Of a stretch of 37,342 bases of DNA, positions 1-37,342 are shown in pieces. The notes beneath the pieces are model-generated. The model worked only from the letters and a program-made list of their open reading frames with translations. It had not been told where the DNA came from and ran no database searches. The position numbers and the translations under genes are program-made. Every line of letters begins with the position of its first letter. The first letter of the stretch is position 1. Source of the stretch: Chitinophagaceae bacterium (lineage in GTDB: Bacteria; Bacteroidota; Bacteroidia; Chitinophagales; Chitinophagaceae); the NCBI GenBank assembly GCA_017998385.1, contig JAGODE010000013.1, forward strand, positions 1 to 37,342, read 5' to 3'.

Positions 1-366
1 ATCAATAAAAAGATATGGACCAGTTCCTTTACTGTATATACGTCCGGCCTGGCCACTATTACAATTGCCACAATGATCTACCTGATAGAGTTCCGTGGTT
101 ATAAAGGTGCGGCAGCGCGCTTCTTCGATGTATTTGGGAAAAATGCACTTTTTGTTTTTGCCCTGAGTGCCTTTTTACCCAAAGGCCTGTCACTGATCCG
201 GCTGGGCGATGGTGTCAATCCCTGGAACTGGCTTTATACACGTGTATTCAAGTTTATTCCCGGCGACCCGCGTCTACCCTCATTATTATACGCCCTGTGC
301 GTCATCACCTTTATGTGGATGATCTGCTACTGGATGGACAGGAAGAAGATTTATGTTAAAGTATAA
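1..366 (+). CDS. C-terminal part of a membrane acyltransferase (DUF5009/HGSNAT-like), partial
   Basis: The reading frame is open from base 1 and ends at TAA 364-366, so the gene starts outside the window. The visible 121 residues hold hydrophobic segments (around the FALSAFLP stretch and the LLYALCVITFMWMICYW stretch) separated by a short loop, and end in a basic tail. The pattern, with W-S-S-F-x-x-Y-T-S-G near the start and a final W-x-x-D-R-K-K, is that of the C-terminal helices of the Bacteroidota proteins related to heparan-alpha-glucosaminide N-acetyltransferase (DUF5009, COG4299). Those are multi-pass inner-membrane proteins thought to move acetyl groups across the membrane onto amino sugars. 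The family call is from recalled sequence pattern only and the catalytic His region is not in view. It is convergent with rtcB. Confidence 0.6.
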   Translation: MNKKIWTSSFTVYTSGLATITIATMIYLIEFRGYKGAAARFFDVFGKNALFVFALSAFLPKGLSLIRLGDGVNPWNWLYTRVFKFIPGDPRLPSLLYALCVITFMWMICYWMDRKKIYVKV

Positions 367-372
367 TAAGAG

Positions 373-564
373 AATGTGCTAATGGGTTAATGTGCTAATA
401 TGCTAATGAAAGAGCTAATTTCTGACAGACCGTCTACTGAGAAAATAAATTCAAAGTAAAGCACTGTTGAAGTCATCGATTTACTTTGAATGTTGTTCAC
501 AGAAACCTAAATGAATATCAATTTCAGCATTAGCACACTACCCCATTAGCATATTAGCACATTA
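373..564. repeat. Nested intergenic inverted repeats between convergent genes
   Basis: The gap between the acyltransferase and rtcB is bounded by a 21-bp perfect inverted repeat (388-408 and 544-564, core TGCTAATATGCTAAT). Partial extra copies of the AATGTGCTAATG unit lie at 374-383 and 526-535. Inside lies a second perfect 12-bp inverted repeat, ATTCAAAGTAAA at 449-460 and its complement at 480-491. The whole can fold as one long cruciform or RNA hairpin on either strand. No gene is seen in the stretch. A bidirectional transcription-end role is inferred from its position between two gene ends; the repeat looks like a member of a dispersed family. Confidence 0.8.
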
Positions 565-567
565 CTT

Positions 568-1968
568 CTACCCGTCCATCTTCACAATTTTCGGTGTAAA
601 CCGTCCGATAGTAGTTACCAGTTGTTTCTGAGAGTTCATGACTTCATAAATATCCTTGTAGGCAAACGGCGCTTCATCAAGACCGCCTCCCAGCAATTTT
701 ACCCCGGTTCGTTTCAACTCTTCTTTCATTGCCGCATGAGAGATCGATTGCATAGCTGCACCGCGGCTCATTCGCCGTCCTGCTCCGTGTGCCGCTGAAT
801 TAACAGCTGCAGGTTCACCTTTTCCTTTCACAATAAAGCCATCAGCAGTCATGGAGCCCGGTATAATTCCCAGCACATCTCTGCCAGCCGGAGTAGCACC
901 TTTGCGATGTACAATTACTTCCTGTCCTTCCCAATGCTCTTTCCAGGCAAAGTTGTGATGATTTTCCACCACCTTTATGGGTTTACGTCCCAGTTCGCGT
1001 GCGATCCTGGCGTGAATCACATCATGGCAGGCCCTGGCATAGTCGCCCGCAAGGTTCATCGCCAGCCAGTATTCCATACCTTCCTCCTCCTCCAGCATGA
1101 GCCAGGCAAGGTTTTTGGCATCGGCCGGAAGCCGGCGTTTACTGATTGCAATACTGGTATAATGATTGGCAATTTTTGCACCGAGCGCCCGCGACCCGGA
1201 GTGCGACAACAGACCCAGATATTGCCCCGCTTCTACTCCCAGCACCGCATCCTTTTCTTCAATCGTCACAGCGCCAAACTCCACAAAGTGATTGCCGGAA
1301 CCGGAAGTACCCAGTTGTTTCCAGGTACGACCATGCATGTTTTTTAACAGCGGCAACTGCTGAAACAATGGATCTTCCATAACGGCGTGATTACTTGCCT
1401 GTTTAAATTGGGCACCACTGCCAAAAAGCGTAGACTCATCGAGTATACGGGCAAACTGATGCTCCCGTTGCGTGAGTTCTTTGGGTGCAATGTCAAAAAT
1501 ACTCAGGCACATACGGCAACCAATATCTACGCCCACACCATAAGGTATCACTGATTGACGGGTGGCCAGCACACCGCCAATCGGCAAACCATAACCCGCG
1601 TGAGCATCCGGCATAAGTGCCCCTGCTACAGATACAGGTAATTTAGCAGCTGTATACATCTGGTGCATGGCAGCTTCTTCAATATGTTCGCTACCGAATA
1701 CATTAAACTGAATGCCACTTTTATTAAGCGATGCAGCAATTGGTTCTTTCTCCGCAGGAGGCATGAGTTTTTCCGCAATCACAGCCAGAATCGCATCCTG
1801 ACTGTATTCGACCGGAGCCGCCAGTACCCTCTTCAGTAAATTCATAACCGCCTCCTTTTTTTCAAATCTGTAATTCTTTTCCATTACCTGCATGGCCACA
1901 CTGATTGCCGGTCCTTCCGGAAAACCAATGGCCCGCAGTTCTTTTGCTATTAATTTTAATCGTCCCAT
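568..1968 (-). CDS. rtcB: RNA-splicing ligase RtcB
   Basis: A 466-residue RtcB-family ligase, which joins a 2',3'-cyclic phosphate or 3'-phosphate RNA end to a 5'-OH end using GTP and Mn2+, in the cytoplasm. All family signatures are visible: P-D-A-H-A-G-Y-G at 120-127, G-V-D-I-G-C-R-M at 146-153 (metal Cys151), T-S-G-S-G-N-H-F at 221-228 (His227), L-S-H-S-G-S-R around 254-260, E-N-H-H-N-F at 335-340 and N-S-A-A-H-G-A-G-R at 390-398, whose His394 is the expected guanylylated residue. The C-terminus K-L-L-G-G-G-L-D-E-A-P is also typical. Length is normal and no residue is missing. It is the last gene of the minus-strand cluster with the slipin, the tRNA-like RNA, the AAA+ ATPase and the DUF458 protein. 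No rtcA, archease or rtcR gene is nearby. Confidence 0.97.
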   Translation of the reverse strand: MGRLKLIAKELRAIGFPEGPAISVAMQVMEKNYRFEKKEAVMNLLKRVLAAPVEYSQDAILAVIAEKLMPPAEKEPIAASLNKSGIQFNVFGSEHIEEAAMHQMYTAAKLPVSVAGALMPDAHAGYGLPIGGVLATRQSVIPYGVGVDIGCRMCLSIFDIAPKELTQREHQFARILDESTLFGSGAQFKQASNHAVMEDPLFQQLPLLKNMHGRTWKQLGTSGSGNHFVEFGAVTIEEKDAVLGVEAGQYLGLLSHSGSRALGAKIANHYTSIAISKRRLPADAKNLAWLMLEEEEGMEYWLAMNLAGDYARACHDVIHARIARELGRKPIKVVENHHNFAWKEHWEGQEVIVHRKGATPAGRDVLGIIPGSMTADGFIVKGKGEPAAVNSAAHGAGRRMSRGAAMQSISHAAMKEELKRTGVKLLGGGLDEAPFAYKDIYEVMNSQKQLVTTIGRFTPKIVKMDG

Positions 1969-1984
1969 TTTTTAAGTTTTTTGT

Positions 1985-2085
1985 AAGGTAAAAGGCAAAG
2001 GGTGGAAGGTTAAAGGAATAAGAATATCCCTTTTTTGTTTTCCAACATTACCTTCCTCCTTTTACCATTTACCTTATCCCTTAGT
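1985..2085. repeat. Imperfect inverted repeat between slipin and rtcB
   Basis: The left arm AAGGTAAAAGGCAAAGGG (1985-2002) is matched by an imperfect complement near 2058-2081 (TTTTACCATTTACCTTATCCC). Between them a small hairpin can form (GGATA/TATCC around 2015-2030). The right arm overlaps the 3' end of the slipin gene, whose stop is at 2074. The motif is close to the one at 31561-31632, so it looks like a repeat family. It sits inside the gap of an apparent operon, where it could lower or process transcription into rtcB; that role is inferred. Confidence 0.6.
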
Positions 2086-3171
2086 GAATATTCCCTTTAG
2101 CTGATCCAGCAACGCCCCATTACCCTGGATGCTGATACTGCTGATTTTTTCAGCAATCCTTTCTACATATTCCATTTCCTTCATTTTCCAGAGAATGGCA
2201 TTATCCTCCATCAGCCTGGCGGTATTGAGCAAACTCCTGGTCTGTGCAGTTTCTTCGCGGCGCAGGATGCTATTGGCCTGTGCTTTCTTTTCGGCTACGA
2301 GTACCTGATTCATAATAGCACGAACTTCTCCGGGCAGAATTATATCACGCACACCAAAGCTCATCAGACTTACGCCCAACCCGTCAGCAATTGCTTCTAC
2401 CCGTTGCTTTACAGCGGCGGCCAGCTCTTCTTTTTTCTCCAACAGTTCATCGAGCGTAAATCCGCCTACATATTCGCGCAGGCCCAGTTGCAGGGCAACG
2501 TATAGTTGCTGATCGTAGGCCTTATTGGCAAGCACAGCCTGCTCAATATTTCCCACCGCGTACTGCGCCCAGGCATTCAGCCGCAGGGCGGCTTTGTCTC
2601 TGGTGAGTATTTCCTGTCCGTTGATCTCGAGTTGCTGTACCCGGGTATCGATACGTACCAGTACAATGCTGTTGCTGTTTTTCCACCAGTAGTATGTGCC
2701 GCCTGTCAGAATTTTTACCAGGCGCCCATCCACAAAGAGTGCAGCTTTTTCATAAGGCTCTACGGAAAGACTGCGCAGGTAGGGCACCAGCAGCGGATGC
2801 TGAAAAAGGTTTCTGTCTACTTCTTCGGGAATATCTGCTTCACCCGTATTCACGCGCACGAAGCGGTTTTTAAGAATACTTTTCCAGAAGGCGTATATGC
2901 CGGTAGTCAGTACTTGTTTAAGCAACCCGTTTTCGAAACGGAGTACAAGCTGACCATCCCCCACTTCCACTACATCCAATACACTTTTCAGTTCTTCATT
3001 TTCCAGCAACAGCCGGAGGTCTGTCGGGGCGGCAAAAGGTTGCGTGATGTCATATTTATAGACCTGTTCTCCCTTCCAGAACCAATAAGTACCTGTAGTG
3101 ATCATACGTACATATTCTTCGTTTTTAAATACCAGGCCAATTTGCCAGGCATTTACAGTCACTCTTTGCAT
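2074..3171 (-). CDS. Slipin/SPFH (band 7) family protein with a triplicated N-terminal module
   Basis: A 365-residue protein with an SPFH/band 7 domain at about 135-300: the segment around V-Q-Q-L-E-I-N-G-Q-E-I-L-T-R-D-K, the Y-A-V region, and G-V-x-L-M-S-F-G-V-R-D-I-I-L-P near 266-280. A charged helical tail (300-345) follows, as in stomatins. Unlike stomatin there is no N-terminal membrane anchor. The first 165 residues instead carry three copies of a short module ending in TG-x-Y-x-[FW]-W-K, at 25-32, 90-96 and 157-163. Slipins oligomerise into rings or scaffolds and are known from earlier comparative genomics as neighbours of RtcB in RNA-repair loci, so a scaffold role for RtcB or the RNA is likely but unproven. 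The ATG start at 3171 follows an A-rich tract with no Shine-Dalgarno site. Confidence 0.85.
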   Translation of the reverse strand: MQRVTVNAWQIGLVFKNEEYVRMITTGTYWFWKGEQVYKYDITQPFAAPTDLRLLLENEELKSVLDVVEVGDGQLVLRFENGLLKQVLTTGIYAFWKSILKNRFVRVNTGEADIPEEVDRNLFQHPLLVPYLRSLSVEPYEKAALFVDGRLVKILTGGTYYWWKNSNSIVLVRIDTRVQQLEINGQEILTRDKAALRLNAWAQYAVGNIEQAVLANKAYDQQLYVALQLGLREYVGGFTLDELLEKKEELAAAVKQRVEAIADGLGVSLMSFGVRDIILPGEVRAIMNQVLVAEKKAQANSILRREETAQTRSLLNTARLMEDNAILWKMKEMEYVERIAEKISSISIQGNGALLDQLKGIFTKG

Positions 3172-3344
3172 TTTTTTAATTTTTAAAGTTTGTCAAACAA
3201 AACAGATGACCGGCCACTCTTTATCAGCGGAGAGAACTTTTAATAAGTGTTGCTGAAATCAATACCATCTCCTCTAATGGAAATCGTTGTCCCATATCCA
3301 CACCTATCAGTCAGTTTTCTGCAGGCTTTTGCCGGGCGTATCAG

Positions 3345-3360
3345 TAATTGCGGGCAATTA
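3345..3360 (-). other. Short perfect hairpin downstream of the tRNA-like array
   Basis: TAATTG (3345-3350) and CAATTA (3355-3360) form a six-pair stem with a four-base loop, extendable to seven pairs with a two-base loop. It lies between the tRNA-like array and the slipin start and has no T-run, so it is not a classical terminator. It could mark the 3' boundary of the noncoding RNA or be a processing site. The rest of 3172-3344 holds nothing I recognise. Confidence 0.5.
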
Positions 3361-3425
3361 CCAATCTGCCGGTCACTGTTTTGATTTTCATCTTTGATAA
3401 GGAAGTGATGGTCTCCCTGCGTTTG

Positions 3426-3492
3426 CTACATCCTGATTGTAGTGCTCTGCCATTGAGCGTCCTCCGTTAAGGAGAGCAGGATTCGAACCTGC
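3426..3492 (-). ncRNA. Permuted tRNA elbow module B plus anticodon-like arm
   Basis: Same design as module A: T-stem GCAGG/CCTGC with loop TTCGAAT (3476-3492), a closed five-pair hairpin TCTCC/GGAGG with loop TTAAC (3461-3475, one G-T pair), a two-base linker AC, and D-stem GCTC/GAGC with the short loop AATGGCA (3444-3458). It goes on with one linker base and a perfect anticodon-like arm, stem CTACA/TGTAG with the seven-base loop ATCAGGA (3426-3442). That loop has T33 and would read as anticodon CAG. Bases 3416-3420 repeat the T-stem 5' strand GCAGG, so an alternative pairing with CCTGC exists. Confidence 0.7.
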
Positions 3493-3503
3493 ATGACACT
3501 GTT

Positions 3504-3557
3504 GCTCTACCAACTGAGCTATCGTATTACGGATTTACGAAGGGGAATCGAACCCCC
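3504..3557 (-). ncRNA. Permuted tRNA elbow module A (T-arm, closed acceptor, D-arm)
   Basis: Minus-strand order: T-stem GGGGG/CCCCT with loop TTCGATT (3541-3557). With no gap there follows a hairpin TCGTA/TACGA with a 9-nt loop (3522-3540), which takes the place of the acceptor stem. Then comes the canonical two-base linker TA (tRNA positions 8-9), then D-stem GCTC/GAGC with loop AGTTGGTA (3504-3519). Spacing and invariant bases (T54, T55, C56, A58; T8, A14, G18, G19, A21) match real tRNA, so an L-shaped elbow is expected although the acceptor is closed. Confidence 0.75.
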
Positions 3558-3720
3558 GACACACAGCTGCAGATCAGTCAGTGCGACAATGGCATACAGC
3601 TGGTTATTACCGCTGCACCAGGGTGCTTCTTTGAAGCACACCTCCGGATTGCCTCTTGACTGCTTCACTGCCTTCCAACATGGAAGCTTTTATTGATTAC
3701 CGGCTGTTACCGGTTTCACA

Positions 3721-4797
3721 TCAATTCATGATTTCCTGCGTACGCCGGAATCCTATTACCTGCTTTTCCTGCTCCTTCCCTGGTTTTTCGTTGGGATGAG
3801 CGATTTCTGCAATAGTTGCAGGAGCTTCAATCTTTGTATCCAGGCCCAGATGTGCAGCCAGCCGCTGTGCCTTGGCCACACTCAGGCGTCCAAATTCATA
3901 ACGCGCTATCAGTCTGCCCTGTCTGGTAAGCGCCTGGTCCACCAGGGTGAGGGCGTTATTGAACGTACAGATCAACTGCACATTCAGGAAATCGGCCAGC
4001 AGCCCATCCGATATGTTCAGCAGGTTTGACACAGCAGAACCCGATCCATACCGGCGGTCTGTCAGAATATTTTCCGCATCCTCAATGATCAGTACCGTAT
4101 TGGGGTGACTGATGAGCAATTGAACGAAGGATGGATCCACCAGGTGTTCTGCAACAGATGGTGAAAGGAAAAGCACTCTCTTCTTTAACCTTCCCACCAG
4201 GTATCGCAGATAGGTTGTTTTTCCCGTACCCGGCAATCCATGCAGCAGTACAATGCCCTTATCATTTTTCCGGTTGAGCCGGTTACAAATGGTTTCATCC
4301 ACCGCTTTAAAGTCGTCCTCATAAAAGAGATCAAGATCAAGCCGGGTACGACGTATATCCATTGATCGCAATTCAACCCCGGCGCGTGTTTGTACAACCA
4401 GGTTAATTTCGAGTGGTTGTCTTTTCTGTCTTTGGCGATGCTTAAACAACAGTTTCACCAGATCTTCCACCCGTTTGGGTTGTTGTCCGTCATGCAAAAT
4501 CTCGCAACAGCTGCCATCAAAACTCAGAATCACCCGCCGGTGCAGGATCATGATCGATTTATCCAGGTAAGTTGTTTTATTACCCGCCGTACGCCATTGC
4601 ATCTGGTAGACATCCACTATTTCGTCGGCTAGTTGCCTGCGGATGGTTTCGCTTGCCTTTTCGCTATCAATCCGAAAGAGTTCCTGTATATTGGGAAGTC
4701 TTCCAAAATGATAGAGATACAGTTGCCGTGCGTCCAGATAGTCATCACCGATCAGCCTGTTTAATGCCAGTGTCTTTTGCTGGCTTATAGTATCCAT
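3721..4797 (-). CDS. AAA+ ATPase of the RNA-repair cluster
   Basis: A 358-residue cytoplasmic AAA+ protein. Residues 1-150 are a specific N-terminal region without a motif I know. The ATPase core has Walker A G-L-P-G-T-G-K-T at 187-194, Walker B V-L-I-I-E-D-A-E at 235-242, a sensor 1 segment C-T-F-N-N at 277-281 and a following D-Q-A-L-T-R-Q-G-R-L, which resembles the arginine-finger region of BCS1-type AAA proteins. No membrane segment is seen. It starts 29 bases after the DUF458 gene and is followed by the tRNA-like RNA, the slipin and rtcB on the same strand, so it probably acts as a remodelling ATPase on the RNA or on a slipin assembly; this is inference. The ATG at 4797 has an A-rich lead. 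Confidence 0.85.
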   Translation of the reverse strand: MDTISQQKTLALNRLIGDDYLDARQLYLYHFGRLPNIQELFRIDSEKASETIRRQLADEIVDVYQMQWRTAGNKTTYLDKSIMILHRRVILSFDGSCCEILHDGQQPKRVEDLVKLLFKHRQRQKRQPLEINLVVQTRAGVELRSMDIRRTRLDLDLFYEDDFKAVDETICNRLNRKNDKGIVLLHGLPGTGKTTYLRYLVGRLKKRVLFLSPSVAEHLVDPSFVQLLISHPNTVLIIEDAENILTDRRYGSGSAVSNLLNISDGLLADFLNVQLICTFNNALTLVDQALTRQGRLIARYEFGRLSVAKAQRLAAHLGLDTKIEAPATIAEIAHPNEKPGKEQEKQVIGFRRTQEIMN

Positions 4798-4826
4798 TTG
4801 ATTTTACTTTTAAAATTATGCCCGTG

Positions 4827-5312
4827 TCATTGTACCATTTTATTGGCGCACGCAGAACTGGCAAATGCGTACGGTTTGGCGCGAAAGCTGAATCCCATAC
4901 CCCGTATGTAGCCCATTGCTTCGCGTAAGGCTTCGTTACTTTTAAACGCCGGATTAGTATTAATGTCAGCATGTACCTCCATATCTACAGAAAACCTGGA
5001 GAATATATTGCAAACCCTGTATGCCACTTCAATACTTTTGGCCACTTCAAAAAGCATGCGCTCCTTCACAGTCATCTTCTGGCGGGTTGTGTCATGCAGT
5101 ACATACATAAATCCACCTTTCCCTTTTCGGATCAGTACAATCACAGTGGCAAAATGGATTGTGCGTCCTTTCACCTGGCTATCTGTACCAATGCAGGCTT
5201 TCAGTAAATGGCCATCGTTGCATTCCTGTTCCAGCCTTCCGATAAGTTCATCTTCAATCGTTCCGGCTATTCGCTCGCCATTGAGCCTCCTCCAGGTTTG
5301 TATCTTTTCCAT
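4827..5312 (-). CDS. YkuK-like (DUF458) RNase H-fold protein
   Basis: A 161-residue protein of the YkuK/DUF458 family, predicted to have an RNase H-like fold. Visible signatures are C-I-G-T-D-S-Q at 40-46 with the first expected acidic residue (Asp44), a central V-H-A-D-I-N segment with a second Asp, and the C-terminal G-M-G-F-S-F-R-A-K-P-Y-A-F-A-S-S-A-C-A-N-K. In the relatives I recall, the last motif is A-D-K/R rather than A-N-K, so one acidic residue may be absent here. An in-frame ATG exists at 5366, but an 8-bp perfect hairpin (5339-5359) lies between the two starts, so I prefer 5312. As first clear gene of the minus-strand cluster, it could be a nuclease or RNA-binding partner of RtcB; no function is established. 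Confidence 0.75.
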   Translation of the reverse strand: MEKIQTWRRLNGERIAGTIEDELIGRLEQECNDGHLLKACIGTDSQVKGRTIHFATVIVLIRKGKGGFMYVLHDTTRQKMTVKERMLFEVAKSIEVAYRVCNIFSRFSVDMEVHADINTNPAFKSNEALREAMGYIRGMGFSFRAKPYAFASSACANKMVQ

Positions 5313-5338
5313 GGCTTTCGTTTTTATTTTTTTTAAGA

Positions 5339-5359
5339 GTGGCAGGGTTTTCCTGCCAC
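5339..5359 (-). promoter_or_regulatory. Leader hairpin before the DUF458 gene
   Basis: GTGGCAGG (5339-5346) and CCTGCCAC (5352-5359) form a perfect eight-pair stem with a five-base loop, 27 bases before the chosen ATG at 5312. No T-run follows on the minus strand, so it is not a simple terminator. It could affect mRNA stability or translation. It also argues against the upstream ATG at 5366 as the true start. Upstream at 5394-5429, an 11-codon ORF with a GTG start follows a strong AAGGAGGG site. Confidence 0.5.
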
Positions 5360-5457
5360 ATTTCATAGTTAAGGCTTAATGGAATTCTTTGATTTAAGGA
5401 AAGCGGCCCCGCTGCATCTCACGGAGCACGCTTATTTCCCTCCTTCTGCACATAATA

Positions 5458-5589
5458 TCATCGCATCGGAAATTCAGCCGGGTGTATCACCCGTTCATTT
5501 TCCGTTGTTGTTTTTTCGTTTTTGGTTTGCCGCCACTCAAAAATGACAGACAGTAAAACCAGGCCCAGCATTCCCGTTATCCATATCAT
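5458..5589 (-). CDS. Small single-span membrane protein (43 aa)
   Basis: A 43-residue ORF starting at ATG 5589 and preceded by an unusually strong ribosome binding site (AAAGGAGGTAACT just before the ATG), in a genome where such sites are rare. Residues 1-16 are hydrophobic (one membrane helix), then a charged tail rich in Glu, Lys and Thr follows. It lies 31 bases after an intrinsic terminator and upstream of the DUF458 gene on the same strand. I do not recognise it. It could be a small membrane subunit or a translated leader controlling the downstream RNA-repair genes. The strong site and the hydrophobic start make translation likely; the function is unknown. Confidence 0.5.
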   Translation of the reverse strand: MIWITGMLGLVLLSVIFEWRQTKNEKTTTENERVIHPAEFPMR

Positions 5590-5619
5590 AGTTACCTCCT
5601 TTGATTTCATGCAATGGGC

Positions 5620-5653
5620 AAAAAAAAGCCCGGTTGCATTATACAACCGGGCT
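5620..5653 (-). terminator. Intrinsic terminator (leader, second)
   Basis: A perfect ten-pair stem AGCCCGGTTG/CAACCGGGCT (5627-5636 and 5644-5653) with a seven-base loop is followed on the minus strand by eight T. It ends transcripts coming from above 5660. Since only about 30 bases separate it from the ribosome binding site of the 43-residue ORF, the genes beyond must depend on read-through or on a promoter inside the terminator region. Confidence 0.85.
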
Positions 5654-5674
5654 CAAATGGCGTTAACGATAACG

Positions 5675-5845
5675 TCAATAAAATCTCCGGTTATAAAATA
5701 TGTTTTCAAACACTTCATTATGCTTAGGCATACCATGGCCTGCAGCCGAAAAAGATTGTTGTCTTTCACAAGCTGGCCGGCTCCATGTTTGGCTGCAACA
5801 TAGTTCCGCGAATAGTGTATATGTTTCCGATCCGTTTACGATCAT
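5675..5845 (-). CDS. Possible small protein between two terminators (56 aa), doubtful
   Basis: An ATG-started 56-codon ORF that fills most of the space between the two minus-strand terminators. It contains a Cys-Cys pair and a third Cys, no hydrophobic helix, and no known motif. There is no Shine-Dalgarno site, though the lead bases are A-rich. I list it because the interval is bounded by terminators and would otherwise be an unexplained 260-base transcript. It may equally be a noncoding leader: a TATGC/GCATA hairpin lies inside, at 5718-5731. Confidence 0.2.
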   Translation of the reverse strand: MIVNGSETYTLFAELCCSQTWSRPACERQQSFSAAGHGMPKHNEVFENIFYNRRFY

Positions 5846-5911
5846 GCTTTATTCTGTTTTATAATGCCGACAGGGTAGTTTATTCCTCTACACTGAAAAA
5901 AGTAACCCGTT

Positions 5912-5945
5912 GAAAATAAAAAAGCCCCGCATTTTTTTGCGGGGC
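5912..5945 (-). terminator. Intrinsic terminator (leader, first)
   Basis: A seven-pair GC stem GCCCCGC/GCGGGGC (5924-5930 and 5939-5945) with an A-rich loop on the minus strand, followed by a T-rich tail (TTTTTT, A, TTTT). It lies 28 bases past the stop codon of the 30-residue ORF. Confidence 0.8.
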
Positions 5946-5972
5946 CTATATTTCGTTGCATCTGAATCGTTT

Positions 5973-6065
5973 TTACGGATTCGTGGCAATACCACCGCAC
6001 CAGCATTGATTTCCCTCCAGAGGAAACATGCGTGACTGTTTAATATGTGCTATTACCTGATACAT
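5973..6065 (-). CDS. Small peptide gene with C-W-C-G-G motif (30 aa), possible leader or peptide precursor
   Basis: A 30-codon ORF from ATG 6065 to TAA 5973. It sits exactly between a plausible promoter (6085-6117) and an intrinsic terminator (5912-5945), which is why I list it. The start codon follows an A-rich tract. The C-terminal third reads N-Q-C-W-C-G-G-I-A-T-N-P, with two Cys around a Trp; the N-terminal part has no run of a single amino acid of the kind used in classical attenuation. It could be a regulatory leader peptide, a small metal-binding protein or a modified-peptide precursor. No maturation enzyme is visible next to it except, at a distance, the radical SAM gene at 7.7-8.8 kb, which belongs to another family. 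Confidence 0.4.
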   Translation of the reverse strand: MYQVIAHIKQSRMFPLEGNQCWCGGIATNP

Positions 6066-6084
6066 GTTTATTTTATTTGCGATG

Positions 6085-6117
6085 CAAAGATGAATACTTT
6101 TTTTTGAAGCTGCCAAA
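6085..6117 (-). promoter_or_regulatory. Bacteroidota-type promoter for the leader/RNA-repair direction
   Basis: On the minus strand, TTTG (6114-6117), a 21-base spacer and CATCTTTG (6085-6092) fit the Bacteroidota consensus TTTG, spacer, TAnnTTTG with one mismatch. Transcription would start about 20 bases before the 30-codon ORF. It is divergent from the META-domain gene. Confidence 0.45.
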
Positions 6118-6235
6118 TTTTTGTGAAAAAAAATTCTCCAGCCTTATGTCAGTGTTGTTAAGATCATCATAAAGCAGGATACAGGCACTGTGTAAACAGA
6201 TCTGACACCGCATCTGTCTTTTAAACGTCTTTAAT

Positions 6236-6664
6236 ATGAAATGGATTTTAGCTTCGCTGATCACACTCTGGAGCCTGGAGTTTTCATCATTCGAAAGTCA
6301 TGCAGCACAACGACAGAACCAGTTTTCTTTAAGCAGCGATGAATGGGTGCTGGTAGCTATTGCCGGCGACACTTCATGGAGTCATCTGCCTGACAGGATT
6401 CCTTTTATCAATTTTGACAGCGACAAAAACAGGGTAAGTGGTTTTGCGGGATGTAACCGTTTTAGCGGAGGCTACAAACAGAAAGGAGATAGTATTCACT
6501 TTTTACCGCTCGCTTCTACACGAATGTATTGCCAGGAAAGCCAGCCCACCGAATCTGCCCTTATGGAGGCATTGCAGCGGGCTGACAGAATAGTAATCAG
6601 TAAAAATCAGTTGCGCCTGTTTGGCGGATCTGCCGAACTTCTTTTGTTTGAGAAAAAAATGTGA
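6236..6664 (+). CDS. META domain (HslJ-like) exported protein
   Basis: A 142-residue protein with a signal-peptide-like N-terminus (M-K-W, hydrophobic stretch, then A-A-Q), followed by one META domain at about 37-140. The domain signature G-F-A-G-C-N-R-F-S-G-G-Y is at about residues 71-82, followed by the usual L-A-S-T-R-M-Y-C with the second Cys. META/HslJ domains occur in periplasmic or outer-membrane proteins linked to stress and motility in other bacteria; the molecular function is unknown. The gene is divergent from the RNA-repair leader and convergent with the next gene, with only two bases between the stop codons. The ATG at 6236 is the only sensible start. Confidence 0.85.
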   Translation: MKWILASLITLWSLEFSSFESHAAQRQNQFSLSSDEWVLVAIAGDTSWSHLPDRIPFINFDSDKNRVSGFAGCNRFSGGYKQKGDSIHFLPLASTRMYCQESQPTESALMEALQRADRIVISKNQLRLFGGSAELLLFEKKM

Positions 6665-6666
6665 GC

Positions 6667-7506
6667 TCAAAATTCGAGTTCATCAATTTCTACTTCACGG
6701 ATATTCCAGTATCCGTTGATAGTATCAAACTCAAGCAGTACCCGCCAGTTTGCTTTTGTAAACCAGCTTTTGCCATTGAGGCTGGTCAGGATGGAATAAA
6801 AGCCTTCGGTATAACAGAATGGATACATGATCTGACAATCGGTGCATACGACTTCGTTGGGCATCAGGTCTGTATAATACCGTTTGAATCTGTTGACTAC
6901 ATCTTTCAGTTCATCGCGTGTAAGGCGGGTATGTTGATTCAGGCGGAGATTATCTTCCCAGAAATGAAAAGGAATATGCATGGGTTGATTATCCAAAAGA
7001 GCTTTTACCCCAAAATGACAGGCGGTTTGAGTTGCTTCATAAACAGGGTCGGGAAAAAACTCATCGTACACAAAACAGTGAATAAGATTGGGTATATCTA
7101 TGTCGCTTACATCCAGGTCAAGCATCTCGCCAAGTGCAAACCGGTATAAATCGCGGTGAGATACGCGGGGGCTGCTGGCAGTAAGGCTGATACCGTGTTG
7201 CCGCAGATAGTCGTGCAGATTATTCCAGGCCTGTTCCATTTCACTGTCAGGAATTTCATTGACCGGTTTAAAATGACGGGGATAGCCAAGACGTTTATCT
7301 ACTTTAATATACTTTTTAAGCGCATACTGCCGCTCAAACTCCATCACCTTGTGAATAAACCCTTCACAGGTATCCGGTGAAAAACCCTCTCCGTATTCAT
7401 CATCAATAAACAGGAGCTGGAATGATTTACTGGGTGGAGTATGGCCGGATTCTTCCGGAATTGGCTCCCGCTCTTCGGACGGAAATTGTTCAGGATTATC
7501 TTGCAT
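6667..7506 (-). CDS. Conserved-type hypothetical protein, unknown function (279 aa)
   Basis: I do not recognise this protein. It begins with a Pro/Glu-rich, probably disordered tail (residues 1-30), then a mixed alpha/beta acidic protein with no signal peptide or membrane segment. Notable are a C-x-D-C pair (V-C-T-D-C-Q) in the C-terminal third and a Trp-rich end (S-W-F-T-K-A-N-W-R-V-L-L-E-F-D, then W-N-I-R-E-V-E-I-D) that looks like a small beta domain of the SnoaL/NTF2 kind, though this is a guess. I chose the ATG at 7506; an upstream TTG at 7548 would add 14 residues of unlikely composition. It stands alone on the minus strand, with a structured repeat upstream. Confidence 0.75.
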   Translation of the reverse strand: MQDNPEQFPSEEREPIPEESGHTPPSKSFQLLFIDDEYGEGFSPDTCEGFIHKVMEFERQYALKKYIKVDKRLGYPRHFKPVNEIPDSEMEQAWNNLHDYLRQHGISLTASSPRVSHRDLYRFALGEMLDLDVSDIDIPNLIHCFVYDEFFPDPVYEATQTACHFGVKALLDNQPMHIPFHFWEDNLRLNQHTRLTRDELKDVVNRFKRYYTDLMPNEVVCTDCQIMYPFCYTEGFYSILTSLNGKSWFTKANWRVLLEFDTINGYWNIREVEIDELEF

Positions 7507-7635
7507 AGGAAAAAGTTTAGGACATGAAAATAAACAGCTGCGCCGCAAGTACCATGAGAAAAAAACAGAAAAAAGATGGGAAAAAAACGGCGGCCAGATC
7601 AGATTAATGACATATTATTAAGCACAGATTTGTGC

Positions 7636-7709
7636 ATCTGGATATTTGAGAAGGCGAACCAGCTGGCTACTGCCAACTACCCCAGGTTCAAATTTTCAAA
7701 TATCCAGAT
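7636..7709. repeat. Intergenic inverted repeat with internal hairpin structure
   Basis: Perfect 14-bp arms ATCTGGATATTTGA (7636-7649) and complement (7696-7709). Inside them a further GAACC/GGTTC pairing (7656-7660 with 7685-7689) and a TGGC/GCCA hairpin can form, giving a branched or stepped stem of 74 bases. It lies between the radical SAM gene end (7739) and the start of the unknown gene (7506). The TATTTGA-type arms resemble a dispersed intergenic repeat. A terminator-like or mRNA-end role is inferred. No gene is seen in the rest of 7507-7738. Confidence 0.7.
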
Positions 7710-7738
7710 ACATAAACCTATGCATTACTGCGAGCTGC

Positions 7739-8845
7739 TCAAAAAAGCCTGCCCTGCTCACCCGGTCTTCTGAACTGAGATGTATCCAGGCTCCATTCTT
7801 CTGCATTCATCCCATACAGCTTGCCATATTTTTTATACTGCTGTGCTACCAGTTCGGCAATACTTCCTTCGCCGCGCATTCGTACTCCCCAGCGACTGTC
7901 GTTTACCTTACCATTGTGCGATTGCTCTACCAGATGCCAGACCTTATCTGCCCGTTCAGGAAAATTTTTATATAACCAGTCATGAAAAAGAAGTTTAATA
8001 GCACCATTGAGTCTGATAAATGTATATGCTGTGAATGTAGCTCCGTTGTCGCGCGCTTCCTTCATGATCCGCTGCATTTCATGCTCATTCATCCCTGGTA
8101 TCATTGGCCCCATCATAATTCCCATTCTGACACCGGCTTCGCTTAGCTCGCGGATAACCCGCAATTTTTGCTGAGCAGTGGTAGTGCGTGGTTCCATGAC
8201 CCGGCGCAGGTCTTCATTAAACGAGGTAATGGAAACCATAGCCGACACAATATTTTTAGCCGCCATCTGCTGCAGAATGTCTTTATCTTTCAGTATCCAG
8301 CTATTCTTCGTAAGTATCCCTACCGGCTGATTAAATTCATTGCAGACTTCCAGCAATCGCCGCGTAAGCCGGTATTGCTGCTCGGCAGGCTGGTAGCAGT
8401 CTGTGTTGCCACTCAGCATAATAGGAATCGGTTGCCATTTAGGATTCATCAGGAATTTACGCAGCAGGGCCGGAGCATTTTTTTTGACAATAATCTTTCG
8501 TTCAAAATCCAAACCTGCGCTGTAACCCCAGTATTCATGTACGTTTCGGGCATAACAATAAATACAGCCATGTTCACAGCCAGCATATGGGTTCATGCTG
8601 TATCCCATACCTACATCAGGGCTATCCACTTTGTTGACAATACTTTTTGCCTCCTGTTCCAGATACTGGGTAGATATATTTTCTTCTGACCAGTCATCAA
8701 TACCTTCTACATGCTCCCTCGTTCGCTGATCTTTTAAAAACCGGTTGGGCGTATTGATCTGAGCCCCCCGCCCCTGCAGGTATTGGGTAACTTCTTCCTG
8801 GCTGGCCGGTTTTACTTTGTAATGGTCCTGTTTCAATTTTGACAT
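7739..8845 (-). CDS. Radical SAM protein, PA0069 (SplB-like) family
   Basis: A 368-residue radical SAM protein. The 4Fe-4S motif is C-E-H-G-C-I-Y-C at 90-97 (C-x3-C-x2-C), within the family signature N-P-Y-A-G-C-E-H-G-C-I-Y-C-Y-A-R. It is followed by the S-G-N-T-D-C-Y-Q-P-A-E segment and G-I-L-T-K-N, all typical of the PA0069 family related to spore photoproduct lyase. The fold reductively cleaves S-adenosylmethionine to start radical chemistry; the true substrate of this family is not known to me. Length is normal. Neighbours are a 2H phosphoesterase upstream and umuDC, which hints at nucleic acid damage, but this is only context. The start ATG at 8845 is supported by the conserved K-rich N-terminus. 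Confidence 0.9.
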   Translation of the reverse strand: MSKLKQDHYKVKPASQEEVTQYLQGRGAQINTPNRFLKDQRTREHVEGIDDWSEENISTQYLEQEAKSIVNKVDSPDVGMGYSMNPYAGCEHGCIYCYARNVHEYWGYSAGLDFERKIIVKKNAPALLRKFLMNPKWQPIPIMLSGNTDCYQPAEQQYRLTRRLLEVCNEFNQPVGILTKNSWILKDKDILQQMAAKNIVSAMVSITSFNEDLRRVMEPRTTTAQQKLRVIRELSEAGVRMGIMMGPMIPGMNEHEMQRIMKEARDNGATFTAYTFIRLNGAIKLLFHDWLYKNFPERADKVWHLVEQSHNGKVNDSRWGVRMRGEGSIAELVAQQYKKYGKLYGMNAEEWSLDTSQFRRPGEQGRLF

Positions 8846-8964
8846 AGGTAAGGGTTAATAGCTAAAGGTTAATCGATCTGTGAATTTTGTATAACATAGG
8901 GTACGGCTCTGAATGCCGTTATATCAGTTCAGTTTTCTGGTGTTTATAAAGCGTTGAACAGGAC

Positions 8965-9582
8965 TCAGGTAAATAAGAGCTGCCCCTGACGGGTGGCAAC
9001 CGGCATGTTCTCAAAAGAGTAGGTTCCGGCGATACGAAACGGCCACTCTCCTGCCAGTCGCTTCAGCAATAACATCCGGTCGGCAATAAAGCGCCCGCTG
9101 AATGTCTTCTGGCTGTATTCAGGCCAGCTCTTTTCATATTGCCAGGGTTTGAGCCGGGCTGCCAGTGTGATATGAGGCTCCAGGATAAAATGAGGCTTAT
9201 TATCATCATTCAGCTTCATGATCCGCTGCGTTTCCTGCCTTATTTCTTTTACCAGCTTCTGTACAGGCAACCGGCTGGCTACCTGCACATACACGCTGTG
9301 GGTGGGAAAGCTGCCGAAATCTTTCAATTCTACTTTAAAAGGAGTCACCCCCATAGCCAACTGACGCAAGCGGTTACTGATCCGCTCTTCCATCATTTCA
9401 TACTGTACAAAATTGACCAGCAGTAAGTTCGACCGGCCAAGTCCCTTACCTTCTATCTGATAGGCCGTATTGTACTCCTGCCGCAACTGGCGCACCTTAT
9501 CCCGCAACACATCAGGAAGCGGAATCACCAACTGATATTCAAAGACCCGGTAGCCGGGAATTGTTAACCCTGTTACTTCCAT
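8965..9582 (-). CDS. 2H phosphoesterase (2'-5' RNA ligase/LigT-like) with a degenerate first motif
   Basis: A 205-residue protein of the 2H phosphoesterase superfamily (LigT/2'-5' RNA ligase-like), which usually opens 2',3'-cyclic phosphates with two H-x-T motifs. The second motif is intact, H-I-T-L at 137-140 within E-P-H-I-T-L-A. At the place of the first motif, the chain reads S-N-L-L-L-V-N-F (51-58), so His appears replaced by Asn and Thr by Leu. The rest (F-G-S-F-P-T-H-S-V-Y-V, then R-L-K-P-W) fits the fold. With one motif lost it may bind rather than cleave, or use other residues. It has its own upstream region and sits between radical SAM and umuDC genes. The ATG at 9582 is the plausible start. 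Confidence 0.8.
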   Translation of the reverse strand: MEVTGLTIPGYRVFEYQLVIPLPDVLRDKVRQLRQEYNTAYQIEGKGLGRSNLLLVNFVQYEMMEERISNRLRQLAMGVTPFKVELKDFGSFPTHSVYVQVASRLPVQKLVKEIRQETQRIMKLNDDNKPHFILEPHITLAARLKPWQYEKSWPEYSQKTFSGRFIADRMLLLKRLAGEWPFRIAGTYSFENMPVATRQGQLLFT

Positions 9583-9633
9583 AACCCTGGTTTTTTAGCG
9601 TCTGTTATCAACTACTTTCATTAGCATAAATTT

Positions 9634-9648
9634 ACTAACTTTTTTAGT
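9634..9648 (+). promoter_or_regulatory. Candidate operator upstream of umuD
   Basis: ACTAA (9634-9638), five bases, TTAGT (9644-9648): a small perfect palindrome in an AT-rich region 75 bases before umuD. No clear TAnnTTTG box was found here. An operator for damage control is a guess from position only. Confidence 0.2.
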
Positions 9649-9722
9649 TTTTCCAAAATTATTTCCCACCTTTAAGTAAATTTTTCCGCTGCCTTTTATG
9701 TCAAACACTTAAATGATTCTAT

Positions 9723-10163
9723 ATGAATGAAGATTATTTTTTTGGGTCTGCCTATACAGGCAGTAAACAGTTTTCCCAGCAGGAAATTAAAACAGCCAAT
9801 GCAACCGGTTTTGGCGCTGCGGCAGACGACTATATGGAAAGAGGGATTGATCTCAACGAAGAACTGGTCAGAAATAAGCCGGCTACGTACTTTTTCCGCA
9901 TGAAAGGGGATGCCATGCGTGAAGCCGGCATTTTTGATAATGACATCCTTGTGGTAGACCGCTCTATCCGTCTTGCCGAAGGAAGGATCATCGTTGCTGT
10001 GCTGAACGGAGAACTGCTCGTTCGCCGTTTTCATAAAAACTTTTCTTCCGCATTTCTGATTCCCGAAAACAACCGGTACAAACCAATCAACCTGGCAGAA
10101 TTCAGTGATTTTACCGTATGGGGTGTGGTCACATTTGTAATTCATGACCTCAGCAGAGGCTAG
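9723..10163 (+). CDS. umuD: UmuD-like polymerase V subunit with both catalytic dyad residues replaced
   Basis: A 146-residue S24/LexA-fold protein aligned throughout with E. coli UmuD (A-A-D-D-Y, then I-D-L-N-E-E-L, then A-T-Y-F-F-R, then D-N-D-I-L-V-V-D). UmuD normally cuts itself at Cys24-Gly25 with Ser60 and Lys97, giving UmuD' that joins UmuC in DNA polymerase V. Here the Ser position in G-D-S-M is Ala64 (G-D-A-M, codon GCC), the Lys position is Arg101 and the residue before the cut site is Thr28 (T-G-F). Spacings of 35 and 37 residues equal those of E. coli, so the alignment is firm. The protein should be unable to cleave itself by the known mechanism. It lies 23 bases before umuC on the same strand, so it forms the usual operon. 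Start ATG 9723. Confidence 0.93.
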   Translation: MNEDYFFGSAYTGSKQFSQQEIKTANATGFGAAADDYMERGIDLNEELVRNKPATYFFRMKGDAMREAGIFDNDILVVDRSIRLAEGRIIVAVLNGELLVRRFHKNFSSAFLIPENNRYKPINLAEFSDFTVWGVVTFVIHDLSRG

Positions 10164-10186
10164 TATATATATAAATCAGTTTGTGT

Positions 10187-11467
10187 ATGAAAGCCATTGT
10201 GGATTGTAATAACTTTTACTGCAGCTGCGAACGATTATTCAGACCTGCCCTGCAGCATAAACCCGTAGTAGTGCTCAGTAATAATGATGGTTGCATTGTA
10301 TCGCGCAGCGATGAAGCGAAGAAACTGGGTATTGAAATGGCTGGCCCTTATTTCAAAGCCAAACCACTTATACAGCAACACAACATCACCGTATTCTCAT
10401 CCAACTACAATCTGTATGGTGATCTGAGCTGGCGGGTAATGGAAACACTGCGTATGCTGGTTGGCGCCAGCCGGGTAGAAGTTTATTCGGTAGATGAAGC
10501 ATTTCTCGACCTCGAAGGATACTCCGAAGAAGAATGGCATAAACTGGGAGTGCGTATATGTAATACAGTATGGCAGTGGACGGGCATCCAGGTATCAGTA
10601 GGCATTGCTCCTACCAAAGTGCTGGCCAAAGTGGCGAACCGGCTGGCAAAAAAAGATAAAAAAGCAACCGGCTGTATGATGGTACTGAATAGCCCCGAAT
10701 CCATGGCAAGTGCCCTGCGCCGTACCCCCGTTCAGGATGTCTGGGGAGTTGGCTACCAGTATGCAGATAAACTGCGTAATCAATGGGGAATTTATGACGC
10801 CTGGCAATTGAGCCAGCTACGCGAAGAGTTTGGTCGTGTGCACCTGGGAGGTGTTGTGGGCGTACGCCTGCTGCGTGAGTTAAAGGGACAGTCCGGGCAT
10901 GATATGGAAGACGAGCTGATCGCTAAAAAAATGATTGCCACTACCCGTATGTTTGGCAGCCCGGTGGGTGAACTCAGTGCCATCCGCGAAGCCGTAGCTA
11001 CCTATACCTCACGTGCCGCAGAGAAACTCAGACGCCAGTATGGCGCGGCCAGTATCATTCATGTCTTTATCGTCAGCAAGGAACAGGATCATTCGGTCAG
11101 TTTCAGAGGTGCCACACACAGCACCCAAACCAGGTTGCCGGTAGCCACCTCTGCCACCCATGAGCTGATCAAACCTGCCGTAGCACTTGCCGAGTCACTC
11201 TTTGAAAAAGGGAAACTGTACAAAAAAGCTGGTGTCATGCTCAGCGGTATTGTGCCTGACCAGTCAATACAGGGCAACCTGTTTGCAGCCCCCACACACA
11301 ACAATAACCGGCTGTTAATGGATATGATCGATAATATCAATTTCAGCCAGCGCGATGACATTCTCAAATTTGCAAGCAGTGGCACTACGCGCAACTGGAA
11401 AATGCGCCAGGAATTACGCAGCCCGCGTTATACCACCCGCTGGGATGAGCTGTATAAAATCAGTTGA
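10187..11467 (+). CDS. umuC: Y-family DNA polymerase UmuC (polymerase V catalytic subunit)
   Basis: A 426-residue Y-family translesion polymerase. The palm motif V-D-C-N-N-F-Y-C-S-C-E at the N-terminus carries the first metal Asp, and Y-S-V-D-E-A-F-L-D-L carries the catalytic Asp-Glu pair. S-V-G-I-A-P-T-K-V-L-A-K-V-A-N of the palm and fingers, a little-finger domain and the UmuC-specific C-terminus (D-D-I-L-K-F-A-S-S-G-T-x-R-x-W) are all present. It copies past damaged template bases. The usual Ala in N-N-F-Y-A-S-C-E is Cys here, which is a mild change. I start at ATG 10187 (M-K-A-I-V-D); a TTG six bases upstream is not needed. It is cotranscribed with umuD. Confidence 0.96.
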   Translation: MKAIVDCNNFYCSCERLFRPALQHKPVVVLSNNDGCIVSRSDEAKKLGIEMAGPYFKAKPLIQQHNITVFSSNYNLYGDLSWRVMETLRMLVGASRVEVYSVDEAFLDLEGYSEEEWHKLGVRICNTVWQWTGIQVSVGIAPTKVLAKVANRLAKKDKKATGCMMVLNSPESMASALRRTPVQDVWGVGYQYADKLRNQWGIYDAWQLSQLREEFGRVHLGGVVGVRLLRELKGQSGHDMEDELIAKKMIATTRMFGSPVGELSAIREAVATYTSRAAEKLRRQYGAASIIHVFIVSKEQDHSVSFRGATHSTQTRLPVATSATHELIKPAVALAESLFEKGKLYKKAGVMLSGIVPDQSIQGNLFAAPTHNNNRLLMDMIDNINFSQRDDILKFASSGTTRNWKMRQELRSPRYTTRWDELYKIS

Positions 11468-11501
11468 GCCGGATGCTGATTGTTCTTAACAACAACTACT
11501 A

Positions 11502-11975
11502 CTATCTGTCGCAGGGCACCTGTTGCCAGACCTGTGTACTGTCAAATTGCAGATGTACCGGATCTGAAAAATAAAATGTATCCTGTTGTTGTTTTACCGG
11601 TCCCGAAGCCGGCCACAAACTATTGCCCACCACTTTCCAGGCAACCTGTCGTACCGACTGACGTCCTTCAGAATTGAAAGTATACCACCCGGCCAGAACA
11701 TTCTCATCTATTGTGCCTTTCCAGACTCCTTCATTCCGGTCTTTTTCGGCCCAGGCATATACCAGCCGGCCATTCCTGACTCCGGTCCCCAGCTCCAGGC
11801 TGAAATAAATACTATCCTTACCCTTTATCCAGGTGTAACAATCTTGTGCCGGCATTGTACTGAGTTTGCCCGGCCTGGAAGTTGTATCGGAGGGGGTTTC
11901 TGCTGCTGGTGAGTCCTGTTGATTACAGGCCGCAAGTAAGAGCAGCAACGAAACAAATAATCCTGTTCTTTTCAT
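11502..11975 (-). CDS. Small lipoprotein, unknown function (157 aa)
   Basis: A predicted lipoprotein: M-K-R-T, a hydrophobic stretch and a lipobox L-A-A-C with Cys17, then a Ser/Thr/Pro-rich linker. The remaining part has a repeated beta-like pattern (Y-x-W-I-K-G-K-D-S-I-Y-F-S-L-E-L, then L-V-Y-A-W-A-E-K-D, then W-K-G-T-I-D) suggesting a small beta-barrel of the lipocalin-like or META-like kind. I do not recognise a named family. I chose the ATG at 11975; an ORF open further upstream would overlap the DUF779 gene and would lack the signal at its start. It is convergent with umuC. Confidence 0.75.
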   Translation of the reverse strand: MKRTGLFVSLLLLLAACNQQDSPAAETPSDTTSRPGKLSTMPAQDCYTWIKGKDSIYFSLELGTGVRNGRLVYAWAEKDRNEGVWKGTIDENVLAGWYTFNSEGRQSVRQVAWKVVGNSLWPASGPVKQQQDTFYFSDPVHLQFDSTQVWQQVPCDR

Positions 11976-12006
11976 ACAGACAATATTTTGTCTAATATAT
12001 GAAAAG

Positions 12007-12399
12007 TCAGGACACGCCCTCACTGTCTGTAATCCGTTGCACAGGTTCCAGAAATGCCAGTTCGTCTTCGGTAAACACCCGCGATTGTATAATAAAGCGA
12101 ACACCCAATGGTATCTCGAGCGAAAAACTGCTGCCACGCCCCGGTGTTACATCAAGGATCAGTTGTGTATGTTGCCAGTACGCAAACTGATCGGCACTCA
12201 TATAAAACGGGCAGCCTTCTACATATCCCAGGCGCACATCGCTGCTGCCCAGTTTAAATTCGCCGTCCGAAAAACACATCGGCTGACTACCATCGCAGCA
12301 GCCACCACTTTGGTGAAACATTAACGGGCCATGCATTTCTTTAAGCACCGCAATCAGGTTAGCAGCGGCATCATTGGCCAGCACTCTTGGTATAGGCAT
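12007..12399 (-). CDS. DUF779 protein (aldehyde dehydrogenase partner)
   Basis: A 130-residue DUF779 protein. The signature H-G-P-L-M-F-H-Q-S-G-G-C-C-D-G-S (about 23-38) with paired Cys, the P-M-C segment and the G-C-P-F-Y-M region are characteristic; the Cys residues suggest a metal site, but its role is not established. Members of the family are often encoded next to acetaldehyde-type dehydrogenases, as here, downstream of the dehydrogenase gene on the same strand. A terminator-like hairpin (12423-12454) lies in the 78-base gap, so the gene may be expressed at a lower level. Start ATG 12399. Confidence 0.9.
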   Translation of the reverse strand: MPIPRVLANDAAANLIAVLKEMHGPLMFHQSGGCCDGSQPMCFSDGEFKLGSSDVRLGYVEGCPFYMSADQFAYWQHTQLILDVTPGRGSSFSLEIPLGVRFIIQSRVFTEDELAFLEPVQRITDSEGVS

Positions 12400-12422
12400 G
12401 ATTCAAAGATTTAGGAACGAAA

Positions 12423-12454
12423 TAAAAAACAGTGGCTTACGGGCCACCGTTTTT
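12423..12454. terminator. Terminator-like hairpin between the aldehyde dehydrogenase and DUF779 genes
   Basis: GTGGC (12432-12436) and GCCAC (12443-12447) form a stem with a six-base loop, bordered by an A-run on the left and a T-run on the right, so it can act in both directions. On the minus strand it is followed by a G and six T. It would give partial termination after the dehydrogenase gene. Confidence 0.6.
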
Positions 12455-12477
12455 CTTTGCCTATAAACATTGCTTGC

Positions 12478-14019
12478 CTAAAAAAAGCCCAGTTTGTCTT
12501 TGCTGTAGGATATCAGCATGTTTTTGGTTTGCCGGTAATGCTGCAGCATCATCTTATGTGTTTCCCGTCCAAATCCTGACTTTTTGTATCCGCCAAATGG
12601 AGCATGAGCAGGATAATGGTGGTAACAGTTTACCCATACACGACCGGCCTGAATAGCTCTCGGTACCTGGTACAATTCATGCGCATCGCGCGTCCACACG
12701 CCTGCACCTAAACCATACAGGGTATCATTGGCTATATCAATTGCTTCTTCCACAGTTTTGAATGTGGCAACAGAGGTTACCGGACCAAAAATCTCTTCCT
12801 GGAAAATGCGCATTTTGTTATGGCCTTTAAAAATCGTGGGTTTAATATAATAGCCATGTTCAAGACCACTATTCTGATGAAATGCTTCTCCGCCGCAAAG
12901 TACCTGAGCGCCTTCCTGCCTGCCTATATCCAGGTAGCTGAGAATTTTCTTATACTGATCTTCGCTGGCCTGTGCTCCCATCATCACAGTAGAGTCGAGC
13001 GGATTACCCATTTTTATAGCCTTGGTACGTTGAATTACCCTGTCCATAAACCGGTCGTAGATATTTTCATGCACCAGGATTCGTGAGGGACAGGTACATA
13101 CTTCACCCTGATTGAGTGCAAACATCACGGCCCCTTCCACAGCCTTATCAAAAAATGCATCGTCGGCATCGGCTACCGATTCAAAGAAGATATTCGGGCT
13201 TTTGCCTCCAAGTTCCATAGTTACGGGAATCAGGTTTTCGGAAGCGTACTGCATAATCAGGCGGCCGGTGGTTGTTTCGCCTGTAAATGCAACTTTGTTT
13301 ATACGTGGTGAAGTGGCTAATGGCTTACCCGCTTCGGGGCCAAATCCGGTCACAATATTCAGTACGCCGGCAGGAATCACTTCACCTATCAGTTCCATCA
13401 GGCACATGATGGAAGTAGGTGTTTGTTCGGCTGGCTTTACTATAACGGTACAGCCTGCGGCCATGGCAGGGGCTATTTTCCAGGCCGCCATAAGCAGAGG
13501 AAAATTCCAGGGTATAATCTGACCTACCACACCAATAGGCTCGTGCAGGTTAATGCTTACTGTAGTCTCATCATGTTCGCTGATGGTTCCCTCCTCGCTC
13601 CGGATAACGCCGGCAAAATACCGGAAGTGATCCACCACCAGGGGTAGGTCGGCTGCCCGGGTTTCCCGGATGGCCTTCCCATTATCAATGGTTTCGACTG
13701 TAGCCAGGTACTCAAGATTGTCTTCAATGATCTGTGCTACCTTTAGCAGCACATTGCTACGCTGTGCTGCTGCAGTCTTGCTCCAGGTTTTAAAAGCCCG
13801 GTGAGCAGCCTCGATCGCTTTTTCAATATCCTGCGCATTGCCGCGTGCGGCCTGGGTAAAGACTTTACCATCTATAGGTGACACATTATCAAAATATTGT
13901 CCACCCGATGGGGCCACCCATTCACCACCAATATAATGGTCATACCGCGATTTGAACTGGGGACGTGCTGCCACATTTCCTTTAGGAGCAGCTGCTGTAG
14001 TTGTACTCATTGCAAGCAT
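12478..14019 (-). CDS. NAD-dependent aldehyde dehydrogenase (acetaldehyde type)
   Basis: A 513-residue soluble aldehyde dehydrogenase of the ExaC/AldB-like group, oxidising aldehydes such as acetaldehyde to acids with NAD. It has the cofactor and entry segment P-W-N-F-P, the general-base motif M-E-L-G-G-K-S-P-N, the catalytic Cys region [11 protein letters not shown] and the E-I-F-G-P-V segment. The C-terminus [11 protein letters not shown] is also typical. Length is normal. It is read divergently from an AraC regulator and followed by a DUF779 gene, a known grouping. The ATG at 14019 follows an A-rich tract; the ATG at 14010 (M-S-T-T-T) is an alternative start. Confidence 0.95.
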
Positions 14020-14072
14020 TTTAAATCGTTAAACAATAAGTCAATTTTCAACTTTCCACCTTCTTTCCGCGA

Positions 14073-14080
14073 TAATTTTG
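14073..14080 (+). promoter_or_regulatory. Promoter -7 box for the araC-type gene
   Basis: TAATTTTG fits the Bacteroidota -7 consensus TAnnTTTG exactly and lies about 80 bases before the GTG start of the regulator gene. A matching upstream TTTG box is not clear (TTTTC at 14045-14049). Confidence 0.4.
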
Positions 14081-14095
14081 TACTTTCTTTTAGCA

Positions 14096-14113
14096 TAATC
14101 GTACCCGCGATTA
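14096..14113. promoter_or_regulatory. Palindromic operator candidate between the aldehyde dehydrogenase gene and its regulator
   Basis: TAATCG, six bases, CGATTA is a perfect palindrome in the 143-base divergent gap, between the plus-strand -7 box and the regulator start. A related CGCGATAA half-site overlaps the -7 box at 14069-14076. Position suggests binding of a regulator, although AraC-family proteins more often use direct repeats. Confidence 0.4.
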
Positions 14114-14162
14114 AGCCCGGACGGTTCAGATATACTAACTTGAACAGTGAAAAAACGGTTCT

Positions 14163-15104
14163 GTGCCAGTAAAGAATATTCTAAATAAAATAGACCTCAC
14201 ACCACCCAGACACCTGCAGACCCTGGTTGAAAACCGGCGCATTTTTAATCTGGAAAACTGCGAATTGAATGTATTTGAAAGTTACCAGGAGGCCTACCGT
14301 GTTCCGCTTACATTCCATGATTTTGTAATCACCAGCATGGTCCGGGGCAAAAAGGTGATGCATCTCTTTGACAAGCCTTCATTTGAGTATCTCCCCGGTG
14401 AGTCGGTTATAGTACCGGCCAATGAAACGATGGTGATTGATTTCCCGGAAGCCCAAAAAGGCAATCCAACCCAATGCATCGCTCTTGCAGTAGATGCCCA
14501 GTATGTCAATCAGACTTTACAGTACCTCAACAATTATTACAACAGCGATCCCCAGGATGAGCATGACTGGAAACTGCAGTTCAATAAATATCATTTCGAC
14601 AACGATACGGAAGTGACCGGCCTGATCAATAAGCTGATTCGTGTATGCAGCAGCGGAGACCGCGCAAAAAATATTTTTGCAGACCTCAACATCAAGGAGT
14701 TGCTGATACGCCTCGTACAGAGCCAGCATTTACAGCAAATAGAGATTGAAAAACAGGATAGCACCAATCACAGCCGGCTGCACTATGTATTGCATTATAT
14801 ACATGAACATCTTACAGAAAAGATCGCCGTTGATAAATTAAGCCGAAAAGCTTACCTGAGCCGTAATATGTTTTTTAAATGGTTTAAAGAGCAGTTTGGG
14901 ATTACACCGCTGGAGTATATCAACCGCGAGCGTATAAAACTGGCTAAACAGTTGCTGGAAGATCCGAAGCAAAGCATTACGGCGGTAAGCCTGCAATGTG
15001 GCTTTGCCGATGTCAACTACTTTGTGCGGCTTTTCAAAAAGCAGGAAGGCATTACGCCCGGCACCTACCGGCATTGTATAACAGGAAAGCCGGAAAGCGA
15101 ATAG
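14163..15104 (+). CDS. AraC-family transcriptional regulator
   Basis: A 313-residue regulator. The C-terminal 100 residues hold the two helix-turn-helix motifs of the AraC family (K-I-A-V-D-K-L-S-R-K-A-Y-L-S-R-N-M-F-F-K-W-F-K-E, then I-T-A-V-S-L-Q-C-G-F-A-D-V-N-Y-F-V-R-L-F-K-K). The N-terminal part is a cupin-like ligand domain (F-E-Y-L-P-G-E-S-V-I-V-P-A-N-E). Divergence from the aldehyde dehydrogenase gene suggests it senses aldehydes or a related signal and activates that operon; this is inference. The start is GTG at 14163: an in-frame stop lies at 14148-14150 and no ATG occurs until well inside the cupin domain. The stop codon is within a terminator hairpin. Confidence 0.92.
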   Translation: MPVKNILNKIDLTPPRHLQTLVENRRIFNLENCELNVFESYQEAYRVPLTFHDFVITSMVRGKKVMHLFDKPSFEYLPGESVIVPANETMVIDFPEAQKGNPTQCIALAVDAQYVNQTLQYLNNYYNSDPQDEHDWKLQFNKYHFDNDTEVTGLINKLIRVCSSGDRAKNIFADLNIKELLIRLVQSQHLQQIEIEKQDSTNHSRLHYVLHYIHEHLTEKIAVDKLSRKAYLSRNMFFKWFKEQFGITPLEYINRERIKLAKQLLEDPKQSITAVSLQCGFADVNYFVRLFKKQEGITPGTYRHCITGKPESE

Positions 15105-15121
15105 CTTCCCGGCTTTCCTGT
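15081..15121. terminator. Bidirectional terminator hairpin at convergent gene ends
   Basis: A perfect 13-pair stem (ACAGGAAAGCCGG at 15081-15093 and complement at 15109-15121) with a 15-base loop that contains the AraC gene stop codon. It lies between the convergent ends of the regulator gene and the MG2 protein gene. T-rich sequence follows on the plus strand (ACTTATTTTCTG). Confidence 0.75.
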
Positions 15122-15140
15122 ACTTATTTTCTGTCTTTAT

Positions 15141-17519
15141 TTATTCTACTACAAACTCACGGGCTGCCATTATAGTCTGGCCACTGTCTGAAAGTCCTTC
15201 CAGCACAGCTACAAATCGTCCCTTCTGGTCAGATGTATAGAACTCTATTTCCGATTTTCCGCTTGCAGGTATTACCTGGCTGGGTATCCACTGAAGGGTA
15301 GTTCGCATATCTGGCAGGCGATTGCCGGTAGTACCGGCTTTGGCATAGTCGGGAGCATAAAACTCGCGCCGCAGTTGCAATCCTTCATAATCCACCATAA
15401 TCACAGAAGGATCCAGATCAAATGCATCAAACTTGCCTTTATAAGTTTCAAAACTTACGATACCGGAAAAAGCTGCAGCCCCCAGCACGTAACGGCGGGT
15501 GACTACATCCAGTCTTTTCAGTTTAATCGGATCATAACCGAATATCTTATTATGATCTGCCAGGGGTATACCATCCAGCAACACGAGCACATTTTCATCA
15601 TAGGCCTGTCCGTACAAACCGTCATGCACTACGATATTCGGCTTTCCATTACGCATAGATATAGTAGTGGGGAAAACGTATTCTCTGAATGTTTCTTCCA
15701 CGGTGCTGAATCGCTTATAATCATCCATTTTGTATACATACTCCGCTTTACCGTAAAAAGGCAGTGTATCGCGCAGAGCCGGAGAAAGAAAGTGACGAAG
15801 GCTATCTGCCAGAAACAGGTTTTGCGCCTGCATAGCAATGCTTCGTTGCACCAACGCTTCTTCCTGTTTTTTATCCAGAACCACCAATGGCAACTGCCGG
15901 TCAGACCTTTCTTCGGCAAAGGGGTTAATTACATCAATCCGGTACTTGCTCATGGAGTCGCTTACCACTTTCATAACGATCTCACCGGGGCCATAATAAT
16001 TATTTACTTCAAAAAATACATATCCGTCGCTGTTACTTCTGGCCGCCTGGAAGCTATAGGGCACTGCCGGAGCAGACAGGTAACAAAGAATACTTCCTCC
16101 AGGCTGACCGGTAGTCTTGTTTATCACTCTTCCGCCCATCAGATGTCCTCCTATTTCGGGCATATGTTTCCAGGTAGTTTTACCGCCTGATGTCCAGGCA
16201 AAACGACGCCAGCCATGCGTCAGCAGCAGGTTATCTGTTGCTTCTTCCACGCCCGCATCACCAGAAAAATAATATCCCGGAGACTCAATGGTCCCCAACA
16301 GATCGTCCTGCAGCCAGCGATAGGTCTGAATACTGGCTACATCCAGTCCCCCATTTACCGGGACCTGATATACCGCAATTGAATAATTTATACTGTCTGT
16401 AGCCTGCTGACCTGTTGCGGTTACTCCCAGTGTTACTTTATCTCTTTTTGTAAACTGGTTTTTGCTGAGCGAAAGATCGGCATTCAGTTTAGTGTCGGGT
16501 CGTACAAAGACGAGTCGCTCGGCTACGGGTTGTTGCTGGCTATTGAATAATGTAATGAAGTTAATACCAGGGGCCAGGCGTGATTTTTCCAACTGGGCAG
16601 TTGCGTCCGCATTGTTCCCGGTCTGCAACTGTACCGCCTGACGAACTCCTGAGCGGGTATGTGCCACCACCGTCAGCAATTCACTTGGTCCGGTTGTAGC
16701 CGCGCGAACCTGCAGGGCGCCCCCCCCTGTGGTCGTTACATTCAGCAGATAACCGCTTGCTGCGGCTGCCGGAATGTTTTGAGTCAGCACCCGTCCATTT
16801 TCCAGTTGTACACGCACACGGTAAGTTTCATTGGCCTGCGGTGTGAAGCTAAAACGGCCAATACCAAAACGGTGTGTCTGAAGCTGGGTTAACGTATCTC
16901 CCTTTGCGTTCAGCAATATACCCGTTGCAGTTGCACCACGTCCATCTTTACCTGTTATTTTAAATGCAACGGTTGACTGGTGTCCCTGCAGCAATTGACC
17001 GCCTTCGGGATAAAAATCAATCGTTGCAGACAGGCTATCGATTCTCTCTGCGGTAGGAGTTATACTAACTGTATTGGTAACACCGATCGAAGTTTCATAA
17101 AAATGAGGTGTTTTCTCATTACGCATCAGGCTGGTGTAGGCGCGTAACAGATAATGGTCTGTGCGGAGGTTGGTGGGAAGATAAAACGAGCCCTCTCCAC
17201 CTCTTTTTGACAATGAGACCTTGGCCTGCAATACTGGTTTACCATTGCGATCCAATAGTTCTACATAGGCTACCTTACTGAGTCTGGAAGGTTTGTACGA
17301 CGATGCATCCATACCATATACCTGAAACCAGATAATCTCGCCTGCCAGGTACTGGGGTTTATCGGTACGTACATATACCCGCTCCTGGTAGTCGGTACCT
17401 GCTGCCGTTGCAGCCTGGGCATTGATCCTGGCTTCGGCGGTAGTCTGAGCCTGTATATCTTTTGCAGCTCCCGCGAGCGTCATCAGAATCAATCCCCCAA
17501 TCAGCTTTTTCTTATTCAT
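15141..17519 (-). CDS. Exported MG2/TonB-plug-like protein A
   Basis: A 792-residue exported protein. A signal peptide (M-N-K-K-K-L, hydrophobic, A-Q-A-Q-type end) is followed by an MG2 domain of the alpha-2-macroglobulin type (R-V-Y-V-R-T-D-K-P-Q-Y-L-A-G-E-I-I-W-F, about 45-140), further beta domains, and near residue 640-690 a segment like a TonB receptor plug (L-V-L-L-D-G-I-P-L, then I-K-L-K-R-L-D-V-V) but no beta-barrel. The chain ends in a T-T-L-Q-W-x-P module shared with protein B at 29102-31486. It probably acts in the periplasm or at the outer membrane. It is last in the operon with the TonB receptor and two DUF4249 genes. I start at ATG 17519; the longer ORF would add six residues before the signal peptide. 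Confidence 0.8.
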   Translation of the reverse strand: MNKKKLIGGLILMTLAGAAKDIQAQTTAEARINAQAATAAGTDYQERVYVRTDKPQYLAGEIIWFQVYGMDASSYKPSRLSKVAYVELLDRNGKPVLQAKVSLSKRGGEGSFYLPTNLRTDHYLLRAYTSLMRNEKTPHFYETSIGVTNTVSITPTAERIDSLSATIDFYPEGGQLLQGHQSTVAFKITGKDGRGATATGILLNAKGDTLTQLQTHRFGIGRFSFTPQANETYRVRVQLENGRVLTQNIPAAAASGYLLNVTTTGGGALQVRAATTGPSELLTVVAHTRSGVRQAVQLQTGNNADATAQLEKSRLAPGINFITLFNSQQQPVAERLVFVRPDTKLNADLSLSKNQFTKRDKVTLGVTATGQQATDSINYSIAVYQVPVNGGLDVASIQTYRWLQDDLLGTIESPGYYFSGDAGVEEATDNLLLTHGWRRFAWTSGGKTTWKHMPEIGGHLMGGRVINKTTGQPGGSILCYLSAPAVPYSFQAARSNSDGYVFFEVNNYYGPGEIVMKVVSDSMSKYRIDVINPFAEERSDRQLPLVVLDKKQEEALVQRSIAMQAQNLFLADSLRHFLSPALRDTLPFYGKAEYVYKMDDYKRFSTVEETFREYVFPTTISMRNGKPNIVVHDGLYGQAYDENVLVLLDGIPLADHNKIFGYDPIKLKRLDVVTRRYVLGAAAFSGIVSFETYKGKFDAFDLDPSVIMVDYEGLQLRREFYAPDYAKAGTTGNRLPDMRTTLQWIPSQVIPASGKSEIEFYTSDQKGRFVAVLEGLSDSGQTIMAAREFVVE

Positions 17520-17580
17520 TGCAACACACTTGAACATGTATACTTGGTTTTGGATGTGTAATAAGGTCTTTCGTTATTTT

Positions 17581-18720
17581 TTACCAGAAAGACGGGCGGG
17601 TTTTAGTTCCGTTACGTTTGGTACAATCCACACAAACACCGTAAGAACCAAAATAAGCTTTGGGAACATTGGTACCTGGCGGGATGTCGGCCTCATAAGG
17701 CGAGTAGCCGAGTATTTCGAAATAATAAAAAACGCTGTCGGGAGTGACCGTCTGTACTTCACAAATCTGCGGGAAACGCCAGTCCGGCACCTGGCTTGCA
17801 TTGATGAAAATCCGTTGCTCTTCTACCGAGGAAGCTGTGACATAACCAATAACAGGTTCAGCCGGATCCGTCAAACAGGTTATATTCCCTTTTACTTCAG
17901 AAGGCTGCGCATCAAAAATAGTTCCGATGCTTTCCGTATTCTTACGCAGCAGGTCATAAAACTCATAAGCATCTTTATCCAGCGCATACTGGCGTACAAG
18001 TATGCTGTATCGAACACTGAGGCGGTCATCGCCATTGGAAAATCCTGTTACCGGCATTTTTGAAATCACATCCGATTGCAGGCGGTTGGTTGTTCCTACC
18101 AGGATATTGGCAGAACTTCTGTTACGCCAGCAGACCGAAACATCTTCTGCAGGCATTACCCGTTCTCGCACCCTCCTGTTTTCATAAATATATTTTGAAA
18201 AATAGTACGTGCGTATTTCCCAGGTCTCATCATACTCCCAGCGATAATATTTTGTTTTATTTGTTTCATCATGGCTATTGACCATAATATCCACTCCACC
18301 GGTTGCTGACCGGCCCCAGGTTACACTATCGATAGGGGGTGTTGTCTTTGCCACTACATAGGCTGATAGATATTCTTTTCCGTTTGTTGTCTTCACCCTC
18401 AGCCGGTATTCATTGCCAATTGCCAGATTAAGATTGGGATGTACATACAGGCCATTGCCCTGGTAGGACAACGAAACAGAGGAATTGTCTTTGCCTTCAA
18501 CCGTCACAACTGCATTGGCTTCACCCGTTATGGCACTGGTTCTGTCTATTTGTGTGGTACGTGTAATACGCACATTGGTAGCACCCTGTCCAGCATTGAG
18601 TGTTGCCTCTATCACCAGATAGTTTGGCGCCCTGGCTACCACATCCGGAAGATAAGGGTCCCTGCAGCCGGTTCCCAGCAGCAGGAAGAATGAAACGACC
18701 AGTAAAAAAAATCTATACAT
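17581..18720 (-). CDS. DUF4249 lipoprotein, second copy
   Basis: A 379-residue DUF4249 protein with a lipoprotein signal (hydrophobic stretch, L-G-T-G-C with Cys19, then R-D-P-Y-L-P-D-V). The first part (N-Y-L-V-I-E-A-T-L-N-A-G, then V-R-I-T-R-T-T) is an immunoglobulin-like or beta-sandwich region typical of the family. The C-terminus holds a C-V-D-C pair and ends R-P-S-F-W. DUF4249 proteins are usually encoded right after a TonB-dependent receptor and may be its surface partner, in the way SusD serves SusC; that role is inferred. It is a tandem copy of the next gene upstream, very similar over the whole length, 39 bases apart. Confidence 0.9.
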   Translation of the reverse strand: MYRFFLLVVSFFLLLGTGCRDPYLPDVVARAPNYLVIEATLNAGQGATNVRITRTTQIDRTSAITGEANAVVTVEGKDNSSVSLSYQGNGLYVHPNLNLAIGNEYRLRVKTTNGKEYLSAYVVAKTTPPIDSVTWGRSATGGVDIMVNSHDETNKTKYYRWEYDETWEIRTYYFSKYIYENRRVRERVMPAEDVSVCWRNRSSANILVGTTNRLQSDVISKMPVTGFSNGDDRLSVRYSILVRQYALDKDAYEFYDLLRKNTESIGTIFDAQPSEVKGNITCLTDPAEPVIGYVTASSVEEQRIFINASQVPDWRFPQICEVQTVTPDSVFYYFEILGYSPYEADIPPGTNVPKAYFGSYGVCVDCTKRNGTKTRPSFW

Positions 18721-18759
18721 ATTCAGCTCCTGATATACTATAAATACAATAAGATTTGT

Positions 18760-19899
18760 TTACCAGAAAGAAGGACGGGTTGTTGATCCTTTCCGGTCTC
18801 TGCAATCCACACAATAATCATACGACCCTTTGTAGCTTTCCACACGATTGGTAAGCGGATTAATATTCGCGTCAAACGGTTTGTAGCCACCTATTCCAAA
18901 ATAATACGAGACGCTGTCAAGCGTCACCGTTTTATTGTCACAATCCTGGAGCGAACGCCAGTCCGGCACTTCACTGGCCGAAACAAAAAGGCGTTTTTCC
19001 TGAAGTGAAGAAGCGGTTACAAATCCAAGAACGAGCTCTTCCGGATCGCTGACGCAGGTTATGTTTCCCCGAACCTCAGAAGGCTGGGCATCAAAAATAG
19101 TTCCGATGCTTTCTGTATTCTTGCGCAGCAGATCATAAAACTCGTATGCTTCTTTGGTAAGCGCATATTGACGCACCATTATACTGTACCGAAAACTCAA
19201 CCGATCATCTCCCATCGGAAAACCCGTGAGCGGGTACTTTGATACCACATCAGATTCCAGGCGGGCAGTTGAGCTCAGCATGATGCGTGTAGAGCTTGTA
19301 TTTCTCCAGCATACAGATACGTCTTCTGCCGGCAATACGCGCCTGCGTACAGAACCATTTTCGTATACATAGTTAGAAAAAAAGGTTGAGCGTATTTCCC
19401 AGGTCTCATCATATTCCCAACGGTAGTACCTCGTTTTACCAGCATCATCATGGCTATTGACATAAAAGCCTATTCCACGATCCGCAGAACGTTGCCAGCT
19501 GATGCTATCTATGGGCGGTGTTGTTTTTGCTATTACATACTCAGATAAATACTCCTTCCCGTTGCTGGTACGTACACGCAACCGGTATTCATTATCGATT
19601 ACCAGGTTCAGGTCGGGGTGTACATATACACCATTGCCCTGGTAAGAAAGCGATACAGTTGAATTATCCTTCCCCTCTACTGTCACCAAAGCATTTGCCT
19701 CGCCAACGATGGCATTTGCCCGGTCTATCTTGGTTGTACGGGTAATACGTACAGCAGTGCCACCCTGCCCTGCATTGAGCACCCCTTCAATTACCAGGTA
19801 ATTGGGGGCATCGGCTACAATATCAGGCAGATATTGCTCGCGGCAACCTGTGCCAAGCAATAACACGAGCGAAATAAGAAGAAGAAACGACTTATGCAT
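18760..19899 (-). CDS. DUF4249 lipoprotein, first copy
   Basis: A 379-residue DUF4249 protein, the same length as its downstream neighbour. It has the same lipobox L-G-T-G-C (Cys19), the same N-Y-L-V-I-E start and the same R-P-S-F-W end. The middle (residues about 170-260) and the C-terminal fifth differ most, the latter around N-K-T-V-T-L-D-S-V-S-Y-Y-F-G. The start codon lies two bases after the stop of the TonB-dependent receptor, which argues for tight co-expression. Probably outer-membrane anchored. Differences between the copies in the C-terminal half might reflect different ligands. Confidence 0.9.
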   Translation of the reverse strand: MHKSFLLLISLVLLLGTGCREQYLPDIVADAPNYLVIEGVLNAGQGGTAVRITRTTKIDRANAIVGEANALVTVEGKDNSTVSLSYQGNGVYVHPDLNLVIDNEYRLRVRTSNGKEYLSEYVIAKTTPPIDSISWQRSADRGIGFYVNSHDDAGKTRYYRWEYDETWEIRSTFFSNYVYENGSVRRRVLPAEDVSVCWRNTSSTRIMLSSTARLESDVVSKYPLTGFPMGDDRLSFRYSIMVRQYALTKEAYEFYDLLRKNTESIGTIFDAQPSEVRGNITCVSDPEELVLGFVTASSLQEKRLFVSASEVPDWRSLQDCDNKTVTLDSVSYYFGIGGYKPFDANINPLTNRVESYKGSYDYCVDCRDRKGSTTRPSFW

Positions 19900-19901
19900 T
19901 A

Positions 19902-22664
19902 TTAAAATCTGATATTATAGTTTATAAATGGTATTACACTGCCAAAAATTGAAAGCTTATATCCATTCACCAGGCCATTTTCTGAAACGAAGTAAACCGA
20001 ATACGGGTTCTTGCGTCCCAGGAGGTTATACAATCCGATTGTCCATGAACCGTGTGTACGCTGATGCACTTTGTGGTTGCCATCTATGTTCATGGAGAAA
20101 TCCATCCGGAAATAATCCGGTATCCGGTACGCATTCCGGTCTGAATAAAGTACCCGCTGCGATCCTGCATAATAGTAGCGGCCAATAGGTAATGTTATCG
20201 GACGACCGGTACTGTACGAGCCGTTTAATGATACACTAAAACGATGGCTTACTCTGAAGTTTCCGGTAAGTGTTACGTCATGTGGCTTATCGTAGTTGGC
20301 AGGATAGAATTTACCATTGTTGACGAGGATACCCAGATCCGGATCATCTGAGCGCAACAGCACGCGCGAATAGGTATAGCTGACCCATCCATTCAGTTTA
20401 CCACCGGGTTTTTTAACCAGTACTTCCACTCCATAAGCCTTACCGCGGGTATTGATTACGTCTGTTTCAATATTCTGATTGAGCAACAGCGTAGCACCCG
20501 GTTTATAATCCAGATAATCCTGTATCCGTTTGTAGTACAGCTCAACGGATGTCTCGATCGTATTTTGTTTGAGGTTCTTATAGAATCCCAATGAAACCTG
20601 ATCGCCGCGTTGCGGCTTAATATTGGGATCGCTCAGTTTCCAGATATCAGTCGGCGCAATAGCGGTTGTATTAGACAACATATGGATATACTGACGCTGA
20701 GAGTTGTACCCTGCTTTTACTGAGAAAGAAGGGGTAAGTGAGTAGCGGATAGAAAACCGGAATTCGGGACCGGAATAGCTATTGATTACTTTTCCTTTCC
20801 CATAACTGCGGGTATCTGTGCGGTTTCCTTCAGTTACCGGCAGACCGGGTGCATAATAATCCACCGACTGCGGACCCAGGTATTGATAAAGGGAGAAACG
20901 AAGACCGGTATTAATTGACAGTTTATTGCTGGGATTGAAGCGGTGCGTAATGTACGCTGCTGACTCCAGTGCCTGCTCTGCTTCCACTTCTTCTTTTTGC
21001 ACCAGCGATCCTTTGCCATTGGGCTCATAGGTACCGGGATCCAGTTTGTAACGCAGCGTACTGAGTCCAAAATCGAAGCCGTGCTGCTGGTTGAGATAGT
21101 ACACAAAATTGGTACGCAGATACAGCTGCTGTATAGCGAATTTTAATGCAAATGCATTGGCCTCATTGGCATCGCTGGTCACTTTATACTGGTATTGATC
21201 ATAGCCGCCAATAAACTCAGCGGTAAGGCGCCGGCTGAAATTACGTTTCCATTTCAGCGAAAAGTTGCGGTTTGAATAACCATAAATTGTGTCGCTGTTG
21301 AGCGCAAAACGGTCATTGCTGAAGTACCCGGAAAAATAAAGGTTATTGGTACTGTCAATGCGGTGGCTGATACCCAGGTTCACATCCTGAAATGCAGCCT
21401 TACTGTTTTTGTATTCATCCGGAAGGATTTTCAGCAACCAGTTGGCATAAGTAGTACGGGCACCGAGAATGAAAGATGTTTTATCCTTATCAATTGGGCC
21501 TTCAAGGTGTATACGGCTGGTAACAGGTCCCACGCCAGCCGACCCGGTTATCTTTTTCTTATTCCCTTCGCGGCTATTGATATCCAGTACAGAAGCCAGA
21601 CGGCCACCAAACTTGGCAGGTATGCTGCTTTTGTACAGTTCAATCTCATTTACAACTTCGGGATTGAATGCGGAGAAAATACCGAAGAAGTGTGATGGAT
21701 TATAGATAGTAGATTCATTGTACAGGATCAGGTTCTGATCGGCTGAGCCGCCGCGTACGTTGAAGCCGGTACTGGCTTCACCCACCGTCTTTACACCAGG
21801 CAGGCTGGTGATCACGCGCAGGATATCTGCTTCACCAAATACGGAAGGAACTTTACGGATAGTTTGGATATCCAGACGCGCCACACCCATATTCACATTG
21901 GTAACGTTGAGTGTTTTGCGCGATGACACTACCACCTCTTTAAGGGTAGTGACCTGCTCAGCCAGTTCTACATCGAGCTTGCCATCGGAGTAAACAGCCA
22001 GTTGCAGTTTGGTGTCGCGCATACCGAGTCCCAGGATATTGAGTGTGTACTTACCGGCAGGCACTGTGAGTGAATAGTTTCCGTAACTGTCAGTGACGGT
22101 ATAGTAGCGTGAATCGATGAAGACAGATGCGTTTACAACAGGCTCTCCGGTTTTGGCATTACGGACCGTACCGGTTACAATTGCATTGCCCCGGGCTGTA
22201 TTGGTTTTTATTCCAATTTCATACAATTTATTCTCCGAGGTTACCACCCGGCTTTTTTTCTGTGCCAGGTCATAATCAACGAGTGAATCGGCCATGGGTA
22301 CGGGTGATGGGCGACCCGGAGTCGGGAAAAAGCCGGCTGGCAATGTAGTGGCTATTCTTGCTCCCCTGGTTACATATATGTTGTTGTCGGCATCAACTGC
22401 GAATTGAAGAAGGGTGCCTTTAAAGGCTTTTTCCAGCAGGGAGGAAAGCAATTCATTGTCTGCCCGCAGATTCACCTCGAGCGAGTCGAGTTTTTTACTG
22501 TCATAAAAAAAGTGAACCGGCGCCTGGGCTTCCAGTTTTTCAAAAAAATCCGGCAATTGCATCTTTTCAAACACACCTGTGATGCGAATCTCCGTTTTCT
22601 GACGGGCCTGAGCCTGTGTACCCAGCATTAATACAAGCAGTAGTAAGGAAGATATGATTCGCAT
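19902..22664 (-). CDS. TonB-dependent receptor with STN and carboxypeptidase-like domains
   Basis: A 920-residue outer-membrane receptor. Domain order: signal peptide (M-R-I-I-S-S-L-L-L-L, ending near A-Q-A-R), an STN (secretin/TonB short N-terminal) domain at about 23-95, a carboxypeptidase-regulatory-like beta domain (about 155-235, I-V-T-G-T-V-R-N-A-K-T-G-E-P-V), a plug (G-F-N-V-R-G-G-S-A-D-Q-N-L-I-L-Y-N) and a C-terminal barrel ending F-I-N-Y-N-I-R-F with terminal Phe. The STN domain often signals to an anti-sigma factor, but no FecR or sigma gene is seen here. Substrate unknown; the plug carries Glu-Ser-Thr in place of the usual D-G-x-P. It starts one base after the stop of the preceding gene. 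I chose the ATG at 22664, eleven codons inside the longest frame. Confidence 0.93.
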   Translation of the reverse strand: MRIISSLLLLVLMLGTQAQARQKTEIRITGVFEKMQLPDFFEKLEAQAPVHFFYDSKKLDSLEVNLRADNELLSSLLEKAFKGTLLQFAVDADNNIYVTRGARIATTLPAGFFPTPGRPSPVPMADSLVDYDLAQKKSRVVTSENKLYEIGIKTNTARGNAIVTGTVRNAKTGEPVVNASVFIDSRYYTVTDSYGNYSLTVPAGKYTLNILGLGMRDTKLQLAVYSDGKLDVELAEQVTTLKEVVVSSRKTLNVTNVNMGVARLDIQTIRKVPSVFGEADILRVITSLPGVKTVGEASTGFNVRGGSADQNLILYNESTIYNPSHFFGIFSAFNPEVVNEIELYKSSIPAKFGGRLASVLDINSREGNKKKITGSAGVGPVTSRIHLEGPIDKDKTSFILGARTTYANWLLKILPDEYKNSKAAFQDVNLGISHRIDSTNNLYFSGYFSNDRFALNSDTIYGYSNRNFSLKWKRNFSRRLTAEFIGGYDQYQYKVTSDANEANAFALKFAIQQLYLRTNFVYYLNQQHGFDFGLSTLRYKLDPGTYEPNGKGSLVQKEEVEAEQALESAAYITHRFNPSNKLSINTGLRFSLYQYLGPQSVDYYAPGLPVTEGNRTDTRSYGKGKVINSYSGPEFRFSIRYSLTPSFSVKAGYNSQRQYIHMLSNTTAIAPTDIWKLSDPNIKPQRGDQVSLGFYKNLKQNTIETSVELYYKRIQDYLDYKPGATLLLNQNIETDVINTRGKAYGVEVLVKKPGGKLNGWVSYTYSRVLLRSDDPDLGILVNNGKFYPANYDKPHDVTLTGNFRVSHRFSVSLNGSYSTGRPITLPIGRYYYAGSQRVLYSDRNAYRIPDYFRMDFSMNIDGNHKVHQRTHGSWTIGLYNLLGRKNPYSVYFVSENGLVNGYKLSIFGSVIPFINYNIRF

Positions 22665-22665
22665 G

Positions 22666-23394
22666 CTAGTGATTAGATTGGTTGAAAGTGTGGGCAATGA
22701 TTTTAAGGGCTTCAGCCGGGTTCTTTTTAAACCGGACTCCGGCAGATTTAAGCGCCTGCTGTATTTCCTGACGTTTTTCGCGGGTAATACCTGAAAGTTG
22801 TTTTTGACTGCTCACTGAGATCACTTCCCCCTTCCAGACAGCATAGTAGCGAGATTTATCCATAAACTCTTTTTCCACATGCTGGTCAACTATCCGCTCT
22901 TCAAGCAGGCGAAAACGATAGGCATATATGGTAAGAGGTCCCTCTTCCAGTACTTCATAGTAACCGGTTCTGGGCATACCTGTTTGTTCGGTTGATAAAC
23001 GGACAAATTTCAGGTCATTGAATTGAAATGCCTGAACACGGTCTCCATACAATACCAGTGGTATTCCGCTTGGATGCCGGATTAAAAGCTCATCTCTGTA
23101 TATATCATACAACACCGGCATCTGATGATACCATACGCCTTCATAACAAACAGAACCTAAGGTCCAGTCTTTTACGGCATAAAATGCACTGCCCTTGATG
23201 GCAGCGTATCCGCTTGAAAACTGACGTCCATTATAAATAGGTAAAAGCTCGCCCCGGTTTGTGAGGTAACGGGAAATAATGCTGTCTTCGGCTGGATTGG
23301 CCGGTCCATTGTTTATAGCAACAGACTGTGCGGCAGCAGTAAAGGATAGGGCCAGCATGACGCATAGCCCCTGCAATTTTCTCATGTAAAGCAT
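22666..23394 (-). CDS. Exported protein of unknown function, first gene of the receptor operon
   Basis: A 242-residue protein with a clear signal peptide (hydrophobic M-L-A-L-S-F-T-A-A-A-Q, cleavage after A-A-A-Q-type end). The mature part is rich in Tyr and charged residues (G-R-Q-F-S-S-G-Y, then Y-D-I-Y-R-D-E-L-L-I-R-H) and ends in a Lys-rich helix. I do not recognise a named family. Its stop is one base before the receptor start, so it is translationally linked to it. Two ATG codons three codons apart (23394 and 23385) are possible starts; the first follows an A-rich tract. The 181-base stretch upstream (23395-23575) holds no gene that I can support. Confidence 0.7.
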   Translation of the reverse strand: MLYMRKLQGLCVMLALSFTAAAQSVAINNGPANPAEDSIISRYLTNRGELLPIYNGRQFSSGYAAIKGSAFYAVKDWTLGSVCYEGVWYHQMPVLYDIYRDELLIRHPSGIPLVLYGDRVQAFQFNDLKFVRLSTEQTGMPRTGYYEVLEEGPLTIYAYRFRLLEERIVDQHVEKEFMDKSRYYAVWKGEVISVSSQKQLSGITREKRQEIQQALKSAGVRFKKNPAEALKIIAHTFNQSNH

Positions 23395-23575
23395 TTTATT
23401 AATACGAACCCGATTGTGACAACGAAAAACCCCAAACCGTTGCAATGGTTTAAACAACAACAGCTTCAGGAAACGATCGTTAGCCATTCCGTCCAGAGCC
23501 CTGGCAGGATTCCGAAAATACGGGCTTTCTTTTTTATAACAATCGCTTCTGCCGATATTTCCTGCCGCTCAGCAA

Positions 23576-26230
23576 TTAATCTGTGCCAGTCGCCAATTTT
23601 ACAGAAGAATCGTCGGTCCCTTCACCATATTCACTAATCAGCTCTGCCACAAGCGCCGTCCAGCCTGTCTGGTGGCTTGCACCCAGTCCCCGGCCTGAAT
23701 TGCCATGGAAGTATTCGTAAAATGAAACCAGTTGCTCATTGCCTGGTTGTTGATAAAACCAACCGTAATCGCCATACAATTTTCTCCTTCCGTCCATATC
23801 CTGTTCAAAGAGGCTGATAATTCTTCTGGTAAGACCCTGAGATACCTGGGCAAGGTTCATCATAACACCCGATCCGGAAGGATACTCTACCTTAAGGCTA
23901 TCACCATAAAACTCGCCATATTTTCGCAACGACTGGATAATCAGAAAATTAATAGGCATCCAAACGGGACCACGCCAGTTGCTGTTGCCTCCAAACATGT
24001 CTGATGTAGCATCACCGGGGTCATAACGTATACTGTACATATTGCCCTCTACAACTACCGAGTAAGGGTGCTGATCATGATATTTAGACAATGCTCTTAT
24101 ACCTCCGGTAGACAGGAAGCCTTCTTCATCCAGCAAACGCTCCAGCATTTTTATCAGTTTTTCCCTGGGCACCAGCGACAACAGCAATTCGCCATCATCG
24201 CTACGCTCTTCGTTTGGCCAGAATTTATTGTTTTTTTTCCGGTAATTCTCAAACCAGGAAATACGCTTATGAAAATCGGTGAGGCGATCCAGGACTTTCT
24301 GACTGATGCTGGAAACAGCATACAGGGGCGTTATACCTACTACAGACTGAATGCGAAGCGGCACTGGGTCGGCTCCGGTAATACAAAGCACATCATAAAA
24401 GAAATTATCTTCTTCGTTCCAAAGACCATGTTCATTGAGCGATTCAGCTATCAATACAAAGTGTTCAAAAAACTTTGTTGCTGTATCTTCAAAAGACTGA
24501 TCATGCATGGCTATCTCCAGCGCCATTTCCATCATATCCAGCGCATATGTACCCATCCAGCTGGTACCATCTGCCTGCTCCAGTTGTATTTCGCCGGGAA
24601 AATGAAAGCTGCGGTTAAATACACCAATATTATCAAGGCCAAGAAACCCGCCTTCAAAAATGTTGTTGCCATTCACATCTTTGCGGTTGATCCACCAGGT
24701 AAAATTGATCAGCAGTTTATGGAAAACCTTTTTCAGGAAGGCTACATCACCTGTGCCTTTCTGCCGCTTTTCAATATTATAAACCTGCATGGCAGCCCAG
24801 GCCTGTACGGGAGGGTTCACGTCACTGAAATTCCATTCATACGAAGGCAGTTGCCCATCGGGCTTCATATACCATTCGCGCATCACCAGCAATAGCTGGT
24901 GTTTGGCAAAGGTGGGATCCACCACTGCCATTGATATACACTGAAAAGCCAGGTCCCAGGCTGCATACCAGGGATACTCCCATTTATCGGGCATCATAAT
25001 GATGTCCTGGTTTTTGAGATGTTTCCAGTCACTGTTTCGCCCATGTTGCTTCGAAGCGCTAACGGGCGTAATGCCATCGCTGTTACTCAGCCATTCCTCT
25101 ATATCAAAATGGTAGTATTGTTTGCTCCATAATACACCTGCCAGGGCCTGCCGCTGAATCCGGGCCATGTCACGGCTCATTCCCTTCGGAAGAATAGCTG
25201 CATAAAAATCATCCGCCTCCTGTTTGCGCACAGTAAACACATCTTTAAATCCATTGGCAAAAGGGTTATCAACCCATTTATTGTTGAGGCGGCAATAAAA
25301 CGTGCGTGTAGCCCCGCCGGCCAGCTTCATCTTATAAGATGGCGAAAATTTGGTACCCGCTTTTCGTTTGCTAAGCTCTGACACATTTTTCCCCTGTATT
25401 ACAGCGCCATGAAAGGCATCTTTGGTAAAGATGCTGGTATTGGGTGTGCCCGTAACTATCTCGGTGTTGGTCTCATTTTCTGTAAAGAATATCTTATCGG
25501 CTGGCTGGAAGTAAAAGTAGTATTCGCCCAACCGTTCATGTACCGCCTTTACCGTTGTTTTGTTGACATAGGAAATAGATGGCTTCTCCTTAAAGCTGCC
25601 CTGGTCCCAGCGATTATAAAACCAGAGTGTAGGCAACAAAGTGAGTTCTGCCGGCTTATTATACCGGTTGGTAATATCTATTTTAATAAAAATATCCTGC
25701 GATCCCTGCTTGGCGTAGGTAACCAGTACATCAAAATACTGGTTGTTGTTAAATACACCTGTATCCAGTATCTCATATTCCGGATCTTCTTTGCTCAGAC
25801 CGGCATTTTTTGTCCGCAGCTGATCGTATGGAAACGCCTGCTGCGGATATTTATACAGGTATTCCATGTAGTAATGTGTAGGCAGGTTATCGAGATAATA
25901 ATATAATTCCTTCACATCTTCTCCATGATTACCCTGCGGGTTACCCAGGCCAAAAAGCCGTTCTTTCAGAATCGGATCCTGTCCATTCCATAAAGCGATA
26001 CAAAAACAGAGATTTCCAAAATAATCAGATATACCCGCCAGGCCGTCTTCGCCCCACAGGTAAGATCTGCAATGAGCATGTTCAAAGGGGAAATAATGCC
26101 AGGCATCGCCATTGGGACTGTAATCTTCACGTACAGTTCCCCATTGCCGCTCACTCAGATAGGGCCCCCATTGAGCCAGTGGTATTTCTTTAGTGGCATT
26201 AACAGCCAGTCGTTGATGTTCTGCAGTCAT
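23576..26230 (-). CDS. GH63-like glucosidase (MGH1 type)
   Basis: An 884-residue cytoplasmic protein (no signal peptide) resembling the MGH1/GH63 glucosidases, (alpha/alpha)6-barrel enzymes that cut alpha-glucosidic bonds in glucosylated oligosaccharides, glucosylglycerate or related compounds. Visible marks are the N-terminal R-x-W-G-T-V-R-E-D-Y-S, the E-H-A-H-x-R-S-Y-x-W-G-E-D-G-x-A-G block, W-Y-A-A-W-D-L-A-F with the expected catalytic Asp, and the C-terminal N-W-R-G-P-V-W-M-P-I-N-F-L block. Length fits the long bacterial members. It is a stand-alone gene with a candidate -7 box 40 bases upstream. I start at ATG 26230; the longer ORF adds 14 residues across the promoter. The substrate cannot be read from the sequence. 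Confidence 0.88.
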   Translation of the reverse strand: MTAEHQRLAVNATKEIPLAQWGPYLSERQWGTVREDYSPNGDAWHYFPFEHAHCRSYLWGEDGLAGISDYFGNLCFCIALWNGQDPILKERLFGLGNPQGNHGEDVKELYYYLDNLPTHYYMEYLYKYPQQAFPYDQLRTKNAGLSKEDPEYEILDTGVFNNNQYFDVLVTYAKQGSQDIFIKIDITNRYNKPAELTLLPTLWFYNRWDQGSFKEKPSISYVNKTTVKAVHERLGEYYFYFQPADKIFFTENETNTEIVTGTPNTSIFTKDAFHGAVIQGKNVSELSKRKAGTKFSPSYKMKLAGGATRTFYCRLNNKWVDNPFANGFKDVFTVRKQEADDFYAAILPKGMSRDMARIQRQALAGVLWSKQYYHFDIEEWLSNSDGITPVSASKQHGRNSDWKHLKNQDIIMMPDKWEYPWYAAWDLAFQCISMAVVDPTFAKHQLLLVMREWYMKPDGQLPSYEWNFSDVNPPVQAWAAMQVYNIEKRQKGTGDVAFLKKVFHKLLINFTWWINRKDVNGNNIFEGGFLGLDNIGVFNRSFHFPGEIQLEQADGTSWMGTYALDMMEMALEIAMHDQSFEDTATKFFEHFVLIAESLNEHGLWNEEDNFFYDVLCITGADPVPLRIQSVVGITPLYAVSSISQKVLDRLTDFHKRISWFENYRKKNNKFWPNEERSDDGELLLSLVPREKLIKMLERLLDEEGFLSTGGIRALSKYHDQHPYSVVVEGNMYSIRYDPGDATSDMFGGNSNWRGPVWMPINFLIIQSLRKYGEFYGDSLKVEYPSGSGVMMNLAQVSQGLTRRIISLFEQDMDGRRKLYGDYGWFYQQPGNEQLVSFYEYFHGNSGRGLGASHQTGWTALVAELISEYGEGTDDSSVKLATGTD

Positions 26231-26269
26231 AATAAAATATACACACGCCTTCCAAAAATGATCAAATAG

Positions 26270-26277
26270 CAAAAATA
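26270..26277 (-). promoter_or_regulatory. Candidate -7 box for the glucosidase gene
   Basis: TATTTTTG on the minus strand fits TAnnTTTG and lies 40 bases before the ATG at 26230. The nearest upstream TTTG box is 28 bases away, which is longer than usual. Confidence 0.35.
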
Positions 26278-26316
26278 ATGTTTATGTACCGATACACGAT
26301 CCCCACAAATACAGGA

Positions 26317-26347
26317 GGCCCTGCCAGTAGGTATAACCAGCGGGGCC
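26317..26347. terminator. GC-rich hairpin after the amidase gene
   Basis: GGCCC (26317-26321) and GGGCC (26343-26347) pair around a 21-base loop that can form a further small hairpin. There is no T-run, so it is a weak terminator candidate for the minus-strand operon that ends at 26390. Confidence 0.3.
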
Positions 26348-26389
26348 AATCGTTAGAAAGTATAAGATACGAAAAGTACCGTTAACAGC

Positions 26390-27226
26390 TTACTGATAAC
26401 GCTGCTGAAGGCTTACCAGTATCTTTTTCTCTGCTTCACCCAGTTGCGCAGATGAATCTGCAGGAAAAAAATGAAGTTTGAATGATTGTATGGGAGCGGC
26501 TGGTTGCTTTATATTATAACCGATGATACGCAGTGCCTGCATGGGATCGAACCCAACGGGTACCTGTACAGTAGTAGTATCGTACCAAAAACCATAGCCT
26601 TCTGTAGCCAGTCGTTGCCAGGGAAAATAGCGATTGGGATCAACTTTTCTGCCCGGGGCCACATCAGCATGTCCTACAAAGTTAGCCGCCGGAATATTGT
26701 AAGCCCTTTTCAATCTGCCCAGCAATTGCAGGAGACTGCTTATCTGCGCTTCAGAAAAGCCTTCAGAGCCGTTGTTATCGAGTTCGATCCCAATACTGCT
26801 GCTATTGATATCAGTTGCATTTCCCCATTTACTGACACCGGCATGATGAGCACGCAGCAGATCATTGAGCATATGAAAAACGGTACCATCACGGCAGATC
26901 ACATAATGTGCACTTACCTGCGTTCGCGGAAGTGTAAACGTACGTAGGGTCTGGTCGCAGCTGTTCTGCGCAGTGTGATGGATTACTACAATATTGGGAC
27001 GTCGTATACTGAAGTTCGTGGTACCTACCCAGTCTGCTGCATAAGCTAGTCCAGCCGAGTCACGCAGGGGATATTCCCGCAGCAGGCGGGCCATTTGCTT
27101 TGCCTGTTTTTTATAATCCCGGTTGGTGGCAACATACTGACTTTGCTTGCATGCCGAAAAAATTACAAATGCAAATAATGGCATTAGCAGCGGCCACTTC
27201 GGAGAATACTGAATCGGATATTTCAT
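26390..27226 (-). CDS. N-acetylmuramoyl-L-alanine amidase (Amidase_2) lipoprotein
   Basis: A 278-residue protein with a signal sequence and lipobox-like F-S-A-C (Cys26), then an Amidase_2 (PGRP-like) zinc amidase domain at about 60-230. The zinc and catalytic residues are visible in V-V-I-H-H-T-A-Q, the A-H-Y-V-I block, A-H-H-A-G-V-S-K-W and G-H-A-D-V-A-P-G-R-K-V-D-P, with E in I-G-I-E-L-D. The enzyme cleaves the bond between MurNAc and L-Ala in peptidoglycan, here in the periplasm on a lipid anchor. It follows the M61 peptidase gene by seven bases on the same strand, so the two are coexpressed. Start ATG 27226. Confidence 0.93.
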   Translation of the reverse strand: MKYPIQYSPKWPLLMPLFAFVIFSACKQSQYVATNRDYKKQAKQMARLLREYPLRDSAGLAYAADWVGTTNFSIRRPNIVVIHHTAQNSCDQTLRTFTLPRTQVSAHYVICRDGTVFHMLNDLLRAHHAGVSKWGNATDINSSSIGIELDNNGSEGFSEAQISSLLQLLGRLKRAYNIPAANFVGHADVAPGRKVDPNRYFPWQRLATEGYGFWYDTTTVQVPVGFDPMQALRIIGYNIKQPAAPIQSFKLHFFPADSSAQLGEAEKKILVSLQQRYQ

Positions 27227-27233
27227 GTATACA

Positions 27234-29054
27234 TTATTTCATGGCAGCAGATCCACGCGACCAATCGGCCAGGATTGCCTGCTGCAATGCATCAGGATTT
27301 GCGATCTTTTTAATTTCAAAAGAAGCTTTACGTTGTACTGCAGAGCGGATACTCAGTTCTTTTAATATACCGCCCTGTATGGTTTTCAGCTTTATTTCTG
27401 CTCCGGGCTCACTGCTTTTCAGCCAATTCTCCAGTACTGCACGTGTCGCTTTTTGTCCATTGATTTCTGTTATCACGTGGCGTCCTCTGACACCTGCTTC
27501 CCAGGCCGGCGACTGCCAGTCAACCTGACCTACATAAAGGCTGTCGTTGCGTGTTTGGGTGGTGAAGCCCAGCCAGGCTCCGGGTTGAGCGCGTGCTACG
27601 GTATCGATGCTCAGGCCGGCATAAGACAGTATTGCAGGATAATCGAGTTCTTTTGTGGTATGTGTGTACTCAAAGAAAGAAGCCAGCGATACACCAGCCG
27701 CCGCCTCACAGGCTATCTGAAATTCAGCATCGGTATATCCGCGGCCTTTTTCTTTGTAATATTTATAATACAACGTACGCATTACATCATCCAGCGATTT
27801 TTTGTTCTGGCTGTGATGCCGGATAGTAAAATCCAGCAACGTGCCTACAACGGGTCCTTTGTCGTAATAAGAAATGGTTTTATTCACTTCATCTGCTGTG
27901 CGGCCAAACGGCCCATCAGACCAGGTATCATAACTGGCCTGCACGAGTGATTGATATAACCTGCCGGGTTTGCCTTCAAATGCCAGTATATTGCCGCGGA
28001 GATTTGCAATCATTTCGTCCTCCGTGGTAATGCCGGCCCGGCGCAATATCAGGTACTCATAATACACGGTAAGTCCTTCTGCAATCCAAAGCAGGTTAGT
28101 CCGATTACCATTCAGGTAATCAAACGGCCCCAGTTCAAACGGGCGTATACGTTTAGCGTTATAATGATGAAAATATTCGTGTGCAATAAAATTGAGTACG
28201 CGTACCCGGGCGCTCCGTTCGTGCAAACCATTGCCGCTAAAACTAATGGTAGTGGAATTGAGATGCTCTATTCCTCCCTGGCCCGGACCTATGCCAATAA
28301 TAGTATAATCCTTAAAGGGTATATCGCCGACAAGATCTGCAGCAGCCGTGGTGATTTTTTTCAGATCGTCCATCAGCGACTGCCCATCAAACTCTCCCAT
28401 TTTATAACCAACAAAATAATGAGGAACTCCCTTTACTACAAATGGCGGCAGTGAGTCAAGATTACCTGCCAGTAAGGGGCTGTCATAAAGCACATCAAAG
28501 TCTGAAGCGGCAAAACTATGTGGCTGACCGGGTACCTTTTCCAGACCGGTTACTACCTGTTTCCAGGCTTTATAGGGCTTTACAGTAAGCTTAACCGGCT
28601 TTTGTATGCCTCCTTCGGGATACATACATACAGATGCGGGAACTATATAACCACGGGAAGTATCCAGGTAAGAATTGGCTACGAAGGCCCGTGCGGCCTT
28701 TACATCATAGGTTACTTTTACTGCCCCCGTACGTGGCCAGCTGATCTTCCAGCTATTGCTGTCGGTTTTTTCCCAATTGAGCGGACGGCCTGTAGCATCG
28801 GTGGCGGCAAAATTGCTGACCTGTCTGGCATAATCGAGCCGTTGATAATAGCCGGGAGACCATACGGGCATATGCAGCAGCAAAAAAGCGGATGTGCTCC
28901 GCGGCACCTGCATAGAAACCCTGATCTGCTGAGAGGCTGGCTGCTCCAGCGAAACAGTAAACGAAACAGGAGCTCCTGATTGAGCAGTTAACGTAGTATA
29001 TACGCCTATAAGACATGCCAGAAGCATCCCGTAGCGTAAGTAATAGTTGAGCAT
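27234..29054 (-). CDS. M61 family metallopeptidase with PDZ domain
   Basis: A 606-residue exported aminopeptidase of family M61 (glycyl aminopeptidase type). A signal peptide (hydrophobic M-L-L-A-C-L-I-G-V-Y, A-Q end) is followed by an N-terminal beta domain, the zinc motif H-E-Y-F-H at 292-296 with the third ligand Glu in W-I-A-E-G-L-T-V-Y-Y-E at about 326, and a C-terminal PDZ domain (about 480-585, G-A-W-L-G-F, then V-D-W-Q-S-P-A-W-E-A-G-V-R-G). M61 proteins remove N-terminal residues such as Gly or Ala from peptides. It lies 47 bases after the MG2/plug protein B gene and seven bases before the amidase gene, an envelope operon. Start ATG 29054. Confidence 0.92.
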   Translation of the reverse strand: MLNYYLRYGMLLACLIGVYTTLTAQSGAPVSFTVSLEQPASQQIRVSMQVPRSTSAFLLLHMPVWSPGYYQRLDYARQVSNFAATDATGRPLNWEKTDSNSWKISWPRTGAVKVTYDVKAARAFVANSYLDTSRGYIVPASVCMYPEGGIQKPVKLTVKPYKAWKQVVTGLEKVPGQPHSFAASDFDVLYDSPLLAGNLDSLPPFVVKGVPHYFVGYKMGEFDGQSLMDDLKKITTAAADLVGDIPFKDYTIIGIGPGQGGIEHLNSTTISFSGNGLHERSARVRVLNFIAHEYFHHYNAKRIRPFELGPFDYLNGNRTNLLWIAEGLTVYYEYLILRRAGITTEDEMIANLRGNILAFEGKPGRLYQSLVQASYDTWSDGPFGRTADEVNKTISYYDKGPVVGTLLDFTIRHHSQNKKSLDDVMRTLYYKYYKEKGRGYTDAEFQIACEAAAGVSLASFFEYTHTTKELDYPAILSYAGLSIDTVARAQPGAWLGFTTQTRNDSLYVGQVDWQSPAWEAGVRGRHVITEINGQKATRAVLENWLKSSEPGAEIKLKTIQGGILKELSIRSAVQRKASFEIKKIANPDALQQAILADWSRGSAAMK

Positions 29055-29101
29055 AGTCCGAAAGGTAAGTAATTGGATTAATTTTCCCGGACCATTCATC
29101 C

Positions 29102-31486
29102 CTATTCCAGTATCTGCTCTATACGGGTGAGTTTACCATCGCGTGTCATCCCTTCGATTACTACCCGGAATGCCTGCGAAAAATCATTGTTATAAAAACT
29201 GAAGTTGATCTTTTCTTTACCCGGACTGGCTATCAATTGCGGATTCCAGTAAAGAGTGGTACGCATATCTTTCTTATCCTGATCCTGCTTGAATGAGCTA
29301 TAGTTGGGTGAATAAAATTCGCGTATAGCCGTATAACCGGTGACCACATTACTGGGCAATCCTTTGCCCGGTTCCGATTTCACATCATTGCCCTTCCGTG
29401 TATAAATAGCAATCGCTCCATTGGCACCATTGATAGAACCCATAAATGGCGGGCGTAACACTTTTATATAGGCAACATCGCTTGCGGATATGGAAGATAT
29501 CATGGTGGCATCGGTGGGAATTTCATTAAGGAAAAGCTGGGGAGTGCCGCCGCGCCACTGCATGGAAGGATTACCTCCTGCCGCATTAGTAATTTGCAAC
29601 CCGGCTACTTTGCCCTGCAGATAAGTAAAAATATTGAGATTGGCTGATGCCAGCGGATCACTCAACAGGTCAAACGAATATCCATCGCCTCCTGAAAAAA
29701 GTCCGGAAGCGTATTTTTCATCCATCAGTTGCTCGGGTGTCTTTGTTCTTGATTTTACGACCACATTCTCCAGCAGTTTGCCTTCATAGAGTTTTAGCAG
29801 ATCCTGCTCCTGTTTTGCCAGCTGCATATGCCGGTAAAAACCGGTAGTGTCTGGCGAAGGATTGGCGAAGCGTCCACTCGCACTGAGATTTGATGTGAGT
29901 GCCGGCAACTTGTTTTCCAGGAATCGCACGCTGGCACTGTTCATCTTTTTGCCTTTCGAAAACTGGTAATAAATCGTAGTGGAATCGAAAAGAATAAGGG
30001 TGGGTTCCACAAACTGTCCATCGGGCTGCAACTGTACCACCATCACATTTCCTTCTGCATTCTTGGGTTTGCTCATTAAGATGATGGATTGCGCTTCCTT
30101 CAATTCAGCAGCTGTAGCTCCGTACACCCGGCCTGATACCGTCAGATATGTAGTATCGCGGGGATAACTGATAGTGGGCAATTTGCCGCTGGCCACGTCT
30201 TCCCACTTAAAGCGACGCCAGCCGTGGGTCAGCATTACCAGATCCAGATGACGGGCCACGGTGTCGCTGGTGCTGCTGAAATAATAGCCCGGCTTATAGA
30301 CCTGGCCTTTCAAATCGCCGGTAAGCAGCAAACGGGTTATAATGTTATCGCTGCTGTCTGTTTCTATACCTGCATCTGTAATCGATACCGAAAGATTAGC
30401 CGTCAGATTATCCGGAATGGTTACTTCTATATCATTACGGGCTCTCTTGTTCATGCCCCAGTGTTTTACTTCCAACCCGGGCGTAAACACATATTCCTGA
30501 TTATTAATATAAGTGATTCGCTCGGCAAGCGGCTGCCATTTGTCGTCAAAAGCTGTAATAGTCAGGATACCGGAGGGCAAATCCTGGGTTGGTATCACTC
30601 CTTTTATTTCACCGGCCTTACTGTCTTTTGCCAGTTTAAATACCATTACCTGGCCCATAGTGCCAACGAGATAAATCTGTCCGGGATCAAATGATCCGCC
30701 CCGCTCTACTGATACTGCGAAATATCTTTTGTCTTTGATGGGAGATACCTGCAATGTTATACCGGTTGCTTTTGCCGACGGCAGGGGCGTTTTCTTTTCT
30801 GTACCACGTGCATCTTTCCATACTGCGGTAAATACATCACCGGTATTGGGAGTAATAAAGACCACACCCATACCATCGTGCTGCACGCGAAGGCTGTCTA
30901 TCACTTTACCAGCAGCGTTGGTCACTACTCCTTTTATATTTACCGGTATGCCATATTCGTCATGGGCTTTAAATGCCACTTTATTCACTAAGCCCTGTAT
31001 CATATCGCCACCTTCAGGAAAAAATTCGAGATAAGTAGCTGGCTGGGGCTTGTTTTTGGCAACACCGGATGCCTGCAGCACGCGTATATCTTTATTGTAC
31101 AAAAAGGCTGAATCAAAATTGAGCATCCACCGCGTATAACCGCGGGCATGGATGTATTTTCCGGTGTAACCGGCCGGCAGATCAAACTGACCGTTTGTAG
31201 TTCCTTCGTAAAGCGGGCTTGATGTGCGGCCAATAAGTTTTCCTGTCTCATCGGTCCAGTCGATATAGAAATTCTTGCTCGCATCGGCCGGAAACGGGCC
31301 TTCCATAAGGTATACCTTAAACCAAATAGTCTCACCCGGCGAATAAGCGGCCTTGTCGTAATGCAGATAAGCCCGCTCCTGTGAGAATTCTGCGCCGTAA
31401 CGCTCCAGTGTGGATTCAAAATTTTGCGCCTGCAGCCCGGCAAAGGTCAGGAATAAAAACAGTAACGTACAGCTCAGACGGATCAT
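29102..31486 (-). CDS. Exported MG2/TonB-plug-like protein B
   Basis: A 794-residue exported protein, related to protein A at 15141-17519. A signal peptide (M-I-R-L-S-C-T-L-L-F-L-F-L-T-F-A-G-L-Q-A) is followed by an MG2 domain (E-R-A-Y-L-H-Y-D-K-A-A-Y-S-P-G-E-T-I-W-F), then by beta domains including an F-F-P-E-G-G-D-M block near residue 155. A plug-like region lies at about 600-700 (Q-L-F-L-N-E-I-P-T-D-A, then D-V-A-Y-I-K-V-L-R-P-P, then G-A-N-G-A-I-A-I-Y) with no barrel. Both proteins end with the T-T-L-x-W-x-P module and a small beta domain. The combination points to a periplasmic or outer-membrane role, but no function is established. It is first in the operon with M61 and amidase. Start ATG 31486. 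Confidence 0.82.
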   Translation of the reverse strand: MIRLSCTLLFLFLTFAGLQAQNFESTLERYGAEFSQERAYLHYDKAAYSPGETIWFKVYLMEGPFPADASKNFYIDWTDETGKLIGRTSSPLYEGTTNGQFDLPAGYTGKYIHARGYTRWMLNFDSAFLYNKDIRVLQASGVAKNKPQPATYLEFFPEGGDMIQGLVNKVAFKAHDEYGIPVNIKGVVTNAAGKVIDSLRVQHDGMGVVFITPNTGDVFTAVWKDARGTEKKTPLPSAKATGITLQVSPIKDKRYFAVSVERGGSFDPGQIYLVGTMGQVMVFKLAKDSKAGEIKGVIPTQDLPSGILTITAFDDKWQPLAERITYINNQEYVFTPGLEVKHWGMNKRARNDIEVTIPDNLTANLSVSITDAGIETDSSDNIITRLLLTGDLKGQVYKPGYYFSSTSDTVARHLDLVMLTHGWRRFKWEDVASGKLPTISYPRDTTYLTVSGRVYGATAAELKEAQSIILMSKPKNAEGNVMVVQLQPDGQFVEPTLILFDSTTIYYQFSKGKKMNSASVRFLENKLPALTSNLSASGRFANPSPDTTGFYRHMQLAKQEQDLLKLYEGKLLENVVVKSRTKTPEQLMDEKYASGLFSGGDGYSFDLLSDPLASANLNIFTYLQGKVAGLQITNAAGGNPSMQWRGGTPQLFLNEIPTDATMISSISASDVAYIKVLRPPFMGSINGANGAIAIYTRKGNDVKSEPGKGLPSNVVTGYTAIREFYSPNYSSFKQDQDKKDMRTTLYWNPQLIASPGKEKINFSFYNNDFSQAFRVVIEGMTRDGKLTRIEQILE

Positions 31487-31560
31487 CAGTAATCAGATTT
31501 ACAGACAGGAAAGAAATGACCCTGTAAATTAAGTTAAGAATGGAAAGTAAACAAAGAATG

Positions 31561-31632
31561 AAGGAATAAGGTAAAAGATAAAAGGCAAAGGAATGTTAAG
31601 AATCCCTTTGCCTTTTACCTTTTTCCTTATCC
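31561..31632. repeat. Intergenic inverted repeat of the AAAAGGCAAAGG type
   Basis: A perfect 13-bp core TAAAAGGCAAAGG (31579-31591) and complement (31605-31617), continued by imperfect outer arms (about 31561-31578 and 31618-31632, GGAATAAGG against CCTTATCCC). It lies between the icmF stop (31639) and the start of MG2 protein B (31486). Its motif matches the repeat at 1985-2085. It may end the icmF transcript. The 152-base gap holds no gene. Confidence 0.75.
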
Positions 31633-31638
31633 CATCAC

Positions 31639-34600
31639 TCACATATTCCTCCTGTACTGCCCGCCTACTTCATACAGCGCATGCGTGATCTGCCCCAGGG
31701 TACAATAACGGACTGCATCCATAAGTGCGGCAAACAAATTGCCGTTTTCAACAGCTACTTGCCGGAGCTGACGGAGACTGGTTTCGGCCTGCTGTGCATG
31801 CCGTTTTCTGAAGGCCTGCAAATTGGTTATCTGCAGTTCTTTTTCTTCGGCAGTACTGCGTATTACCTCCCGTGGCACAATAGTAGGACTCCCCTTACTG
31901 TTCAGGAATGTATTTACGCCGACCAGCGGCAGCTCACCGGTATGTTTAAGATGTTCATAATGCAGGCTCTCTTCCTGTATCTTATTGCGCTGATACATCC
32001 GCTCCATAGCGCCCAGCACTCCTCCACGCTCGGTAATGCGATCAAATTCTGCCAGTACAGCTTCTTCCACGAGGCTGGTCAGTTCTTCGATGGCAAAGCT
32101 ACCCTGGATGAAGTTCTCGGTACGGGCCGTTCCCATCTCCCGGTTTATAATAAGCTGAATAGCCATGGCGCGGCGTACGCTCTCTTCGGTAGGAGTTGTG
32201 ATAGCTTCATCGTACGCATTTGTGTGCAGGGAATTGCAGTTGTCGTAAATGGCATATAATGCCTGCAGGGTGGTGCGAATGTCGTTGAAGTCGATCTCCT
32301 GCGCATGCAAACTGCGCCCCGAGGTCTGAATATGATACTTCAGCATCTGGCTCCGCTTGTTAGCCTTGTATTTATACTTCATGGCTTTGGCCCAGATGCG
32401 CCGGGCCACCCGGCCAATCACGCTGTACTCCGGATCCATACCATTGCTGAAAAAGAACGAAAGGTTGGGCGCAAAATCATCAATATTCATTCCGCGACTG
32501 AGATAATACTCCACATAGGTAAACCCATTGGCCAGCGTAAATGCGAGCTGTGTAATGGGATTGGCACCTGCTTCTGCAATGTGATAGCCGCTGATGCTGA
32601 CACTATAGAAATTACGCACCTTTTGTTCAATAAAATATTCCTGTACATCGCCCATCAGCTTGAGGGCAAATTCTGTAGAAAAAATACAGGTATTCTGTGC
32701 CTGGTCTTCTTTCAGGATATCTGCCTGCACTGTGCCCCGTACCTGTTGCAGAGCAGTTTGCCGGCATTGTTCATATACGTCCGCAGGCAGTACTTCTTCG
32801 CCGCTTAACCCCAGCAGGCGAAGCCCCAGTCCATCGTTGCCCTCCGGCAACTGGTCCGGAAAAGCCGGATTAAAGTAACGAGGGGGATTATCACCGAATT
32901 TATTTCGTTTCAGTTCATCCACCCGGTCCCATAAGTCCAGTTCAGTTATTTTCTTTTCACATTGCTGATCAATTGCTGCATTCATAAAAAATGCCAGGAG
33001 CATGGGAGCCGGACCGTTGATGGTCATAGATACAGAGGTACGCGGATCGCAGAGATCAAAACCACTGTAGAGCTTTTTGGCATCATCAACCGTGGCGATG
33101 CTCACGCCGCTGTTGCCGATTTTGCCATAGATATCCGGGCGATAATCGGGATCTTCTCCGTAGAGTGTAACGCTGTCAAAAGCAGTAGAAAGCCGCTTGG
33201 CTGGCTGCCCTGCACTTACATAATGAAATCGCTTGTTGGTGCGTTCCGGCCCGCCTTCGCCCGCAAACATGCGTGTAGGGTCTTCGCCCTCCCGTTTCAA
33301 CGGGAATACGCCGGCGGTAAAAGGAAAATGACCGGGTACGTTTTCCTGTGCCTGCCATTGCAGCAGGTCACCCCAGTCTTTGTAACGCGGTAATAATACT
33401 TTGGGAATACGCGTACCGCTCAGACTGGTTGTAAACATGGGCTGGCTTATAACCTTATCCCGTACGGTATATTCGTAATAATCTTTTTGATATTCGTTCC
33501 ACTTATCGGGCCAGTGCTGAATCAACTTACGGCTTACCGGTGTAAGCTGATCTCTCAGCGCATCGATCTGTTTTTGTAAAACCTGTATCAGTTCGGCGGG
33601 GGCAGCGGTTTGCTGCAGAACCTCCAGCGAACCCTGCAACTGATAGATACGGCTGGCGATAGCGGCCTGTTCTTTTACCAGCTGATCATAGCCCCGGTTG
33701 GCTTCGCTGATCTCGCTCAGGTATCTTGCCCGGCTGGCAGGAATAACCGCCTGCGATACCGAAGCAGTTTCGGGAAAACTGAATTCACCAAAATACACAC
33801 CGGTCTTTGCTTCTAATTTGGCCAGCAACTGGGTAAATAAGCGATTTACGCCTTCATCATTGAAGCGACTGGCCATTGTGCCTATAATGGGCAGGTCGGC
33901 ATCGGTCGCTGTCCAGAGCCCATGGTTACGTTTATATTGCTTCCGCACGTCTGCCAGCGCATCGAGCGCTCCGGCCTTATCAAACTTATTGATACAAACC
34001 AGGTCGGCATAATCGAGCATATTGATCTTTTCCAGCTGCGATGCCGCCCCATACTCAGGTGTCATCACATACATGCTCACATCGCAATAATCCAGGATAG
34101 AAGCATCGCTTTGCCCGACACCTGCCGATTCGAGAATAACCAGGTCGTACCCGGCTTCCTTGCATATTTCTATGGCCTCTTCCACGTGTGCACTGAGTGC
34201 CCTGTTATCATCACGCGTGGCCAGGCTACGCATATAGGCCCGGGGATGCGAAATGGCATTCATGCGGATACGATCACCCAGCAACGCCCCTCCAGTCTTT
34301 TTCTTGGACGGATCAACAGATATCACCGCTATGGTTTTATCTGCAAAACTGTTGAGGTAACGGCGTACAATCTCATCAGTAACCGACGACTTACCGGCTC
34401 CTCCGGTACCGGTGATGCCCAGTACGGGTATGCGGGTGGCCGGCTTTATATGGGATTGCTCCAAACCATTTTCTGCATTGGTAATGCGGCGGGCCACCTG
34501 GCGGATATCGTGCACTTCTCCCAGTTGCAGCGGTTTTGTATATACCCCGGTACCGTTGAGGGATATATCACACTGACGTATCACATCTTCGATCATTCCT

Positions 34601-34986
34601 TCGAGACCCATTTTGCGGCCATCGTCCGGAGAATAAATGCGGGTAATGCCATAGGCATGCAACTCATCTGCCTCTTCGGGCAGAATGGTACCGCCGCCAC
34701 CGCCAAAAATGCGGATATGACCGCATCCGTTTTCCTCCAGCAGGTCTTTCATATACTTGAAAAACTCCACGTGTCCTCCCTGGTAACTGGTAATGGCAAT
34801 TCCATGTACGTCCTCTTCTATTGCCGCTTCCACTATTTCCTTTACAGAGCGGTTGTGCCCGAGGTGAATGATTTCGGCGCCTTTGCTTTGTAAAATACGA
34901 CGCATGATATTGATAGCTGCATCGTGCCCGTCAAACAATGAAGCGGCCGTTACCAGGCGTATCTTATGAGAAGGTATATATGTCAT
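31639..34986 (-). CDS. icmF: Fused isobutyryl-CoA mutase IcmF
   Basis: A 1115-residue fused cobalamin-dependent mutase. Domain order is that of IcmF: B12-binding domain at 1-140 with L-F-D-G-H-D-A-A-I (His21 is the expected lower cobalt ligand) and the G-G-G-G-G-T block, then a MeaB-like GTPase chaperone domain (Walker A G-T-G-G-A-G-K-S at 193-200, [24 protein letters not shown]), and the C-terminal acyl-CoA mutase barrel (about 520-1100). IcmF interconverts isobutyryl-CoA and n-butyryl-CoA, and some members use other branched acyl-CoA. The GTPase helps load and protect cobalamin. The enzyme is soluble and does not need a partner subunit. The gene has a textbook promoter just upstream (35006-35034) and an ATG at 34986. 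Confidence 0.95.
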
Positions 34987-35005
34987 GAATTTTTATTCGC
35001 AAGGG

Positions 35006-35034
35006 CAAAAATAACAAAATCGGCCTTCTACAAA
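35006..35034 (-). promoter_or_regulatory. Promoter of icmF
   Basis: On the minus strand TTTG (35031-35034), a 17-base spacer and TATTTTTG (35006-35013) match the Bacteroidota promoter consensus exactly. The -7 box is 19 bases before the icmF ATG, so the leader is short and A-rich. Confidence 0.75.
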
Positions 35035-35040
35035 CAGGTG

Positions 35041-35281
35041 TTAGCCATACATTTCTGAAAAACAGGCCTCTGATTCTGCCAGACTACCTGCTGGATTGGA
35101 ATAAACCTGTATGCGGGATGACAGAAAAAACGTTAAATGGCTGTAAGTAGGCGGTAAGCTGGTACAATGTCCGGCCAGAGTAGCATTTTCCGGTAAAGTG
35201 AAGAACAGAATGCCCGTATGTGCTGACCAGACGGCAAAGCCAACCAATAATTTACCCCATGCGCATTAGCCGGTTTCTTTC
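35041..35281. other. Intergenic stretch without a supported gene
   Basis: The region between the icmF promoter and the plus-strand promoter at 35282 holds no gene I can support. A 68-codon minus-strand frame (35041-35247) has no homology that I recognise, and it would run into the icmF promoter. No repeat or terminator was seen. Confidence 0.5.
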
Positions 35282-35289
35282 TACTTTTG
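35282..35289 (+). promoter_or_regulatory. -7 box next to the start of a glycosyltransferase-like gene
   Basis: TACTTTTG fits TAnnTTTG exactly and ends nine bases before the ATG at 35299. The messenger would then have almost no leader. A possible TTTA upstream box lies at 35250-35253. Confidence 0.45.
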
Positions 35290-35298
35290 GCCACTTTT

Positions 35299-36234
35299 AT
35301 GGTTAACACCTGCCTGGTTATCGTTTTTAATCACCGGTATGATAAAAACATACCGGTTCTGGAAAAAATATATGCCGGTCGTTTCCGGCATATCCGTTTT
35401 CTGGTGCCCTTTTACAATGGCACCAATCCCCGTGTGATTCCTGTATATGAAAGTTCCAATTACTTTCAGTCCTACTTTGCCCAGGGATTTTCGCGTTTTT
35501 ATGACCCCGCTTTTACCCATTATATTTTCATCGGCGATGACTGCCTGCTGCATCCCTCCATCAACGAGCACAATGTGCTGGAGGAGACAGGACTTGCGGC
35601 CGGAGCCGATTTTTTGCCCCAGTTAAACACCTTTCAACGCAGTTCTGGCGTAACCTGGTGGCATACCTTTAAAGGAATTGATTTTTTTCACAACCGGAAG
35701 GGGGCCGAAATTGCCCGTGAACTTCCTTCGCGCGAAGAAGCTATTGCCCGTTTCAAACAGCATGGCATCGACACTGTACCACTGAGTATGGCCAATATTT
35801 TTGGTACAAAAACCCCGCCCGGTAAAAAGGCACTGGAATACTGGTTATTTAAGCAGTATCATTTTCGTTACAAATGGAAAAAATACAGGAAGGGTTCACA
35901 TATTGAACTCCCCTATCCCATTGCCGGTTCTTATTCCGATATACTGATCATTACCAGTGATACGGTAGCAGATTTCTGTCGTTACTGCGGCATTATGGCA
36001 GCTGCCGGGTTATTTGTGGAAATTGCAATACCCACTGCACTGCTCCTGAGCGCCCGGAAGATTATGCTCGAAGAGCAGTTGCGCCTGCAGGGCAGGGCAT
36101 TGTGGACCCCGGAAGATATTCAGGCCGTTGAAAAACAATTCAACAGCTCACTCAAAGCGCTTATGGAAGGCTTTCCGGCCAATCAACTTTATTATCATCC
36201 CGTCAAATTATCGAAATGGAAAAACGATCTGTAA
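35299..36234 (+). CDS. Glycosyltransferase-like protein (311 aa), function uncertain
   Basis: A 311-residue soluble protein. The N-terminus L-V-I-V-F-N-H-R-Y-D-K-N reads as a nucleotide-sugar-binding beta strand. The segment Y-I-F-I-G-D-D-C-L-L around residue 80 has the Asp-Asp pair expected of a metal-binding D-x-D-like motif in GT-A glycosyltransferases, and the later H-x-x-D-F-F-H region is Trp/His-rich. I do not recognise a named family; the call rests on these motifs and on overlap with the next gene, a STELLO-type glycosyltransferase (the two share 19 bases). Both probably act on the same surface glycan. I start at ATG 35299; a TTG four codons upstream lies in the promoter box. Confidence 0.6.
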   Translation: MVNTCLVIVFNHRYDKNIPVLEKIYAGRFRHIRFLVPFYNGTNPRVIPVYESSNYFQSYFAQGFSRFYDPAFTHYIFIGDDCLLHPSINEHNVLEETGLAAGADFLPQLNTFQRSSGVTWWHTFKGIDFFHNRKGAEIARELPSREEAIARFKQHGIDTVPLSMANIFGTKTPPGKKALEYWLFKQYHFRYKWKKYRKGSHIELPYPIAGSYSDILIITSDTVADFCRYCGIMAAAGLFVEIAIPTALLLSARKIMLEEQLRLQGRALWTPEDIQAVEKQFNSSLKALMEGFPANQLYYHPVKLSKWKNDL

Positions 36235-37202
36235 AGAAATATATCATCATCACCAGCATTTTTGAACCTACCGAAGCCGTCAGATCCTTTGCCCGCCGGA
36301 AAGGTTACCAGTTGATAGTAGTAGGCGATAAAAAAACACCCGCTCACTGGCAGCAGGATGGCTGCATTTATCTGAGTGTGGAACAGCAACTGGAGCTGGC
36401 TCCTGCTTTTGCCCGGAGTATTCCCTTTAATCATTATGGCAGAAAAATGCTGGGGTATGTATATGCCATGCAGCAGGGCGCCGAAGTAATCATCGATACA
36501 GATGATGATAATATCCCTTACGCAGGCTGGGAATTCCCTTCCTTTGAAAGCGATTTTACAGTATCTCAGCCCAACCTGGGATGGGTAAATATCTATCAGC
36601 ATTACACCAGCCAGTTTATCTGGCCCAGAGGACTTCCGTTGCGTCATATCCGCGATAGCCGCGAAAAACTGCAATGGGCTCCCAAAAGCCCGCAAAAAGT
36701 CGGAATCTGGCAGGGCCTTGCTGATGAGGACCCCGATGTGGATGCCATTTACCGTCTTACCGACAACACGCCCTGCATATTCGATGAGAAGGAACCCGTG
36801 GTTCTTGCCAGCGGCACCGTATGCCCTTTCAATTCTCAGAACACCGCTATTCGCCGCGAATTGTTTCCCTTACTGTTTCTTCCTTCATTTGTAACATTCC
36901 GCTTTACAGATATACTTCGTGGCATTGTAGCCCAGCCCATACTCTGGAAACATGGTTACCGGTTAGGCTTTACCAAAGCCACCGTAGTACAAAAACGTAA
37001 TGAGCACGATTATTTCAAAGATTATGAAAGTGAAGTACCCATGTATCTGCATGGCGAAAAGGCCCTGAAGCTGGTAGCCGATTCCCTGTCTGCTTCGAGT
37101 GTAAGCGATAACCTGCGCGAAGCTTATGAAGCCCTGCATAAAGCAGGTATAGTGGAACAAAAAGAACTGACCGTACTGGCCGAATGGCTGGCGTATTGTT
37201 AA
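36216..37202 (+). CDS. STELLO-type (DUF288) glycosyltransferase
   Basis: A 328-residue protein resembling the STELLO/DUF288 family. The N-terminus Y-I-I-I-T-S-I-F-E-P-T-E-A-V and the I-I-D-T-D-D-D-N-I-P-Y block (about 92-102), a D-x-D-D-D-N motif for metal and sugar-nucleotide binding, are typical, as is the later V-L-A-S-G-T-V-C-P-F-N-S-Q-N-T block and the F-R-F-T-D-I-L-R-G motif. STELLO proteins were first studied in plants as Golgi proteins; bacterial homologues are found near surface-polysaccharide genes, but their products are not defined. It begins inside the end of the preceding gene, so the two are translationally coupled. No membrane segment is visible. Confidence 0.85.
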   Translation: MEKRSVKKYIIITSIFEPTEAVRSFARRKGYQLIVVGDKKTPAHWQQDGCIYLSVEQQLELAPAFARSIPFNHYGRKMLGYVYAMQQGAEVIIDTDDDNIPYAGWEFPSFESDFTVSQPNLGWVNIYQHYTSQFIWPRGLPLRHIRDSREKLQWAPKSPQKVGIWQGLADEDPDVDAIYRLTDNTPCIFDEKEPVVLASGTVCPFNSQNTAIRRELFPLLFLPSFVTFRFTDILRGIVAQPILWKHGYRLGFTKATVVQKRNEHDYFKDYESEVPMYLHGEKALKLVADSLSASSVSDNLREAYEALHKAGIVEQKELTVLAEWLAYC

Positions 37203-37222
37203 CCCATCGCTCATTTTATTTT

Positions 37223-37230
37223 TACTTTTG
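37223..37230 (+). promoter_or_regulatory. -7 box next to the start of the last gene
   Basis: TACTTTTG fits TAnnTTTG exactly and ends four bases before the ATG at 37235. This is the same arrangement as at 35282, so this gene may have a leaderless messenger or an internal start downstream. Confidence 0.4.
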
Positions 37231-37234
37231 ACAC

Positions 37235-37342
37235 ATGCAGGAAATCATTGATAATATTAAATCTCTTTACCGGCAATGGAAAGGCAGTGACCCGGCCAGT
37301 CTGGATGTGTTACAGCAATCCGGCAGCGAACGACGCTATTTC
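37235..37342 (+). CDS. N-terminal fragment of a probable phosphotransferase, partial
   Basis: Only the first 36 codons are in the window. The N-terminus with L-Y-x-Q-W-K-G-S-D-P, then L-Q-Q-S-G-S-E-R-R-Y-F, resembles the start of Bacteroidota proteins with an aminoglycoside-phosphotransferase-like kinase domain, some fused to a RapZ C-terminal or nucleotidyltransferase domain and linked to cell-wall or sugar metabolism. The S-G-S-x-R-x-Y-F motif is the clue; in those proteins it forms the glycine-rich nucleotide loop. The call is tentative because the remainder is cut by the window end. It is the next gene after the glycosyltransferases but probably has its own promoter. Confidence 0.55.
   Translation, partial: MQEIIDNIKSLYRQWKGSDPASLDVLQQSGSERRYF

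Follow-up and report, generated by a model that had tools for sequence, protein, structure and literature searches.

Burroughs and Aravind reportedly described, in 2016, a novel non-coding RNA that resembles tRNA and is cognate to the SPFH/Band-7 modules of RNA-repair operons. The permuted tRNA genes of algae and archaea give rise to ordinary tRNAs after splicing, and tmRNA consists of a tRNA-like part plus pseudoknots. As far as the excerpted text of the respective reports goes, YrlA RNAs are encoded in RNA-repair operons near rtcB (PMC7790460), and in Pseudomonas aeruginosa an SPFH gene is located within the rtc locus (PMC13086221). A 26-tRNA operon, rtcB and the genes for a slipin and an AAA ATPase are under joint repression by TrcR in Anabaena, and this repression is relieved under translational stress (PMC10272220, in excerpt).

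The locus presented here is part of a stretch of 37,342 nucleotides (contig JAGODE010000013.1, positions 1 to 37,342; hereafter the window) from a Chitinophagaceae bacterium, the assembly of which (GCA_017998385.1) comprises 4.8 Mb and is 91.55% complete. On the minus strand follow one another an RNase H-like gene (4827..5366; PF04308, Pfam E 3.4e-34), which recurs at many of the best 80 of 574 related loci, an AAA+ ATPase gene (3721..4797; PF00004), an RNA element, the gene for slipin, an SPFH/Band-7 protein (2074..3171; PF01145; connected with the RNA by adjacency and co-occurrence), and the RNA ligase gene rtcB (568..1968; PF01139, E 3.3e-79). Sequence reading and Pfam agree with a preliminary description of this DNA in placing the element between the AAA+ and slipin genes. 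PADLOC returned nothing convincing in the window (mad8 at E 8e-4 for the AAA+ protein). The possibility that the slipin locus derives from a virus or phage was rejected because no relative was found in IMG/VR with the patterns used and no phage match in INPHARED. About 4 kb upstream of the locus, at 8965-9582 (minus strand), a 2H phosphoesterase of the 2'-5' RNA ligase family (PF13563) is encoded, which could be a candidate for a further RNA-end enzyme. Another contig of the same genome, C11, carries two adjacent RlaP matches and a second RtcB about 9 kb apart (20581-21706, 30530-31609), possibly a second RNA-repair locus.

According to three multi-locus alignments the whole RNA element extends approximately over 3385..3705 (minus strand). 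The interval 3401..3639 given originally does contain the core, but the RNA is larger, with an added 5' domain and a 3' pseudoknot. From 5' to 3' (all features on the minus strand), it begins with the hairpin CTTCCA(TGT)TGGAAG (3672..3686) and a closed 7-bp hairpin, GTGCTTC(AAA)GAAGCAC (3623..3639), the latter being present as first reported. Both covary in an alignment of 32 rows, the first with double changes at 3 of 5 pairs, the second with 11 and 7 double changes at two pairs. The stretch at about 3590..3620 had been taken for a third D-arm. Alignment and covariation led us to reject this: it is a conserved non-tRNA hairpin with near-invariant flanks and a covarying inner stem, reads AGUGCAG...CUGUAUGCU in relatives, and is a candidate protein-binding site. 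Hence the window holds two tRNA modules and not three.

Module 1 (3499..3566; covarying helices 1-4) has the order CTGT, variable stretch GTGTC, T-arm, closed acceptor hairpin, TA, D-arm, A, ACAG. The T-arm (3557-3541) has a 5-bp stem and the loop TTCGATT and is abutted without a gap by the closed acceptor hairpin of five pairs (3540-3522); the linker TA leads to a GCTC/GAGC D-arm (3519-3504) with GG in the loop. An outer stem is formed by CTGT (3566-3563) and ACAG (3502-3499). It is the anticodon stem of a tRNA that is opened in its anticodon loop and has its acceptor ends joined. After a spacer of six bases, module 2 (3426..3492; covarying helices 5-8) follows with the order T-arm, closed acceptor hairpin, AC, D-arm, A, anticodon arm. 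Here the T-arm (3492-3476) has a 5-bp stem and the loop TTCGAAT, the abutting acceptor hairpin (3475-3461) has five pairs, the outermost being U-G, and the linker AC precedes a GCTC/GAGC D-arm (3458-3444), again with GG in the loop. The anticodon arm (3442-3426) is complete, with the 7-nt anticodon-type loop ATCAGGA. Module 2 is thus a tRNA opened between the variable stretch and the T-arm, again with joined acceptor ends. An H-type pseudoknot with the stems AGGGAG/CTTCCT and CATC/GATG (3389..3418) completes the element. The T-arms, closed hairpins, linkers and D-arms are as the preliminary description had them; it had overlooked the CTGT/ACAG closing stem, the anticodon arm of module 2 and the pseudoknot. 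Circular permutation, as it had proposed, applies to both modules, not however as one layout but with two different break points.

Further conserved pieces are found between the pseudoknot and slipin (3384-3172), where pairings of the GCCTGC/GCAGGC and CACTT/AAGTG types can be seen by eye in relatives. The RNA may reach closer to slipin than about 3385.

The comparative analysis started from 574 relatives found by scanning with slipin; the best 80, all loci from named Bacteroidota genomes, were retained. A strict parser handled 41 of the resulting 81 loci (window plus the best 80 of 574) and failed on 40; after 9 of the 41 had been set aside as misparsed or divergent, 32 rows remained, 31 of which were used in the module alignment. 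Pairing of the T-arm, closed hairpin and D-arm was a selection criterion for these 31 rows; the module 1 outer stem, the module 2 anticodon arm and the Levitt pair were not among the criteria. The alignments of the 5' domain and of the pseudoknot side contain 32 and 30 rows, respectively, chosen by eye from the 81.

In the 31 loci including the window, the 34 pairs of the two modules were formed in 97.8% of 1037 cells, compared with 75.8% in shuffles, and none of 500 shuffles reached any of five measures. The search with a covariance model and a check for compensatory changes, which had been suggested as a test, found the stems kept, with double changes at 31 of the 34 pairs. The outer stem of module 1 was paired in 94.4% of cells with double changes at all 4 pairs (31 loci); counted over 32 rows, its first four pairs were formed in 121 of 128 cases (92 expected, maximum of 107 in 2000 shuffles). 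The anticodon arm of module 2, with 5 bp and a 7-base loop, was present in 29 of 32 rows. Among these 29 arms U33 occurred in 24, a purine at position 37 in 28 and A38 in 28, and the anticodon itself varied across rows. In 29 of 30 loci the pseudoknot keeps its register, and its second stem shows compensatory changes (CATC/GATG, CACC/GGTG, CAGC/GCTG, CGCC/GGCG, GCATCC/GGATGC, ACGCA/TGCGT). Since a pseudoknot finder score of 16 was reached not only by all 30 observed stretches but also by 21.7% of the shuffled ones, the case for the pseudoknot rests on the register and these changes.

The window's own fold supports the element weakly: in the single-sequence calculation the z-score was -1.78, 5 of 100 shuffles folded as well, and in the predicted minimum-energy structure module 2 was fully paired as expected, whereas the pairs of module 1 were all missing. 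Compared with a locus from the same genus (L037), identity was 96.4% in the 5' domain, 92.3% in the core and 97.5% in the pseudoknot, and 88.3% in the stretch up to slipin. Judged by these comparisons of sequence, the element is, beyond chance, a conserved structured RNA.

The tertiary core points in the same direction. The Levitt pair 15-48 was G-C or A-U in 30 of 31 rows for module 1 (p 9e-4) and in 28 of 31 rows for module 2 (p 7e-6), where it joins the base before the T-arm with the D-loop downstream of the T-arm. In the ordinary reading, in which D-arm 1 is combined with T-arm 2, no Levitt link was detected in the same 31 rows (p 0.095, opposite sign). Among the 50 held-out loci, 26 without two clear T-arms were dropped, and of the remaining 24, 3 could not be read for module 2 and 1 for module 1; the pair was found in 18 of 21 for module 2 (p 9e-4) and in 22 of 23 for module 1 (p 0.087). 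Since related sequences are not independent, all these p values are too small.

Ordinary tRNA genes were rejected as an explanation, in line with the original view that no free acceptor end exists. The permuted closed acceptor hairpins were paired in 98.6% (module 1) and 90.7% (module 2) of cells, compared with 54.2% for the ordinary acceptor, which is near the value of slid registers (44.5-51.6%); the two ends of a module do not form a free acceptor stem; the Levitt pair follows the permuted fold; and ARAGORN called no tRNA anywhere in the window. A T-arm is succeeded by a closed hairpin, a T[A/G] linker and a D-arm in 85 of the element's 134 cases, compared with 11 of 283 in called tRNA genes. 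Taken as a whole, the element is matched at threshold by no Rfam 15 family, and the single match above threshold within it, to the plain tRNA model (34.1 bits), spans the module junction in an alignment with mismatched acceptor pairs and nearly no anticodon arm. tmRNA was likewise rejected. It shares a tRNA-like part and a pseudoknot with the element, which however has no free acceptor; only a 15-base fragment matched in the window (13.3 bits, threshold 47), and the true tmRNA of the genome is located elsewhere (contig C97, 143.9 bits).

A decayed tRNA gene array, the arms of which survive by chance, is already contradicted, and we attach next to no probability to it. It could draw on the 34.1-bit match across the module junction, on the real tRNA genes found upstream in 57 of the best 80 of 574 relatives and on the ARAGORN tRNAs that overlap the element in 3 of them (L078, L108, L116). 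Yet it is the permuted fold, not that of tRNA, with which the compensatory changes agree, and the element persists beside slipin where the fetched stretch has no tRNA genes, as in the window. A second copy in the genome, as decayed pseudogenes might have left, was sought and rejected: the window scores 126.7 bits, and besides short matches only model matches of up to 44.9 bits were found, within the range of tRNA pairs.

The order of halves in module 1 is that of the algal and archaeal permuted tRNA genes. It could thus be imagined that RtcB, whose gene is in the locus, joins the anticodon-loop ends of module 1 and that the acceptor loop is opened by other enzymes, so that a functional or circular tRNA results. 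We consider this very improbable. Unlike in the permuted tRNA genes, the acceptor closes into a tight hairpin, and module 1 is followed by a further permutation that is broken at a different place. The closing loops of 3-4 bases over 5-7 pairs, which are common in the acceptor hairpins of the parsed loci, leave little room for processing, and rtcB is absent downstream in half of the best 80 of 574 loci as fetched.

The nearest analogue is YrlA (RF02553), to the tRNA part of which the layout had been likened. This holds: a T-arm, a closed hairpin replacing the acceptor, a two-base linker and a D-arm, all inside an outer stem, are common to both. The element scores 33.7 bits with the YrlA model (E 3e-5), under the gathering score of 69. 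In contrast to YrlA, it combines two modules in tandem, each with a break point of its own, with a 5' domain and a pseudoknot, and its partner is slipin. A Ro60 gene, the absence of which had been pointed out, was not found, TROVE/Ro60 (PF05731) being unmatched in the assembly; as this is 91.55% complete, such a gene may still be missing from it. The idea of several modules strung together is right as regards the tandem, but the window has two, and three occur only in one relative (L078) with a duplicated module 1; the other relatives have one or two.

A tRNA-like RNA coupled to SPFH in RNA-repair systems is also what the 2016 abstract of Burroughs and Aravind is said to report. In our data, the tRNA-like RNA is directly beside the SPFH gene at 16 of 17 matches of at least 85 bits, and RNA-repair genes occur in the same locus, rtcB in the window and RlaP beside slipin in some relatives. 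It is therefore doubtful that this is a wholly new kind of system, as had been supposed; the kind is known, given that YrlA has one such module and an SPFH-linked tRNA-like molecule was reportedly named in 2016. In the titles and abstracts searched, a scope outside which most subscription papers and the 2016 survey lie, the tandem RNA is undescribed. As far as this literature goes, the new features are two modules in tandem that are broken at different points, tertiary pairs that covary, the pseudoknot and an association with tRNA arrays.

How closely the element is linked to slipin was seen with a covariance model comprising the two modules only, built from 31 loci. It matched the window as well as all of the best 80 of 574 loci at 150-720 nt before slipin. 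In each of these 80 the element is upstream on the same strand, the end of the match being 81-506 nt (median 291) away from slipin. Of the 81 matches, 63 (including the 31 model builders) scored at least 74.7 bits, the best match elsewhere, within a tRNA array, reaching 70.4 bits; the remaining 18 scored 46.4-63.1 bits, in the range of tRNA pairs, and rest on their position beside slipin. Both T-arms were present in 57 of the best 80 of 574 loci, one was recognisable in 22 and none in one, so the tandem is not essential.

When the model alone was run on 395 Bacteroidota genomes, some match at E <=0.001 was obtained in 368, mostly with scores of tRNA pairs. Seventeen places, the window included, scored at least 85 bits, and at 16 of them slipin is the next gene downstream on the same strand; two of the others (G035, G029) and the window are also among the loci from which the model was built. 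Outside the host family, 12 of 13 matches of this strength precede slipin. None of 13 loci taken from matches of 63-77 bits had slipin within 1.5 kb. In 195 genomes of the host family the RNA (E <=1e-13) was found in 30 and slipin (E <=1e-20) in 43, and both in 29 (hypergeometric 7e-23). The only genome with the RNA and without slipin (G068) had a match of 77.1 bits; in 14 of the 43 slipin genomes no RNA match reached the threshold.

The preliminary description had noted rtcB beside the element, as beside YrlA. The gene is encoded downstream in 40 of the best 80 of 574 loci, several fetched stretches ending early, and RtcB cannot therefore be the sole partner. Genes of RlaP (PF10127), a polymerase family of RNA repair, follow slipin in three relatives (L041, L045, L098); by tblastn 15 of the best 80 of 574 loci contain RlaP, L113 having it upstream, and neither rtcB nor RlaP was seen in 35 of the 80. 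An AAA+ homologue is upstream of slipin in 27. As the linkage to slipin is near-strict and wider than that to rtcB, the constant partner is, on the gene order of these genomes, slipin and not rtcB. Taken together, the alignments and the distribution across genomes demonstrate two permuted modules with different break points, a pseudoknot and linkage to slipin.

In the relatives a further component is found upstream. Outside the element, ARAGORN called 289 tRNA genes in about 288 kb upstream, all on the slipin strand, compared with 17 in 307 kb downstream (best 80 of 574 loci; the upstream count omits the three calls overlapping the element). At least one upstream tRNA gene is present in 57 of these loci and at least three in 42, and the tRNA nearest to slipin is Phe(GAA) in 32 of those 57 loci. 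We infer that the arrays constitute a reserve set tied to RNA repair. Arrays comprise up to 13 tRNA genes and extend up to 4 kb upstream of slipin (L037-L116), Phe, Lys(TTT), His, Asn and Ile(TAT) being the commonest; the window's own locus has no ARAGORN tRNA gene. A tRNA array also goes with rtcB, slipin and AAA ATPase genes in Anabaena, there through common repression; however, the Anabaena genes are dispersed, with locus numbers of their own and trn located on a megaplasmid, and the parts of the report covered contain no permuted RNA (PMC10272220).

In some relatives (for instance L071 and L083) a leader motif, GTTCTTTAAAATATTG, was noticed at a distance of about 140-235 nt ahead of the modules; it is absent from the window. 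At least 13 of its 16 bases occur in 20 of 78 loci, 2 of them on the reverse strand, with the consensus drawn from the same loci. A similar sequence, GTTCTTTGACATATTG, occurs in three rRNA operons from two relatives, within the 16S-23S spacer, and the motif may serve as a boxA-like site of antitermination.

Between the RNA and slipin, a promoter motif was found in none of the best 80 of 574 loci, and a terminator-like site on the slipin strand in only 2. With nearly no such motifs in between, the RNA and slipin are likely cotranscribed. The same finding would fit a cis-acting leader of the slipin-rtcB transcript, which senses cut or uncharged tRNA or tRNA-binding enzymes and alters downstream expression. 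The constant same-strand position upstream of slipin (median 291 nt before it), the conserved stretches continuing toward slipin and the lack of an RtcR-like regulator among the ten window proteins scanned with Pfam would suit such a leader. No clear terminator appeared in the scans, however, the distance to the start codon varies widely (81-506 nt), and two complete tRNA-like modules plus a pseudoknot exceed the needs of a switch. On balance we hold a cis-acting leader to be rather unlikely.

Slipin loci beyond the Bacteroidota were also inspected. In Citrobacter the gene order is rtcR, slipin, RlaP. Stretches from the enteric bacteria Citrobacter and E. coli (L160 5547-5994, L161 5469-5997) show, by eye, a T-arm with a closed hairpin before slipin, and before slipin they also contain what we take to be a sigma-54-like site. 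The model scores only 12.8 and 15.3 bits on them. At least 80% of the E. coli stretch is carried by 1621 of 5426 complete E. coli genomes. Enteric slipin loci may hide a simpler member of the same RNA group. At a slipin locus of Subdoligranulum (Clostridia; L162, 5659-5720) two back-to-back T-arm-like hairpins are visible, with a closed hairpin after the second; by eye this looks like another permuted arrangement.

What could such an RNA do? A possible interpretation, which we think has about an even chance of being correct, is that this conserved RNA upstream of slipin, with its two closed-acceptor permuted tRNA modules, is a tRNA-mimic scaffold that docks a slipin assembly, and RtcB if present, onto damaged tRNAs. 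After transcription as part of the operon, the RNA would be excised and persist as a stable molecule. Its closed acceptors would prevent charging or tailing, and because of them charging of the RNA as encoded is ruled out. With its acceptor ends joined and its anticodon loop open, module 1 would imitate a tRNA cut by an anticodon nuclease. The proteins of the locus would bind the RNA, RtcB and RlaP would be the repair enzymes where present, and the tRNA arrays would replace tRNAs beyond repair. The conservation of the tRNA cores suggests that tRNA-binding surfaces matter; together with the closed acceptors and the near-strict slipin linkage, it favours the tRNA-mimic scaffold.

Alternatively, the RNA could be a decoy, with the module 2 anticodon loop and the tRNA-like cores soaking up anticodon nucleases and thereby sparing the real tRNAs. 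The anticodon arm of module 2 keeps U33 and purine 37 while the anticodon varies, nearby tRNA arrays would restore losses, and a role as competitive inhibitor has been proposed for the tRNA domain of YrlA by Hughes et al. (PMC7790460, in excerpt). On the other hand, no second T-arm can be recognised in 22 of the best 80 of 574 loci, an anticodon loop is missing from module 1, the nearly strict slipin linkage would be superfluous for a decoy, and fragments of Salmonella YrlA were undetected according to the same excerpt. We therefore regard a decoy function as unlikely.

The tRNA-mimic scaffold could be extended to a tRNA damage particle, a counterpart of Y RNA and vault particles, in which a soluble SPFH cage is loaded with the two-mimic RNA and with RtcB, RlaP and a reserve tRNA array. 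One mimic would stand for an anticodon-cut tRNA, the other for an intact anticodon arm, and the particle would capture, repair or replace tRNAs hit by anticodon nucleases. In structure prediction slipin appears to have three five-stranded repeats resembling the first SPFH subdomain; among the families listed in the comparisons, its likeness to the major vault protein is suggestive for the whole model only and not for the first 180 residues alone. A particle of this kind is a speculative and, at present, improbable extension.

With the element described here, an exact and testable secondary and tertiary plan is available for an RNA that travels with slipin across the Bacteroidota. Within this one RNA, the tertiary contacts of tRNA are kept by selection in two different circular permutations. 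SPFH proteins, repair by RtcB and RlaP and spare tRNA arrays, which have been seen apart elsewhere, are joined in one type of locus. If the RNA carries slipin and RtcB to cut tRNAs, this would explain the role of SPFH proteins and of Y-like RNAs in RNA repair.
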